Shown here in pieces: positions 1 through 64,000 of a stretch of DNA of 64,000 nucleotides. The position numbers were made by a program, and so were the translations under genes. The notes below the pieces were generated by a model. The model saw only the letters and a list, made by a program, of their open reading frames with translations. It ran no database searches and was not told the origin of the DNA. The DNA lies in contig VGGU01000003.1 of assembly GCA_016868475.1 (NCBI GenBank), positions 18,569 through 82,568 of the forward strand. Reading direction: 5' to 3'. Within the stretch, counting starts at the first letter, position 1. Each line of letters opens with the position of its first letter. The stretch is from Bacteroidota bacterium. Lineage in GTDB: Bacteria; Bacteroidota; Bacteroidia; Chitinophagales; Chitinophagaceae.

Positions 1-1
1 G

Positions 2-1015
2 ACCTCAGCAGAAGCCCCTACTCTGCCACTATTCTGTTATACGGCTGCAGGTTGGCTAGATGATCAATTTTTGGTTCCTGCCATTCGAATTGAATCAGAT
101 ATAAGACAAGACTGTGATGGGTATGATGAAAAAAAAATAAAGCAAGGGGCCCACACTCTTTTGCAAACCTATCCCCATAATCGGTTGGTCAAGCATTTGA
201 TGGATAACTGCTGTCAAACTTATCAATGCCCTGCGGCACGTAACTTATCATTAGGCAGGTGGGAATGCCCCATTCCAGTATCTCCTGCATGCAATGCAAA
301 TTGTGTTGGTTGTATTTCACTACAACCAGATGAGGAGCCCATTGTATCCACTCAAGACCGCTTACAGTTTAAGCCCTTACCTGAGGAGATTGTAGAGTTT
401 GCAGTGCCACATCTTACATCAGCACCCTATCCGATTGTAAGTTTTGGACAAGGGTGCGAAGGGGAGCCCTTGTTAATGTGGGAAACAATCAGAGCCGCTA
501 TTTTAGAAATTCGAAAGCACACTACAAAGGGAAGCATTAACATCAATACCAACGGCTCAAATCCTGATGCCGTACGAGCCCTCTGTAAAGCAGGATTAGA
601 TTCTATTCGTGTAAGTACAAACTCCGCAAGAAAAAATATCTATACTTCCTATTACCGACCTAACAATTACCAATTTGAAGATATCATTGAGAGTCTAAAA
701 GTGGTAAGCTCTTTTGGAGGTTGGACTTCGCTTAACTATTTTGTTTTTCCAGGCATGACTGATTCGGTAGAAGAAGTAGAAGCATTGAGAAAATTGATTC
801 GGGATACCAATCTGAAAATGATTCAATGGAGAAACTTCAACATAGACCCGGATTGGTATTTAGGAAAAATAGGAATAACCGATACCGGTGAAGCTATGGG
901 TGTTAAAAATATGCAGCAACGCTTAAGGGAAGAATTTCCAACCTTACAATTTGGCTATTTTAATCCCCCTATTGAAAGGATCAAAGGAAATATTCAATTG
1001 GACTTTGCTCGTTGA
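2..1015 (+). CDS. Radical SAM domain protein, 5'-truncated by the window edge
   Basis: CNANCVGC (CxxxCxxC) cluster motif and a VSFGQGCEGEP stretch. The frame is open upstream of the track start (TTG at 71) to the window edge (TSAEAPTLPLFCYTAAGWLDDQFLVPAIR). Confidence 0.8.
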   Translation, partial: TSAEAPTLPLFCYTAAGWLDDQFLVPAIRIESDIRQDCDGYDEKKIKQGAHTLLQTYPHNRLVKHLMDNCCQTYQCPAARNLSLGRWECPIPVSPACNANCVGCISLQPDEEPIVSTQDRLQFKPLPEEIVEFAVPHLTSAPYPIVSFGQGCEGEPLLMWETIRAAILEIRKHTTKGSININTNGSNPDAVRALCKAGLDSIRVSTNSARKNIYTSYYRPNNYQFEDIIESLKVVSSFGGWTSLNYFVFPGMTDSVEEVEALRKLIRDTNLKMIQWRNFNIDPDWYLGKIGITDTGEAMGVKNMQQRLREEFPTLQFGYFNPPIERIKGNIQLDFAR

Positions 1016-1145
1016 TATTTTAACCAAAATTTAAACCCAATATTAACGATTCCTATAGGGTGCATTCGTTTTATCAAATCACTGAAAACTGATCCATTAA
1101 GGTTTCTGACATATCACTTATTTTCGCTTAACCACCCTGTTGTTC

Positions 1146-2003
1146 ATGCTCGACCGGCAAAATTCATACTCAACAAAAGCAATCAACTATACAGCCCTTG
1201 TTGTTTTGTTGTTCATCCTTCTGCTTTTTCTGTTCAAATGGAAACTACCCTCTTTTGAAAAAGATGCACCCATCAATGGGGTGGATGTGGAAGTGAACTG
1301 GCCTCCGGATCCTCCAGCTCCATTTCAAGATGGTGGCGGTGGTGGTGGCCAAGCGCTGGCCTCACCGGAACAGCCTGGCCTTGCGCAACCCAATTCTCAA
1401 GACCCGGGTGAGCAACAATTATCCAAAGAAGTGGAAACAGATCCATTGAGCACTCAGACAGCTGTTACTCATAATCGTAAAAAAAATAAAAATGCTAAAA
1501 GTCTGACATCCAATAGTCCAAAGACAAAATCTAAACCTAATATTGAGCCTCCTTCTCCTCCACAAGCAAAAGCTGTAATGGGCAAATCCAATCAAAAAAC
1601 TGGGGCTGGAGGGAATGAAGCCATAGACTTTGAGAGATCAGGTGGAGCTGGAAATGGATGGGGAACCGGCAAAGGAAATGGTGCAGGGGGTGGTGCTGGC
1701 GAAGGATCAGGGGGAGGTTCTGGAACAGGAATTGGTGCAGGAAACGGGCCACGAGTAACACGTGGTGATCGAAAAATTGTTAGAAGCTACGCCTTTGAGG
1801 GCGAGTTAAACAAGGCCACACTATATGTTAATATTGCTGTGTCGCCAGATGGAACTGGCAGATTTGTCAACTTCGCCAAAGGATCTACTGCAACAGGATC
1901 CACTTATCGACAAGCAATAGTACAATACTTAGAAAAAATTCGATTTGATGTAAGCGACCATGAATCCCTGGTAACTGTGCAATTTAATTTCAGAATTAAC
2001 TAG
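1146..2003 (+). CDS. TonB-like protein: N-terminal TM anchor, Gly-rich linker, possible TonB C-terminal-like domain
   Basis: Single N-terminal hydrophobic helix, Pro/Gly-rich middle (GGAGNGWGTGKGNGAGGGAGEGSGGG), C-terminal LYVNIAVSPDGTGRFVNF. ATG at 1146 preferred over TTG at 1140. Confidence 0.55.
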   Translation: MLDRQNSYSTKAINYTALVVLLFILLLFLFKWKLPSFEKDAPINGVDVEVNWPPDPPAPFQDGGGGGGQALASPEQPGLAQPNSQDPGEQQLSKEVETDPLSTQTAVTHNRKKNKNAKSLTSNSPKTKSKPNIEPPSPPQAKAVMGKSNQKTGAGGNEAIDFERSGGAGNGWGTGKGNGAGGGAGEGSGGGSGTGIGAGNGPRVTRGDRKIVRSYAFEGELNKATLYVNIAVSPDGTGRFVNFAKGSTATGSTYRQAIVQYLEKIRFDVSDHESLVTVQFNFRIN

Positions 2004-2020
2004 CAAGTTTAGGTTTACTT

Positions 2021-3328
2021 ATGAATTATCAAGAAACCTTGCAGTTTTTATATGAGAAACTCCCTGAATTTTCTCGTATTGGCGAGCCTGCGTATAAAAA
2101 AGATATTCATAATACCATAGCGCTGTGCCATGCACTGAACAATCCTCAGCACAAATTCAAGTCCATTCACATTGCTGGCACTAATGGAAAAGGTTCAGTA
2201 AGCCATATGCTGGCTTCCATTTTACAAGAAGCCGGGTATAAAACAGGGCTTTACACCTCCCCTCACTTAGTTGATTTTAGAGAACGCATAAAAATCAACG
2301 GTCAACTAATCAGCCAACAGGATGTAGTTGAATTCACGCAAAGATTGCTGCCACTTTTCGAGTCCATTAATCCCAGTTTCTTTGAGGTAACCGTAGCTAT
2401 GGCCTATGATTATTTTGCGCAGCAACAAGTTGATATTGCGGTTATCGAAACGGGTTTAGGCGGACGATTAGACAGCACAAATATCATTACACCTACCCTA
2501 TCAATCATAACTAACATTGGGTGGGATCATATGCAATTATTAGGGGATAGTCTGGAAAAAATAGCGGTTGAAAAAGCAGGTATAATAAAAACCAAAGTCC
2601 CTGTGGTAATTGGAAAAATGCAAAAAGAGTCTTGGCCTGTTTTTCTTGAAAAGGCAACACAACTAAACGCTCCTATTACCTTGGCTGAAAACGCCCATAC
2701 CATAGATCATTTTTATTGGGAAAAAGATAAGTTGTTTATCAAGGTCAATTCAGTAAAATCCCAAACACTCTTTGAACTTGATCTTACTGGAATTTACCAG
2801 TGCACTAATTTGATAACTGTTTTATCGGCGGTGGAGCAATTAACAAAGGCAGGGTTTGCGATTTCTCCCCTTGCATTACACAAAGGATTAAGTCATGCCA
2901 AGAAGAGTACTGGGCTACTGGGCAGGTGGGAGGAAATTAGACCAAACCCAAAGTTGGTACTGGATGTAGCGCACAATGCTGATGGCATAGAACAAGTACT
3001 ACTTCAACTTCAACACATTCACTTCAATAAATTGCATTTGATATTAGGAATGGCAAAAGATAAGGATTGCGAGCGCGTACTTGATATACTTCCTAAACAA
3101 GCTGTTTTATATTTCACACAAGCTCATCTTCCAAGAGCCATGCCGGCAACAATGTTAACTGCATTGGCAGCAAAAAAACAATTGCAAGGAACCACACATG
3201 AGCATGTGAACGATGCTATAGCCGCTGCATTGCAATGCGCGATGCCCAATGATTTACTGATAGTTTTCGGCAGTATCTTTTTGGTGGCCGAAGTTGACCG
3301 TGAACGTTGGGCCAACCTAACCTTATAG
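2021..3328 (+). CDS. folC: Bifunctional folylpolyglutamate synthase/dihydrofolate synthase
   Basis: Mur ligase-like P-loop HIAGTNGKGSVSHMLASIL, YTSPHLVDFRERI, ETGLGGRLDSTN. Confidence 0.92.
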   Translation: MNYQETLQFLYEKLPEFSRIGEPAYKKDIHNTIALCHALNNPQHKFKSIHIAGTNGKGSVSHMLASILQEAGYKTGLYTSPHLVDFRERIKINGQLISQQDVVEFTQRLLPLFESINPSFFEVTVAMAYDYFAQQQVDIAVIETGLGGRLDSTNIITPTLSIITNIGWDHMQLLGDSLEKIAVEKAGIIKTKVPVVIGKMQKESWPVFLEKATQLNAPITLAENAHTIDHFYWEKDKLFIKVNSVKSQTLFELDLTGIYQCTNLITVLSAVEQLTKAGFAISPLALHKGLSHAKKSTGLLGRWEEIRPNPKLVLDVAHNADGIEQVLLQLQHIHFNKLHLILGMAKDKDCERVLDILPKQAVLYFTQAHLPRAMPATMLTALAAKKQLQGTTHEHVNDAIAAALQCAMPNDLLIVFGSIFLVAEVDRERWANLTL

Positions 3329-4087
3329 AGCAGGTTCCAAACTATGCCCGGTGAGTGCAATAAATACATCTTCGAGGGTAGCTGCTTTTACATCTTTTTT
3401 TCTTTCAAAACCCCCTTGCAATAATTGATCGATTAGTGCATCAGGCGAATCCAAAGCAATTAACCTTCCTTGATCCATGATGGCAATTCGATCACACAAA
3501 TATTCTGCCTCATCCATATAATGAGTGGTGAGGACAATGGTAGTTACGCTTGCACGAATGGTACGGATTAACTCCCATAGGCTCCTGCGCGCTTGAGGGT
3601 CAAGACCCGTGGTTGGTTCGTCCAGAAAAATAACCTTTGGATTATTGACCAATGTTGTAGCAATGGAAAACCGTTGGCGTTGGCCACCACTTAATTCTTT
3701 TACTTTGGCTTTTGCTTTATCGGCCAGATTGACCAAAGAAAGAATTTGCAATGGATTGATCTGAGTATTATATAGGCCAGCAAACAACTCCAATAATTGC
3801 TCCAGATTTAATCCCGGATAATACCCACTGCTTTGTAACTGCACCCCAATGATCTGCTTAATAGCCGCTGCATCTCTGTCAATATTGTATCCATACACTT
3901 TAACAGCCCCACTTGTTTTTTCCTTTAGTGTTTCGATGATCTCCAGCGTGGTGGTTTTCCCTGCACCATTAGGGCCCAGTAGTCCAAATATTTCGCCGTG
4001 ATAAATGGAAAAACTAATTCCATTGACCGCATCAACATTTCCGTATCGTTTCTGAAGATCTAATACTTCAATTATGGGTTCGCTCAT
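3323..4087 (-). CDS. ABC transporter ATP-binding protein
   Basis: Walker A GPNGAGKTT, signature LSGGQRQR, Walker B VIFLDEPTTGLD. Confidence 0.92.
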   Translation of the reverse strand: MSEPIIEVLDLQKRYGNVDAVNGISFSIYHGEIFGLLGPNGAGKTTTLEIIETLKEKTSGAVKVYGYNIDRDAAAIKQIIGVQLQSSGYYPGLNLEQLLELFAGLYNTQINPLQILSLVNLADKAKAKVKELSGGQRQRFSIATTLVNNPKVIFLDEPTTGLDPQARRSLWELIRTIRASVTTIVLTTHYMDEAEYLCDRIAIMDQGRLIALDSPDALIDQLLQGGFERKKDVKAATLEDVFIALTGHSLEPAL

Positions 4088-5093
4088 CTGCTAATTTTTT
4101 TTCGAGATCATCCATCATGCCTACACTTCCAACAAAGAATGGGCAACGTTCATGTAAGGAACCGGGTATAATATCTAAGGTTCGAATACGGCCATTGGTA
4201 GCCCTCCCACCTGCCACCGTTACAATAAAGGCAAAAGGATTGCACTCATACAATAATCTAAGTTTTCCTTCAGGACGTGAGCTGGTGCCAGGATACATGA
4301 AAATCCCTCCTTTGATTAAATTTCGATGCACGTCTGCAACCATACTTCCAACATATCGCTGGCGCAAAGGCCCGCCCGATGCAATTGGCCTGGTTTGACA
4401 AGCTTTAATATATTCTTGAACACCTTTCTCAAATTCAAAATAACTTCCATGATTAACAGAGTAAATCTTTCCACGTTCTGGACAACGAATATCAGGATGA
4501 CTTAACGTCCACTCCCCAATAGAGGGATCCAGTGTAAAGCCGTTTACACTTCTTCGGGTAGCATACACTAACATGGTTGAAGAACCATATACAATATAGC
4601 CAGCCGCAACTTGTTGACTCCCTGCCTGCAAAAAATCTTCTTTGGTTACCACCGTACCTACAGGAGTTACACGTCTATATACCCCAAATATGGTACCAAT
4701 AGAAACGTTTACATCAATGTTGCCACTCCCGTCAAGAGGATCAAACAAGCAAACGTATTTAGAATGAATACTTTTTTCGTCATCAAAGGCTACAAAATCT
4801 TCTAATTCTTCACTGGCAATTCCTGCACAACTAATTCCATGCTGCAGCACTTTGATAAACTGATTATTTGCAAATACATCGAGTTTTTTTACTTTCTCAC
4901 CCTGCACGTTTATAGTGCCTGCATTCCCTAAGATGTCTACCAAACCAGCTTTATTAACCTCTACATTCACACGCTTTGCCGCCAAACCAATATTACGCAG
5001 CAGGTTTGATAGTTCGCCTGTTGCATGAGGAAAATCACGCAGTTGTTGTATGGTAAACTCATCCAAGGTCTGTACATTACGATTGATTGGCAT
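4068..5093 (-). CDS. fbp: Class I fructose-1,6-bisphosphatase
   Basis: FDPLDGSGNIDVNVSIGTIFG motif. ATG at 5093 (MPINRNVQTL) fits better than the extended ORF start at 5171, which overlaps the upstream gene. Confidence 0.92.
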   Translation of the reverse strand: MPINRNVQTLDEFTIQQLRDFPHATGELSNLLRNIGLAAKRVNVEVNKAGLVDILGNAGTINVQGEKVKKLDVFANNQFIKVLQHGISCAGIASEELEDFVAFDDEKSIHSKYVCLFDPLDGSGNIDVNVSIGTIFGVYRRVTPVGTVVTKEDFLQAGSQQVAAGYIVYGSSTMLVYATRRSVNGFTLDPSIGEWTLSHPDIRCPERGKIYSVNHGSYFEFEKGVQEYIKACQTRPIASGGPLRQRYVGSMVADVHRNLIKGGIFMYPGTSSRPEGKLRLLYECNPFAFIVTVAGGRATNGRIRTLDIIPGSLHERCPFFVGSVGMMDDLEKKLADERTHN

Positions 5094-5098
5094 GATAA

Positions 5099-6328
5099 TT
5101 ATTTTTGAAGAACAAGTGTTTGAGTAAGTTTTTTTGCCACAGGCACCCCATTCAGTTTTGCAGGTTTCCAAATGGACATTTGCTCTAGCTTCTCGATCAA
5201 CAAAGCCTCTAATTTGAGGTTATTCGCAAGTCCTTTTATTATTTTGAAGTTAACGGGGACTCCATCCCTATCTACTACAAACTCAAATTGAACATAAACT
5301 TTTACAAAACCAGCAGGTAAATAAATCCGCATACTGGAGGAGGTCTGATCCAAATAATCGTTAAACGCAGTTATCCCTCCAGGAAATTGAGGCCATTGGT
5401 CTACTACTTCAGAAAGTTTGACTATAGTTCTAACACGTTTGGAAGGCAATGATCGCGGCAAGGAAGCAGTAATTTCTCCAGTGGGTAAAGAGGCAGAAAT
5501 AGCTGAGCGTGTAGCGGAAGCAGTACGCGGAGCGTCATTGATATAATACTGTCCATCCTCAGCGATCATCACAATGGGTAGTTTTTTATTCTTCTCAAAA
5601 TAAAAATATGCATCCGCTAGTTTTTCAGAGAACCTAAACAATACCGGATCATCCTTAGTCAACTCATCCAAATAGGCCTTACTTTTTGGCACATCAAACC
5701 GGCAAGGGAAAATATGAACCGGTATAAAGTCTTGACCCGCATCCCGAGCAAATGTTGCCAGAATATATAACTCATCTATTTGTTGGTCAGTAATTGGAAT
5801 ACAACCCACCGTTACACAACTACCATGAATATAAATGTCTCCACCGGGCTTACTGGAGTCGCTCAACATACGATCACTGGCGTTGGGATAATTTAGACCA
5901 AGGGATAAGTAGTAATTACTGAACGGATTAAACTCATTGATATAGTAAAACCCTTCAGGAACCTGGTAATCTCCTTGTACGCGCTTGGGACCCAAAGAAC
6001 CACCCAGGGCACAAACAGGGTATGTTTTAAATAAACTAAAAACAGATTCGTTGGTTTGCTTTACCCATACTTCAAGATGGCTGTCGTACTTAAATGATCG
6101 AATATATATTTGTGCAACAGGCCATTTCAACTTTTTTGCAACAAACTGTTTTTTTAGTGTATCTAACTTTCGCTGCATTGCTTCTTGTGGACGAGGAAAG
6201 CTTCTTTGATAATCGACAAAGGAAAGATAAGATGCAGTTGGGCCGGCACTATGATTATATCCAGCTTGCGCCCAACCCTGTATTGAACAATAGAAAAACA
6301 AAAGCAGCAAAAGCTTGCAGCGTTGCAT
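5099..6328 (-). CDS. YafK-like L,D-transpeptidase family protein with C-terminal TonB-like domain
   Basis: IYIHGSCVTVGCIPITD catalytic motif; C-terminal VYVQFEFVVDRDGVPVNFKIIKG resembling TonB C-terminal domains. Confidence 0.75.
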   Translation of the reverse strand: MQRCKLLLLLFFYCSIQGWAQAGYNHSAGPTASYLSFVDYQRSFPRPQEAMQRKLDTLKKQFVAKKLKWPVAQIYIRSFKYDSHLEVWVKQTNESVFSLFKTYPVCALGGSLGPKRVQGDYQVPEGFYYINEFNPFSNYYLSLGLNYPNASDRMLSDSSKPGGDIYIHGSCVTVGCIPITDQQIDELYILATFARDAGQDFIPVHIFPCRFDVPKSKAYLDELTKDDPVLFRFSEKLADAYFYFEKNKKLPIVMIAEDGQYYINDAPRTASATRSAISASLPTGEITASLPRSLPSKRVRTIVKLSEVVDQWPQFPGGITAFNDYLDQTSSSMRIYLPAGFVKVYVQFEFVVDRDGVPVNFKIIKGLANNLKLEALLIEKLEQMSIWKPAKLNGVPVAKKLTQTLVLQK

Positions 6329-6370
6329 ACCACGAATGTACGAAGGGGATATCGGTTAAGGAGCAATCAA

Positions 6371-7504
6371 CTACAGGTTTCCCCTGGCTTCTTGCTCTCT
6401 TTCAATGGCCTCAAATAACGCCTTAAAATTACCCTTGCCAAAGCTAACAGCGCCCTTGCGCTGAATGATTTCAAAAAATAATGTAGGACGGTCTTCTACT
6501 GGCTTAGTGAATAGTTGAAGTAAATATCCTTCATCATCCCGATCCACCAGAATGCCTAAATCCTTAAGTGGTGTCAAGTCTTCATCAATGGAGCCAACCC
6601 GATCAAGCAAAGTGTCATAGTAATTGGTTGGAACTTGTAAAAACTCCACACCTCTTTTTTTGAGTTCGGTTACGGTTTGAATGATATCATTTGTTGCCAT
6701 GGCCACATGCTGACATCCTTCTCCATTATAAAATTCCAGGTATTCTTCAACCTGGCTTTTTTTCTTCCCCTCAGCCGGTTCGTTAATAGGAAACTTAACA
6801 TACCCATTGCCACTGCTCATGACCTTACTCATCAATGCGGAGTACTCAGTGGAAATGTCTTTATCATCAAAGGATAATATATTCTTGAAACCAAGAACCT
6901 CTTCATAAAAAGAAACCCATTTATTCATCTGATTCCACCCAACATTTCCCACACAGTGGTCAACATAGAGCAACCCACAATCAGCTGGTTGAAAATAGGG
7001 GTTTGACCATGGGCGATAACCTGGTAAGAATGCGCCGTGATAATTCTTCCGTTCTATAAATAAATGCACAGTATCCCCATAAGTATGAATCCCACTCATC
7101 ACTACTTCTCCATCTTTATCCTGCATTTTTTGAGGTTCCATACAAGACAAAGCTCCCCGTTTTGTAGTCTCCTCCCATGCTTGGGCTGCATCCTGAACAC
7201 GAAGTGAAAGTGCTTTTACCCCATCGCCATGCTTATAAATATGCTCAGCGATTGGATTATCGGATTTCAAGGGGGTGGTAAGCACAAAAGTTAATTTATG
7301 TTGCCGTACAGCATAGCTTACACGATCTCTGATACCTGTTTCAGGGCCCGCATAGGCCAATGCCTGAAATCCAAAAGCGCTCATGTAATAATGAGCTGCC
7401 TGTTTTGCATTTCCGACATAAAACTCAACATAGTCCGTTCCCTCCAAAGGTAAAAAGTCCGTAGTCTCAGAGGTGGACAACGGGCCTGCAATCGTTGTTT
7501 TCAT
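6371..7504 (-). CDS. hppD: 4-hydroxyphenylpyruvate dioxygenase
   Basis: Two VOC-type repeats: DYVEFYVGNAKQAAHYYMSAFGF and VDHCVGNVGWNQMNKWVSFYEEVLGF; C-terminal DEGYLLQLFTKPVEDRPTLFFEIIQRKGA. Confidence 0.93.
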   Translation of the reverse strand: MKTTIAGPLSTSETTDFLPLEGTDYVEFYVGNAKQAAHYYMSAFGFQALAYAGPETGIRDRVSYAVRQHKLTFVLTTPLKSDNPIAEHIYKHGDGVKALSLRVQDAAQAWEETTKRGALSCMEPQKMQDKDGEVVMSGIHTYGDTVHLFIERKNYHGAFLPGYRPWSNPYFQPADCGLLYVDHCVGNVGWNQMNKWVSFYEEVLGFKNILSFDDKDISTEYSALMSKVMSSGNGYVKFPINEPAEGKKKSQVEEYLEFYNGEGCQHVAMATNDIIQTVTELKKRGVEFLQVPTNYYDTLLDRVGSIDEDLTPLKDLGILVDRDDEGYLLQLFTKPVEDRPTLFFEIIQRKGAVSFGKGNFKALFEAIEREQEARGNL

Positions 7505-7508
7505 AAAG

Positions 7509-7516
7509 CAAAAGTA
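7509..7516 (-). promoter_or_regulatory. Candidate Bacteroidota -7 box (TACTTTTG) for hppD
   Basis: Minus strand matches TAnnTTTG; 4 nt separate the box from the hppD ATG. Confidence 0.35.
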
Positions 7517-7536
7517 AATTATTTTATTGGCTCAGT

Positions 7537-7544
7537 TATCTTTG
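7537..7544 (+). promoter_or_regulatory. Candidate -7 box (TATCTTTG) for purK
   Basis: Matches TAnnTTTG; 4 nt separate the box from the purK ATG at 7549. Confidence 0.4.
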
Positions 7545-7548
7545 TCAA

Positions 7549-8697
7549 ATGACCAAAGTTGGTATACTTGGGGGTGGGCAGCTGGGTCGCATGCTGTTGG
7601 AATCAGCTGCAAAATTTAAGGCAGAAACCTATGTTCTTGAAAATCAAGAAAACTGCCCGGCATATCCATTTTGCGATCATTTCACTTTAGGTGATATAAG
7701 AGATTATGATACGGTGTATTCCTTTGGCAAAGGACTGGACTGCATTACCATTGAAATAGAGCAGGTTTGTGTAGAAGCCCTGGAGAAGCTGGAAGAAGAA
7801 GGAATTACAGTAATACCTAAACCTTCAGTGCTGAAAATGATCAGCAATAAAATTTCTCAAAAAGAGTTTTATCAACAACATTCCATACCCACACCTGATT
7901 TTTTTATCACCTATTCCAGAGAAGAACTAGTTAAATTAATAGATTTTTTTCCAGCAGTTCACAAAGTGGGCCTTGGTGGCTATGATGGGAAAGGAGTGGA
8001 ATTACTCTACGATATAAACGATATCCATAAAGGATTTGACGCTCCTGCTGTCTTGGAAAAAATGACAGAGATTAAGCATGAAATAGCTGTTCAGGTTGCA
8101 GTTGATCAAGCGAAGAACATAGCTGTATTTCCTCCTGTAGAAATGGTATTTGATCCCAGACTTAATTTGCTTGACTTCCAAATTTGCCCGGCCCGTTTGT
8201 CTCCAAGTTTGCAAAAAGAAGCAATTGAAATAGCAACCAACCTGGTTAACGCATTCCAATCTCCGGGATTATTTGCAGTAGAACTTTTTGTTGATCAGTC
8301 TGCAAAGATTTGGGTTAATGAAACTGCACCTCGCGTGCATAATAGTGGGCATCATAGCATTGAGGCTATAGCTACATCCCAATTTGAAATGCTTTGGCAG
8401 ATCCTTTTAAAAGAACCATTGGGCCCCACCCATGTAAAAAAATCGTCTATCATGGTCAACATCATTGGAGCACCAAACTATAGTGGAATAGCTAAGCTAG
8501 AAGGAGCAGATTCAATCACCGACCAAGACACTTTCATTCATTGGTATGGTAAGGAAACCACAAAACCCGGCAGAAAAATGGGTCATGTTACCCGATTAAA
8601 TATAAAGCCTGAAAATGCTAATGAAACCGCTCACTTCTTAAAAAACAGTATTCGCTGCCTGAGTGATACAAAAGAAAATAAAGACAGCCTCGTCTAA
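7549..8697 (+). CDS. purK: 5-(carboxyamino)imidazole ribonucleotide synthase
   Basis: MTKVGILGGGQLGRML start; ATP-grasp motifs KVGLGGYDGKGVE and VNETAPRVHNSGHHSIEA. Confidence 0.95.
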   Translation: MTKVGILGGGQLGRMLLESAAKFKAETYVLENQENCPAYPFCDHFTLGDIRDYDTVYSFGKGLDCITIEIEQVCVEALEKLEEEGITVIPKPSVLKMISNKISQKEFYQQHSIPTPDFFITYSREELVKLIDFFPAVHKVGLGGYDGKGVELLYDINDIHKGFDAPAVLEKMTEIKHEIAVQVAVDQAKNIAVFPPVEMVFDPRLNLLDFQICPARLSPSLQKEAIEIATNLVNAFQSPGLFAVELFVDQSAKIWVNETAPRVHNSGHHSIEAIATSQFEMLWQILLKEPLGPTHVKKSSIMVNIIGAPNYSGIAKLEGADSITDQDTFIHWYGKETTKPGRKMGHVTRLNIKPENANETAHFLKNSIRCLSDTKENKDSLV

Positions 8698-8736
8698 TGT
8701 ATAGATTTGTTGGAAAGACCGTAACTACTACCAAAC

Positions 8737-9801
8737 ATGAGAAAACTCTACCTAATAACCCTAATCTCCCTTGCTATCTTACTTCTTTCCTGTGAAAATA
8801 AGGACAAGAGCAGTTTTAGCACTGAAAAAGGATCCAAAGAAAAAAGCAAATCAATTAGTGTACAAGGATTTATTGTACGCGCTGAGTCTTTTGCTGAAAC
8901 TATTGAAGTGCCGGGTTCTATCATTGCCAATGAATCCGTAGAAATACATCCAGAAATGTCTGGGCGTATAGTATTCTTGCAGTTGCCGGAGGGGAAAGTA
9001 GTAGAACAAGGCGCCCTGCTTGCAAAGATTTATGATGGGGACATAAGGGCACAACTAATAAAAACAGAGACCCAATTATTACTAGCCCAAAAGACAGAAG
9101 AAAGACAAGCACAACTCTTAAAGGTTCAAGGAATCAGCCAACAAGATTATGACCTTGGCTTGCTGCAGGTCAATAGCTTGAAGGCAGACATTGAAATAAT
9201 CAAGACACAGCTAGCAAAAACTGAGATCAAAGCTCCATTCAGTGGGCGGATTGGGTTAAAAAATATAAGCATTGGGGCCTATGTTACACCCAGCACGATA
9301 ATTACGCAGCTAAATCAAACAACTGTATTTAAAGTAGATTTTTCTGTCCCGGAAAAATATGTAAGTCGTATTCATATAGGTCAAACAATTACATTATTAA
9401 CGGCCGGAAATTCAAAACACTTAATTGGAAAAATAATTGCAATTGCCCCATCCATCCTTGAGAATAGTAGAAGTTTATTGGTAAGAGCACAACTAAACAA
9501 GTCAACTGCACCTGTACTGCCTGGCAGTTTTGCAAAGATCAGTATCAACTTTGATCCAGATCCTGGAGCTAAAATGATTCCTGCACAAGCAATATTGCCA
9601 CAAGCAAGAGGCAAGAAGGTTGTGTTATATAAGAATGGGACAGCCGTATTTCAGGACGTGATTACGGGGGTTAGAAATGCAGATAAAATTCAGGTTATTG
9701 ACGGCGTAAATATTGGAGACACTGTTTTGGTAACCGGATTAATGAGTATTCGCCCTGATAGCAAAATCACTATTCAAAAAATCATTACCCCTCAACCATG
9801 A
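8737..9801 (+). CDS. Efflux RND transporter periplasmic adaptor (MFP) subunit, lipoprotein
   Basis: Lipobox LLLSC; IHPEMSGRIVFLQLPEGKVVEQGALLAKI; KAPFSGRIGLKNISIGAYV. Confidence 0.92.
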   Translation: MRKLYLITLISLAILLLSCENKDKSSFSTEKGSKEKSKSISVQGFIVRAESFAETIEVPGSIIANESVEIHPEMSGRIVFLQLPEGKVVEQGALLAKIYDGDIRAQLIKTETQLLLAQKTEERQAQLLKVQGISQQDYDLGLLQVNSLKADIEIIKTQLAKTEIKAPFSGRIGLKNISIGAYVTPSTIITQLNQTTVFKVDFSVPEKYVSRIHIGQTITLLTAGNSKHLIGKIIAIAPSILENSRSLLVRAQLNKSTAPVLPGSFAKISINFDPDPGAKMIPAQAILPQARGKKVVLYKNGTAVFQDVITGVRNADKIQVIDGVNIGDTVLVTGLMSIRPDSKITIQKIITPQP

Positions 9802-12800
9802 ATATTGCTGAGCTCAGTCTTCGTAGGCCTGTGCTGGCCGTGGTCATGAACATTTTAATTGTTCTATTTGGCGTAATAGGGTTTCAATTTTTAGGTGTCA
9901 GAGATTATCCCGCAACCGACCCTCCAAATATCAGCGTCAGAACCTCCTACCCTGGTGCCAATCCTGATATTGTAGAAACACAAATAACCGAACCACTCGA
10001 AAAGGCTATTAATGGAATTGCCGGAATTCGGAATATCACTTCATCAAGCAGTAATGGAACAAGTAATATCAACGTAGAATTTGAGCTGGGGATAGACCTT
10101 GAAGCTGCAGCAAATGATGTCCGAGATAAAGTATCACAGACTGCTCGTTCCTTACCTGCTGATTTAGACTCCCCACCTGTGGTTTCAAAAGCCGATGCCA
10201 GTTCAGAGTCTATTATCTCAATGACTGTACAAAGTGAAATCAGAAATCCACTACAGATCACTGAGTTTGCTACCAATGTGTTGGTTGAACGTTTACAAAC
10301 AATCCCTGGCATAAGTGGTGTTCAAATTTGGGGTGAAAAGAAATACGCAATGCGTATATGGCTGGATCCTAATAAAATGACTGCTCGCTCAATAACGGTG
10401 AATGATATTCAAAATGCATTGACCAAAGAAAACACCGAGCTCCCTGCCGGAAAAATATATGGTAGTGCAATAGAATTATCAGTAAGAACATTTGGAAAAC
10501 TTGAAACTGAAGATGATTTCAATAATCTAATTGTAAAAAATACAGCTGGTAATGAAATTCGTTTAAGCGATGTGGGTGAGGCCACCTTAGGTCCAGAGAA
10601 TGAGGAAACATTACTGCGCGGTAATGGCATTCCCATGATTTCTATAGCGCTGATTCCCCAGCCTGGCTCCAATTATGTAGCTATTGCAGATGAATTTTAT
10701 AAAAGACTAGAACAAATCAAAAAAGATGTGCCTGCTGATATACAGCTTAATGTGGGCATGGACCAAACACGATTTATTAAAAAATCTATTTTAGAGGTAA
10801 GGGAAACCTTAATGATTTCTTTCTTACTGGTAGTGATGATCATTTATGCATTTTTCAGAGATTGGATCATTGCACTACGCCCCTTAATTGATATTCCAGT
10901 TTCCTTAATTGGTGCTTTTTTTATCATGTACCTTATGGGATTCACCATCAATGTTCTCTCCTTGCTTGCCATTGTGTTGGCCACAGGGCTTGTTGTGGAT
11001 GACGGAATTGTGGTAACCGAGAACATTTATAAACGAATTGAAAAAGGAATGAATAAGTGGCAAGCAGCACTGGAAGGTTCTAAAGAAATTTACTTTGCCG
11101 TTATTGCCACCTCCATTACTTTGGCTGTTGTATTTCTGCCTATTATCTTCTTAGAAGGATTTGTAGGTAGGTTGTTCCGAGAGTTTGGCGTAGTGGTATC
11201 CGGAGCTGTGTTGATCTCAGCTTTTGTTTCTCTAACGCTTACCCCGGTATTAAATGTAAAACTGACCCGAAAAAACCCATCCGCCCATTCCCGTTTTTAT
11301 ATTTGGACAGAACCCTTTTTTAGGGGAATGGAAAATGGATATCAACGATTACTATTGGGCTTCATGCGGGTAAAATGGCTGGCGTTTCTGATTATCATTG
11401 TCTGTTTGACATCCATCTATTTTATTGGCTCAAACCTTCAGTCTGAATTAGCCCCTTTAGAAGATCGAAGCCAATTCCGAATACAATTAACAGCACCAGA
11501 GGGAACTGCGTTTGACGCCATGGATCGGTATGTGTTAAGCGTTACCGAAATGGTTATGGACTCTGTATCTGACCGAAAAATGGTCTTTAGTATGACAGCG
11601 CCTGGATTCATGGGAACTGGCAATGCCAACCTTGGATTTGTCAGGGTGATGCTTACTGATCCAAACACGCGTAGCTTAAATCAATCCACAATTGCAAAAT
11701 CAATCACTAAAAACTTAGGCAAGTTCAATGAAGGGCGGGGTTTTGTGATTGAAGAACAAACCATTTCTGTGAATCGTCGTGGTGGACAACCTGTTGCTTT
11801 TGTGATCCAGCATAATAATTTTGAGAAATTAACAAAAGCTCTCCCTCTTTTGTTGGAAGAAGCCCGCAATAGCAAAATTCTACAAAGTCCTGATGTTGAT
11901 TTAAAGTTTAACAGACCGGAGATTCGAGTGGAAATAGATCGCTTAAAAGCCGCTTCTTTGGGGGTAAGTGTGGCTGACGTTTCACAAACACTGCAATTAG
12001 CCTATAGTAATCGAAGAATGGGCTATTTTACTAAGGATGGGAAGCAATACAGCGTAATAGGTCAGGTTAGCAGAACTGAAAGAGATGATCCCGGCGACCT
12101 CAGACTTCTGTTTGTGCGAAATAATCGTGGGGAGTTGATCAGCATGGACAACTTAATTAAGACCGAGGAAACTAATAGCCCACCCTCCATCTATCATTTT
12201 AACCGTTTCAAATCTGCTACCATTTCCGCAAGCTTGCAACCCGGATATACAATTGGAGATGGAGTGAAGGAAATGGAAAGAATAGCCGAAAAAATATTGG
12301 ACGACACTTATGCAACTGCTCTTTCAGGCACCTCCCGTGATTTCAAAGAAAGCAGCAGCAATACCTTATATGCATTTGTGCTTGCGTTGATATTGATTTT
12401 TTTAATCCTCGCTGCGCAATTTGAGAGTTTTGTTGACCCGCTGGTCATCATGTTTACTGTTCCGCTTGCCATTGCGGGAGCGGTAATTTCCTTGTGGGCG
12501 TTTGATCACACGCTCAATATTTTTTCTCAGATTGGCATGATCATGTTGATAGGATTGGTTACCAAAAATGGTATTTTAATTGTTGAATTTGCCAACCAGC
12601 AACAATTAAAAGGGCTCAAAAAACATGATGCGGTGATCTATGCTGCCGGTCAAAGACTCCGTCCTATTTTAATGACCAGTTTGGCAATGGCGTTAGGAGC
12701 CCTTCCGCTTGCATTATCACTAGGTGCAGCAGCCACAAGCAGAATCCCCTTAGGAATTGTAATTGTTGGAGGAATCATTTTTTCTCTGGCACTTACGCTT

Positions 12801-12881
12801 TTTGTGATCCCGGCAATTTATGCTTATCTGTCGCTACCCAAAAAGAAAAGTGAAATTGAATCATTAATTAGCTCTGTTTAA
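9798..12881 (+). CDS. RND efflux transporter permease (HAE1/AcrB-like)
   Basis: 1027 aa; VDDGIVVTENIY in TM4; IGLVTKNGILIVEFANQ; overlaps the adaptor gene by 4 bp. Confidence 0.95.
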   Translation: MNIAELSLRRPVLAVVMNILIVLFGVIGFQFLGVRDYPATDPPNISVRTSYPGANPDIVETQITEPLEKAINGIAGIRNITSSSSNGTSNINVEFELGIDLEAAANDVRDKVSQTARSLPADLDSPPVVSKADASSESIISMTVQSEIRNPLQITEFATNVLVERLQTIPGISGVQIWGEKKYAMRIWLDPNKMTARSITVNDIQNALTKENTELPAGKIYGSAIELSVRTFGKLETEDDFNNLIVKNTAGNEIRLSDVGEATLGPENEETLLRGNGIPMISIALIPQPGSNYVAIADEFYKRLEQIKKDVPADIQLNVGMDQTRFIKKSILEVRETLMISFLLVVMIIYAFFRDWIIALRPLIDIPVSLIGAFFIMYLMGFTINVLSLLAIVLATGLVVDDGIVVTENIYKRIEKGMNKWQAALEGSKEIYFAVIATSITLAVVFLPIIFLEGFVGRLFREFGVVVSGAVLISAFVSLTLTPVLNVKLTRKNPSAHSRFYIWTEPFFRGMENGYQRLLLGFMRVKWLAFLIIIVCLTSIYFIGSNLQSELAPLEDRSQFRIQLTAPEGTAFDAMDRYVLSVTEMVMDSVSDRKMVFSMTAPGFMGTGNANLGFVRVMLTDPNTRSLNQSTIAKSITKNLGKFNEGRGFVIEEQTISVNRRGGQPVAFVIQHNNFEKLTKALPLLLEEARNSKILQSPDVDLKFNRPEIRVEIDRLKAASLGVSVADVSQTLQLAYSNRRMGYFTKDGKQYSVIGQVSRTERDDPGDLRLLFVRNNRGELISMDNLIKTEETNSPPSIYHFNRFKSATISASLQPGYTIGDGVKEMERIAEKILDDTYATALSGTSRDFKESSSNTLYAFVLALILIFLILAAQFESFVDPLVIMFTVPLAIAGAVISLWAFDHTLNIFSQIGMIMLIGLVTKNGILIVEFANQQQLKGLKKHDAVIYAAGQRLRPILMTSLAMALGALPLALSLGAAATSRIPLGIVIVGGIIFSLALTLFVIPAIYAYLSLPKKKSEIESLISSV

Positions 12882-12890
12882 TTATACAGC

Positions 12891-14234
12891 ATGAAAATTA
12901 CTGCACTACTAGGCTTACTATTTGTTTCCTTGCTATGTGAAGGGCAGGTGTCAGGTCAACAAACAAAAGATCATCAACTACCCTTGCTTCGATTGGAAGA
13001 TGTTATTGAGCTAACACTATCAAAAAACTATGGAATTCGGATAGCCAGAAATGATTCCGCTGCGTTAGCAATCGAAAAGTCTTTTAGTCAGGAAGCCGTT
13101 TTACCCAGATTAAACGCTGCTACTGGATTACTGTTTAATAATAATGATCAACATCAAAAATTTTCTGATGGGGCTATACGTGAAAGAAAAGGGATCCAAT
13201 CAGCTAATACAAATGCTTCACTTGCGCTGAACTGGACTGTGTTTAATGGACTTCGCGTTTACGCTACCCGAGAAAGAGCTGCCGCACTTCAGCAATTAGG
13301 CCAATTGAATGTCCGAAATAACCTATTAAATACAGTTGCAGAAGCCAGTAACGGGTATTATGCCATTGTACAACAAAAACAACAACTTAAAGCCATTGAG
13401 GAGCAAATTCAGATCAATCAGGAGCGTGTTAAATTAGCTGATTATAAATTATCAATTGGTGCCGGCACAAGGCCAGACTTATTACAAAGCAAAGTAGATC
13501 TAAATGCCCAAAAAGCAGCTCAACTAGAGCAGCTCTCTACACTCCAACAATTGAAAAATGAATTGAACACCATTATGGGTAGGTCCATCGTCGACAATTT
13601 TGAAGTAACGGATTCCATACCCTTTAAGCCCGCTCTTTCCATTGTTGATCTGCAAGAAAATCTGGATAAAACCAATTTGCAGCTACTAGTAGCTCAAAAA
13701 AATATTTCCCTGGCTAGTTCCGCGCTAAAAATCCAAAAAGCAGATCGATGGCCTATGCTCAATTTCAATTCCACTTACAACTTTAATTTACTTGACAACA
13801 AAGCCGTTGTAAATCCCTTTCAGCCCTTGTTCAGTAGAAACAATGGATTCAACTATGGAATAACAACCAGTATACCTCTTTTTAACAACGGAATAACACG
13901 TCGTAATATTCAACAGGCACAACTGAATCTCAAAAGAGAACAATTGGTCTTTGATAATCAAAAACAGCAAGTTGATCTTGCCCTGGTACAGGCCTATAAT
14001 CTATACCAGGCAGCACTACAACTTCTACGCTTAGAGGAAGAGAACATGCTGTTGGCACGTGAAAACGTTCAAATAGTTTTTGAGGTCTATCGGTTAAACT
14101 CTTCAACCCTGATCCAATTAAAAGAAGCACAAAAAAGTCTGCAAGATGCATTCACCAGACTAATTCGTGCCCGATTTCAGGCAAAACAAGCCGAAACTGA
14201 ATTGCTACGTTTAAAAGGAACACTTCTCCACTAG
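12891..14234 (+). CDS. TolC family outer membrane efflux protein
   Basis: Signal peptide and paired TolC-like repeats ([14 protein letters not shown]..., [30 protein letters not shown]). Confidence 0.9.
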
Positions 14235-14280
14235 GGCGTCTCTCGAAAAATTGTCCTTTCTTTGCATTCAAATTGAATTT

Positions 14281-14793
14281 ATGAAGCCACTGGTAGGTAT
14301 CATCATGGGTAGCGATAGCGACTTGACTGTGATGCAAAGTGCTGCTGACATCTTGAATCATTTTGATATTCCCTATGAACTGACCGTTGTTTCAGCACAT
14401 CGCACACCAGAGCGCATGATGGAATACGCTGGAAAAGCAAAAGAAAGAGGACTAAAAGTAATTATTGCTGGTGCAGGTGGAGCCGCCCATCTCCCAGGCA
14501 TGGTTGCAGCAATAACAACACTCCCTGTAATTGGGGTACCTATCAGGTCTTCAAACTCTATAGACGGCTGGGATTCCATTCTTTCCATATTACAAATGCC
14601 AAACGGTGTTCCCGTTGCAACAGTAGCACTCAATGCGGCCAAAAATGCCGGAATTTTAGCTGCAGCCATTTTGAGTACCAGCAACGAGGATCTTTCTACC
14701 AAACTAGCTGCGTACAAAAAAGGAATGGAAGCGGAAGTAAATACTAAAATAAATCGCCTAAAAGAAGAAGGCTGGGAAAATTCCTTTGATTAA
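14281..14793 (+). CDS. purE: 5-(carboxyamino)imidazole ribonucleotide mutase
   Basis: [39 protein letters not shown]. Start at 14281 rather than 14251. Confidence 0.95.
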
Positions 14794-16391
14794 TCAATAG
14801 TTGTCATCGTAAAGAAAGGCTCCAGTGGATAGCTGGCTTCAAGCAAATGATCAAGCAACTGCGATCCATATTGTGCATAAAAAGTGCCCATATGATCAAC
14901 TCGTTCTTGCAATTTCCCATTAGGAAATAAAGCGGTTTTCAATGCGAGTAATTTTTTTTCTCTAGCTGAATATTTTTGCTTGATTGCGCGTGCCATTTTT
15001 TTCTCCATTCCTTTTACTAGCCTTTCTCCATTTTTTCCAATAGCCTCAGCATGACCTTTGAGTGAAAAATCAACACCTTCTGCTTTCTGAGCTAGTTCCC
15101 TATAAAATTCTTGTAGCTGAATCAATTCTGCTTTCAGTGAACAATTTTTTTTATCGGCTTCAGTGTAGCAATCTCCGAGCAGCTTCTCAATTGATTGAAA
15201 CAAATGTCTGGTTTCCAAGCCCAGCTTTGCTAATTTGGCCGATTGTTCAGCTGAAACTAAAAGGAATGAATTCCGTAAAATCAACACGGGGAAAGGAATA
15301 CTCATTTTCTTATGTAATGAGATCAGCGGCATCCAGTAAGCCAATTCACTGCCACCACCAATAAATGCAATGTCAGGCAATAAAAGAGACTGATACAAAC
15401 CTCTCAGAATTACGTTGGGACTGAATCGCTCAGGATACTGCTCCAGCTCTTGCATTAATTGTTGCTGGTTGAACTGTATTGTAGTTCCAACTACCTGCCA
15501 TTTATCATTTACTTTTTCAATTCGTTGACGAAGTCCTTCTTTTAAATAGAATAAATTGATTGGACGAACCAAAGCCTGAGCGGAATACCCCCACTCTTTC
15601 ATTTGATTGAGCGTAGGATTTATAGCCGCCTCAGTTTGTCCGGCTTCCAAATCAAAAGAAAAAATGGACTTGCCAAGCTCTTTTAAAGATTTTGCATCAG
15701 CATCTATCACTACTACTCCAAAACGCCCGAACAGTTGATCCACCATTCGTAATGTGGCGCGAGCTAAGGTATCTTGCTCCTGATAAGATGATTTAAGCAT
15801 TTCAATCCACTCTTTGCCGTGAGGTAATCCTCCCCACTCTCCTGCTAACTCATCTATTAGGTTGAGTAACTCCTGATCCACTTTCATCCTACCCACTGCA
15901 CCTTTTTGTTCAGTATTCCACCGATGGGTAAGGTTGCCCACGTGTATATGGTTCAGCTCTTCTAAATCCGCATCCTCACTGCCAATGAAAAATACAGGCA
16001 CAAAGTGTAGTTCAGGAAATTGCACTTTGCAGTACATAGCCAATCGAATGGCGTGCAAAATCTTATAAAAGAAATAAAGTGGGCCTGTAAAGAGATTATT
16101 TTGATGAGCAGTGGTTATTGTAAAGGTGGAGGGCTGTAATAAACTTTCAATGTTTTCACGCACCGGATTAGCCAATTTGATTCCTTGGTATTGATCCTTT
16201 AAATGTGCAACAATAGCCGGTCGGTTAGTGGCAAATTGTTGGCGCTCAATAATTGCTTTACTCAATCCTAATCGATCAGGAGGAAATAAGGGCAAGGAAT
16301 ACAAGGCAGGGTCCTTTTGGATATAATCAAGGATCAATTGGCTAAAAAACCCAGTTTCCCGATATGAAATATACTTGCTTGTAATGGTCAT
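14790..16391 (-). CDS. bshC: Bacillithiol biosynthesis cysteine-adding enzyme
   Basis: BshC-like N-terminus and [36 protein letters not shown]. Confidence 0.9.
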
Positions 16392-16502
16392 GGATGATAA
16401 AAGTAAGAACTGTTCAGAAACGATTCATTGCAGATAGCCTTACATCTATAGCAGGACTAAAGATATCAACTAATCCATGTAATATTGTGTAAAATATCCC
16501 CT

Positions 16503-17774
16503 ATGGAGGCCTACGGGAAAGTCTTACTCATAGCCATGCCAGCCTTTCTGATTCTGCTTTTAATAGAAACGCTATATGGGAAAGTAAGAGGTTTTGACAC
16601 TTCGCGTCAAATGGATACGATCTCCTCATTAACCTCCGGCATTACTAATGTTACTAAAAGCGTATTGGAGCTGACCATCATCATTGGGATTTACCCATTT
16701 TTTCTAAACTATTTTGCGCTGACAAAGATTGAAAATACTTTTCTTGTTTACTTTTTCACCTTTATCATTTTGGATTTTAATGGCTATTGGATTCACCGGT
16801 GGAGTCACGAGATCAATTTATTTTGGAATCTTCACGTTATCCATCATAGTAGCGAGGAATACAATCTGGCTTGTGCATTAAGGCAAAGCATATCTGCTTT
16901 CTTTAATTTATTCACCATTCTGTTACTTCCTGCGGCCCTACTGGGCATTCCCCAAGCCGTGATTAGCATTGTAGCTCCATTGCATTTGTTTGCGCAGTTC
17001 TGGTACCACACCCGACATATCAACAAAATGGGTTGGTTGGAAAAGGTAATTGTTACCCCTTCACACCATCGCGTCCATCATGCAATCAATCCTGAGTACA
17101 TGGACAAGAACCTTTCTCCAATATTTATTATTTGGGATAAACTGTTCGGAACTTTTCAAGAGGAATTGAAAGAAGTTCCCCCTGTCTATGGCGTTACAAG
17201 ACCCGCCCGTACCTGGAATCCCATTCGCATTAATTTTCAACACCTCCGGTTGTTAATATTGGACTGTTGGCGAACTAAAAAATGGAGTGAGAAATTTTTA
17301 CTTTGGTTCAAGCCTACTGGATACAGACCCGAAGATGTGGCACTGGCCTACCCCGTAAAGAAAATTGAAAATATATACCAGTTTGAAAAATACACTACCA
17401 GAACCACTACTTTATTTACCACTTGGGCCTGGACACAAATGATTTTTCTATTACTATTCATTTCTTATCTATTTGGATCGATTGCGTACATTAATTCATT
17501 GAACTTGTCCTTTATCTACTGGTATGGCGCATTTATCTTTATTTATGTGTTTTCATTAACCGAGTTGATGGATAGAAACAAATTTGCTATTAGCTGGGAG
17601 CTGTTAAAATTTTGTTTGGGCCTGGGACTTATCTATTGGCAACAAGATTGGTTTGGGTCTAATTCCTTTTTTCCCCAAGCATCCTTAATGGTAACCGGAT
17701 ACCTCTTGTTCTCACTGGTCACCAGCTGCTGGTTTTATTTGAAACACCTTAAAGAAGATAAAGTCCTTGCCTAA
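16503..17774 (+). CDS. Sterol desaturase / fatty acid hydroxylase family protein
   Basis: Histidine boxes HRWSHE, HVIHHSSEE, HHRVHHAIN; multiple TM segments. ATG at 16503. Confidence 0.88.
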   Translation: MEAYGKVLLIAMPAFLILLLIETLYGKVRGFDTSRQMDTISSLTSGITNVTKSVLELTIIIGIYPFFLNYFALTKIENTFLVYFFTFIILDFNGYWIHRWSHEINLFWNLHVIHHSSEEYNLACALRQSISAFFNLFTILLLPAALLGIPQAVISIVAPLHLFAQFWYHTRHINKMGWLEKVIVTPSHHRVHHAINPEYMDKNLSPIFIIWDKLFGTFQEELKEVPPVYGVTRPARTWNPIRINFQHLRLLILDCWRTKKWSEKFLLWFKPTGYRPEDVALAYPVKKIENIYQFEKYTTRTTTLFTTWAWTQMIFLLLFISYLFGSIAYINSLNLSFIYWYGAFIFIYVFSLTELMDRNKFAISWELLKFCLGLGLIYWQQDWFGSNSFFPQASLMVTGYLLFSLVTSCWFYLKHLKEDKVLA

Positions 17775-17782
17775 TCGCAAAC

Positions 17783-19096
17783 TTAACTAATCAGTTCGCC
17801 TTCCAAGTCATACTCATAGGCCCTGGTAATTCGTACAGTAACAAATTGACCTGGTATCAATTTTTTTTGAGTTTGGATGATGATTTCATTATCCACTTCT
17901 ACTGAATCAACTGCAGAACGGGCAATGTAGCGCCCGGCCTCTTTTTTGTCTACAATAACACGAAACTCTTGTCCCAGTTTTTTCTGATTGAGCTTATAGG
18001 AAATATCTTGCTGCCACTCCATTATTTCCTGCGCCCTGGATTCCTTCTCCTCTTGTGTAAGTGAATCTACTAATGAAAAGCCTGCTGTATCCTCTTCATG
18101 CGAATAAGTAAACACACCCACGCGGTCAAATTGCTGCTGCGTTAAGAAATCTTTTAATTCTTCAATATCCTCTCTTGTTTCCCCAGGAAAACCAACAATC
18201 AAGGTTGTTCTAAGGCAAATTCCTGGAACGCTGTTTCGGATAGTAGAAAGCAGCTCTTCCATCTCAGCTCGCGTAATCTGTCGTTTCATGGCCTGCAGCA
18301 TATTATTAGAAGCATGTTGCAGTGGTATGTCGAGGTATTTGCAAATATTGGGGCGATCCCTGATCACATCCAGTACTTCTAATGGGAATTTAGAAGGATA
18401 GGCATAATGCAATCTGATCCATTCAAGTCCTTTTATATCGGCAAGCTGGTTGAGTAATTCAGGCAACGCCCTTCGCTTATACAGGTCTAGGCCATAGTAA
18501 GTAAGTTCCTGCGCAATCAACATAATTTCCTTGACCCCACGACTCACCAAGGATTCTGCCTCAGCAATCAAAGATTCCATGCTGCGGCTTACATGTCCGC
18601 CACGCATAAGTGGTATGGCGCAAAATGAACAGGTTCTGTTACACCCTTCTGAAATTTTTAAATAGGCATAATGACTAGGCGTTGCCAACAAACGCTCTCC
18701 TAATAATTCTGCTTTGTAATCAGCCTCCAGTGTTTTCAGTAGTTGTGGCAATTCCAGGGTACCAAAAAAAGCGTCAACCTCTGGAATCTCCGATTCTAAA
18801 TTCAATTTGTAACGTTCACTCAAACAACCCGTCACATAAACCTTTTCAAGCTTTCCTTTTTTCTTTAGTTCCACTTGCTCCAATATTGTTTGCACGCTTT
18901 CTTCCTTGGCCTTGTCAATAAATCCACAGGTGTTTATCACCACAATTTGGTGATCTAGTTTTGTGTTTTCATGAACAACGTCGATGCTATTAGCCATAAG
19001 CTGACCACTTAACACCTCGCTATCCACCATATTCTTGCTACACCCTAAGGTGATGATATTTACTTTTCGGGGATATAACTGACCTGTTCTCATCAA
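17783..19096 (-). CDS. rimO: Ribosomal protein S12 methylthiotransferase
   Basis: ITLGCSKNMVDSEVLSGQL, radical SAM CNRTCSFCAIP, C-terminal TRAM-like region. Confidence 0.95.
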   Translation of the reverse strand: MMRTGQLYPRKVNIITLGCSKNMVDSEVLSGQLMANSIDVVHENTKLDHQIVVINTCGFIDKAKEESVQTILEQVELKKKGKLEKVYVTGCLSERYKLNLESEIPEVDAFFGTLELPQLLKTLEADYKAELLGERLLATPSHYAYLKISEGCNRTCSFCAIPLMRGGHVSRSMESLIAEAESLVSRGVKEIMLIAQELTYYGLDLYKRRALPELLNQLADIKGLEWIRLHYAYPSKFPLEVLDVIRDRPNICKYLDIPLQHASNNMLQAMKRQITRAEMEELLSTIRNSVPGICLRTTLIVGFPGETREDIEELKDFLTQQQFDRVGVFTYSHEEDTAGFSLVDSLTQEEKESRAQEIMEWQQDISYKLNQKKLGQEFRVIVDKKEAGRYIARSAVDSVEVDNEIIIQTQKKLIPGQFVTVRITRAYEYDLEGELIS

Positions 19097-20064
19097 GGGG
19101 TATTTGGAGGGATTGCAAGCAAACTCTCCACAAAAGATTGCTGATCAAAGATCAAAAGATCTGTGGCTTGTTCGCCCACACCAATAAATTTTACCGGGAT
19201 CTTTAATTGATGAGCAATAGCCAATACTATTCCTCCCTTTGCAGTGCCATCTAATTTTGTAACGGCCAGAGCAGTAATAGGTGTGACTGCTGCAAAATGA
19301 CGGGCTTGTTCCAACGCGTTTTGTCCTGTAGAACCATCCAGCACCAAGAGAATTTCATGAGGTGCATCAGGAATTGATTTTTGTATGACCCGCTTAATCT
19401 TACTAAGCTCTTCCATTAAATGCGCTTTGTTGTGTAGCCGGCCCGCAGTATCGATCAGCACAACATCTGTATTTTTTGAAAGCGCACTTTGTACAGTGTC
19501 AAAAGCTACAGCAGCCGGATCACTTCCTGTTTTTTGCTTCACGATAGGAACTCCAATCCTTTCACTCCATATGTTCAATTGTTCAACTGCCGCTGCTCGA
19601 AAAGTGTCAGCGGCCCCAAGTAAAACGGTCTTACCTGCCTCTTTGAAATTATACGCTAATTTGCCGATTGTGGTTGTCTTGCCAACCCCATTTACCCCTA
19701 CCACTAATATTACATAAGGTTTACTTGGTGGATCAAAAGTAAAATCATAACTCGTTGAATTTAAAGTTGCTAGCAAAACAGCTTCAATTTCTTTTCGAAT
19801 CACATCATGTAAGGCTTCGGCCGATGAAAACTTCTGTTTAGCGCAAGCCTTTTCCACGCGCTCTAATATTAGCACCGTAGTCTCTACGCCCACGTCAGCC
19901 CCAAGAAGGGCTTCCTCTAATTGATTTAGCAGTTCTTCGTCAAGGTTGGTTTTGCCAGTTAATATCCCCACTAAACGGCTAAAGAACCCTTCCCTGGTTT
20001 TCTTCAAGCCATGGTAGAGCGTTTCCTTTTCTTTTTGACCAAATAGTTTACTGAAAAAACCCAT
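19093..20064 (-). CDS. ftsY: Signal recognition particle receptor
   Basis: VGVNGVGKTTTIGKLA, AADTFRAAAVEQL, DTAGRLHNKAHLM, TKLDGTAKGG. Confidence 0.95.
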   Translation of the reverse strand: MGFFSKLFGQKEKETLYHGLKKTREGFFSRLVGILTGKTNLDEELLNQLEEALLGADVGVETTVLILERVEKACAKQKFSSAEALHDVIRKEIEAVLLATLNSTSYDFTFDPPSKPYVILVVGVNGVGKTTTIGKLAYNFKEAGKTVLLGAADTFRAAAVEQLNIWSERIGVPIVKQKTGSDPAAVAFDTVQSALSKNTDVVLIDTAGRLHNKAHLMEELSKIKRVIQKSIPDAPHEILLVLDGSTGQNALEQARHFAAVTPITALAVTKLDGTAKGGIVLAIAHQLKIPVKFIGVGEQATDLLIFDQQSFVESLLAIPPNTP

Positions 20065-20138
20065 GTTGGAAAGTTAAAAAAAAAGCTGTCAGACCGAAGT
20101 GAGACAGCTAAAAAGGGGGGTCCCTTAAATTATTTTTT

Positions 20139-20309
20139 TTATTTCTGTGCTAAAAACTCCTTCACCCTGTCTTTGTGAACCATTTGTTCTTTAAAGGTAT
20201 AAGCACCAGTTTTTGGGCTGCGCACTGCTTTAATAACCTTAGAATAGTTTTTTGCTTCTGCGGCTTGCTTTGGATCTTTCTTAATCGCGGTTTTTGCTGC
20301 TTTTGCCAT
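20139..20309 (-). CDS. DUF4295-type small basic ribosome-associated protein, 56 aa (absent from ORF track)
   Basis: Hand translation: MAKAAKTAIKKDPKQAAEAKNYSKVIKAVRSPKTGAYTFKEQMVHKDRVKEFLAQK. Lies between rpmG and ftsY, as in other Bacteroidota. Confidence 0.88.
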   Translation of the reverse strand: MAKAAKTAIKKDPKQAAEAKNYSKVIKAVRSPKTGAYTFKEQMVHKDRVKEFLAQK

Positions 20310-20341
20310 ACGGGAGCGTTAAATACAGTTAGAGGATTGGA

Positions 20342-20524
20342 TTACTTGATTTCTTTGTGAACAGTAACTTTCTTGAGAATGGGATTAAATTTTTTTAACT
20401 CCATACGCTCAGGATTGTTCTTTTTATTTTTTACCGTAATGTAACGGCTGGTACCAGGTTTGCCACTTGACTTGTGCTCAGTGCATTCTAGAATAACCTG
20501 GACGCGGTTGCCTTTTTTTGCCAT
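20342..20524 (-). CDS. rpmG: 50S ribosomal protein L33
   Basis: [48 protein letters not shown]. Confidence 0.95.
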
Positions 20525-20543
20525 GATTGAAACGGTTTAATCG

Positions 20544-20780
20544 TTAAATTTTTTCTCCTTGTGCTCTCAATTGCTTCACCACACTGAAAAGTCCGTTTTT
20601 ATTGATCGTACGGATAGCTTCAGTGGATAATTTAAGCGTTATCCATTTATCTTCTTCCGCCAAATAGAAGCGCTTATGCTGCAAATTGGGTAGAAAACGA
20701 CGCTTGGTCTTAATATTGGAGTGGGACACTTTATTACCGCCAACTGGCGTCTTTCCGGTGACCTGACATACTCTAGCCAT
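20544..20780 (-). CDS. rpmB: 50S ribosomal protein L28
   Basis: [37 protein letters not shown] at 20780. Confidence 0.95.
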
Positions 20781-20798
20781 ATAACAAATTTGGGACGG

Positions 20799-20806
20799 CA
20801 AAGTTA
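20799..20806 (-). promoter_or_regulatory. Candidate -7 box TAACTTTG for rpmB operon
   Basis: Minus strand CCTTAACTTTGCCGTCCCAAA upstream of rpmB; matches TAnnTTTG. Confidence 0.5.
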
Positions 20807-20878
20807 AGGGAAATCAGTGATTTAAAAGACAGCAGGCTCATTTTTTTTACGCTAAGTTCAAGCCTAGCAGATTACACT

Positions 20879-20909
20879 TTTGATTGAATTTGCTTTTGAG
20901 GTAACTTTG
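20879..20909 (+). promoter_or_regulatory. Bacteroidota-type promoter TTTG-N19-TAACTTTG upstream of lpdA
   Basis: TTTG at 20879-20882 and TAACTTTG at 20902-20909, spacer 19 nt. Confidence 0.6.
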
Positions 20910-20962
20910 CTGCCTGTTCGGCTCCCTAAACGCCTGACAGTTAATTCACAAAAAAACAACTT

Positions 20963-22366
20963 ATGGCATACGACGTATTGGTATTGGGAAGTGGTCCTGG
21001 CGGCTATGTGGCTGCAATCAGGGCCTCACAGTTGGGGCTTAAAACGGCAGTGGTAGAAAAGGAAAGCCTAGGGGGCGTTTGCCTGAATTGGGGGTGTATT
21101 CCTACAAAAGCTCTTTTGAAAAGTGCACAGGTAAACGAGTACATCAAACATGCCAAAGATTTTGGAATTGAAGCTACCGGACAACCTCACTTTGATGCCG
21201 TAATAAGGAGAAGTCGCGGAGTGGCGGATAAAATGAGCAAGGGTGTTCAATTCTTAATGAAGAAGAACAAGATCGATGTGATTATGGGATTTGGAAAGAT
21301 CCTTGGCAAAGGAAGATTGGAGGTTACGGACAAGGATGGTAAAAAACAACTGGTGGAAGCCAAACATATTATTATAGCCACGGGAGGCCGAAGCCGACAA
21401 TTACCCACCATGCCCATAGACGGTACAAAAATTCTGGGCTATCGCGAAGCAATGGTGTTGCCAACAATGCCAAAATCCATGATTATCGTGGGAAGCGGGG
21501 CCATTGGAGTAGAATTTGCCTATTTCTACAATAGCATGGGCACAAAAGTTACTATCGTAGAATACCTACCCAGGATTGTTCCGGTTGAGGACGAGGACAT
21601 CTCCAAAGAGTTGGAGAAGCAGTATAAGAAAATTGGTGTGGAAATTCTTACCAATAGTGAAGTAACAGCTGTAGATACCACTGGGGCTGGTGTTAAAGCA
21701 ACCATTAAATCAGCTGCTGGCGAAAAGATTGTGGAAGCGGACGTATTATTGAGCGCCGTTGGCGTAACTGCAAATATAGAAGGGATTGGTTTGGAAGAAA
21801 CTGGAATAAAAACAGATAAAGGCAGAATAGTAGTAGATAAGTTTGGACAGACTACTATCCCGGGTATTTATGCAATTGGGGATTGCGCCCCTGGGCAGGC
21901 TCTTGCGCATGTGGCAAGTAAAGAAGGGATAATTTGTGTTGAAGCAATAGCCTATCAGGAAAAAAAGTACAATCACCAACCTGAGCCAATTGACTATAAT
22001 AATATTCCTGGGTGTACTTATTGCGTACCAGAAATTGCCTCTGTAGGATTTACTGAGAAGCAAGCCAAGGAGGCGGGTTATGAAATTAAAGTGGGCAAAT
22101 TCCCACTAAGTGCCAGCGGTAAAGCATCTGCTGCAGGCCATACCGAAGGATTTGTAAAAGTAATTTTTGACGCAAAGTATGGAGAGTGGCTGGGCACGCA
22201 CATGATTGGGTACAATGTAACAGAAATAATCGCCCAAACCGTAACCGCTAGAAAGCTTGAAACAACTTACCATGAGGTGTTAAACTCCATTCACCCCCAC
22301 CCAACCATTAGCGAAAGTGTGAAAGATGCCATTGAAGTGGCTTATGGGGAAGCTATACATCTTTAA
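20963..22366 (+). CDS. lpdA: Dihydrolipoyl dehydrogenase
   Basis: GSGPGGYVAAIRASQLG, GGVCLNWGCIPTKALL, AIGDCAPGQALAH, NSIHPHPTISE. Confidence 0.95.
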   Translation: MAYDVLVLGSGPGGYVAAIRASQLGLKTAVVEKESLGGVCLNWGCIPTKALLKSAQVNEYIKHAKDFGIEATGQPHFDAVIRRSRGVADKMSKGVQFLMKKNKIDVIMGFGKILGKGRLEVTDKDGKKQLVEAKHIIIATGGRSRQLPTMPIDGTKILGYREAMVLPTMPKSMIIVGSGAIGVEFAYFYNSMGTKVTIVEYLPRIVPVEDEDISKELEKQYKKIGVEILTNSEVTAVDTTGAGVKATIKSAAGEKIVEADVLLSAVGVTANIEGIGLEETGIKTDKGRIVVDKFGQTTIPGIYAIGDCAPGQALAHVASKEGIICVEAIAYQEKKYNHQPEPIDYNNIPGCTYCVPEIASVGFTEKQAKEAGYEIKVGKFPLSASGKASAAGHTEGFVKVIFDAKYGEWLGTHMIGYNVTEIIAQTVTARKLETTYHEVLNSIHPHPTISESVKDAIEVAYGEAIHL

Positions 22367-22373
22367 AAGAAAG

Positions 22374-22399
22374 AAGGGCCCCCGAAAACGGGTGCCCTT
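22374..22399 (+). terminator. Intrinsic terminator-like hairpin after lpdA
   Basis: AAGGGCCCCCG-AAAA-CGGGTGCCCTT, 11-bp stem with one mismatch. Confidence 0.6.
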
Positions 22400-22496
22400 T
22401 ACATAAGCATGATTGAAGTTGCGACCTGTAAACCCAACATAATAGAGACATCCGGGTCTGTCAATTTGCTGCATTCAGTATGAATATTTTTTTAAT

Positions 22497-23288
22497 ATGA
22501 GGTGCTTTTTACAATCCTTGGCTGGGCTTTTAGTGCTTTTGATTCAAAGCTGCCAGCCAAAAACAGCCGAGGAGGAGCAAAAAGTGGCTAATTCAGTGCT
22601 GCCGCTAAGCTATTCCGTTGTGGCCGTCCACCCTCACGATACAAGCTCATATACCCAGGGGCTCCAGTTTGGGAACGAAGGATTATATGAAGGAACTGGT
22701 CAATATGGTAGTTCCCGACTACTATTGACAAATCTGACCACTGGTAAAATCATTAAGGCCATTAAACTAGATGAAAAATTTTTTGGAGAAGGCATTACCA
22801 TATTAAGAGATACTATTTATCAATTAACCTGGCGCGAGAAAAAAGTATTTCAATACACTTTGGATTTTAAAAAAATCAATGAGTTTGCCATTGACAAGGA
22901 GGGCTGGGGACTTTCCAATAACGGAAAAGACCTACTATTAACAAACGGAAGTGGGGAGCTTTTCTTTTATAACCCAAAAGGGATGCTCTTAGTCAAAAGT
23001 CAATTGGTTACAGAAAATGGAAGCCCTACTTACAATCTTAATGAACTAGAGTTTGTAGACGGATTTTTATATGCCAATCAATACACCACCCCATATATTT
23101 TAAAAATCAACCCTGCCAATGGGGAAGTGGTTGCGAAATTAGACTTATCCTCTCTTTGGGAACAAGCAAAACAACAATACAACGGGGTAGAAGTTCCCAA
23201 TGGAATTGCTTACCACTCAGCCACAAAACGTTTTTATATTACCGGTAAGTGGTGGCCTGTACTTTTTGAAATTGAAATCGGTCAATGA
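22497..23288 (+). CDS. Glutaminyl-peptide cyclotransferase family lipoprotein
   Basis: Lipobox LIQSC; HPHDTSSYTQGLQFGNEGLYEGTGQYGSS; FFGEGITIL; NGIAYHSATKRFYITGKWWPVLFEI. Confidence 0.88.
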   Translation: MRCFLQSLAGLLVLLIQSCQPKTAEEEQKVANSVLPLSYSVVAVHPHDTSSYTQGLQFGNEGLYEGTGQYGSSRLLLTNLTTGKIIKAIKLDEKFFGEGITILRDTIYQLTWREKKVFQYTLDFKKINEFAIDKEGWGLSNNGKDLLLTNGSGELFFYNPKGMLLVKSQLVTENGSPTYNLNELEFVDGFLYANQYTTPYILKINPANGEVVAKLDLSSLWEQAKQQYNGVEVPNGIAYHSATKRFYITGKWWPVLFEIEIGQ

Positions 23289-24181
23289 CCAATTTCATAG
23301 ATTAAGGAACTGGATCGTTCTACATCTTTCAAGGTTTGGATGGACGTTTGTATTCCCTGCCAGACACTTTTTACATAGTTAACACGTCCCCTTTGATATT
23401 GTGTGCTTAGCATGGCTACATAAAATGAGTCAAACCACATTGGCTTTACCGCATGAACCTTTAATTGATTACTGCTCATCAACTGACGCATTGCCGGGGG
23501 CGAAAAATGGTAAAGATGACGAGGAACATCATAAGCAGCCCAAAACTTACCAAAGTAGGCCGCATCCAATGAAGTATAATTTGGCACAGCAATATACATC
23601 CTGCCTTCAGGTTTTAGTAAGCGACGCAATTGTTGTACTGTTTCGTTAAGTTCATGTACATGTTCTAGTACATGCCACAAAGTTATTACATCAAAGTGCG
23701 CAGCGGGTAAGGTCATAAAAGCAGAAAGATCCAATAACTCAACGCCAAATTGATTTTTGGCAATAGAACGTGCGTTGGCGGCTGGCTCTATTCCAATGGC
23801 ATTCCAGTTATCTTTTTGCATATGTGCCACAAAAGCGCCTGCACCGCTACCATAGTCCAATAAGTTTCCAACACCCCCACCCAAATGCCCACTAACCAAT
23901 TTACTTTTTTTCGCAAAGGTAATCTTACGAACTTCTTGATACAGTCGATTAATAATTCCTTTGCGAGAATTAGAGTGTGAAATATATTCGGCTGATTGAT
24001 AATAACCACTAATTGCTGCTGCCCCAGGCGCATTCATAGTAACACGCAACGTGCACTGATTGCATTCACACAATCGAAATTGTTCTTTAGTGATAGAATA
24101 ATCAATCACATCAAAAACCAATTTCCATGAATTGGATCCGCAGGCCGGACAAATGGTTGTCATTGAATTACTGGTTACCAA
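23282..24181 (-). CDS. Class I SAM-dependent methyltransferase
   Basis: LLDYGSGAGAFVAHM, FDVITLWHVLEHV, zinc-ribbon-like N-terminus CPACGSNSWK...CECNQC. Confidence 0.85.
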   Translation of the reverse strand: MVTSNSMTTICPACGSNSWKLVFDVIDYSITKEQFRLCECNQCTLRVTMNAPGAAAISGYYQSAEYISHSNSRKGIINRLYQEVRKITFAKKSKLVSGHLGGGVGNLLDYGSGAGAFVAHMQKDNWNAIGIEPAANARSIAKNQFGVELLDLSAFMTLPAAHFDVITLWHVLEHVHELNETVQQLRRLLKPEGRMYIAVPNYTSLDAAYFGKFWAAYDVPRHLYHFSPPAMRQLMSSNQLKVHAVKPMWFDSFYVAMLSTQYQRGRVNYVKSVWQGIQTSIQTLKDVERSSSLIYEIGH

Positions 24182-24816
24182 GATCTGTACGTTGGGGTTG
24201 CCTGCCCAGGAGTGACCTTAGCAGGGTTAGAAAACATAGCAGGAGTAAGTTGCTGACTTAGTAAAATCCATGTTGAAACTACCCCAACAACAATAAATAA
24301 CAACAGCAGCCACCCACCCTTCAACATGAACTTACCTTTTTGCTGTTGCAAGTTCTTTGCCATGGTTATGGAATCTATTGAAGATTCACCAACCTGTACC
24401 GAATGCGCCACATTTTCACGTATGACCTTCTCTGCTATTACAGTCATCGGAGCAGTAAAGCATTCATTGGTGGCTGTAAATTGTAATGAACGATTAGTGT
24501 CAAGTTTCCAATTGCCAATACCCTTCCACAACAAACACTCATTTTGACTCTGATGAGAATTAAGATGACTCAACACCGTTAGATACTGTTGATGAACCAT
24601 AGACACAGGCAGATTATCCCGGGAGGAAAGCCAATTTAAAAAATCCTGCGCCTCAACTTGATTGGTGGATTCAAAATAAAACTCTTGCCGAGGTGAAGCA
24701 ATTACTCTGGCCGCTATATCCAGCTGTGCGGGAATATTACGAACACGAATATATCCCAAGCCATCCAAGGGAAGCTGATGGGTAAGGGCCAGGTATTCTC
24801 TAAATACAGGTATCAA
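24175..24816 (-). CDS. Hypothetical protein with one C-terminal TM helix
   Basis: ORF overlaps neighbours on both sides; hydrophobic WLLLLFIVVGVVSTWILL. No recognised family. Confidence 0.65.
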   Translation of the reverse strand: MIPVFREYLALTHQLPLDGLGYIRVRNIPAQLDIAARVIASPRQEFYFESTNQVEAQDFLNWLSSRDNLPVSMVHQQYLTVLSHLNSHQSQNECLLWKGIGNWKLDTNRSLQFTATNECFTAPMTVIAEKVIRENVAHSVQVGESSIDSITMAKNLQQQKGKFMLKGGWLLLLFIVVGVVSTWILLSQQLTPAMFSNPAKVTPGQATPTYRSW

Positions 24817-26492
24817 GGTTTTCTTTTTGGATCTGGCGAAAATACAACACCTGCCATGAAATTAAACCCATATACAGGATACTGTGCCCAACGTTGGTAG
24901 GATTGATTGAATATATTGCCTACCCTAGTCCAAAGTTGCCAAGATTTTGCAAATTGAAACTCCAACTGGGTACTCAGATCAGCAGCACCCTTTAACCGAT
25001 CCAACTTTCTGCCTGTTTGCAAAAACTGTGCTCCTCTCCAGATGTACAAATCGGTTTGCCAACTAAAATTCTTTCCAAATAACACGCGACTTCCACTTTT
25101 CCATTCAATGGGAAGTAATCCCCATGCTTTTTCTTGTTCCACCAAAGCATTAAACTTATTTAGTTGGAGCGCAGAATAAAGGTGAATGCGTTGCCCCATT
25201 TGATAATTGATTTCCCCTTTTATCTGTAGTTGCACCATCCGAGGTTCAAATACCACTTTGAAAGCATTTTTCAGCAACTGACTGGTATCGTTCACGAACA
25301 AGGGCATGTTTTGATGAGTCAAACCAGCGCCCCGAACGGCATAAGTAAAATAAGGACTTAGTGCTCCATTCAATCCAATATAGGCCTCTTTGGTTTTTGT
25401 ATTGAACAACTGTAAAGGAATATTGATCCAATTATTGGTAGAGAATAATTGTTGATAGGTGTTAACTACAAATTTTCCTTCCCAACCAGCAACCAACATC
25501 AAGCGGCTGCTATCAAGCTTATAAGTAACTGAAACTTGAGGAAGTAATTGCCCTCCAGTTTTATCCCAAACTGGATTGATGCCAGCATTAAAATTTAATC
25601 GCCCATTGGCATGTTTCACTCCAAGTAAAAGCCCCATTGAATTATTCCTTAATGAAGTGATTTCTCGTTTAAGTTGAATGGTCTGCAGATCAACGGCAAG
25701 TCCAATCGACCAATTTTCCTCAATGAATTTTTGAAGAGGTAAACGAAGCCGTACAGCAAGTTCGCGCCCTCCAGCCTGGTCGGAAAAGGAGTTGAAAAAG
25801 AGATCCCCTTGGTAACTTAAACCAAAATCGGTTAATACAGAGCGACTAAATCCTACCCTGCCTCCTGCTTCTGTAACAATATTTTTTATTGAGTCAATCG
25901 CTGGGATGGCTACTCCGGTCGGGAAACCATATTTATATACGGCTTGCCTATTGAACTCAATGTTGCCATCTACAGTAAATGGTCTATTGGATAATTTCTT
26001 AGTCCCATTAATAAACACTCCCGTATGTGCAAATTGTTGAAAAAGTTGTTTCCCTTTAGCTGATTGATGGTAAGTGCTGATAGCGTATGCGGTGTATTGA
26101 TCGATGGCTTTTGAGAAATGAGCACGGAAATAAGGAGATTTCAAATTCCCATACCCTGCCTTTATATACACGGTGGTGTGCAATTTGGATGAATCGGTTT
26201 GATATGCCAATGGCATTACTGGTTTCAATTTAAATTCAGACTGCCAGCCTTGGGTAGGGATTGCGTAACGCAGCGAAACTCTGGAGTTGTCCGGCGTTGG
26301 TAAATTGGGGAGGAATTGAAATTTAGAGACCTTTCTAACACTGGGTTTATAAGCAGAGACGATGTCTACACTTTTAACTCCCTGTGCTGGCTGGGCCCAC
26401 CCTTCAATAGAAAAAAAGACCAATAGGAGCCCAATACTAACTCCATATATTTTATAAACAACCCAATTGTTAATATGAAGTGCCTGAATCAT
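24813..26492 (-). CDS. Outer-membrane beta-barrel (TonB-receptor-like) protein
   Basis: Signal-anchor-like N-terminus, VDIVSAYKPSVRKVSKF, alternating beta strands typical of barrels. Confidence 0.7.
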   Translation of the reverse strand: MIQALHINNWVVYKIYGVSIGLLLVFFSIEGWAQPAQGVKSVDIVSAYKPSVRKVSKFQFLPNLPTPDNSRVSLRYAIPTQGWQSEFKLKPVMPLAYQTDSSKLHTTVYIKAGYGNLKSPYFRAHFSKAIDQYTAYAISTYHQSAKGKQLFQQFAHTGVFINGTKKLSNRPFTVDGNIEFNRQAVYKYGFPTGVAIPAIDSIKNIVTEAGGRVGFSRSVLTDFGLSYQGDLFFNSFSDQAGGRELAVRLRLPLQKFIEENWSIGLAVDLQTIQLKREITSLRNNSMGLLLGVKHANGRLNFNAGINPVWDKTGGQLLPQVSVTYKLDSSRLMLVAGWEGKFVVNTYQQLFSTNNWINIPLQLFNTKTKEAYIGLNGALSPYFTYAVRGAGLTHQNMPLFVNDTSQLLKNAFKVVFEPRMVQLQIKGEINYQMGQRIHLYSALQLNKFNALVEQEKAWGLLPIEWKSGSRVLFGKNFSWQTDLYIWRGAQFLQTGRKLDRLKGAADLSTQLEFQFAKSWQLWTRVGNIFNQSYQRWAQYPVYGFNFMAGVVFSPDPKRKP

Positions 26493-29400
26493 TAATTTCC
26501 CAATTTATTATTTTCTATTTGTGCCAGTTTTTCTTCTGCTTCTTTCTGTAGTTGAGGATCAACAGCGTTTTCAAGCACACTCTGATAAGTTGCTTTTGCG
26601 TTGAACAGATCCTTTTGAGCAGTATAAATATCCCCGAGCAATAGATAGGATTTTGTAACCCAGAATGCATAACTGCCCGAGCGGTTGATTGTTTCAAATG
26701 CGTGTTGCTCTGCTAATTTAAACTGCTGTTGTCTGTAATACGATGCAGCCATCTCATAGCGAGCCTCTGCCGCCAATCCAGCTTTATTAAATTGCAAAAC
26801 TCGCTGTAAGTGTTGGAGCGCCACCGCTTCCTTTCCAACTTCAATTTGAAATTTAGCTGCAACTAAAGCATGAAGCGCTTGGTCCTCTGTTGTCCTTTCT
26901 TTTAACAGTATTAGCGAATCGCCATAGCGGCTGGCCTCGCTCCAATTTTTTTGGTGGTAGTAAGAACGCAATAAACCTCTGTAAGCCTCCAAGCGATCCG
27001 CCTCCGTTACTCTGGTGCTTAAAAACTGAAAATAGTAATTAGCAGCAGCGCTATAATTTTTCTGTTCAAAAAAATTGATCCGTGCAGCAGCTAGAATAGC
27101 TTCTTTAAAATAACGTCCCTGGGCATTTTGTATAATTTGTACAAATTGACTCAGCGCCTCAGTCCAAAGTTGTTTCTGCTGATAACAGGTCCCTAACAAG
27201 AATGAAGCATCTACCCAATAACCGCCTTTTGGAAATTGTTCAAGATATTTTACAAAAGCCGGTATAGCTTTATCAAAATCTTGTTCATCAAAAAGTTGTG
27301 CAGCCGCTATATATTGAAGCGAATCCTCCAATTGAACCGAAACAGCAAATCCTTGCTTTTTCAAGTAGGCAGTATATTCAGTAGTTAAGCCTAATTCCAC
27401 ATAAACGGCCTTTAACTCCTCCAATGCATCACTGGCCTCTGGAGAGGACGGATATTTTTCAATGAGTTGCTGGAACTGATGTAAGGCTTTTTCGTTCTCA
27501 TTAATATTGTAATAAATGACGCCTAATTTAAGGAGTACTGTAGGCTGCCATTCACTTGTGGCGTCGCTCAAAATACGTTCCAATACCGGAATGGCATCTT
27601 TGAAACGTTCTTCAGCCATATAGGTATCTGCCAGTGCCATGTTAGCTTCAGCTACAAATTCTCCGGTCGGGTATTTCTCTAATAGTTGTCGAAGCAAATT
27701 AATTTTTTCAATTCCATTGGTTACGCCAGCCACAGCAGCCAGTTGAAAAAGCGCATAGGGAGATGCTGCAACGTCTAAATCTACTATGCGTTGATACCCT
27801 GTTTTTGCAAGTTTATATTGCCTTAACATATACTGACAATCGGCTATTCGTAATTGAGCATCTTGTTCAATAGAGGTATTACCGGCAACAGCTCCATAAC
27901 TAACTTTTTCAAAATATGGCAATGCTAACTTGAATTGGTTAAGCTCATAATAGGCATACCCTATATTATAAAAAGCATGAATACGGGAGGCTTCTCCTAC
28001 GGTTGGTCCACCTAAACTCAAGTATTTACTAAACTGAAGAACGGCATCATCAAAGTCCTTTTGCCGGTAGCAAATTTCTCCCAACCAAAAATAAAGAAGA
28101 GGTTGCAGCGCTTTATCGGGTTTATCCTTTAACGCTTGAAGTAATAATTGACGGGCCAGAGAAAGTTCTCCATCGTAGATCAATTCCACAGCTCGGCCAT
28201 AACGCACCAAGGGAAGAGAACGAGCAACCAAGGCCGATGGTTGCTTCACTTGTTCTAGCACCTCCATAGCCCTTTTGAAATTGGCACTGGCCGCTAATGA
28301 AGAGAATAATAGTTCTCGAGACTCTTCCAAGTAAGGAGAGGAGATGTTTTCTTTATTGTACAACTCAAACACCCTGGAAGCTTCATCAAAATTTCCCAAT
28401 TCATAACTCAATTTGCCATACAAAAAATGAGAAAGACTTTTTAGTAGTTGATGCTGATTATTAAGCGAAGAGTAAAAGAAAGCATTTTTTGCGCCAACAC
28501 GATCACCCTGACGCAATCGTGATTCAGCTAGTTGAAACATCGCATAATTTGCAAGAGAATCTTTTACCCCTAATAAAGTAGTGAATCCATTAATTGCTTC
28601 ATCTAACTGACCCACGCGTAGTTGCGTAACTGATAATTCATACTGCTCCTCCCTATCCAACACCTTAGATAGTGTTGCATAAGAAGTGAGTAAGGGTAAT
28701 GCCTTTTGAAAATCTTCTTGCGCATAATACGCATGACCCAGCAGTTGTTTGAATGGTATAGAAGGATAAAGCGTATCTACATAGAGAGATCGATGCTCCT
28801 CCAGATAACTAACAGCAGCTAGTAAGTCACCTTTTTTGACTAGCAGTTGCCCCAAATGAAATATGGCCAAGCGACCATAAAGTGAGTGTGAGGTCAGTGG
28901 TTGAAAACATTTTTCGGCCTGCTCCCACTTAGCTTCACTCAAGTACAATAGGCCGGTGTAATACAATGCTGCATGCTGAAATGGGCTATTGTTCAGCTGA
29001 CGAATACTATTGAAAAGCGGAAGCGCTTCATGGTAACGTTTTAAGGAAAAGAGTGCATAAGCTTGTCCAAATTGGCTGGCCGCTATTTCTTCATTGGTTA
29101 AATGATTAATGCTCCCTGCACGGAAATGCTCCAATGCATCCTGCCAGCGTTTCTCCTCAAAAAAGTAATGAGCTAAGTCCAAGTGCATTCGATCTCGCCA
29201 AGCAGGAACGCCATTTGTCAACAAAAATCGTATGGCTTCAGGCACAGCTGCAGACTCCTTTTGTGATAATCTGCAAGAAATTGAATAGTAATCAAGAGCC
29301 ACTGAAGAAACCGCACTGTTTTCATTGGTTGTTGATTGTCCCCGGGCACTGGTAAGTAGCAGACAGGACAGGTTTTGTTGGCCTTGTTTATACGCTTGAA

Positions 29401-29506
29401 TAGCCCAGGCTGCTGGTGAATCCTGTTCCAGAATAACCAAACTACGTTGAGCATGGGCATTCAAGGAATAAATTAACAAAAGCCCAATTAGTAAGAATGA
29501 TCGCAT
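26492..29506 (-). CDS. Large tetratricopeptide repeat protein, secreted
   Basis: 1004 aa; signal peptide; many TPR-like repeats (ALHQFQQLIEKYPSSPEASDALEEL etc.). Confidence 0.85.
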   Translation of the reverse strand: MRSFLLIGLLLIYSLNAHAQRSLVILEQDSPAAWAIQAYKQGQQNLSCLLLTSARGQSTTNENSAVSSVALDYYSISCRLSQKESAAVPEAIRFLLTNGVPAWRDRMHLDLAHYFFEEKRWQDALEHFRAGSINHLTNEEIAASQFGQAYALFSLKRYHEALPLFNSIRQLNNSPFQHAALYYTGLLYLSEAKWEQAEKCFQPLTSHSLYGRLAIFHLGQLLVKKGDLLAAVSYLEEHRSLYVDTLYPSIPFKQLLGHAYYAQEDFQKALPLLTSYATLSKVLDREEQYELSVTQLRVGQLDEAINGFTTLLGVKDSLANYAMFQLAESRLRQGDRVGAKNAFFYSSLNNQHQLLKSLSHFLYGKLSYELGNFDEASRVFELYNKENISSPYLEESRELLFSSLAASANFKRAMEVLEQVKQPSALVARSLPLVRYGRAVELIYDGELSLARQLLLQALKDKPDKALQPLLYFWLGEICYRQKDFDDAVLQFSKYLSLGGPTVGEASRIHAFYNIGYAYYELNQFKLALPYFEKVSYGAVAGNTSIEQDAQLRIADCQYMLRQYKLAKTGYQRIVDLDVAASPYALFQLAAVAGVTNGIEKINLLRQLLEKYPTGEFVAEANMALADTYMAEERFKDAIPVLERILSDATSEWQPTVLLKLGVIYYNINENEKALHQFQQLIEKYPSSPEASDALEELKAVYVELGLTTEYTAYLKKQGFAVSVQLEDSLQYIAAAQLFDEQDFDKAIPAFVKYLEQFPKGGYWVDASFLLGTCYQQKQLWTEALSQFVQIIQNAQGRYFKEAILAAARINFFEQKNYSAAANYYFQFLSTRVTEADRLEAYRGLLRSYYHQKNWSEASRYGDSLILLKERTTEDQALHALVAAKFQIEVGKEAVALQHLQRVLQFNKAGLAAEARYEMAASYYRQQQFKLAEQHAFETINRSGSYAFWVTKSYLLLGDIYTAQKDLFNAKATYQSVLENAVDPQLQKEAEEKLAQIENNKLGN

Positions 29507-29622
29507 AACAAGTTCAATTAACGGGCGAATTTGAGTTTTATTTTCAGGGAAGCCAAGGAATCATTGCAAACACCTGTGGATAAGTGATGTATTAGGAGGC
29601 TTTTAACAAAAAATATGTAAGT

Positions 29623-29630
29623 TAGCTTTG
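29623..29630 (+). promoter_or_regulatory. Candidate -7 box TAGCTTTG upstream of doxX-like gene
   Basis: Matches TAnnTTTG 13 nt before the ATG at 29644. Confidence 0.4.
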
Positions 29631-29643
29631 AAAATAGCCAAAA

Positions 29644-30051
29644 ATGAAAAAATTATTCAGCACGCGCTATTCAGAAAATAGCATTGCTTTTTCTCTTTTA
29701 TTATTACGCTTGACGCTTGGTATTTTAATAATCCCCCATGGATTTTATAAACTGACAAAATTTACTACAGTTGTCAAAGATTTTCCTGATCCACTTCACC
29801 TAAGTTCAACTGTTTCGCTTTCCTTGGTAATATTTGCTGAGTTTTTTTGTGCGGTTTTGTTAGTAGCAGGGCTGATGACTCGTTTAGTAGTGATTCCATT
29901 AATTATCACTATGGGCGTGGCCGTTTTTATGATACATAATAGTGATTTTTTTGGCAAAGCAGAGCTTGCCTCACTGTATCTGGCGGGTTATATTGTGCTA
30001 CTCATTGCAGGTCCTGGAAAGGTTAGTATGGATCGCATGTTAGGCAACTGA
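29644..30051 (+). CDS. DoxX family membrane protein
   Basis: LLLLRLTLGILIIPHGFYKLTKF; four TM segments. Confidence 0.85.
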   Translation: MKKLFSTRYSENSIAFSLLLLRLTLGILIIPHGFYKLTKFTTVVKDFPDPLHLSSTVSLSLVIFAEFFCAVLLVAGLMTRLVVIPLIITMGVAVFMIHNSDFFGKAELASLYLAGYIVLLIAGPGKVSMDRMLGN

Positions 30052-30065
30052 TTGCAACTTGGTTT

Positions 30066-30989
30066 ATGCTTCCTAAATTCCCTGCAACCACAGCTAAGAG
30101 AAATACTCCAGCCTCCCTTTTTATTAGTTTGATTATTTACCTTTTTGCGGGATATTGGATGATTCCTGATCCATTTTTTCTCCTGATTTTGATTAGCATA
30201 TTATTTTTTCATGAAGCAGGGCATTGGTTGGCCATGCGTTATTTCAATTATCAGGATACTGCTATTTTTTTTATTCCGTTCTTGGGCGCCATGGTTAGTG
30301 GCTCAAAACGAAATTTATCCGAATCACAATCCGCGTTGATAATTTTGGCAGGGCCAGTTCCTGGGTTTTTGTTAGGATGGCTTTTATTTCAGTTTGGAAA
30401 TCATACTCCATTAATTCCTAACCATACAATCAGTTGGGCACAAACAGGATGGTTGATGATGATGCTAAATGGGGCAAATCTCCTTCCCATTTTTCCGTTA
30501 GATGGAGGACAGTTATTAAACAGAGTGTATTTGGGCGAAGAAGGGAGGGTCAGCAATGTCTATATTATTTTTTCATGTTTATGCTTGACGGGGTTAGCGC
30601 TTTATATGTCCTATTATTTTTTATTGATCATTCCCATTTGGGTGATCTGGAGGCAAAAACGCAACAATCACTATAAAAAAATTGAGCGTATCATAGAGGA
30701 GAGAAAAATCGACAATGATTTTGACTATCCTGATCTTCCCGATAGTTCATACTGGGAAATCAGGGAAATACTGATCCAAGTGCACCCTGCCTTCCAAACT
30801 ATAAGTAAAGAAAGGGACAGCTATGACCAAAGGGAACCGGCAATACAATACACTATTGAACATTTCCTTAAGCGTTCCTTGATCCAAGATCTTTCATTTA
30901 TCAAAAAAATGGGGCTGGCATTGGGCTGGACCTTACTGTTGTTTGCCATTATACCGGTAATTTTACAGTTAATCAATCAATCAGGGTGA
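30066..30989 (+). CDS. M50/site-2-protease-like membrane metalloprotease
   Basis: FFHEAGHWLAMRYF zinc motif and NLLPIFPLDGGQLLNR. Confidence 0.8.
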   Translation: MLPKFPATTAKRNTPASLFISLIIYLFAGYWMIPDPFFLLILISILFFHEAGHWLAMRYFNYQDTAIFFIPFLGAMVSGSKRNLSESQSALIILAGPVPGFLLGWLLFQFGNHTPLIPNHTISWAQTGWLMMMLNGANLLPIFPLDGGQLLNRVYLGEEGRVSNVYIIFSCLCLTGLALYMSYYFLLIIPIWVIWRQKRNNHYKKIERIIEERKIDNDFDYPDLPDSSYWEIREILIQVHPAFQTISKERDSYDQREPAIQYTIEHFLKRSLIQDLSFIKKMGLALGWTLLLFAIIPVILQLINQSG

Positions 30990-32254
30990 AGGAAATTATC
31001 GCATCTGTAATAACTATCGGGGATGAATTACTGATTGGACAGACCATTGACACTAACAGTGCTTTTATTGCTCAGCAATTGAATGGTATTGGTGTCCGTG
31101 TGGCTAGAAGAGTGGCTGTTGGCGATCAGGAATCTGAAATTCGCAAAGCGCTAGATGAAGAATCCACATTGGCAGACCTTATTATACTAACCGGAGGATT
31201 AGGTCCAACAGCAGATGATATTACTAAACCGCTTCTGTGTAACTATTTTGGCGGCAAGCTTCGAAAAGATCAAACTATTGCAGATCATATAGAATGGCTT
31301 TTCAATGAAGTCTACAAACGTCCAGGAGCCTCACTATCTCGCAATCAACAGCAAGCTGAGGTGCCCGACAATTGTACTGTTTTGCATAACCCAAGGGGTA
31401 CCGCTCCAGGAATGCTTTTTCAAAAAGAAAACCGTATTTATATATCACTTCCTGGCGTACCCCAGGAAATGAAAGACATTTTTATTGAATCCGTTATTCC
31501 TTTTTTACAAAAAAACTGCAACACTCCTTTCATCATTCACAAAACACTGCTAACCGCGGGAATTGGCGAGTCAATGCTTGCAGAAATGCTGGTGAATTTT
31601 GAAGAAACATTGGATCGAAATTTTAAGTTGGCTTATTTACCACAATACGGAATGGTTAAGCTCAGGATAACTGCCACTGGCCTAGATCAACCCATACTTA
31701 GTCAGCGAATCGAAACTTCTTTCAACCAATTAAAAGCATTGGTTTCAGCATATTTAGTTTCGGATAAAGATGAAAAATTAGAAGAAGTGATAGCCAGACT
31801 TCTACAGGAAAAGCAATCCACGCTAAGTACTGCAGAAAGTTGCACGGGTGGCAGAATAGCCAGCATGCTAACCGCTGTGCCTGGTTCGTCCAATTACTTT
31901 AAAGGCGGCGTTGTAGCATATGCCAATGAAGCCAAGGAAGGACTGCTAGGCGTAAAACCCTCTACCCTATCTACTCATGGGGCAGTGAGTGAAGAAACTG
32001 TTCGGGAAATGGCAAAGGGTATTTTAAATCAACTTACCACTACCTATTCTGTTGCTGTATCAGGCATTATGGGGCCAACTGGAGGCAGTTCTGATAAACC
32101 CGTAGGCACGGTCTGGATAGCAATAGCCAATAATAAAATCATTAAAACTCATCGCTTGCAGTTGGGTTTTGACCGTATGCGAAATACACAGCAAGCTGCT
32201 ATTGTTGCACTGGATATGCTGCGCCGGTTTATCCTTACCGAGTCGTTGGATTAA
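30986..32254 (+). CDS. cinA: CinA family nicotinamide-nucleotide amidohydrolase/competence-damage protein
   Basis: ITIGDELLIGQTIDTNSAFIAQQL; TGGLGPTADDITK; AESCTGGRIASMLTAVPGSSNYFKGGVVAYAN. Confidence 0.93.
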   Translation: MKEIIASVITIGDELLIGQTIDTNSAFIAQQLNGIGVRVARRVAVGDQESEIRKALDEESTLADLIILTGGLGPTADDITKPLLCNYFGGKLRKDQTIADHIEWLFNEVYKRPGASLSRNQQQAEVPDNCTVLHNPRGTAPGMLFQKENRIYISLPGVPQEMKDIFIESVIPFLQKNCNTPFIIHKTLLTAGIGESMLAEMLVNFEETLDRNFKLAYLPQYGMVKLRITATGLDQPILSQRIETSFNQLKALVSAYLVSDKDEKLEEVIARLLQEKQSTLSTAESCTGGRIASMLTAVPGSSNYFKGGVVAYANEAKEGLLGVKPSTLSTHGAVSEETVREMAKGILNQLTTTYSVAVSGIMGPTGGSSDKPVGTVWIAIANNKIIKTHRLQLGFDRMRNTQQAAIVALDMLRRFILTESLD

Positions 32255-32303
32255 TAGCAAACCTGTACCTTTGCCTCTCGATTGCTGCACTTAAACCCCT
32301 ACT

Positions 32304-33593
32304 ATGGCAATAGTTGATTTGGTGATGCCAAAGCTTGGCGAAAGTATAATGGAAGCCACGATTTTAAAATGGCACAAACAATCTGGCGACACCGTGGCGC
32401 TGGATGAAACAGTTTTAGAGATCGCTACCGACAAAGTAGATAGCGAAGTACCTAGTACCGCAGCAGGAGTGATTCAGGAAATACTTTTCCAGGTTAATGA
32501 GGTTGTTCCAATTGGCACGGTGATAGCCCGCATACAAACAGCAGCTTCACAACAGACAACTTCAACTATCTCTTCACCCCCCACACCACCGGTAACCGCA
32601 CAGCCCATAGCTCCCGTTTCTGCTGCTATCAATCAAAAGCCCATTACTATTGGAGCAAATCGGTTTTACTCCCCACTTGTTTTGAATATTGCTGCAAGTG
32701 AGGGTATACCAATGACCGAACTTGAAAATATTCCGGGAAGTGGAAGTGAAGGACGTATTACTAAAAAAGATATTCTGGAATATGTGTCTTCAAGAACACA
32801 GCCTCCCGTAGTGGTCAAGCAGACGACAGCTATACCCGCACCAACAGTTCCGATTCTTTCAACACCTTCTCCAGTGGTAAGCGGGAATGTTGAAATAATA
32901 GAAATGGATCGAATGAGAAAGCTCATTGCAGATCATATGGTCAAGAGTAAGCATACTAGCCCGCACGTGACTAGTTTTACTGAAGCAGATGTTACCAATC
33001 TTGTCCTTTGGCGTGAAAAAGTAAAAAAAGATTTTGAAAAAAGAGAAGGAACAAAAATTACTTACACTCCTCTCTTTATTGAAGCAATAGTAAGGTGTAT
33101 CAAGAAGTTCCCCTTGATCAATTGCTCACTTGATGGTAACAACATCATTATAAAAAAAGATATCAATATTGGAATGGCAACAGCGTTACCATCGGGTAAT
33201 TTAATTGTTCCTGTTATTCGAAGTGCCGATCAATACAATATGGTGGGGCTTGCTAAGCAGGTCAATCAACTTGCCGACGCGGCTAGACAGGGAAAATTAA
33301 GACCAGACGATACACAAAACGGAACGTTTACACTTACCAACGTAGGAACATTTGGATCATTGATGGGTACACCTATTATCAATCAACCTCAGGTAGCCAT
33401 TTTAGCTGTGGGCGCTATAAAGAAAAGGCCCGTAGTAGTGGAAACTCCTGCAGGAGATAGTATTGCTATCAGACATATGATGTACCTGAGCATGAGCTAT
33501 GATCACCGTATTGTGGATGGAAGTCTTGGCGCCACTTTTCTAACTGCAGTTGCTAAAGAACTGGAAAGTTTTGATGCAGATCGTCAACTCTAA
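32304..33593 (+). CDS. 2-oxo acid dehydrogenase E2 component (dihydrolipoamide acyltransferase)
   Basis: Lipoyl domain EIATDKVDSEVPS, E3-binding domain, catalytic SYDHRIVDGSLGATFL. Confidence 0.92.
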   Translation: MAIVDLVMPKLGESIMEATILKWHKQSGDTVALDETVLEIATDKVDSEVPSTAAGVIQEILFQVNEVVPIGTVIARIQTAASQQTTSTISSPPTPPVTAQPIAPVSAAINQKPITIGANRFYSPLVLNIAASEGIPMTELENIPGSGSEGRITKKDILEYVSSRTQPPVVVKQTTAIPAPTVPILSTPSPVVSGNVEIIEMDRMRKLIADHMVKSKHTSPHVTSFTEADVTNLVLWREKVKKDFEKREGTKITYTPLFIEAIVRCIKKFPLINCSLDGNNIIIKKDINIGMATALPSGNLIVPVIRSADQYNMVGLAKQVNQLADAARQGKLRPDDTQNGTFTLTNVGTFGSLMGTPIINQPQVAILAVGAIKKRPVVVETPAGDSIAIRHMMYLSMSYDHRIVDGSLGATFLTAVAKELESFDADRQL

Positions 33594-36358
33594 TCAACAA
33601 GATCAAGTCCTAGATCCTTCCCTTTATTTATAGCAGGCACTCCCTCGATAAGCCATCGTGCGGGTCTTTCTCCTTTTAAAAGCCAATCAAAATATTGTTG
33701 CTGACGAATAGAAATATCTTTTTGATTTTTTCTTTCGCGAAGGTTATGGGCTTCTCCATTGTAGTTAAGCATCCATACTTTTTTACCTAATCGTCTCATA
33801 GCCGTAAATAACTCAATACCTTGATACCAGGGAACGGCTCCGTCTGCATCATTGGCCATTATAACCAAAGGGGTAGAAATTTTGGGCACGCTAAATAGCG
33901 GTGAATTTTTAAGGTATAAATCCTGCCGCTGCCATAAGGTTGCTCCAATTCTGCTTTGTGTCATTTCATATTGAAACTGTCTGTTCAATCCACTTTCCCA
34001 ACGAATACCCCCATATGCACTGGTCATGTTTGCCACAGGCGCCCCAGCCCATGCCGCTTTAAAAAGAGTTGTCATGGTCACCAGTTGAGCCACTTGAATA
34101 CCTCCCCAACTCTGACCCTGTATTCCCATATTGGCCGCGTCAATCCAAGGCTCAGTAGCCAATTGTTGAGCAGCGCTGACCACATAGTTATAACAACTCC
34201 TGGCAGGATAACCAATGGTATAATGAATGTCTGGACTCAACACAACATATCCTCTGCTCACAAAGAATGAAATATTTAAGCGGCTTCCTGTGGGAGCTGG
34301 AGGAATATAACTATGCAAAGTATTCGTGTGTGTTTCATAGAAATAAAGTAAAAGAGGATATTTTTTAGTTCGATCAAAATTTTCTGGTAGGTATAACACT
34401 CCACTTGCCTTTGATCCATTCAACGCTTTCCAATGGTAGAGGCTTGCACCTCCCCACCAATAGTCTTTTTGTTGTGGGTTTAATGAGGTTATTTTAGTCA
34501 ATGAAGAGGCCTCTTCCCATCTCCAGGTATAAAGGTCAGGAGAGAGCTCAAAACGTTCTTTAGTGAATAAAAGTATCGCAGCCTGTTTTGCTTTAAGCGG
34601 TGGGCCAAAACTAAAATCGCCAGCTTCTCTGCGTTTCCAATTTAGTTTTTCACCAGCGCTTGTGGCCATGGCCATCCCTGCAGATTTGTTCAATTGATGC
34701 TGAAACCTCCAACAACTCACTGCAGAGTCCAGCACATACTTTTCTTTAGGATCTAATTTTACATACCGATAGTTTTCTTTTTTGATCCTCCCAATCTTTG
34801 TCATGTTCACCGCCCTCCCCTTTGCACGAACATCTACCTTCCATGCATCATACCGATCATATACCAACAAGCTTGTATCGCCAGGTAGCCAACCCGCAAT
34901 ACCGTAGGGGTCAGCTGGTCCGGGAGAATCGTGTTCTTCATCGTATAATGGAAAAGGAATTGTCTTTGAAATAATTGTAGATTTTCCTTCGTACCATGCT
35001 ATGTATTGTTTTAACGAAAAATCATACCAAACCAATCCAGTACCACTTGGCGAAACAGCGGAAGGTGTAAATACACCCAAAACTCCTCTTTTTATCAGCT
35101 GCGTATCGCCCGTGCTTAGCTGAATACTAAATATATCCTTTTTGGTCAACCCTGTCCATTGCGAGGAAACACGGTACCCCCAATCTGAAATGATGTACCC
35201 ATATTTTCCATCTCCTTCCACGGGAATCAATACTTGCGAAAGTTCAGGCGATTCCAACTGAACTAATTGTTGATTTGAAAAATCAAAAACAGCTAGGTAA
35301 TTTTTTTCAAGATCCCTTTTCAAATTGTACAACTGCTGTGTTTGCAAATAATCGTCATTATAGTGCCAAATGTCTAATTTAACCTGATCAATTTCAGGCA
35401 AACTGGTATCCGCCGCTGCTCGTATTGGTGCGGTTCCAAAATAGAGTCGTTGCCCAGACTTGCTAAATCGCGGCTTTCCAAATTCACTTACAGTAAACCC
35501 TAACTTCATCCCCTGTGAATAGCGGTCTATCAAAAGTGTAGCACTGTCTGCATGGGTCTTATAATGGTATAACTTAAAATACTTCAGCAATTCTTTAGGG
35601 CGAGCGTCTCGTTCGGCCACAAAAACTAGTTGTTGTCCATCGCTTGAAAAAACAAAAGAGCGGAAATCATTTCCGCCCTTAGCAATAATAACGGGATCGG
35701 AATGATTCATACTAATTAAAAAAGCCTGATTGACGCCCAATGAATCTTTTGGGTTTTTTGCTTGTTCACCAGCAATCACGCCACCCCTATCAGCAACTTC
35801 AAATTCTGTTACACGAGGAATGGTTTTTTCAATCTCCTTATCCAGCTGCAATAGCAATAAGGATGAAGCTATTTTGGAATTTTCTTGCCCTTTTTCAGTA
35901 GGCTCTACGTGAACGGCTAGCAGACCCTCTTCTTCTGCGGGCATTTTAAAATGTCTTACTTGTGGAATTTTTTTTCTTTCGCCTACTCCCAATTCAAAAA
36001 TGCAAAGCGAGTCTTTTGGCAATTCCTCTGGTTTTTGCTTCTTAATTTTTGCTTCGCGAATGGAGGAATAATACGGCCTTATCTTAAAAACCAAAAAACG
36101 TCCATTAGCACTCAATTGCGGCGACACTCCTCTTGGATAATGTATTTCCTTACTATCCACTAACGAACGGATCACCAGTGTAGCGTCGCCCTCCTGTACC
36201 TCTCTTACATACACCACCCAATTACCATCAGGGCTGATTAAGCGTTCCCCAACTCTTTGCCAGCTGTCGTATACGGTATGATCAAGTGATTTTTTTTGAG
36301 CAACAACATCGGTTAATAGAAAAAGTCCAAAAAGTAGTACAATTGGAAATTGCCTCAT
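33590..36358 (-). CDS. S9 prolyl oligopeptidase family serine peptidase, secreted
   Basis: GIQGQSWGGIQVAQL nucleophile elbow; NDADGAVPWYQGIELF; GEAHNL. Confidence 0.9.
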   Translation of the reverse strand: MRQFPIVLLFGLFLLTDVVAQKKSLDHTVYDSWQRVGERLISPDGNWVVYVREVQEGDATLVIRSLVDSKEIHYPRGVSPQLSANGRFLVFKIRPYYSSIREAKIKKQKPEELPKDSLCIFELGVGERKKIPQVRHFKMPAEEEGLLAVHVEPTEKGQENSKIASSLLLLQLDKEIEKTIPRVTEFEVADRGGVIAGEQAKNPKDSLGVNQAFLISMNHSDPVIIAKGGNDFRSFVFSSDGQQLVFVAERDARPKELLKYFKLYHYKTHADSATLLIDRYSQGMKLGFTVSEFGKPRFSKSGQRLYFGTAPIRAAADTSLPEIDQVKLDIWHYNDDYLQTQQLYNLKRDLEKNYLAVFDFSNQQLVQLESPELSQVLIPVEGDGKYGYIISDWGYRVSSQWTGLTKKDIFSIQLSTGDTQLIKRGVLGVFTPSAVSPSGTGLVWYDFSLKQYIAWYEGKSTIISKTIPFPLYDEEHDSPGPADPYGIAGWLPGDTSLLVYDRYDAWKVDVRAKGRAVNMTKIGRIKKENYRYVKLDPKEKYVLDSAVSCWRFQHQLNKSAGMAMATSAGEKLNWKRREAGDFSFGPPLKAKQAAILLFTKERFELSPDLYTWRWEEASSLTKITSLNPQQKDYWWGGASLYHWKALNGSKASGVLYLPENFDRTKKYPLLLYFYETHTNTLHSYIPPAPTGSRLNISFFVSRGYVVLSPDIHYTIGYPARSCYNYVVSAAQQLATEPWIDAANMGIQGQSWGGIQVAQLVTMTTLFKAAWAGAPVANMTSAYGGIRWESGLNRQFQYEMTQSRIGATLWQRQDLYLKNSPLFSVPKISTPLVIMANDADGAVPWYQGIELFTAMRRLGKKVWMLNYNGEAHNLRERKNQKDISIRQQQYFDWLLKGERPARWLIEGVPAINKGKDLGLDLVD

Positions 36359-36362
36359 ATGA

Positions 36363-37259
36363 CTAGTTATGACCTGAAGTTACTTCAAACTTCTTTTTCC
36401 TGTGTTGCGTTAGCCATAAATGCATTAGCAGGGCAGCCAAAATCAAGCAAAAGCCAATATAAAACCACTTATTAAGCAATTGATCTTCCCGATATACCAA
36501 AAAAGCTAATAAAATCCCGTACACAGGCTCCAAATTAAAGGCTAGATTAATGGTGAAGGCAGAAAGTTTTTGCAGCGCCGCGCCTGAAAGCTGAAAAGCC
36601 CACACAGAACAAAACCAGGACAAGACTAACAGCCACCCAATATCGGACCAACTGGGTATCCATCGAAAGGTTCCAATTGACAAATTGTAAAAAGGAATAA
36701 TTAAAAGCACAAAAACAAAACCAAAGCTCTGTTGCCATAGCAGCAAAGTTTCCACATTTGTTTTTTTGAGCACTTCTCTATTGATTATAGGAAAGAGCGC
36801 AGCAAAAAAAGCAGAAATGACCCCGAGTATAATACCCCATGTGTATCGAGTATCAAAGTGAAAAATTAAATAAACGCCAAACAAGGTTACTACCCCCAAA
36901 CCAAGTTCTATCCAATTTATCTTTTGACGAAGTATCAATGGTTCTAACAGGGCGGTAAAAAAACTAACCAACGCGAAGCACACTAACGCAATAGAAACAG
37001 TTGAGTATTTTATAGCACCATAAAAAGTAATCCAATGACTAGCTGCAAAAACTGCTGCTAGTAATATTTTAGCTTGAGTTGATCCGGAAATAGGTTGAAT
37101 AGCTTTTCTCCAATTGAAAATAACCCACATGGTGATAGCTGTGAATAACAATCGATAGCAGACAAGCATTAACTCATTAAGTGTAATGAGTCTTCCCAGG
37201 ATTCCGGTCATTCCGGCTAATAGAACTGCTCCATGCAGCTGCAAGTAGGCTTTTCGCAT
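36363..37259 (-). CDS. DMT/EamA family transporter
   Basis: Ten predicted TM helices in a duplicated arrangement; NLEPVYGILLAFLVY signature. Confidence 0.88.
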   Translation of the reverse strand: MRKAYLQLHGAVLLAGMTGILGRLITLNELMLVCYRLLFTAITMWVIFNWRKAIQPISGSTQAKILLAAVFAASHWITFYGAIKYSTVSIALVCFALVSFFTALLEPLILRQKINWIELGLGVVTLFGVYLIFHFDTRYTWGIILGVISAFFAALFPIINREVLKKTNVETLLLWQQSFGFVFVLLIIPFYNLSIGTFRWIPSWSDIGWLLVLSWFCSVWAFQLSGAALQKLSAFTINLAFNLEPVYGILLAFLVYREDQLLNKWFYIGFCLILAALLMHLWLTQHRKKKFEVTSGHN

Positions 37260-37262
37260 ATC

Positions 37263-38006
37263 TCAATGCAGAGGTTGGGCAGAGCGGTAATCTGTTGATG
37301 AAGCATAGCGACTTAGCAGCCAAACCCCCACTACTCCCTCTTTGATAATACCTTTATTCATCTTTGAACTTCCGCGAGTACGATCCTGAAAAACTATGGG
37401 AACTTCTTTTATGCTAAACCCTAATTTCCAAACAGCATACTTCATTTCAATTTGAAATGCATACCCTACAAATCTGATTAGATCCAAATTAATTTCAGCA
37501 AGCACGGCAGCTCGATAGCACACAAATCCTGCCGTAGGATCCTTCACCTTCATTTTTGTAAGCACCCGCGTATATAGAGAAGCCCCTTTTGATAATAAGA
37601 TCCGAGAAAATGGCCAATTAATTACCCCTCCACCCTTAACATACCTGGACCCAATAGCAACATCAGCCTGTCCAATGGTACATGCTTGATGCAACCGAAT
37701 CAAATCCTTGGGATTGTGTGAAAAATCCGCATCCATTTCAAAAATAAAAGCATACCCCTTTTCAAGGGCCCACCGAAACCCATGAATATAAGCCTTTCCA
37801 AGCCCCCCTTTCCCTTTTCGCTCTTCTAAAAACAAACGGCTTGGATAAGAACTACATAATTCTTTTACTAATGTAGCCGTTTGATCAGGAGAAGTATCGT
37901 CTACCACTAATACATGAAAATAACCTGGCAAAGACAATACCGCCTCGATGATTGAAACGATATTTTCTTTTTCGTTATATGTTGGTATGATAACAAGCTT
38001 ATCCAT
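37263..38006 (-). CDS. Polyprenol monophosphomannose synthase-like GT2 glycosyltransferase
   Basis: MDKLVIIPTYNEKENI, VVDDTSPDQTA, EMDADFSHNPKDL, SRYVKGGG. ATG at 38006. Confidence 0.9.
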   Translation of the reverse strand: MDKLVIIPTYNEKENIVSIIEAVLSLPGYFHVLVVDDTSPDQTATLVKELCSSYPSRLFLEERKGKGGLGKAYIHGFRWALEKGYAFIFEMDADFSHNPKDLIRLHQACTIGQADVAIGSRYVKGGGVINWPFSRILLSKGASLYTRVLTKMKVKDPTAGFVCYRAAVLAEINLDLIRFVGYAFQIEMKYAVWKLGFSIKEVPIVFQDRTRGSSKMNKGIIKEGVVGVWLLSRYASSTDYRSAQPLH

Positions 38007-38769
38007 TTTTTTTAAGCATAGCGCGAGCGTATAGTTCAGTAAGCTTACTTTTTGTATGCTGAGGAAAATCACCTTTCATCATCCAATCGTAGTATTGTGG
38101 CTCCGCTCGTAAGACTTCAGCAACAGGTTTACCTTTAAATTTTCCGAAGTTGAAAACTTCTACTCCATTTTCCCAAATAAATCTCCGTGCAAAATCAATG
38201 ATTGGCTCTTCGCCGGTCACTTTTAATATGGCATCCACTGAGCTACCCAACTCAGGATAGCGGTTTACCTGTGCTTCCAAAATTTCCACAGTTGCCATTA
38301 CATCCGCCTCCGCACTATGAGCGTTTTCCAATGATTTTTTACAGTAGAATTGATAGGCGGCAGAAAGTGTGCGAGGCTCCATCTTGTAAAAGATTTGTTG
38401 CACGTCTAGTAGCCGGCGACCTTTCATATCAAAATCAACTTGGGCACGAAGAAACTCTTCCACGAGCAGAGGGATATCAAATCTGTTTGAATTGTATCCT
38501 GCCAAATCACAACCATCCAACATTTGCTTTAACTCCTGGGCCACTTGTGCAAACAGGGGCGCATCCTTGACCATTTCATCGGTAATTCCATGCACCTCAG
38601 TGGATGCTTTTGGAATTGACATGCCTGGGTTGATCAATTTTCGTTTAGTTGTTCTTGTTCCATCGGCCAGGACTTTAACAATTGCAATTTCAATTACACG
38701 GTCAGTCCCCAGGTTGACACCTGTTGTTTCCAGATCAATGAAAGCCAATGGCTTGGTAAGCTGTAGCAT
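37999..38769 (-). CDS. DnaQ-like 3'-5' exonuclease
   Basis: LAFIDLETTGVNLGTDRVIEIAIV (ExoI), GYNSNRFDIPLL (ExoII), HSAEADVMAT (ExoIII). Confidence 0.9.
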   Translation of the reverse strand: MLQLTKPLAFIDLETTGVNLGTDRVIEIAIVKVLADGTRTTKRKLINPGMSIPKASTEVHGITDEMVKDAPLFAQVAQELKQMLDGCDLAGYNSNRFDIPLLVEEFLRAQVDFDMKGRRLLDVQQIFYKMEPRTLSAAYQFYCKKSLENAHSAEADVMATVEILEAQVNRYPELGSSVDAILKVTGEEPIIDFARRFIWENGVEVFNFGKFKGKPVAEVLRAEPQYYDWMMKGDFPQHTKSKLTELYARAMLKKNG

Positions 38770-38855
38770 AACAGTAAAGGTAGTATTTAGATGAGTGAAT
38801 TTCCCTAAATTTATTCTCTCCAGCCGCTGCTGTCAAGTTGCAATAGCAAAATTGT

Positions 38856-38863
38856 TAGCTTTG
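38856..38863 (+). promoter_or_regulatory. Candidate -7 box TAGCTTTG
   Basis: Matches TAnnTTTG, 17 nt before the small lipoprotein ATG at 38881. Confidence 0.45.
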
Positions 38864-38880
38864 CGTTCAAACTTTAACTG

Positions 38881-39003
38881 ATGCGCAGGTCCCTACCATT
38901 ATTATTAAGTCTTTTGATCCTTACTGGAATATTATCATCCTGTGTAGCGCCTAGAGAAGGTTGTCCAATGAATGCAAGTCCTCGCACTAAATACCGGGCT
39001 TAA
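38881..39003 (+). CDS. Small predicted lipoprotein, 40 aa (absent from ORF track)
   Basis: MRRSLPLLLSLLILTGILSSCVAPREGCPMNASPRTKYRA; lipobox ILSSC and an upstream TAGCTTTG box. Confidence 0.65.
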   Translation: MRRSLPLLLSLLILTGILSSCVAPREGCPMNASPRTKYRA

Positions 39004-39198
39004 TGCCTGTAGTTTTATTTTGTAATCTGCCTAGTCCAAGTATCTGTTCTTCCTAATAAAGAAATGCCTACATAACCTCTGACCTCGATTGTATTTGAAT
39101 TGGTCATTTTTATGGAATTGCATAATCATTAAGCATGAGTTAACCTAAGATTATCAAATAATTGTTTAAATTCAAGTCGTTTACAAACAGACTTACTT

Positions 39199-40872
39199 AT
39201 GTGCGGAATCGTATGCGCTTTTGAACTAAAACAAAGTTCAGAAATATTAAGACCACAACTTTTGTCCATGTCAAAAACTCTTCGTCACAGAGGGCCAGAC
39301 TGGAATGGCATTTTTGATCATCCCAAGGCAGTGATGGCGCATGAGCGTTTAGCTATAGTAGATCCTTCATCGGGTAAGCAGCCACTCTTAAGCGCAGATG
39401 GCAAGCTGGTGCTTGCCGCTAATGGAGAAATATATAATCATCAAAGCATTCGCAAACGTTTTGAAGGCAAGTATCCTTTCAAAACCGGTTCCGATTGCGA
39501 AGTGATACTGGCACTATATGATCAACAGGGCCCTGCCTTTTTGGAAGAGCTCAATGGAATCTTTGGATTTGCCTTATATGACGTAGAAAAAGACACCTAC
39601 TTCATTGCACGAGACCATATTGGCATTATACCCCTGTATATTGGTTGGGATATGCACGGCACTTTTTTTGTTGCCTCTGAATTAAAAGCGCTGGAAGGCA
39701 CTTGTACAAAAATTGAACTCTTCCCTCCGGGACATTACTATTACAGCAGAGATAAAAAAATGACAAGATGGTACCAACGAGAGTGGACTTCTTTTGATGC
39801 AGTAAAAAACAACCAAACCTCAATAGATGCATTGAGAAATGGATTGGAAGCGGCCGTTCATCGTCAACTCATGTCAGATGTTCCTTATGGCGTATTACTT
39901 TCCGGCGGGCTTGACTCCTCCGTTATTTCAGCCATTGCAAAAAAGTATGCACAAAAACGTATTGAGTCAGGCGATCAGGAAGATGCGTGGTGGCCACAGC
40001 TGCACTCCTTTTCGGTGGGACTGGAAGGATCGCCCGATCTGGCGGCTGCTCGCAAGGTAGCCGCACATATAGGGACCATTCATCATGAAGTTAAGTTTAC
40101 TATTCAGGAAGGGCTCGATGCCATTCGGGATGTAATCTACTATTTGGAAACCTATGATATTACTACGGTCCGTGCTTCTACCCCAATGTATCTTATGGCA
40201 AGGGTAATTAAATCGATGGGTATTAAAATGGTGCTTTCTGGTGAAGGAGCCGATGAACTCTTTGGTGGCTACCTGTATTTCCACAAAGCACCCTCTGCCA
40301 AAGATTTTCATGACGAAACAGTGCGCAAACTGGATAAGCTTCATATGTATGATTGTTTGCGAGCAAATAAAGCATTGGCAGCATGGGGCATTGAAGGACG
40401 TGTTCCGTTTTTGGATAAGGAATTTATGGATATTGCTATGCGCGTGAACCCAAATGACAAAATGATACGGCCGGACAGAATGGAAAAGTGGCTGATACGA
40501 AAAGCATTTGAAGACTACCTCCCTGCAGCAGTAGCATGGCGACAAAAAGAACAATTTTCAGATGGCGTAGGATATAGCTGGATAGATACACTAAAAGAAA
40601 TGGTACAGCGTGAAGTGAGCGATGAACAGCTTTCCAACGCACACTTTAGGTTTCCATTGCAAACGCCAAACACCAAAGAAGAATATTATTACCGCTCAAT
40701 CTTTGAATCACATTTTCCTTCAGATGCAGCAGCACGCTGTGTTCCATCGGTTCCCTCAGTAGCTTGTAGCTCTCCGGTAGCACTAGAATGGGATGAGGCG
40801 TTTAAAAACATGAATGACCCATCTGGGCGTGCAGTGGCAAATGTGCACACCGATGCTTATAAACAATCCTAA
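39199..40872 (+). CDS. asnB: Asparagine synthase B (glutamine-hydrolysing)
   Basis: MCGIVCAFEL N-terminal nucleophile, LRHRGPDWNG, GVLLSGGLDSSVISAIA. Confidence 0.95.
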   Translation: MCGIVCAFELKQSSEILRPQLLSMSKTLRHRGPDWNGIFDHPKAVMAHERLAIVDPSSGKQPLLSADGKLVLAANGEIYNHQSIRKRFEGKYPFKTGSDCEVILALYDQQGPAFLEELNGIFGFALYDVEKDTYFIARDHIGIIPLYIGWDMHGTFFVASELKALEGTCTKIELFPPGHYYYSRDKKMTRWYQREWTSFDAVKNNQTSIDALRNGLEAAVHRQLMSDVPYGVLLSGGLDSSVISAIAKKYAQKRIESGDQEDAWWPQLHSFSVGLEGSPDLAAARKVAAHIGTIHHEVKFTIQEGLDAIRDVIYYLETYDITTVRASTPMYLMARVIKSMGIKMVLSGEGADELFGGYLYFHKAPSAKDFHDETVRKLDKLHMYDCLRANKALAAWGIEGRVPFLDKEFMDIAMRVNPNDKMIRPDRMEKWLIRKAFEDYLPAAVAWRQKEQFSDGVGYSWIDTLKEMVQREVSDEQLSNAHFRFPLQTPNTKEEYYYRSIFESHFPSDAAARCVPSVPSVACSSPVALEWDEAFKNMNDPSGRAVANVHTDAYKQS

Positions 40873-40888
40873 ATAAAATAAATGAAAG

Positions 40889-41275
40889 TGGAGGCGACCG
40901 GATTCGAACCGGTGTCCAAACATATTCGTCGAAAGCCTTCTACATGTTTATTTCGGAATTAATTGTCGGGAGTAGACAGGAACCGGACAAACCAATTTAC
41001 CCCGTAGTCGTAATTGTCTTGAAAAAGCAGCACGACCGTCCCTTTGGAAAGAGACCAGCTTTTTGCAACCTGTATTGTTTGTTGAGTCGGCGGCGGGGCT
41101 TGGTAACAGATAAACCGGCCCGGCGGCCCAAATGACTACCTAATCACTGATTAAGCAGCCATGGCATACTGAGTATTGCCATTTATAGTCTCGTATTCAG
41201 ATTTAACTGCTAATTACGCAACGCAGTACATGCTTATACTTTCAAAGAGCTATGCTGTCAAAACCAAACGCCCCC
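40889..41275 (-). ncRNA. ssrA: Transfer-messenger RNA
   Basis: 5' GGGGGCGTTTGGTTTTGACAGC, 3' GGACACCGGTTCGAATCCGGTCGCCTCCA; 7-bp acceptor stem GGGGGCG/CGCCTCC; internal tag ORF; CCA not encoded. Confidence 0.95.
41151..41180 (-). other. tmRNA proteolysis-tag reading frame (…GNTQYAMAA-stop)
   Basis: GGC AAT ACT CAG TAT GCC ATG GCT GCT TAA on minus strand; N-terminal register (NGNTQYAMAA vs GNTQYAMAA) not certain. Confidence 0.75.
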
Positions 41276-41295
41276 ATTTATCTTGCAAAGTTCGT

Positions 41296-42672
41296 TTATT
41301 TTCCCCATCCTAACCAATCATTGGCATTTGCGTAAATCATCAGGGAAAGTAATAACGCCATTCCAGTGAGCTGTGCATATTCTAAAAACTTATCACTAGG
41401 CTTACGCCCACTGATCATTTCATAAAGAGTAAAAAGTACATGGCCACCGTCTAAGGCAGGAATAGGTAAGAGGTTCATGAAAGCCAGTACAATGGAAAGA
41501 AATGCGGTAATTCTCCAAAAGGACTCCCAATCCCAAACTGAGCCAGGGAAAATAGAGCCCATTGATTTAAACCCTCCTACTCCTTTATAGGCGCCTGTAT
41601 CAGGATCTAAGATTTTTTTGAATTGATCAATATAGTCCTGCAATTCAGTTTTTGCCTTATTGATTCCTCCTGGAATAGCTGTTAAGAATGAATGTTTGTT
41701 TACTTCTAACTTAATCCAACCCAAACTATCCATGTGCTTATAGTTATACCCATAAGCCAGAAACCCAATTTTGCCTTCTTCGCTTATTGGTAAATCCAAG
41801 GCAAGCTCTTGACCATTCCTTTCTACTAATAAGCTTACGGTATCACCTTTAACCATGAGCAGTTGTGTCTGAAGTTGATCATAGAAATCAAAACGCTTGT
41901 TGTCTATGGCAAGCATTTTGTCTCCAGCCCGAAGCCCCGCTTTATACGCAACACCCGTGTCTGGAACAAAATAGGCAATGGCAGGTCTGCGTACCTCTAA
42001 AAATCCTTTACGATCCTTGTTCCTGTTCTCAATGAGCTGACCAATAAGATCTTTGTCAAGATTTATAGTAATCAAGTCCTGACCACGTTGTAGCTGTACT
42101 TTTTCACCCAGAATCAGTTTTCGGCGCAACTTTTCAAAATCTTTAACGGGCTGATTATCCACCGAAATGATACGATCGCCATTTCGAATACCCATCTTAT
42201 ATAAGGTGCTATCGACTACATGTACCCCGTACTTCATGGAAGAAGTAGGAATTTTTTTATCCCCCCAAATCATCAGGATAAAAGCGTAAATAATAAATGC
42301 CACCAGCACATTCATCACCACTCCGCCAATCATAATAATAAGCCGCTGCCACGCTGGTTTACTTCTAAACTCCCATGGTTGAGCAGGCTTATTTAGCGCC
42401 TCTTTATCCATGCTCTCGTCGATCATTCCTGCAATTTTTACATAACCTCCCAAGGGAAGCCACCCGATCCCATACTCCGTTTCTCCTTTTTTCTTCTTGA
42501 ATAAAGAAAACCAGGGATCAAAAAATAGATAAAACTTTTCTACCCTGCATCCAAACCAACGAGCAGTAATAAAATGTCCAAACTCATGTAGAATAACTAA
42601 GATGGAAAGAGAAAGTAGAAGCTGTGAAGCTTGAAGTCCAACAGCGGACCAATCGATTGCAAGAATTGTCAT
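41296..42672 (-). CDS. rseP: RIP metalloprotease (site-2 protease) with PDZ domains
   Basis: LVILHEFGHFITARWFGCRVEKF, PDZ-like GIRNGDRIISVDNQPVKDF and AGLRAGDKMLAIDNKRF, NLLPIPALDGGHV. Confidence 0.93.
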   Translation of the reverse strand: MTILAIDWSAVGLQASQLLLSLSILVILHEFGHFITARWFGCRVEKFYLFFDPWFSLFKKKKGETEYGIGWLPLGGYVKIAGMIDESMDKEALNKPAQPWEFRSKPAWQRLIIMIGGVVMNVLVAFIIYAFILMIWGDKKIPTSSMKYGVHVVDSTLYKMGIRNGDRIISVDNQPVKDFEKLRRKLILGEKVQLQRGQDLITINLDKDLIGQLIENRNKDRKGFLEVRRPAIAYFVPDTGVAYKAGLRAGDKMLAIDNKRFDFYDQLQTQLLMVKGDTVSLLVERNGQELALDLPISEEGKIGFLAYGYNYKHMDSLGWIKLEVNKHSFLTAIPGGINKAKTELQDYIDQFKKILDPDTGAYKGVGGFKSMGSIFPGSVWDWESFWRITAFLSIVLAFMNLLPIPALDGGHVLFTLYEMISGRKPSDKFLEYAQLTGMALLLSLMIYANANDWLGWGK

Positions 42673-42704
42673 AGGTATAGCAACTGCCTTTTCAATGAGG
42701 TCAG

Positions 42705-43859
42705 TTAAAGGTTTATTTGATCAGCCGCAAAGTTACGCGCAGCTGCATCGCTTTCAAAATAATCCTCCAGTGAAGGATGTTGTATAAAAGGTATTTGCTG
42801 CATAGTTTTCTCGATAATAGTGGTCATATCTAAGAAGTTAATGCGATTTTTTAAAAAAGCAAAGACCACAATTTCATTAGCGGCATTCATCACACATGCC
42901 AGGTTCCCTCCCTTCTCCAGCGCCACCGTTGCCAATGCTAAATTTCTAAATGTTTTTACATCTGGGTCTTCAAATGTAAGTTGACGAACGGACTTGAAAT
43001 CATAGCGTGGAAACTGGTTGGCAATTCGATTGGGGAATGCCAACGCATATTGTATAGGCAATTTCATATCAGGCAAACTCATTTGCGCTTTTATGCTTCC
43101 ATCCTGAAACTGAACCATACTATGAATAATACTTTGTGGATGGATGACTACTTGAATTTCACTTGGTTTTAAATTAAATAGCCAACGTGCTTCAATCATT
43201 TCCAAACCTTTATTCATTAACGTGGCAGAATCGATAGTAATCTTTGCTCCCATTGACCAACTGGGATGTTGTAAAGCATGTTCCTTTTTTACATTAACTA
43301 AATAATTTGTTTTCTTGCCCAAAAATGGACCTCCAGATGCGGTTAAAATAACTTTATCAATCTTGTTATGGGCTTCCCCTGCCAAACATTGAAAAATTGC
43401 AGAATGCTCAGAGTCAACAGGGATAATAGGCACTTTATTTTCAAAGGCAGTTTGCATCACAATATCACCCGCAATGACCAAGGTTTCTTTATTTGCCAGT
43501 GCAATACTTTTTTTATTTCTAATAGCAGCAAGCGTAGGTCGTAGACCCGCATATCCCACAATAGCAGCCAACATTTGGTCATAACAATCCAGCGCAGCCA
43601 CTTCTTCCAATGCGGCCTCTCCTGCAAAAACTTTAACAGCTAAAGGATCCAACGCCTCTTTCACTGCCTTATATTTATTGGGATCGCCAATCACTACCAT
43701 ATTTGGCCTGAATCGTCTTGCCTGTTCAATGAGTAATTGATCGTTTTGTTGTGCCGTTAAGATCTCGGCAGTGAACAAAGTTGGATTGGCGGCTATAACA
43801 TCCAACGCCTGTGTACCGATAGAACCGGTTGACCCAAAAATTGCAATACGTTTTTGCAT
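42705..43859 (-). CDS. dxr: 1-deoxy-D-xylulose-5-phosphate reductoisomerase
   Basis: KRIAIFGSTGSIGTQALDVI, IPVDSEHSAIFQCL, LTASGGPF, LPDMKLPIQYAL. ATG at 43859. Confidence 0.95.
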   Translation of the reverse strand: MQKRIAIFGSTGSIGTQALDVIAANPTLFTAEILTAQQNDQLLIEQARRFRPNMVVIGDPNKYKAVKEALDPLAVKVFAGEAALEEVAALDCYDQMLAAIVGYAGLRPTLAAIRNKKSIALANKETLVIAGDIVMQTAFENKVPIIPVDSEHSAIFQCLAGEAHNKIDKVILTASGGPFLGKKTNYLVNVKKEHALQHPSWSMGAKITIDSATLMNKGLEMIEARWLFNLKPSEIQVVIHPQSIIHSMVQFQDGSIKAQMSLPDMKLPIQYALAFPNRIANQFPRYDFKSVRQLTFEDPDVKTFRNLALATVALEKGGNLACVMNAANEIVVFAFLKNRINFLDMTTIIEKTMQQIPFIQHPSLEDYFESDAAARNFAADQINL

Positions 43860-43881
43860 GGAAGGTTGATGCATGAAGTAA

Positions 43882-45381
43882 TCAAATGATAGTGATGAAT
43901 GAAAGTAAACCATCGGCAATAACTCGATCGTTGCTCAAGCGGGGAACTTTGTTTTGTCCACCCAATTTGCCAATAGAACGCATATAATTAATAAATCCGC
44001 CCTTGGAAATAACCTGTATTTGAAGGGGGCTTAATATGGAGCCTGTAATCAAATCCTTATAATACACATTTTTCTGCTGCAGATGGTTGTCGATGCATTT
44101 TGCAAAGGCATTCATGTCTGCGGGTGGTTGGTCAAATTCAATAAACCACTCGTGACAGGATTTTTCCTGGTCTTTACTTACGCGAGGGGCCACAGTAAAT
44201 TCAGTTACAGCAACAGCAAATTCCTGACACGCTTTTTGAAGACTATATTCTACTTCTTCTCCAATAACATGCTCTCCAAATGCTGAGATAAAATGTTTAG
44301 TTCGTCCCACTACAATTAACCGGTACGGGTCCACAGAAACAAAACGAACCACATCCCCAATTTCATATCCCCATAAACCAGCATTGCTGTTAATGATGAG
44401 TGAATAGTTTTCGCCAACTTGCACATCGGCCAACGATAGTCGTTTAGGATTTTGCTTACCCACTTCGGATGCCGGTATAAATTCATAGAAAATCCCGCTA
44501 TTGGTGTTGAGCAACAACCCTTGCTGATCCAGTGTATCCTGAAAAGCAAAAAAACCTTCACTGGCAGGGAATAACTCTATCGTATCCACCCTTCGTCCTA
44601 TGCTTTCCAACAGTTTTGTTCTATAGGGCTCAAAATTGACCCCGCCCTGTACCATTACACTAAGGTTTGGGAAGAGTTCTCCTACTCGTTTACCACTTTT
44701 TGCGATTAGGGCATCAAAATACATTTGCATCCAAGGTGGGATACCGCTTATCAAAGTCATATTCTCATTATGCGTCTCCTCTACGATTTTTGTCAACTTG
44801 GCTTCCCATTCTTCTATACAATTGGTTTCAAATGAAGGAAGCTGATTGGACCGTAAATAACTTGGCACATGATGATTGACAATGCCGCTTAGACGTCCGG
44901 TTGGGATACCCCCTACTCTTTCCAGCTCCGGAGATCCAGACAGAAAAATCAGTTTTCCATCTGCAAATCTGGTGTTGCCACTTTCAGCCATATAACATAA
45001 TAAGGCATTACGAGCGGTATTGATATGGTTAGGGATAGACTCCTTGGTAATTGGGATGTATTTGATGCCGCTGGTAGTGCCCGAGGTCTTGGCAAAATAT
45101 ATAGGTTTCCCTTTCCACAACACGTTCTGTCCCCCTTCCTTTATCTTATCAATCCATGGTCTTAGCCCTTCATAATCCTGAACACAAACAGATTCCTTAA
45201 AAGACTGATAATCATTAACATCTGCCATTTTAACCGACTTCCCGTATTGGGTTTTTTTTCCCGTGTCGATCAACTGACGTAGGATTCGCTGCTGATAGCT
45301 CAATGCCTCATGCATTTCTTTGCGAATTGTCCGATGGATAAAGGCTGCAAAAGGTTTGGCGAAAAATGACTTTATTTTCAT
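43882..45381 (-). CDS. GH3 auxin-responsive-promoter family (acyl-adenylate/amide synthetase-like) protein
   Basis: YFAKTSGTTSGIKYIPIT adenylation motif, ASEGFFAFQ, NSNAGLWGYEIGDVVRF. ATG at 45381. Confidence 0.85.
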   Translation of the reverse strand: MKIKSFFAKPFAAFIHRTIRKEMHEALSYQQRILRQLIDTGKKTQYGKSVKMADVNDYQSFKESVCVQDYEGLRPWIDKIKEGGQNVLWKGKPIYFAKTSGTTSGIKYIPITKESIPNHINTARNALLCYMAESGNTRFADGKLIFLSGSPELERVGGIPTGRLSGIVNHHVPSYLRSNQLPSFETNCIEEWEAKLTKIVEETHNENMTLISGIPPWMQMYFDALIAKSGKRVGELFPNLSVMVQGGVNFEPYRTKLLESIGRRVDTIELFPASEGFFAFQDTLDQQGLLLNTNSGIFYEFIPASEVGKQNPKRLSLADVQVGENYSLIINSNAGLWGYEIGDVVRFVSVDPYRLIVVGRTKHFISAFGEHVIGEEVEYSLQKACQEFAVAVTEFTVAPRVSKDQEKSCHEWFIEFDQPPADMNAFAKCIDNHLQQKNVYYKDLITGSILSPLQIQVISKGGFINYMRSIGKLGGQNKVPRLSNDRVIADGLLSFITII

Positions 45382-45487
45382 GGGCTTGGGCCGATCAGGA
45401 AACAGGGTCAAAATTAAGAAAGATAAATTTAGTACACCTAGGATCAATTAACCTGTTCTATTGGCTTTGAACGAGTTGTATTTTCCG

Positions 45488-45518
45488 TTGGCAGATTCAC
45501 CTTTTTCCCCTAACTTTG
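45488..45518 (+). promoter_or_regulatory. Bacteroidota-type promoter TTG-N20-TAACTTTG upstream of rplU
   Basis: TTG at 45488-45490, TAACTTTG at 45511-45518. Confidence 0.6.
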
Positions 45519-45537
45519 CCGTCCTAATTTTTAGTGT

Positions 45538-45837
45538 ATGGTAGCTATAGTAAAAGTGGCCGGTCAGCAATTCAAGGTCGAAAAGGATCAAACCCTGTAC
45601 GTTCCCCATGTTGAAGGAAACGCAGGCGACAAACTTAACCTTGAAGTTTTGTTGGTTGACGCTAACGGAAAAATGTCCATTGGTGCAAACAATGGAGCAG
45701 CAGTTCAAGCTGAAATACTTGATCAAGTTAAAGGTGATACTGTAATTGCCTACAAACAAAAAAGAAGAAAAGGATTTCAGAAAAAGAAAGGACATCGTAC
45801 TGCCTACACTAAAATCAAAGTAGTAAGCATCGCTTAA
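45538..45837 (+). CDS. rplU: 50S ribosomal protein L21
   Basis: MVAIVKVAGQQFKVEKDQTLYVPHVEG; KRRKGFQKKKGHRTAYTKIKV. Confidence 0.96.
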   Translation: MVAIVKVAGQQFKVEKDQTLYVPHVEGNAGDKLNLEVLLVDANGKMSIGANNGAAVQAEILDQVKGDTVIAYKQKRRKGFQKKKGHRTAYTKIKVVSIA

Positions 45838-45867
45838 ATATTATTATCCATTTAAAAAAACACATCC

Positions 45868-46128
45868 ATGGCGCATAAGAAAGGTGAAGGTAGTGTAAAG
45901 AATAACCGCGACTCACAAAGCAAACGCCTTGGCGTAAAAATATTCGGTGGTCAACCTGCCGTTTCTGGAAACATCATCGTACGTCAACGCGGAACTGTTT
46001 ATCATCCTGGAAAAAATGTTGGCGTTGGCAGAGACTTTTCTTTGTTTGCAATGACCGATGGTGTTGTTGAATTCAAAAAAGGACGCAACAATAGAACATT
46101 TGTTTCTGTAGCTCCTGCAGAAGCTTAA
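45868..46128 (+). CDS. rpmA: 50S ribosomal protein L27
   Basis: [52 protein letters not shown]. Confidence 0.96.
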
Positions 46129-46167
46129 AGAAAGGACTAGGGCAGCTTATAATTTTTTTCAAATAAA

Positions 46168-46198
46168 TTTGGTTGGTAAAAAAATATGATTATTTTTA
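46168..46198 (+). promoter_or_regulatory. Candidate promoter TTTG-N19-TATTTTTA
   Basis: TTTG 46168-46171 and TATTTTTA 46191-46198 (one mismatch to TAnnTTTG), upstream of the K/A-rich mini-gene. Confidence 0.4.
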
Positions 46199-46240
46199 CT
46201 ACCGATAACCCATTTTCCTAACACCATTAAATTCAAAACA

Positions 46241-46327
46241 ATGGCTACTAAGAAAAAAGCTGCTAAGAAAAAAGCCGCTCCAAAAAAGAAAGCCGCTAAG
46301 AAAAAAGCTGCTAAGAAGAAGAAGTAA
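46241..46327 (+). CDS. 28-aa Lys/Ala-rich histone-H1-tail-like peptide (absent from ORF track)
   Basis: MATKKKAAKKKAAPKKKAAKKKAAKKKK-stop; candidate promoter upstream and own terminator downstream. Confidence 0.65.
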   Translation: MATKKKAAKKKAAPKKKAAKKKAAKKKK

Positions 46328-46347
46328 CACTTCTCTTCCAATTGATA

Positions 46348-46375
46348 GAAAGTCCTCCGAATATGGGGGACTTTC
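46348..46375 (+). terminator. Intrinsic terminator-like hairpin
   Basis: GAAAGTCCTCC-GAATAT-GGGGGACTTTC (one G-U pair) followed by TCATTTTA. Confidence 0.65.
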
Positions 46376-46408
46376 TCATTTTATCCTATCCCTTCTTACC
46401 TTGTGTTT

Positions 46409-48076
46409 ATGGAAAATGTACAGCTTGCTGAACAATTAGAACTGTTTTCAAAGCTATTGGATATACATGGAGCCGATCCCTTTAAATCAAAATCTTTTGC
46501 CGCAGCAGCCTTTACCATAGAAAAACTTCCTTTTCCTTTAGCCAACTCCCCAAAAGAAAAATGGATGTCCATACGGGGCATTGGAAAGAGTGTAGCTATA
46601 GCCATTACCGAACTTCTTGAAACCAAGCAGCTGGGCCCACTGGAAGAACTGCTCCGCAACACCCCGGTTGGAGTAGCAGAGATGCTTCAAATAAAGGGCG
46701 TAGGTCCCAAAAAAATTCATACAATCTGGAAAGAGATGGGAATTGAATCCATTGGAGAACTTTTGTATGCCTGTCAGGAAAACAGATTACTCCACTTTAA
46801 AGGATTTGGTGAAAAAACTCAACTAGCCATCGAAAAGGCAATACATTTTTTATTACAACACAAGGGTCATTTCCTTTATGCCGAGATTGAGGCATTAATA
46901 CCTACAATAGATGCTTTCTTGCAGCTTCAATTTGGAAAAGAGCAGGTAGCCGTAACCGGAAGCTTTAGAAGACAATTACCCATCTTGGACGAACTTGCGT
47001 TTGTAATATTAGCATCAAAACAAACCATCAAGGAAAAATTTTTAACGGCACAACCCCCGGAACTCATTGACGAAACAGATCAATCACTTTGTTACAAATT
47101 AAAAAATGGGTTGGCCATTCGACTATTTGCTTCAACTAACCTTCCGTTGGATTTATTAAAAACATCTTCGACCGTTGATTTTTATGAAAGCTTGTTGTCG
47201 ATACCTGAATGCGGCGATCTGGTTTCACCTACTCATCACGCACCCGATGACCTTTTTTTTATTAAAAGAAAAATTCCAGTTTCTCATCTTGCCCGAAGAG
47301 AATCAAAAATGCAATTGGAAGCAGCTTATCGATCCGCACCAATTCAAGAAAGTGATATCAAAGGACTGATACATTGTCATAGCAATTGGAGCGACGGAGT
47401 TAATACTATTGAGGAAATGGCCCACTCCTGCATGGAAAAGGGCTGGGAGTATATGGTATTGTCAGACCACTCCGCCAGTGCATTTTATGCCAACGGGCTA
47501 AAAGCAGAACGAGTGCTTGCACAACATCAACTCATTGACACACTAAATAATAAGTTGGCTCCTTTTCGAATTTTTAAATCTATAGAATCAGATATTCTAA
47601 CAGACGGGTCGCTAGACTATGAACCGGAAATCCTTGCCAGATTCGATATGGTAATTGCCTCCATTCATAGTAACCTTAGAATGACTGAGGAAGTTGCAAC
47701 AAAACGACTATTAAACGCTATAGAAAACCCTTTCACCACCATCTTGGGTCATCCTACAGGTAGATTATTATTGTCCAGAGAGGGGTACCCAATTGACCAT
47801 AAAAAAATCATTGATGCCTGTGCCCTTTACCGTGTAGCTATAGAAATTAATGCGCATCCCAGAAGATTAGATCTTGACTGGCAATGGATAGATTATGCTA
47901 TTGATCGCGGAGTGCTCATTTCAATAAATCCAGATGCACACGCTCTCTCCGGACTTTCCGATGTTAAATACGGAGTGCTGGTAGCGCAAAAAACACGTTT
48001 GACTCCTGCTGAGAATCTGAGTAGCTTTACGATAAATCAGCTAGAACAATGGCTGGTTGAACGAAAAAGAATTTAA
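46409..48076 (+). CDS. PolX-like protein: HhH/Pol-beta-like region plus PHP domain; polymerase site apparently degenerate
   Basis: HhH IKGVGPKKIHTIW, GSFRRQLPILDELAF, PHP motifs HCHSNWSDG, LSDHS, SIHS, GHPTGR, NPDAHALSG. Confidence 0.85.
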   Translation: MENVQLAEQLELFSKLLDIHGADPFKSKSFAAAAFTIEKLPFPLANSPKEKWMSIRGIGKSVAIAITELLETKQLGPLEELLRNTPVGVAEMLQIKGVGPKKIHTIWKEMGIESIGELLYACQENRLLHFKGFGEKTQLAIEKAIHFLLQHKGHFLYAEIEALIPTIDAFLQLQFGKEQVAVTGSFRRQLPILDELAFVILASKQTIKEKFLTAQPPELIDETDQSLCYKLKNGLAIRLFASTNLPLDLLKTSSTVDFYESLLSIPECGDLVSPTHHAPDDLFFIKRKIPVSHLARRESKMQLEAAYRSAPIQESDIKGLIHCHSNWSDGVNTIEEMAHSCMEKGWEYMVLSDHSASAFYANGLKAERVLAQHQLIDTLNNKLAPFRIFKSIESDILTDGSLDYEPEILARFDMVIASIHSNLRMTEEVATKRLLNAIENPFTTILGHPTGRLLLSREGYPIDHKKIIDACALYRVAIEINAHPRRLDLDWQWIDYAIDRGVLISINPDAHALSGLSDVKYGVLVAQKTRLTPAENLSSFTINQLEQWLVERKRI

Positions 48077-48085
48077 CTTTCTGCA

Positions 48086-48481
48086 ATGATTAATAAAAAA
48101 GGGCTGTTTACTATTGCCCTAAGTTTTTTTGTTTTTACTAGCTCAAGTTACGGTCAATACTTTGTGGGCAAATCTGCATCATGGTGTAAAGAAAACCGTT
48201 CGCTCAGTGCACTAAGCCCAGCACTTGTATACGACAAAGAAAACATTTGTATCCGAGAAATGTATTGGAGAGAAAAAATGGATGATTGTGAAAAAATAGT
48301 TAGTCAACTAACCAGTGTTGCCTCCTACGGCTGGATACGCATAAACGAAAATCAATGGGTCAGCAAATTTGAAGATCAATTGCTGGTAGAAATCCATGAA
48401 GTAAATAAAGGTTGCCGAACCCAAGTTCATCGGACAGCCTGGACAAAAGAGTTATACGAATTATTGTTAAAAAATGAATAA
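48086..48481 (+). CDS. Hypothetical secreted protein
   Basis: Signal peptide MINKKGLFTIALSFFVFTSSSYGQ; no recognised domain. Confidence 0.65.
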   Translation: MINKKGLFTIALSFFVFTSSSYGQYFVGKSASWCKENRSLSALSPALVYDKENICIREMYWREKMDDCEKIVSQLTSVASYGWIRINENQWVSKFEDQLLVEIHEVNKGCRTQVHRTAWTKELYELLLKNE

Positions 48482-48911
48482 ACAACTTTTCGCTCCCCTG
48501 ATACTAATGTGGCTTGTGTCCTGCGCCTCTCAAAAAGCAACACCGCTTTCCAAAGATGAGGTCAATGCCGTTATGGAAACATTTGACCAGGGATGGGAAA
48601 CCAAGAACGCTGCCCTTGTTGATTCAGTTCTTTCTCCACAATATCTCTATTTTACACAATCTGGAAGAACTTTTGACCGCGCCTCGCTTATTGCTACAGC
48701 CGGCTCACAAGTATATACATTGCAAACCATGGAGCGAGACAACCTCACCATCCAAATTGAAGGGAATACGGCAGTAGTGAACACCATATGGAAAGGCAAG
48801 GGCACTTACCATGGGGAGTCCTTTGACGATCGACAACGCTGCAGTGTTACTATTACCAAATGGAATGGGAAAGTGAAAATTCTATCCGAACACTGCACTC
48901 CGATCAAATAA
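48474..48911 (+). CDS. NTF2/SnoaL-like (DUF4440-type) lipoprotein
   Basis: Lipobox WLVSC; WETKNAALVDSVLSPQYLYFTQSGRTFDRASLI. Confidence 0.75.
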   Translation: MNKQLFAPLILMWLVSCASQKATPLSKDEVNAVMETFDQGWETKNAALVDSVLSPQYLYFTQSGRTFDRASLIATAGSQVYTLQTMERDNLTIQIEGNTAVVNTIWKGKGTYHGESFDDRQRCSVTITKWNGKVKILSEHCTPIK

Positions 48912-48970
48912 CAGCTTGCTTACCAAATCCTCTCCTGATTTACTACCTTTAAACGCTGTAAAAATCACGT

Positions 48971-50593
48971 ATGAAACGCATGCTTTCTTTCACACTTTTA
49001 TTCCTCTTAATTACCAATACTGTTTTTAGCCAATCCCAATTAGAAAGGCCAAAACTAGTGGTAGGAATATTGCTTGACCAAATGCGATGGGATTATTTGT
49101 ATCGTTATTATGATCGCTACAGTGATAAAGGAGGATTCAAAAGGCTGCTAAAAGATGGCAATACTTGCGAAAACACCTTGATTCCGTATGCTCCTTCGGT
49201 TACGGCTTGTGGGCATAGCGTTGTATATACAGGAAGCGCCCCTGCTATCACGGGTATTACGGGTAATGTCTGGTGGGATAAAGACCAAAATAGAACAGTT
49301 TATTGCACAGAGGATAAAAATGTTGGTACTGTTGGGAGTAATTCTACACAAGGCAAAATGAGCCCAAAGAACATGCTGGTCACTTCTATTGCAGACGAAC
49401 TACGGTTGGCTACCAATTTTAAAAGTAAAGTGATAGGAATAGCCATAAAGGATCGCGGCGCAATTCTACCTGCAGGACATAGTGCTAATGCAGCCTACTG
49501 GTATGATAATTCGGTAGGCAAATGGATTACATCTACTTACTACATGCCCACCCTCCCTGATTGGGTAACAACATTCAATGATCAAAAACTTCCTGACCAA
49601 TATTATGAAAAAGGTTGGTCATTGCTATTTGATAGTACCACGTACGTACAAAGCACCTCAGATCGCAAAGTATATGAGGCCAAACCATTTGGGATGGGAT
49701 TTCCTTACGACCTAAAGCAATTCATAGGAAAGGATTATAGTAAACTCAACACTACGTATTTCGGCAATGAATTGACGTTTGAATTTGCTAAAGCTGCCCT
49801 TGAAAACGAAAATCTAGGACAGGATGCTGTTACTGATTTATTAGCAGTTAGTTTTTCCTCTCCCGATTACATCGGACATAGCTTTGGTCCTAATTCTATG
49901 GAGGCGGAGGATGCCATGCTTCGATTTGACTTGGCGCTTGGAAAGTTTTTAACTCTCCTTGATCAAAAGATTGGGAAAAATCAATATACCCTGTTTCTCA
50001 CAGCAGATCATGGAGTAGCACATATTCCTGAGTTCTTGCAAGAAAACAGATTACCTGCCGGACGCGTTTTTACTACTAAACTGATGGATCGCCTCAATGT
50101 ATCCCTAGAAAAGATCTACAAGATGAATAAAATCATTTTAAGCGATCACAATTATCAGTATCATTTAAATCTGCATAAACTTGATTCTGCAGGAATAGCC
50201 GTAAGTGAAATTATCAACTGGTTAAAAAAAGAGTGCGCTACAGAACCGGGAATTGACCGCATTTTTGCACTAACGGAAACCAGCACGGTTCCACTCCCGT
50301 CAACTATTCAAAAGGCCATTAACTTAGGTTATCACCCGCGTAGAAGCGGGGAAGTGCAATTTATTTTAAAACCAGGATTTATGGACGCCAGTGGTACTAC
50401 AGGCACTACACATGGTCTATGGAATCCGTATGATACGCATATTCCATTATTATGGTTCGGCTGGGGAATACAAAAAGGAAAAACGATTCGCGAAACTAGC
50501 ATGTCTGATATTGCCCCCACCCTAGCCACCTTGCTCCGCATTCAAATGCCAAGTGGCAATATTGGTAGTGCCATTAAAGAAGTGATAAAGTAA
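48971..50593 (+). CDS. PafA-like alkaline phosphatase family protein
   Basis: LVVGILLDQMRWDYLYRYYDRYSDKGGFKRLL; APSVTACGHSVVYTGSAP (candidate nucleophile Thr); TADHGVAHIP. Confidence 0.88.
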   Translation: MKRMLSFTLLFLLITNTVFSQSQLERPKLVVGILLDQMRWDYLYRYYDRYSDKGGFKRLLKDGNTCENTLIPYAPSVTACGHSVVYTGSAPAITGITGNVWWDKDQNRTVYCTEDKNVGTVGSNSTQGKMSPKNMLVTSIADELRLATNFKSKVIGIAIKDRGAILPAGHSANAAYWYDNSVGKWITSTYYMPTLPDWVTTFNDQKLPDQYYEKGWSLLFDSTTYVQSTSDRKVYEAKPFGMGFPYDLKQFIGKDYSKLNTTYFGNELTFEFAKAALENENLGQDAVTDLLAVSFSSPDYIGHSFGPNSMEAEDAMLRFDLALGKFLTLLDQKIGKNQYTLFLTADHGVAHIPEFLQENRLPAGRVFTTKLMDRLNVSLEKIYKMNKIILSDHNYQYHLNLHKLDSAGIAVSEIINWLKKECATEPGIDRIFALTETSTVPLPSTIQKAINLGYHPRRSGEVQFILKPGFMDASGTTGTTHGLWNPYDTHIPLLWFGWGIQKGKTIRETSMSDIAPTLATLLRIQMPSGNIGSAIKEVIK

Positions 50594-50595
50594 CC

Positions 50596-51360
50596 TTACT
50601 GAGGCAAAGCCTTGATAATAGCAGAAAATTCAACTGCATTCAAAGAAGCGCCACCCACCAATCCTCCATCAATATCAGGATTAGTAAAAATTGCATCCGC
50701 ATTATTTCCCTTTACACTTCCTCCATATAAAATGGGAATGGCATCCGCAATGACACTTCCATAAGTTGAGGTAAGATAATTACGAATTGCCAGGTGCATT
50801 TCCTGCGCTTGCGCTGCTGATGCCGTTTTGCCAGTCCCGATTGCCCAAATTGGTTCATAGGCAATAATGAGTTGAGCTATCTGCTCGGGAGTTAATGATA
50901 ACAATGATTCACTTAGTTGGTTTCTTACATAATCACAAGGATCTCCACTCTCTCTAATGGTCAAGGGTTCGCCACAACAAAAAACAGGAGTAATAGCCTG
51001 ACTAAAACATAGCTGCAATTTATCCGACAGCTGTGCTGGGGTTTCCTGTTGATATTCTCTGCGTTCGCTATGCCCTACCAAACAATACCGGATGCCCATG
51101 GAGGCAAGCATAGTGGCAGATACTTCTCCCGTGTAGGCCCCTGAAGATTTATGATAGCAATTCTGTGCAGCTATGGCAAAGCCTGGGTGTTCAGCTATCA
51201 AGTGGGAGGCCATATCAAGGTAAGGAAAAGGAACAGCAATGATAACTTGATGTAATGAAGGTATGGTTGGGTTTTGATCTAACACTTGCGTGATCAACTC
51301 TTTCGCTTCGTTCCAATTTAAATTCATTTTCCAATTGGCTGCTGCAATTTTTTTTCTCAT
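50596..51360 (-). CDS. tpiA: Triosephosphate isomerase
   Basis: ANWKMNLNWNEAKEL, CLVGHSERRE, IAYEPIWAIGTGKTAS, YGGSVKGNNA. ATG at 51360. Confidence 0.95.
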   Translation of the reverse strand: MRKKIAAANWKMNLNWNEAKELITQVLDQNPTIPSLHQVIIAVPFPYLDMASHLIAEHPGFAIAAQNCYHKSSGAYTGEVSATMLASMGIRYCLVGHSERREYQQETPAQLSDKLQLCFSQAITPVFCCGEPLTIRESGDPCDYVRNQLSESLLSLTPEQIAQLIIAYEPIWAIGTGKTASAAQAQEMHLAIRNYLTSTYGSVIADAIPILYGGSVKGNNADAIFTNPDIDGGLVGGASLNAVEFSAIIKALPQ

Positions 51361-51368
51361 TACCATTG

Positions 51369-52553
51369 TTAATTGATTGAATAAATAGTTTTCAACATCT
51401 TTTCTTCCCATTTACTTACCATCTGTCCTTTGAAAGCCTTCCAATGCTTAATATCCTCCAACGCTTTAGGCCACTTGTATGATGTTATACCATCCTGTCC
51501 CCAAGAAAACGAAGGTATTATTCGTGGAGATAATCCGGGTTCTAATAAAACGGAACAGGGTCCAATTATAGTGCCAGAATTGATGGAAGTATTGATGCTA
51601 GTGCGAACATAATCTCCCATCATCACTCCGCATTTTGTTCCAACACTAACTTCTCCATTAGGTGTAGTAATGCGAATGGGGCCTGCGTTGTTTTTGATAT
51701 TGGAGTTTGTAGTGCCGGCACCCAAATTGCACCATTCCCCTATCACCGCATCTCCAATGTATCCATCATGTGCTTTATTGCTATATCCGAAAAATATACT
51801 GTTTTTTATCTCCCCTCCCACCACAGACTGTGGGCCAATAGTAGTAGCTCCATAAATCTTTGTCCCCATCTTAATGCAGGCACCTTCTCCAACCGCCAGG
51901 GGGCCTCTTAACATGGCACCTTCCATGATTATAGCATTAGCTGCAATATAAACCGGGCCTTCGGTAGCATTAATATAGGCTCCCTCGACCTTTGCCCCTT
52001 TTTCAACAAATATCATTTTTGCATTCCGTGTTCGATTAGTTTTTGAAATAGGTGCAGCATCTCTGTCTTTGGTAAGCAACCGGAAATCATCTTGAATGGC
52101 CGTTGCATTTACGCTAATCAAATCCCAAGGATAGATTAGCTGCTTAACAGGTTTATTAAATGCAATGGTTCGTTTGATTTGAATGCGCTGATTTTTATTC
52201 AACTGCTGATGTGTAAAGCAATAAATAAATGGACTGCCCTCTTGATCCAGCAAACAATCTCCCGGTTGCAGTTTTTTTATTCCATTTACCAAGGCAGAAG
52301 TGGGCAAGATATTGGCATGAAGCAAATACCAGGTATCCCCTTTTTTGATCTGATTTAATTGCACACTCCTGGAATTATCCTTATAGCTGTCTAATGCTTT
52401 ATCAAAAGATGCCCATTTTAAGGATCGCTCCCACTTTTCACGAATGGTTAATATGCCAACCCGAATATCTTGAAGTTGACGGGTTAAGGAAAAGGGATGC
52501 ATCAGGACTGGCTGACAAAACTCTTCTGTGAAAATGATGTACTTATTTCCCAC
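51369..52553 (-). CDS. GlmU-family sugar nucleotidyltransferase/left-handed beta-helix protein
   Basis: RQLQDIRVGILTIREKWE, hexapeptide-like repeats (GPVYIAANAIIMEGAMLRGPLAVGEGACIKMGTKIYG), NLGAGTTNSNIKNN. Confidence 0.85.
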   Translation of the reverse strand: MGNKYIIFTEEFCQPVLMHPFSLTRQLQDIRVGILTIREKWERSLKWASFDKALDSYKDNSRSVQLNQIKKGDTWYLLHANILPTSALVNGIKKLQPGDCLLDQEGSPFIYCFTHQQLNKNQRIQIKRTIAFNKPVKQLIYPWDLISVNATAIQDDFRLLTKDRDAAPISKTNRTRNAKMIFVEKGAKVEGAYINATEGPVYIAANAIIMEGAMLRGPLAVGEGACIKMGTKIYGATTIGPQSVVGGEIKNSIFFGYSNKAHDGYIGDAVIGEWCNLGAGTTNSNIKNNAGPIRITTPNGEVSVGTKCGVMMGDYVRTSINTSINSGTIIGPCSVLLEPGLSPRIIPSFSWGQDGITSYKWPKALEDIKHWKAFKGQMVSKWEEKMLKTIYSIN

Positions 52554-52594
52554 GGGAGTAAAAATAACGAGAATGCGAATAGCCTATTAAATAA

Positions 52595-52622
52595 AAAACG
52601 CCCCACATGAGCAGGGCGTTTT
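52595..52622 (-). terminator. Intrinsic terminator for rpmE
   Basis: AAAACGCCC-CACATGAGCA-GGGCGTTTT perfect 9-bp stem; T-rich run on minus strand. Confidence 0.75.
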
Positions 52623-52639
52623 CAATACTTACTACCAAT

Positions 52640-52891
52640 TTATTTTTTAGCAGCGTATTTCTTTTTGAACTTATCAATACGACCTGCCGTATCAACCAAC
52701 ATGTTCTTACCAGTAAAGAAGGGGTGAGACATGTTAGAAATCTCCAATTTGATGAGTGGATATTCATTTCCGTCCTCCCATTTTACCATCTCTTTAGAGG
52801 CAGCAGTGGAGCGACTAAGAAAAGTATGACCGTTACTCATGTCTTTGAAAACTACCAGACGATAGCTTTCAGGGTGAATTCCTTGTTTCAT
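52640..52891 (-). CDS. rpmE: 50S ribosomal protein L31 type B
   Basis: [30 protein letters not shown]...[24 protein letters not shown]; no zinc CxxC. Confidence 0.95.
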
Positions 52892-52950
52892 AAAACTATG
52901 ATTTTTAAGGTCTTACGGATTTTGCCGTAAGATGAATTAATTGTGGGATG

Positions 52951-52982
52951 CAAATTTACAATGTAAAGGCAGAACAGCCAAA
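52951..52982 (-). promoter_or_regulatory. Bacteroidota-type promoter TTTG-N20-TAAATTTG upstream of rpmE
   Basis: Minus strand: TTTG at 52982-52979, TAAATTTG at 52958-52951. Confidence 0.5.
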
Positions 52983-53474
52983 TCAATCCCTCATATTCAC
53001 AAACTGTAGGGGTAATCCCAGGTCGGTGGTTCTGCATAGCTGAATAACAGACTGTAGGTCATCTATTTTTTTGCCTGTAACCCTTACTAAGTCATCTTGA
53101 ATAGCAGCTTGCACTTTCAACCCTGCATCTTTCACCAGTTTGACAATTTTTTTAGCGTCTTCCTGTGCCAGGCCATTTCGAACTTTTACTTCCTTCCGCC
53201 ATATCTTCCCACTTTGCGCCCCCTCCTTGGAGAGATCAAACGCTTCTGGAGCAATACCTTGTTTATTGGCTCTGCTAATCAACACATCAATTAGCTGGCG
53301 CATTTTCATATCGTCCTCTGCCTCTAATTTTAACTGAAACGTCTTTTTGTCGAGTTCCAATACCACGTGGGTCCCTTTGAAATCAAAACGATTAGAAACT
53401 TCGCGAGTGGTAACATTTATTGCATTATCCAATGCCTGTAACTCCACTTTGCTAACAATGTCAAATGATGGCAT
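52983..53474 (-). CDS. YajQ family nucleotide-binding protein
   Basis: MPSFDIVSKVELQALDNAINVTTREVSNRFDFKGTHV; VRVTGKKIDDLQSVI. Confidence 0.93.
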   Translation of the reverse strand: MPSFDIVSKVELQALDNAINVTTREVSNRFDFKGTHVVLELDKKTFQLKLEAEDDMKMRQLIDVLISRANKQGIAPEAFDLSKEGAQSGKIWRKEVKVRNGLAQEDAKKIVKLVKDAGLKVQAAIQDDLVRVTGKKIDDLQSVIQLCRTTDLGLPLQFVNMRD

Positions 53475-53522
53475 ATGTTGAATTTATAGCAAAGATAGCT
53501 GCCCGATTACTAACTTGCGGTT

Positions 53523-54566
53523 ATGCAAGATTTGATAATTGATTTCAGGTCCGACACGGTCACTAAACCCACTCCGGGAATGGAAGCTGCCATGCACCAA
53601 GCACCAATTGGAGACGACGTGTTTGGAGAGGACCCTTCGATCAATGCATTGGAAAGCAAAGCAGCTGAATTGTTTGGAATGCAGGCAGCCATTTTTTGTC
53701 CGTCAGGTACTATGACAAATCAAATTTCCATTAAGTGCCATACTCAACCAGGCGATGAAATCATTTGTGACGAAAACTCACACATTTATCAATACGAGGG
53801 AGGAGGAATTGCTTTCAATTCACTATGCTCCGTAAAACTCTTGGCAGGGAATAACGGACGAATAACCGCCTCTCAAATTGAATCTGCCATTCAACCTGAC
53901 GATGTACATCGTCCAATTAGCAGGCTGGTGTCCTTGGAAAATACCAGTAATCGAGGAGGTGGAAGTTGCTATGATTTTGCCGAAATACAGCAGATTCGTA
54001 CGGTATGTAATAAAAACCAATTGGCTTTTCATCTAGATGGAGCCAGACTTTGGAATGCGCTAATTGCAAAAAATGAATCAGCCCTACAATATGGACAGGT
54101 TTTTGACAGTATTTCAGTTTGTCTCAGCAAAAGCCTGGGCTGTCCGGTTGGAAGCTTATTATTGGGTAACAATAGTTTCATAAAAAAGGCTCGAAGAGTT
54201 CGTAAAGTTTTTGGCGGGGGGATGCGGCAGGCTGGCTATCTGGCAGCAGCAGGGATTTACGCATTGGATAATCATTTGGAGCGCCTTAAAACCGATCATA
54301 TACACGCCGCAGTTCTTGAGTCCACCCTGTTAACGTTGCCCTTTGTAAAGGCTGTTTTACCTGTTGAAACAAATATTGTAATATTTGAATTGCATCATGA
54401 ACTATCAGCCCCTGCACTAGTGAATAGCATGAAGGAAAAGGGTATTTTAGCTTATGCAATAGCTCCCAACAGGGTCAGGCTTGTCACACACCTTGATATA
54501 ACACCTGCTATGATTGATAAAACTGTAGAAGAATTAAAAAGATTGAACTATGCTGCCGGCCATTAA
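53523..54566 (+). CDS. ltaE: Low-specificity L-threonine aldolase / beta-eliminating lyase
   Basis: [64 protein letters not shown]. Confidence 0.92.
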
Positions 54567-56199
54567 TCCAGTAAAAACCATCGCTTGGGAAAAATTACGA
54601 ATTCACTTTAAGCAGCATAAACACACAACGCTGCAGCATCTTTTTGCAAATGATCAGAACAGATTTAACAAGTTCTCCTGCTCTACCAAAGACTTGGTCT
54701 TAGATTATTCAAAAAATAACATTACAGAAACCACCATGGACCTGCTGGTTGCATTGGCAACCGAGTGTCAGTTGGAAGCATCCAGATCCCTGTTGTTTTC
54801 AGGTGCTGCCATTAATGCAACCGAACACAGAGCCGTTCTGCATACTGCCCTTAGGAACTTTAGCAAACAACCCGTTTTTGTAGAAGGAAAAAATGTAATG
54901 CCTGATGTAAAAAAAGTGCTTCGGCAGATGAGGACTTTTTGCGACCGTATTCATCAAGGTAAACACCGTGGCTATACAGGTAAGCGGATCAAGTATATTG
55001 TAAACATTGGAATTGGGGGTAGCGATTTAGGACCGCTAATGGTTACCGAAGCACTTAAACCCTATTGGAAAAAGGGAATTGAGACTTTTTTTGTTTCTAA
55101 TGTGGATGGAAGCCATATAGCCGAAACCTTGAAAAAACTTGACCCTGCTGAAACACTTTTTCTAATTGCATCAAAAACTTTTACCACACAAGAAACCATG
55201 ACCAATGCATTTACAGCAAGGGAATGGTTTTTGAAAAAAGCAAAAAAGGAAACGCATATAGCCAAACATTTTGTAGCGCTGAGCACAAATGAAAAGGAAG
55301 TGCTACGGTTTGGTATTGACAGTAGAAATATGTTTACTTTTTGGGATTGGGTGGGAGGACGTTATTCACTTTGGAGTGCTATAGGCCTTTCCATTTCACT
55401 TTCCATTGGTTTTGATTCTTTTTCCGAGCTTCTTAAGGGAGCACATCACATGGATAATCACTTTAAGAATGCTCCATTAAAAGAAAATATACCGGTAATT
55501 CTGGCCTTGCTAGGAATTTGGCATACCAATTTTTTTGGCGCACAGACCGAAGCTATCCTGCCTTACGACCAATACCTTCATCGATTTCCTGCTTATTTCC
55601 AACAAGGAAATATGGAAAGTAACGGGAAACAAATTGACCGAAACGGTAAGCCTGTTTCCTATGCAACAGGGCCTGTTATTTGGGGAGAACCAGGCACCAA
55701 TGGGCAACATGCCTTTTATCAACTGATTCATCAAGGAACCCCGTTAATCCCCTGCGACTTTATTGCTGCTGCACAATCACATAATCCTATAGGGGATCAT
55801 CATCAAAAATTGATGAGCAATTTTTTTGCGCAAACAGAGGCGCTCTTGCATGGAAAGTCGGCTTCCACAGTAAGGAAGGAACTGATGAAGCAAGGGATTA
55901 ATTCAGCAGCCATTCAAAAGTTGACCCCCTTTAAAGTTTTTAAAGGAAATAAACCTACTAATTCTATACTGGTCAAGAAACTAACTCCCTTTGCTTTGGG
56001 ACAGCTAATTGCCATGTATGAACATAAAATTTTTACACAAGGCGTTATTTGGAACATTTATAGTTTCGACCAGTGGGGAGTAGAGCTTGGCAAACAATTA
56101 GCCAATAAAATTCTCCCTGAGTTGCAAGACAATAAGCCAATAATGAGTCATGACTCCTCAACTAATGGGCTTATTAATGCCTATAAAAAGATGAGGTAG
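54550..56199 (+). CDS. pgi: Glucose-6-phosphate isomerase
   Basis: [57 protein letters not shown]. Confidence 0.95.
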
Positions 56200-56279
56200 G
56201 CCCATCGTGATTCAAACCACCAACTAGTTAAGCTCCCCCTTTTACATTACTATTTTATAGCGTTGTCCTATAGGCCAAA

Positions 56280-56307
56280 AAAAGCCCCTGGTAAACCAGG
56301 GGCTTTT
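56280..56307. terminator. Bidirectional intrinsic terminator
   Basis: AAAAGCCCCTGG-TAAA-CCAGGGGCTTTT perfect 12-bp stem between convergent genes. Confidence 0.8.
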
Positions 56308-56327
56308 GATTTATCGCTGTAGTTAGA

Positions 56328-59300
56328 TTATTGTACCAGAACAAGACCAGCAACAATCTTTCCGCTATACTCATGTGCAACTTTTACTGCATAGGTTCCA
56401 CGGGCAGCACCACTTAGATCCACATCCATTCTCAGATAAGGAGATGATGTATAAGTAAGATTAAATGTTTTGGTTGCCACTAACTGACCAGTAGTGTTGT
56501 AAACGGAGATTATACGTTTTTCGTTCATATCTCCAGCATGATAATAACGAATTTGGAAGGCTCCTGTGGTTGGGTTCGGATAGATCCACAGTTTGTCAGA
56601 AGCCTCTGCACCAATATTAAGGACATTAGAGCGGTTCACGCATCCATTAACATCCCGAACTGTTGCTTGGTAATTTCCTATTTCGTCGATAGTTACTTTT
56701 TGTGTATTTCCTGTACCAGCAATTGTTGCCCCATTTAAAGTCCAGCTCCATGTAGCAGCAGCAGGAGTACTGCTTCCAGTAACTGTAGTGGTTTTACCAG
56801 GGGTCAAGCTAGTGGTTGGAGAAGTAAGTGTAATAGATGGCAATGCATTTACTACTAAAGTAGTGCTTCCAGATGCCGCAATAACACAAGAACCAGAACG
56901 AGAAAGGATGCGGTACCGTACACCATTCATTGCTTGAGTGGTTGAAGCTATTGTTAATACTGGAGTAGTTGCTCCGCCGATGCTGCTCCAAGTTACACCA
57001 CCATCGGCACTTTGCTGCCATTGGTAAATAGGTGCTGCATTAGTTGCAGGAATTGCATCATGTGTAGCGGTAATTGTAAATCCGCTTCCAACACATGTTG
57101 CAACTGTGGCAGGTACAGACAGATTGCTGATTGGCAACCCTACATTAACAGGCACTTGGGCAGGTGCTGATGTGCAAGGTGATATGGTTGAGGTAAAGAA
57201 TACTGAATAAGACGTATTAACATTAGGACGAACATAAATGGTATCCTCGCGTGTACCATTGTAAGGAACTAAACCAGCAGCATCCAAGAACATGGTCCCT
57301 ACTTCTGCAGGAGTAGCTGTCCATACACCCTCACCATAGCTTGGTATTACATAAGTTACATCAACAGACCATGCCGTTAATGTACCTATGTCTCCACCAT
57401 AACTATCTCTAACTCCTAAAGTGTAGTTACCTGCAGCAGGGCCATATAATGCGCTCCAGCTTGTTGTAGTTACTGGCATTACTGAAGGAGATGCATCAGC
57501 AGTACCTCTAAGATCCGCTCGGAAAGTTCCAGTAAATGGAGACACTGAACTTGATAGAGCAGCGGTTCCTACAGAACTGATTACTGTGTTGGTCATACCA
57601 TTACCTGGACCATAACCTGTACCGGATATATACCAATCTAAGTTTAATACTTGCCCATTAGGAGTACGTAATGAAATTGCCATGTCTCCAGGCCAAGTAT
57701 GATCAGGTATGCTGAACTTAACAGCTAATCCTGTAATAGTAGCACCAGCAGGCAGACCACTTACAGAAAGATTACTTAATACACCGGCTGCATTGGCATC
57801 AGGAATTGCCTTAGGCACATCCGTTGATGTAAATGTAGAGGTCATTGGCGCAGATGTGGAAGCAAAGTTGGTGATGGTCAAACGCTGAAGATCGCCACGG
57901 CATATGGTGGCAGCAGCAGGACTAACATTTGTCTGAATGGAATTAACAGTAAATGTTGCGCTGTTACTAGGTGTAACACCTGTGCAAGGTCCGCGAAGGA
58001 TGCTTCTAATCTCATATCCATTCCATGTAGTAGGAACGTTTGTAAATGTTAAGGTTGAAGTTGTAGCACCACTTACTACACCTCCGTTGGTTAATTCCTG
58101 CCAAGCAGCTGCAGGGTTAGTTCTAAACTGCCATGTGAAAGATGGAACTGAACCAGAAGCAGCTACAGAAAATGTGGCATTACTGCCGCAGGTGGTTGTA
58201 ACATTAGCAGGGTGTGCAGTGAAAGCATTCTGAACGCAAGGTTGAATGTTAACTGTATAATCTTCTACTTGGCCATAAGATGAGTTTCCGCAAGGAGTTG
58301 TATTACCCCCAAAAGCAGCGTCGTGCATACGAACACGCATGCGTGTGGCACCCAATGTGGCAGAACCGGAAATGGTGATGTTACCCACATGAGGCCCAAA
58401 TCCACGTGCAGAGGTATACACAGCTTCTCCGGCATCTATAAAATCCCCATCCTGATTGAAATCAATCCATACACGAACTTCATCTGATGAGAATGCGCCT
58501 GATATAGAAACTGAGATGGGTAAAGTTTGACCAGCAATTACATTTGTGGATTGTGATAAAAAGTTCTCATATCCAGCTGTTGAAGTTGAGTTATTATTAA
58601 TAGTTCCAAATGTAACATTTGAGATTTTTTCAAAAGCAGTGGAAAGCGCACCTGCTGCACAATAGCAAGAAGAGTTGGGCAAAAGCGCAACAAGTACAGG
58701 AGTAGAAGCACCTGTGTTGCCTGAACAGGTGACCAAGCAGCGATAGTAAGTTGCTGCTAATTGATTTCTTGTCAACGTAGCATTAGTAGCTCCGGCAATA
58801 GCAGCCCAGGTTGTGCCATTTGCAGAAGATTGCCATTGATAGGTTATGCCCGTAAGTGGGGGTGCATTTTGTAAAGACAAATTAAAATTAATACCGGGGC
58901 AAACACTGGTTACTGAAGATAACGTGTTGCCTGGCGCAGGTGTGCCAGAGCAGCCCATTGCTTGAGAAAAGGTAACACTACCTAAAAATCCACGAGGAGT
59001 GAATGTAGGCGCTCCTGGGGCAGCGATACCACCATAGCTAATATTTGTTCCTGCTATCAAATCGCAACCACCTCCTGAAAAAGTATAAACGCCAGCAGGA
59101 ATAGTGCTATAGCGTAATGCCGCAGTTGTTGAGCCTGCCACTACAGCTTCCAGCACAATTCCATAGGTAGCCCCAGCAGGAACAATCAAACTAGTGCTAG
59201 ATAAAAATGGTTGTGTGGTAGTGGTGGTGGTGTTCATAATACCAGTGATGTTCTGACTGGCAAATTGGATCCAACCATTGGCAGCACTGATTGCTCCTGG

Positions 59301-59579
59301 AGCACCATTTATTGCAGCTGTCTTATAGTAGCCTCTTACATCAAGATTTCCAGATGCAAAGGCAATACTGGACATACCTGTGATAACTACATCAAAAGCA
59401 TTATTGTTCTTAAAGTTAAACGTAACAAGAGCATTTGCATTATTATTTGCAAAACCAGTAGTTGAAACTGTAGTTTGGGCAATTGTGAACAATGTTGAGC
59501 TCAAGAACATCCATAAAACCAGAAAAGCGGAAAGCAGTCTGGAATTGTTACTTTTTTTAAAAGTAAAGATTGGTTGCAT
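56328..59579 (-). CDS. Secreted multidomain surface protein: Ig-like repeats, GEVED domain, proprotein-convertase P-like domain, T9SS C-terminal sorting domain
   Basis: VWIDFNQDGDFIDAGEAVYTS...YGQVEDYTV; KFSIPDHTWPGDMAISLRTPNGQVLNL; C-terminal LWIYPNPTTGAFQIRYY...VYNTTGQLV. ATG at 59579 (MQPIFTFKK) gives a clean signal peptide. Confidence 0.85.
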   Translation of the reverse strand: MQPIFTFKKSNNSRLLSAFLVLWMFLSSTLFTIAQTTVSTTGFANNNANALVTFNFKNNNAFDVVITGMSSIAFASGNLDVRGYYKTAAINGAPGAISAANGWIQFASQNITGIMNTTTTTTQPFLSSTSLIVPAGATYGIVLEAVVAGSTTAALRYSTIPAGVYTFSGGGCDLIAGTNISYGGIAAPGAPTFTPRGFLGSVTFSQAMGCSGTPAPGNTLSSVTSVCPGINFNLSLQNAPPLTGITYQWQSSANGTTWAAIAGATNATLTRNQLAATYYRCLVTCSGNTGASTPVLVALLPNSSCYCAAGALSTAFEKISNVTFGTINNNSTSTAGYENFLSQSTNVIAGQTLPISVSISGAFSSDEVRVWIDFNQDGDFIDAGEAVYTSARGFGPHVGNITISGSATLGATRMRVRMHDAAFGGNTTPCGNSSYGQVEDYTVNIQPCVQNAFTAHPANVTTTCGSNATFSVAASGSVPSFTWQFRTNPAAAWQELTNGGVVSGATTSTLTFTNVPTTWNGYEIRSILRGPCTGVTPSNSATFTVNSIQTNVSPAAATICRGDLQRLTITNFASTSAPMTSTFTSTDVPKAIPDANAAGVLSNLSVSGLPAGATITGLAVKFSIPDHTWPGDMAISLRTPNGQVLNLDWYISGTGYGPGNGMTNTVISSVGTAALSSSVSPFTGTFRADLRGTADASPSVMPVTTTSWSALYGPAAGNYTLGVRDSYGGDIGTLTAWSVDVTYVIPSYGEGVWTATPAEVGTMFLDAAGLVPYNGTREDTIYVRPNVNTSYSVFFTSTISPCTSAPAQVPVNVGLPISNLSVPATVATCVGSGFTITATHDAIPATNAAPIYQWQQSADGGVTWSSIGGATTPVLTIASTTQAMNGVRYRILSRSGSCVIAASGSTTLVVNALPSITLTSPTTSLTPGKTTTVTGSSTPAAATWSWTLNGATIAGTGNTQKVTIDEIGNYQATVRDVNGCVNRSNVLNIGAEASDKLWIYPNPTTGAFQIRYYHAGDMNEKRIISVYNTTGQLVATKTFNLTYTSSPYLRMDVDLSGAARGTYAVKVAHEYSGKIVAGLVLVQ

Positions 59580-59726
59580 AGATACTGTTTTGGTTATTAG
59601 AACACTCTGAATCAAGAAACTATAAATTAGGTGTGAAAGATAAACGATTTTTTTTAAAACTCTTAACAATTGAATAAAAAGCCATAAGTCAAAATACAAA
59701 ACTATGATTATCAGTATTTTAGATTA

Positions 59727-60131
59727 CTACCATTTATCAACGTCCTCTGAATTAATTTGATCTGAGCTAATATCTGTATTTGGTTTAGCCAGCTCTGCGT
59801 TTTCTTGAGGAGGAATAGGGCTTGTGTTTTCTTCTTCCATTTCAACATGATCAAAAGCATCAAAATCAAAATTGGGCATCAATTCTGTTTTCACATAATC
59901 AACCGCTTCTCCTAATGCTTTGACAAATTTGTTAAAATCCTCTTTGTAAAGAAAGATTTTATGCCGGTCATAACCATTATCATCAAAACGCTTTCTGCTC
60001 TCGGTTATGGTCAGATAGTAGTCATTCCCCTTAGTGGCACGTACATCAAAAAAATAAGTTCGCCTTTTACCCGCACGAAGGCGTTTACTGTAAATGCTAT
60101 CCATTTTTTTTTCGTTATTCTCGTAATTCAC
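59727..60131 (-). CDS. DUF3276/PUR-alpha-like nucleic-acid-binding protein
   Basis: RAGKRRTYFFDVRATKGNDYYLTITESRKRFDDNGYDRHKIFLYKEDFNKF. Confidence 0.88.
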   Translation of the reverse strand: MNYENNEKKMDSIYSKRLRAGKRRTYFFDVRATKGNDYYLTITESRKRFDDNGYDRHKIFLYKEDFNKFVKALGEAVDYVKTELMPNFDFDAFDHVEMEEENTSPIPPQENAELAKPNTDISSDQINSEDVDKW

Positions 60132-60308
60132 TGTGATGATTTTTGCAGTTTAACTGTTAAATTTCGGTATCTACAAATATAAAAATCTTTGGAATACACC
60201 CAAAATTATGGGCTGTAATGCGTCTTTTGATTTATTGATTACAGGGTAACTCAAGATAATCATACTCATTGATTTGGTTAAAAATTGGCCTTGCCTTACA
60301 TTCGCGCC

Positions 60309-60396
<88 letters not shown>

Positions 60397-61386
60397 GTTA
60401 GGAAATGTCTTTGTTGGCTCGTCCTCTGCGAGGGCTCGCCAGCCGATTTTAAGCGCAAATTGGAATTTTTTATCTTTCAAAATGAAGTTCGAGCCGATAT
60501 TTTTTAGAAATGCTCGGATTTCTTGATTGTCGCTTTGCGACAAAAGAATTTTGGCTTGGCTACTGGCTAAAATCATTTCTTTCATCGGTTCGAGCCAATT
60601 ATTTCCTTTTTGTTCAAAATCGTTAATTTTCTGTTGGATGTCCAGCTTCTCGTTGAGAAGTTTTTGTTTTTTCTGCTGGTATTCTTCCGGCTCAATTCCT
60701 TTCCCGCCTATAAACAAATCAAGCAGGTTTTCGGCTTTGGTTTCAATCTCTGTTTTCTTGATCTGAAGATTTTGAACAAACACTTTCGTTTCTTCTTTTG
60801 CCTGTTTCCGTTCATTGTCTATCTCAGCAAGCATATTTTCTGCCCAGTCGTCAGGCAAAGAAACTTTTTGAATAATTTCTTTCATCTGTTCAACAAGTTT
60901 TTCTTCCCGCAAATATTTTTCATTACAAGGTTGCTTTTTCTTGGTGCAACGATAATAGTGATGTCCTTTTTGTTTTTCGGCAGTTATGAGGCAGTCGCAA
61001 TTTCCGCATTTCATCAAACCAGAAAAAGCAAACTCATGTTTTCGCTTGCGTTTCTTTTTTCCTCGATTGCTCATTACATGTTGAACAGAATCAAAAAGTT
61101 TCTTGGAAATAATTGGCTCGTGCGTTCCGTCATAAATTTCACCGTTGAAAGAAAATACTCCATAATAAATCGGATTTTGCAAAAGTCGCTGGACACAGGA
61201 AACAGAAAGAACATTGCCTTTGTAGCTTCTTAACCCCGCTTGATCCAAAATTTTGGCAAGGGCTTTTAATGTATATTCGCCAGTTGAATAAAGCTCAAAT
61301 GCTTTTTTAACAAATGGTGCTTTTTCACTATCAATATCAATCGCCTTTGTTTTTGGATTATTTGAATATCCAAGCGGGGCAAATTG
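60397..61386 (-). pseudogene. C-terminal portion of a large serine recombinase (recombinase domain, zinc ribbon, coiled coil); catalytic N-terminus absent
   Basis: FAPLGYSNNPKTKAIDIDSEKAPFVKKAFELYSTGEYTLKALAKILDQAG...LLQNPIYYG; CGNCDC...CTKKKQPC zinc ribbon. In-frame TAA at 61405-61407 just upstream; the frame runs on antisense through the tRNA to 60232. Confidence 0.85.
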
Positions 61387-61849
61387 CCTGTTTAATATGC
61401 ACAGTTAGTTCTTCAAAATCAAAATCTTGTAATTTTAAAGACACAACTTCACTTACCCGTAGTCCTGCTCCATAGGCGAGTGCCAACAAAAGTTTATGTT
61501 TTGTATTTTTAGCTGATTCTAAAATCCTGTTTACTTCGCTTCGTGATAAAACAGTAGGTAAACTCTTTGGTTTTTTAGCAGATTGAATTTCGAATTTTTG
61601 GTTATTCTTAAGCACATTACGGTAGTAAAACTTAATAGCATTCAAAAATAGATTTCTGCTTTGAGGTGAAATGTGCTTTGTCTCACATTGGAGTAAAAAA
61701 TTTCGAATATCTTCCTGATCAAGCTTTGTAAAATCTCTACCCTTAAAAGAAAAGTATTCTCGCAAGCCATAAAGGTAGCTTTTTATAGTTTTGGAGCTAT
61801 AATTCTTGATTTTCAGTTCTCGTTTAGCTTTATCAATTTCTGTTTGCAT
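61358..61849 (-). pseudogene. 3'-truncated tyrosine recombinase (integron-/XerC-like integrase), N-terminal half only
   Basis: MQTEIDKAKRELKIKNYSSKTIKSYLYGLREYFSFKG...LPTVLSRSEVNRILES...LAYGAGLRVSEVVSLKLQDFDFEELTVHIKQA, then ICPAWIFK-stop. Box I Arg present; HxxR and Tyr nucleophile absent. Confidence 0.85.
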
Positions 61850-61964
61850 AAATGCCTGAAAATTATTATAATTAGTATAGTTTTTATACGATTTAAACTT
61901 ATCATAACTGCGTATAATATACAAGTTATAGTCAAGATTATGAAAATATTTCGTATAATAACGA

Positions 61965-61971
61965 GTTAAGT
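61965..61971 (+). other. Integron-like recombination core GTTRRRY (GTTAAGT) at the proposed attI/cassette boundary
   Basis: GTTAAGT matches GTTRRRY; extended GTTAAGTG is the exact reverse complement of CACTTAAC at 62526-62533. Confidence 0.65.
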
Positions 61972-61990
61972 GAAATAAAATAATTTTAAT

Positions 61991-62512
61991 ATGATTCTCG
62001 AAGGTGAAAAAGTTCAACTAAGACCGACGTCAGTGGAGGAAATTCCCATTTTTTTCAAATTCGCTACTGATTCACATGCTACTCCATATTGGTATGGCGA
62101 TCTTTACGGAGATAAAATACCAACGTATGATGAGTTTATTGCTGATTGGAAAAGATATTACTTTGATGGAAGCGCGCCAGAGCTCGGTCGAAGTTTTTTA
62201 ATTATCGTCGACGGCAATCCTGTTGGTCAGGTAAACTATAATGATATAAATCGTACTGATAATTCTGTTGAATTAGATATAATCATCGCCGACGATAATA
62301 ATAAAGGAAAAGGATTAGGATCTGACGCGCTCAAAACATTAGTAAAATATCTTTTCCAAGAGATGAATATTAAAGTTTGTTGCATTGATGCGATCGCCAC
62401 TAATCCGAGGGCAATTCGTGCGTACGAGAAAGCTGGTTTTGCAATTGAAAATGAATTTGAAAAAAATGGGAATTTTTGGAAGCATATGGTGTTAAGGAGT
62501 GAATCATATTAA
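61991..62512 (+). CDS. GNAT family N-acetyltransferase (AAC(6')-like architecture)
   Basis: MILEGEKVQLRPTSVEEIPIFF; NKGKGLGSDALKTLVKYLF (acetyl-CoA loop); NPRAIRAYEKAGF. Confidence 0.85.
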   Translation: MILEGEKVQLRPTSVEEIPIFFKFATDSHATPYWYGDLYGDKIPTYDEFIADWKRYYFDGSAPELGRSFLIIVDGNPVGQVNYNDINRTDNSVELDIIIADDNNKGKGLGSDALKTLVKYLFQEMNIKVCCIDAIATNPRAIRAYEKAGFAIENEFEKNGNFWKHMVLRSESY

Positions 62513-62526
62513 AATTATTTTACATC

Positions 62527-62656
62527 ACTTAACAAAGAATATCTGGCTCAAAAATTTTTCACAATTAGATTTTTACACTAATGAAAGAAAAATTTTCTCG
62601 ACCCAAATTCATTTCCGCTACGCTCCAATGAACTTCAGATATTCTTAACGTTAAAG
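62527..62656 (+). repeat. attC-like palindromic site (about 130 bp) after the acetyltransferase
   Basis: R'' ACTTAAC, 11-bp arms AAGAATATCTG (62535-62545) / CAGATATTCTT (62636-62646), R' GTTAAAG (62650-62656; 6/7 to GTTRRRY), central variable region with further hairpins. Confidence 0.65.
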
Positions 62657-62691
62657 AAAAGAATTTGCCGCCAAACTGGGCGAAGTCTAGA

Positions 62692-62848
62692 GTTCCGCTA
62701 AAAGCGGAACGAAAAACCTGAAATCGTCCAATCCGAAAGGGTCGCTTCTGCGGGCGGGCGGAAAGGAGGGCCTGGGAGGAATGCCGCCCGCCCTACAAAT
62801 TTTGGACGAAATCAGTTCGAATTTTTTCGAAAGCACACCGCCAAGCGG
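62692..62848. repeat. Tandem series of GC-rich and AT-rich hairpins, no convincing ORF
   Basis: GTTCCGCT-AAA-AGCGGAAC; TCGTCCAA[GGGCGGGCGG…CCGCCCGCCC]…TTGGACGA; TTCGAA-TTTT-TTCGAA; CCGC-CAA-GCGG. Confidence 0.75.
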
Positions 62849-62923
62849 GGATCTTAGCCTCAAAAAGGTGATAGGTTGCAGAATAGGCACTTCACCCTAC
62901 TCTCTTTCCGTTTATCTTAACAC

Positions 62924-63376
62924 TTATTTTTTTAAGCGGCTTTCGTAAGCACTTATCCAATCCTTCACAGTCATTTTTTTCATTAACTCCCCAATGAGTT
63001 TATAGGGAATGTCACTAAATTTTTTAAACCGTATACAACTCTTACCCATATCCAATTTTTGATTGGTGTATTTAGGGTATTCCTTGACAAACCAGTTGAA
63101 CAAGATGGGATCTAGATACAGTCCCATATGGTAAAAGTTTATGGAGTGTTTTTGCGAAGCAATTCCAGCAAAAGGCAATGGCTCAATTGGTTTGCAATGA
63201 TAACCATTAGGATAAAGAGAATGTGGCACAACATATCCTAACCCGCCGTAACTTATCGCGGCTTCAAAACCTTTGGGTAAATTTTTTACAATTATTTCAT
63301 GAAGCTTTTTGAAAGGTTCAGCTCTATCCGCCGGAACGTTGGCGAGTATTTCATTTATTGAATTTATTTTAGCCAT
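62924..63376 (-). CDS. DUF1801/YdhG-like protein
   Basis: MAKINSINEILANVPADRAEPFKKLHEIIVKNLPKGFEAAISYGGLGYVVP; IRFKKFSDIPYKLIGELM. Confidence 0.8.
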   Translation of the reverse strand: MAKINSINEILANVPADRAEPFKKLHEIIVKNLPKGFEAAISYGGLGYVVPHSLYPNGYHCKPIEPLPFAGIASQKHSINFYHMGLYLDPILFNWFVKEYPKYTNQKLDMGKSCIRFKKFSDIPYKLIGELMKKMTVKDWISAYESRLKK

Positions 63377-64000
63377 TTTGTACTGATAAAAAACAGTGCA
63401 AATCCACTAATTACGGTCACTAATCCAAAAATAGAAAATATCCTGAGCAATGTATTGCCAAAATTATCTCTGCCTTCATAATCCATCGTATGCATCATCC
63501 AGAGAAAATCAAATATTCTCCAGCTATTGTTTCTGAACTTTTGAACAGTACCCAATTCGCTGGCAACATAAACTGTAGTGTTAGTAGGGTGCTCAAAAGT
63601 GATCGCGTAAGCGGGCAATGGATTTTCCCTATACTCATGGTGACCATTTGTACGGGTAAGGTAGCTGACTGCCTTTACTTCGGGCTGTCCAATAAACCTC
63701 AATTTGGCGATCTCGATGGCCTCTTCTTCTGTTAGCGGTCCTCGGAGTTCACCGGTTTCCGCATCGGCAAGATGATTCATAGCAGGCTGGTCATGTTCCT
63801 GATTGCTTTCAGGATGAACAGCCCTTATACAGCGTATCTGGTAAAAGGGTTTGTTCAGTATTTCAATCAACTGAATAGCTACTACAGAATCAATTTGATG
63901 CATTCTTTTTATTTTTTCCAGTATTGCGGTAGGACTAACCAAAACAATAGCTGATGAAAGCAACGGCACATTTTTCTTTTGAAAATCACCATGTATTTCA
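63364..64000 (-). CDS. PepSY-domain membrane protein, truncated by window end
   Basis: IEILNKPFYQIR..., ETGELRGPLTEEEAIEIA, DFLWMMHTMDY, C-terminal TM. The frame stays open beyond the track start at 63969 to the window edge (EIHGDFQKKNVPLL). Confidence 0.8.
   Translation of the reverse strand, partial: EIHGDFQKKNVPLLSSAIVLVSPTAILEKIKRMHQIDSVVAIQLIEILNKPFYQIRCIRAVHPESNQEHDQPAMNHLADAETGELRGPLTEEEAIEIAKLRFIGQPEVKAVSYLTRTNGHHEYRENPLPAYAITFEHPTNTTVYVASELGTVQKFRNNSWRIFDFLWMMHTMDYEGRDNFGNTLLRIFSIFGLVTVISGFALFFISTKWLK

Follow-up and report, generated by a model that had tools for sequence, protein, structure and literature searches.

We consider it likely that the feature described here is a single gene cassette, comprising an attI site, a GNAT acetyltransferase gene and an attC site, of an integron type that belongs to CPR bacteria (Patescibacteria), that it entered a Bacteroidota genome within a 2.44-kb fragment transferred to the 3′ end of a tRNA-Ser gene, and that folding of the whole cassette, which is inferred, matters in its movement. 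The attI and attC sites, the cassette arrays of related genomes and a crossover-precise difference between cassettes at attI are directly observed, as is a complementarity that is specific to each cassette, begins at the R box and continues into the gene's codons. Insertion of cassettes at the G^TT core is ascribed to a short tyrosine recombinase that is related to IntI and XerA and is without the IntI additional domain; this recombination is an inference, and none was observed.

The positions of the elements within the window (the whole stretch of 64,000 nucleotides that was analysed) are listed in Table 1. All of the elements recognised by an earlier sequence-only reading (divergent integrase, core, acetyltransferase gene and attC-like palindrome) are present, and its view of them as a one-cassette integron is upheld by a held-out covariance model, by multi-cassette arrays in relatives, and by a stop in homology at the crossover. 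The tyrosine-recombinase gene that it reported does start at 61849 on the minus strand, but only the N-terminal 151 or so residues remain, and these are joined near 61396 to what is left of a serine recombinase. In Pfam this fragment has the N-terminal SAM-like domain and no more than the initial third of the Phage_integrase domain, and is without the catalytic C-terminal half (HxxR..H..Y); the local integrase therefore cannot be active, and an intact integrase, as expected of an integron active in this genome, is not present. The reading frame of the serine recombinase runs on through the tRNA region to 60232, and we note that the 60232-61398 fragment, joined at about 61396 to the integrase fragment, makes a chimeric pair of two recombinases. 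The GNAT protein has no more than about 30% identity with AAC(6′)-type enzymes (tblastn), and searches of the genome and viral collections returned no close relatives of it. The arms of the window attC are AAGAATATCTG and CAGATATTCTT, closed by AACGTTAAAG, and its parts follow in the order R'' CACTTAAC, L'' AGAATATCTG, hairpin arm A, linker ACCCAAATT, hairpin arm B, AACTTC, L' CAGATATTCT and R' GTTAAAG. Other than the tRNA, no known RNA family in Rfam comes near its cut-off in the region.

Table 1. Features of the cassette locus and of the insert that carries it, in window coordinates.
Feature	Position	Strand	Remarks
Host tRNA-Ser(TGA)	60309..60396	+	ARAGORN; left boundary of insert at tRNA 3′ end (..CTCTCTCCGCCA); empty site in sister genome G003
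2.44-kb insert of CPR (Dojkabacteria-type) DNA relative to G003	60397..62837	.	CCGCCA direct repeat at flanks
Truncated serine recombinase	60397..61398	-	Recombinase and Zn-ribbon domains; Pfam, translation
Integrase fragment, N-terminal ~151 aa of patch-less integron-type tyrosine recombinase	61396..61849	-	84% identical to full-length L018:5001-5813; alignment A2
Tyrosine-recombinase start codon	61849	-	Seen in sequence
attI, TTCGTATAATAACGAG^TTAAGTG	61950..61972	+	Crossover G61965^T61966; motif kept upstream of ~17 related integrases; L018 homology ends at core
Core GTTAAGTG	61965-61972		Seen in sequence
Terminal stem, left arm, begins with core GTTAAGTG	61965..61997	+	33 nt, 94% complementary to 62501-62533
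Cassette, predicted 685-nt circle if excised	61966..62650	+	Crossover points from attI and attC; circular single-strand fold z -9.4
GNAT acetyltransferase gene, 173 aa	61991..62512	+	PF13302 (Acetyltransf_3), Pfam E 1e-15
Inner arm in GNAT gene	62040..62062	+	Partner 62453-62475, 23 nt, 100%
Inner arm	62146..62159	+	Partner 62346-62359, 14 nt, 100%
Inner arm	62195..62213	+	Partner 62287-62305, 19 nt, 84%
Inner arm in GNAT gene	62453..62475	+	Partner 62040-62062, 23 nt, 100%
Terminal stem, right arm, ends with R'' CACTTAAC	62501..62533	+	Partner 61965-61997
Inverse core R'' CACTTAAC	62526-62533		Seen in sequence
attC, three-way branched	62526..62657	+	Held-out covariance model R1, 56.4 bits, E 7e-12; 28-pair structure, strong covariation
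Right tail of insert, ends GCACACCGCCA	62658..62837	.	Absent from sister G003; no relative among examined loci

The identification of the recombination sites rests on comparison with related loci. About 17 related integrases are preceded by a motif TTCGYATARTAACSAG^TTRNRYGAAAT, and in three pairs of loci (the window and L018, L048 and L173, and L048 and L049) homology ends at the core plus 4 nt. A scan for attC sites with strict arms failed, with conserved extra bases interrupting the arms; it was loosened, and a covariance model was then used instead. This model was built from the sites of 14 relatives with the window held out, and finds the window site, well clear of background (56.4 bits, E 7e-12), as its sole match in 64 kb. 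The attC sites have in common the order R''-L''-arm A-CCCAWATT-arm B-AACWTC-L'-R', and a structure of 28 pairs in which 89.6% are standard pairs; double-sided changes occur at 19 of these pairs, in 87 cells as compared with 29.9 in shuffles, a value that none of 500 shuffles reaches. The model has 45, 52 and 54 matches in three sets of loci; loose thresholds were applied to the first two, which overlap in part. The multi-cassette arrays sought beside integrases of the same type were found, with at least 17 attC sites spread over 28 kb in one genome (G156) and several in others. Thus attC-bounded cassettes with conserved secondary structure (from the held-out match and the arrays), an attI beside the integrase with joining at G^TT (from the roughly 17 loci and the end of homology at the core), and arrays with different genes in related genomes, each a mark of integrons, are all present; the IntI-specific additional domain is not.

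The closest relative of the recombinase fragment is a full-length enzyme (84% identity) in a metagenome-assembled genome (MAG) of Candidatus Dojkabacteria (locus L018), a clade listed by NCBI among the candidate phyla. It was the recombinase that traced the family, which the GNAT could not do because of its low identity to AAC(6′)-type enzymes. At the DNA level the window and L018 are 85% similar over the recombinase and the entire intergenic stretch, up to the core ACGAGTTA, past which L018 has another cassette (a 125-aa ORF) and its own attC-like site with an L box of the same type. Related integrases are encoded by 22 of 192 relatives of the L018 genome, and by 47 of 380 genomes sampled from the Dojkabacteria phylum (about 12%). 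The integrase is about 270 aa long, and aligned with a provisional IntI1 sequence it shows a gap of about 42 residues where the IntI additional domain around patch III is missing; by strict definition it is therefore not IntI. It scores 219 bits, in two pieces, with the IntI profile TIGR02249 (cut-off 265), and 218 bits, just under the cut-off of 220, with NCBIfam NF040815 (XerA / integron integrase), and its PDB matches are, best first, the XerC-like 4a8e, XerA 5hxy and IntI4 2a3v. In a tree it falls with IntI, apart from three Xer rows (94/95); IntI itself lies within the CPR enzymes, on a branch that is not resolved. With only three Xer rows, long branches and a provisional E. coli XerD sequence, this grouping with IntI rather than Xer is a lead only.

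The proposal that the integrase is unlike those of classes 1-3, is closer to CPR-style enzymes and sits in a Bacteroidota chromosome is borne out both by its nearest relative in Dojkabacteria and by an empty site in a sister of the host. In this sister genome of the host genus (G003, contig C9) the window flanks 59552-60396 and 62838-63252 are adjacent, and the first 20 nt or so of the insert match the flank of the tRNA-Ser gene in the Dojkabacteria locus L018. From sequence alone, the insert would fit homology-facilitated transfer of CPR DNA at tRNA-Ser, and an acetyltransferase gene has apparently moved from an ultra-small bacterium into a Bacteroidota genome. The truncated fragment has the look of a transferred relic; with its integrase broken, the cassette is probably stranded in its host, and no further attC of the CPR-integron type was found in the host MAG or in 38 relatives. 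It is improbable, and yet cannot be fully excluded, that an assembler rather than a transfer event joined a CPR segment to the Bacteroidota contig: the tRNA-Ser genes of the two groups have common sequence at the left junction, and the insert itself is a mosaic, but the right junction has only CCGCCA in common, a stretch too short to be joined through k-mers, and in G003 the two flanks abut exactly. Classical IntI genes (above the NCBI cut-off) are present in 83 of 297 sampled Bacteroidota genomes; the genomes listed for the host's family have none.

The complementarity between core and inverse core, which the sequence-only reading had put at 8 nt and taken as the mark of a cassette, is real, but it extends to 33 nt at 94%; its explanation is right for the 8 nt, which classical cassettes also have, and leaves the 33 nt and the self-complementary gene unexplained. 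Within this terminal stem, which also holds the start and stop codons of the GNAT gene, further pairs of arms are nested about nearly one centre and span the coding sequence. The region 61940-62680 folds with z-scores from -7.6 (as RNA) to -10.9 (as DNA) relative to dinucleotide shuffles, and the circle (61966-62650) folded closed has a z of -9.4. With the protein and codon usage of the GNAT gene kept constant, none of 100 synonymous shuffles folds as well as the real codon order (z -4.4 as RNA and -5.9 as the DNA bottom strand; -6.8 and -7.1 with 24 and 20 shuffles).

The same pattern is apparent in cassettes of the relatives. With boundaries taken from the attC sites and the first 8 nt excluded, the starts of cassettes pair better with their own ends than with those of other cassettes, the values beyond the R box being 16.6 (own) versus 9.1 (cross) for 20 cassettes, 14.8 versus 9.3 for 59, and 15.7 versus 8.7 for 33 held-out cassettes from ten new loci; in each set, none of 20000 permutations reaches the observed sum of own-end pairing. 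Classical controls (28 Bacteroidota cassettes whose IntI lies above the NCBI cut-off) pair within the 8-nt R box (7.64 versus 4.86) and have no excess beyond it at positions 8-68 (7.68 versus 7.50, p 0.25), with a weak difference over 8-108 (9.71 versus 9.08, p 0.02). Codon order follows suit: the median synonymous-shuffle z is -1.97 for 46 cassette genes and -0.16 for 38 other genes on the same contigs (p 3e-6), and in the held-out set -2.51 for 26 cassette genes and -0.15 for 45 neighbours (p 3e-7). After trimming of 60 nt from both ends the values are -1.37 versus -0.11 (p 4e-4), and -1.64 versus -0.46 (p 2e-4) in the held-out set; for classical cassettes z is -1.08. Single-gene scores are noisy (20-24 shuffles each), and the claim is carried by the group comparisons. 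A first set of control genes was dropped, a member with a z of -5.7 being in fact cassette 2 of L018. Folded as closed circles, CPR cassettes have a median z of -5.85 and classical ones of -2.5. Some cassettes have no fold-back, and long multi-gene cassettes fold mainly at their ends.

The fold-back is thus a matter of observation, and the mechanism behind it of inference. Classical attC sites recombine as folded single strands (PMC8352920, PMC9668308), and we propose that the CPR cassette in movement would likewise be a folded single strand, which of the two strands being unresolved. An attempt to assign the strand from wobble asymmetry was abandoned: an early excess of A.C mismatches was due in part to a conserved terminal loop (GAAAT/ACATC), and with the loop excluded there are about as many A.C as G.T mismatches (47 versus 42). 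After excision as a circle, the cassette would form a single continuous rod made up of the attC hairpin, the R boxes, the terminal stem and the gene. This rod may stabilise the recombination site, protect the single-stranded cassette, for example in natural transformation, or both; its longer duplex may also compensate for the missing IntI domain. Selection for the rod, or mutation templated by the hairpin, would then shape the choice of synonymous codons in the gene, and which of these two causes the fold-back is open.

A reading in which there is no selection for folding, and the fold-back of an otherwise ordinary integron with canonical attC mechanics is the passive by-product of hairpin-templated repair (quasi-palindrome correction) in a folded single strand, requires nothing more than the folded state already known for attC, and transition-type mismatches (A.C, G.T) are somewhat over-represented in the long stems. 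We think it rather unlikely, as classical cassettes, which are also single-stranded at times, have no extension beyond the R box, so that a folded state of unusual length or extent would have to be assumed for the CPR system. Selection and templated repair both imply a folded whole cassette. That the fold acts instead in RNA, with a rod-like cassette transcript or circular RNA controlling translation or stability as in obelisks and viroid-like RNAs, draws some support from the quality of the rod as RNA (z -7.6) and from the start and stop codons inside the terminal stem of the window gene. It is very doubtful in the face of a stem that begins exactly at the DNA crossover, of attC pairs that vary by full Watson-Crick swaps with few one-sided changes, of reversed ORFs that in some cases fold too, and of the lack of G.U excess over A.C; nor was any reverse transcriptase or ribozyme seen. 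We give almost no credence to an element in which the recombinase inverts or transposes the GNAT gene between terminal inverted repeats of 33 bp. Inverted repeats do surround the gene and a tyrosine recombinase adjoins it, but the cassettes of relatives each have a different repeat of their own followed by an attC of common structure, the arrays run head to tail, and homology breaks at G^TT and not at both repeats. Invertible-element and transposon readings were ruled out by this array structure, and one repeat per family, as they would require, is not found.

The CPR system resembles several known ones in part. It has in common with classical integrons (IntI/attI/attC, including sedentary chromosomal ones) a divergent tyrosine recombinase with attI, a G^TTRRRY-type core, the R''-L''-L'-R' structure of attC and head-to-tail arrays, but differs in its integrase of about 270 aa without the additional domain, in branched three-way attC sites with conserved CCCAWATT and AACWTC, and in the terminal and whole-gene fold-back, which is absent from the classical cassettes tested. 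Archaeal integrons (Ghaly et al. 2022, PMC9668308) likewise lie outside the usual bacterial phyla, occur in MAGs and have foldable attC sites, although archaeal IntIs are reported to retain the additional domain that the CPR family is without (PMC9668308). In length and domain layout the CPR integrase resembles XerA, XerC and XerD, from which it is set apart by the adjoining attI and arrays and by its place in the tree (94/95, with the few Xer rows and long branches noted above). Obelisks and viroid-like rod RNAs also have coding sequence within a rod-like self-complementary molecule, whereas the CPR cassette is chromosomal DNA with recombination sites, has no G.U excess, and no RNA replication genes were seen.

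No description of integrons in CPR bacteria or of fold-back cassettes was found in the open-access papers searched (subscription papers and preprints lie outside this search), and an integron type whose cassettes can form whole-gene hairpins seems little-described. Integrons are thought to require only a short folded attC; in CPR cassettes the fold extends over the full length and has a measurable effect on the codons used. What a cassette encodes is in this way tied to how it moves, and synonymous recoding becomes a direct test of single-strand cassette transfer. The family also takes integrons into a phylum of ultra-small bacteria, where about 12% of the genomes sampled have them; its integrase may escape existing IntI searches, and these integrons bear on the origin of integrons. 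Natural competence is known from CPR bacteria. We speculate, with no more than tentative confidence, that they hold a distinct integron lineage whose patch-less integrase lies near the base of IntI, which moves genes as self-folding single-stranded circles, and in which selection for folding reaches the coding sequence, such that cassettes are jointly optimised as protein and DNA rod, possibly for single-strand uptake by competent CPR cells.

Several minor features of the arrays are also apparent. Arm B of many attC sites (L018, L050, L048, L052) contains TGATAAAAT/TGATAATAT-like sequences similar to an extended -10 promoter, and an attC may supply a promoter for the next cassette. Many cassettes (e.g. 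in L134, L050 and L053) have one of two types of end in front of R'': either TTACATC, a mirror of the start GAAATAA on the other side of a conserved internal loop, or GCTCGGGTC, apparently a side hairpin beside the R box. Similar cassette starts (GTTATACGCAATTCAA...) occur at differing array positions in L061, L064, L134 and L185, which suggests a shared family of mobile cassettes. The ORF is reversed in some cassettes (L060 cassette 3, L063 cassette 1, and in L134), and L048 and L062 have, as the first unit beside attI, a short palindromic cassette of nested hairpins, apparently without an ORF.
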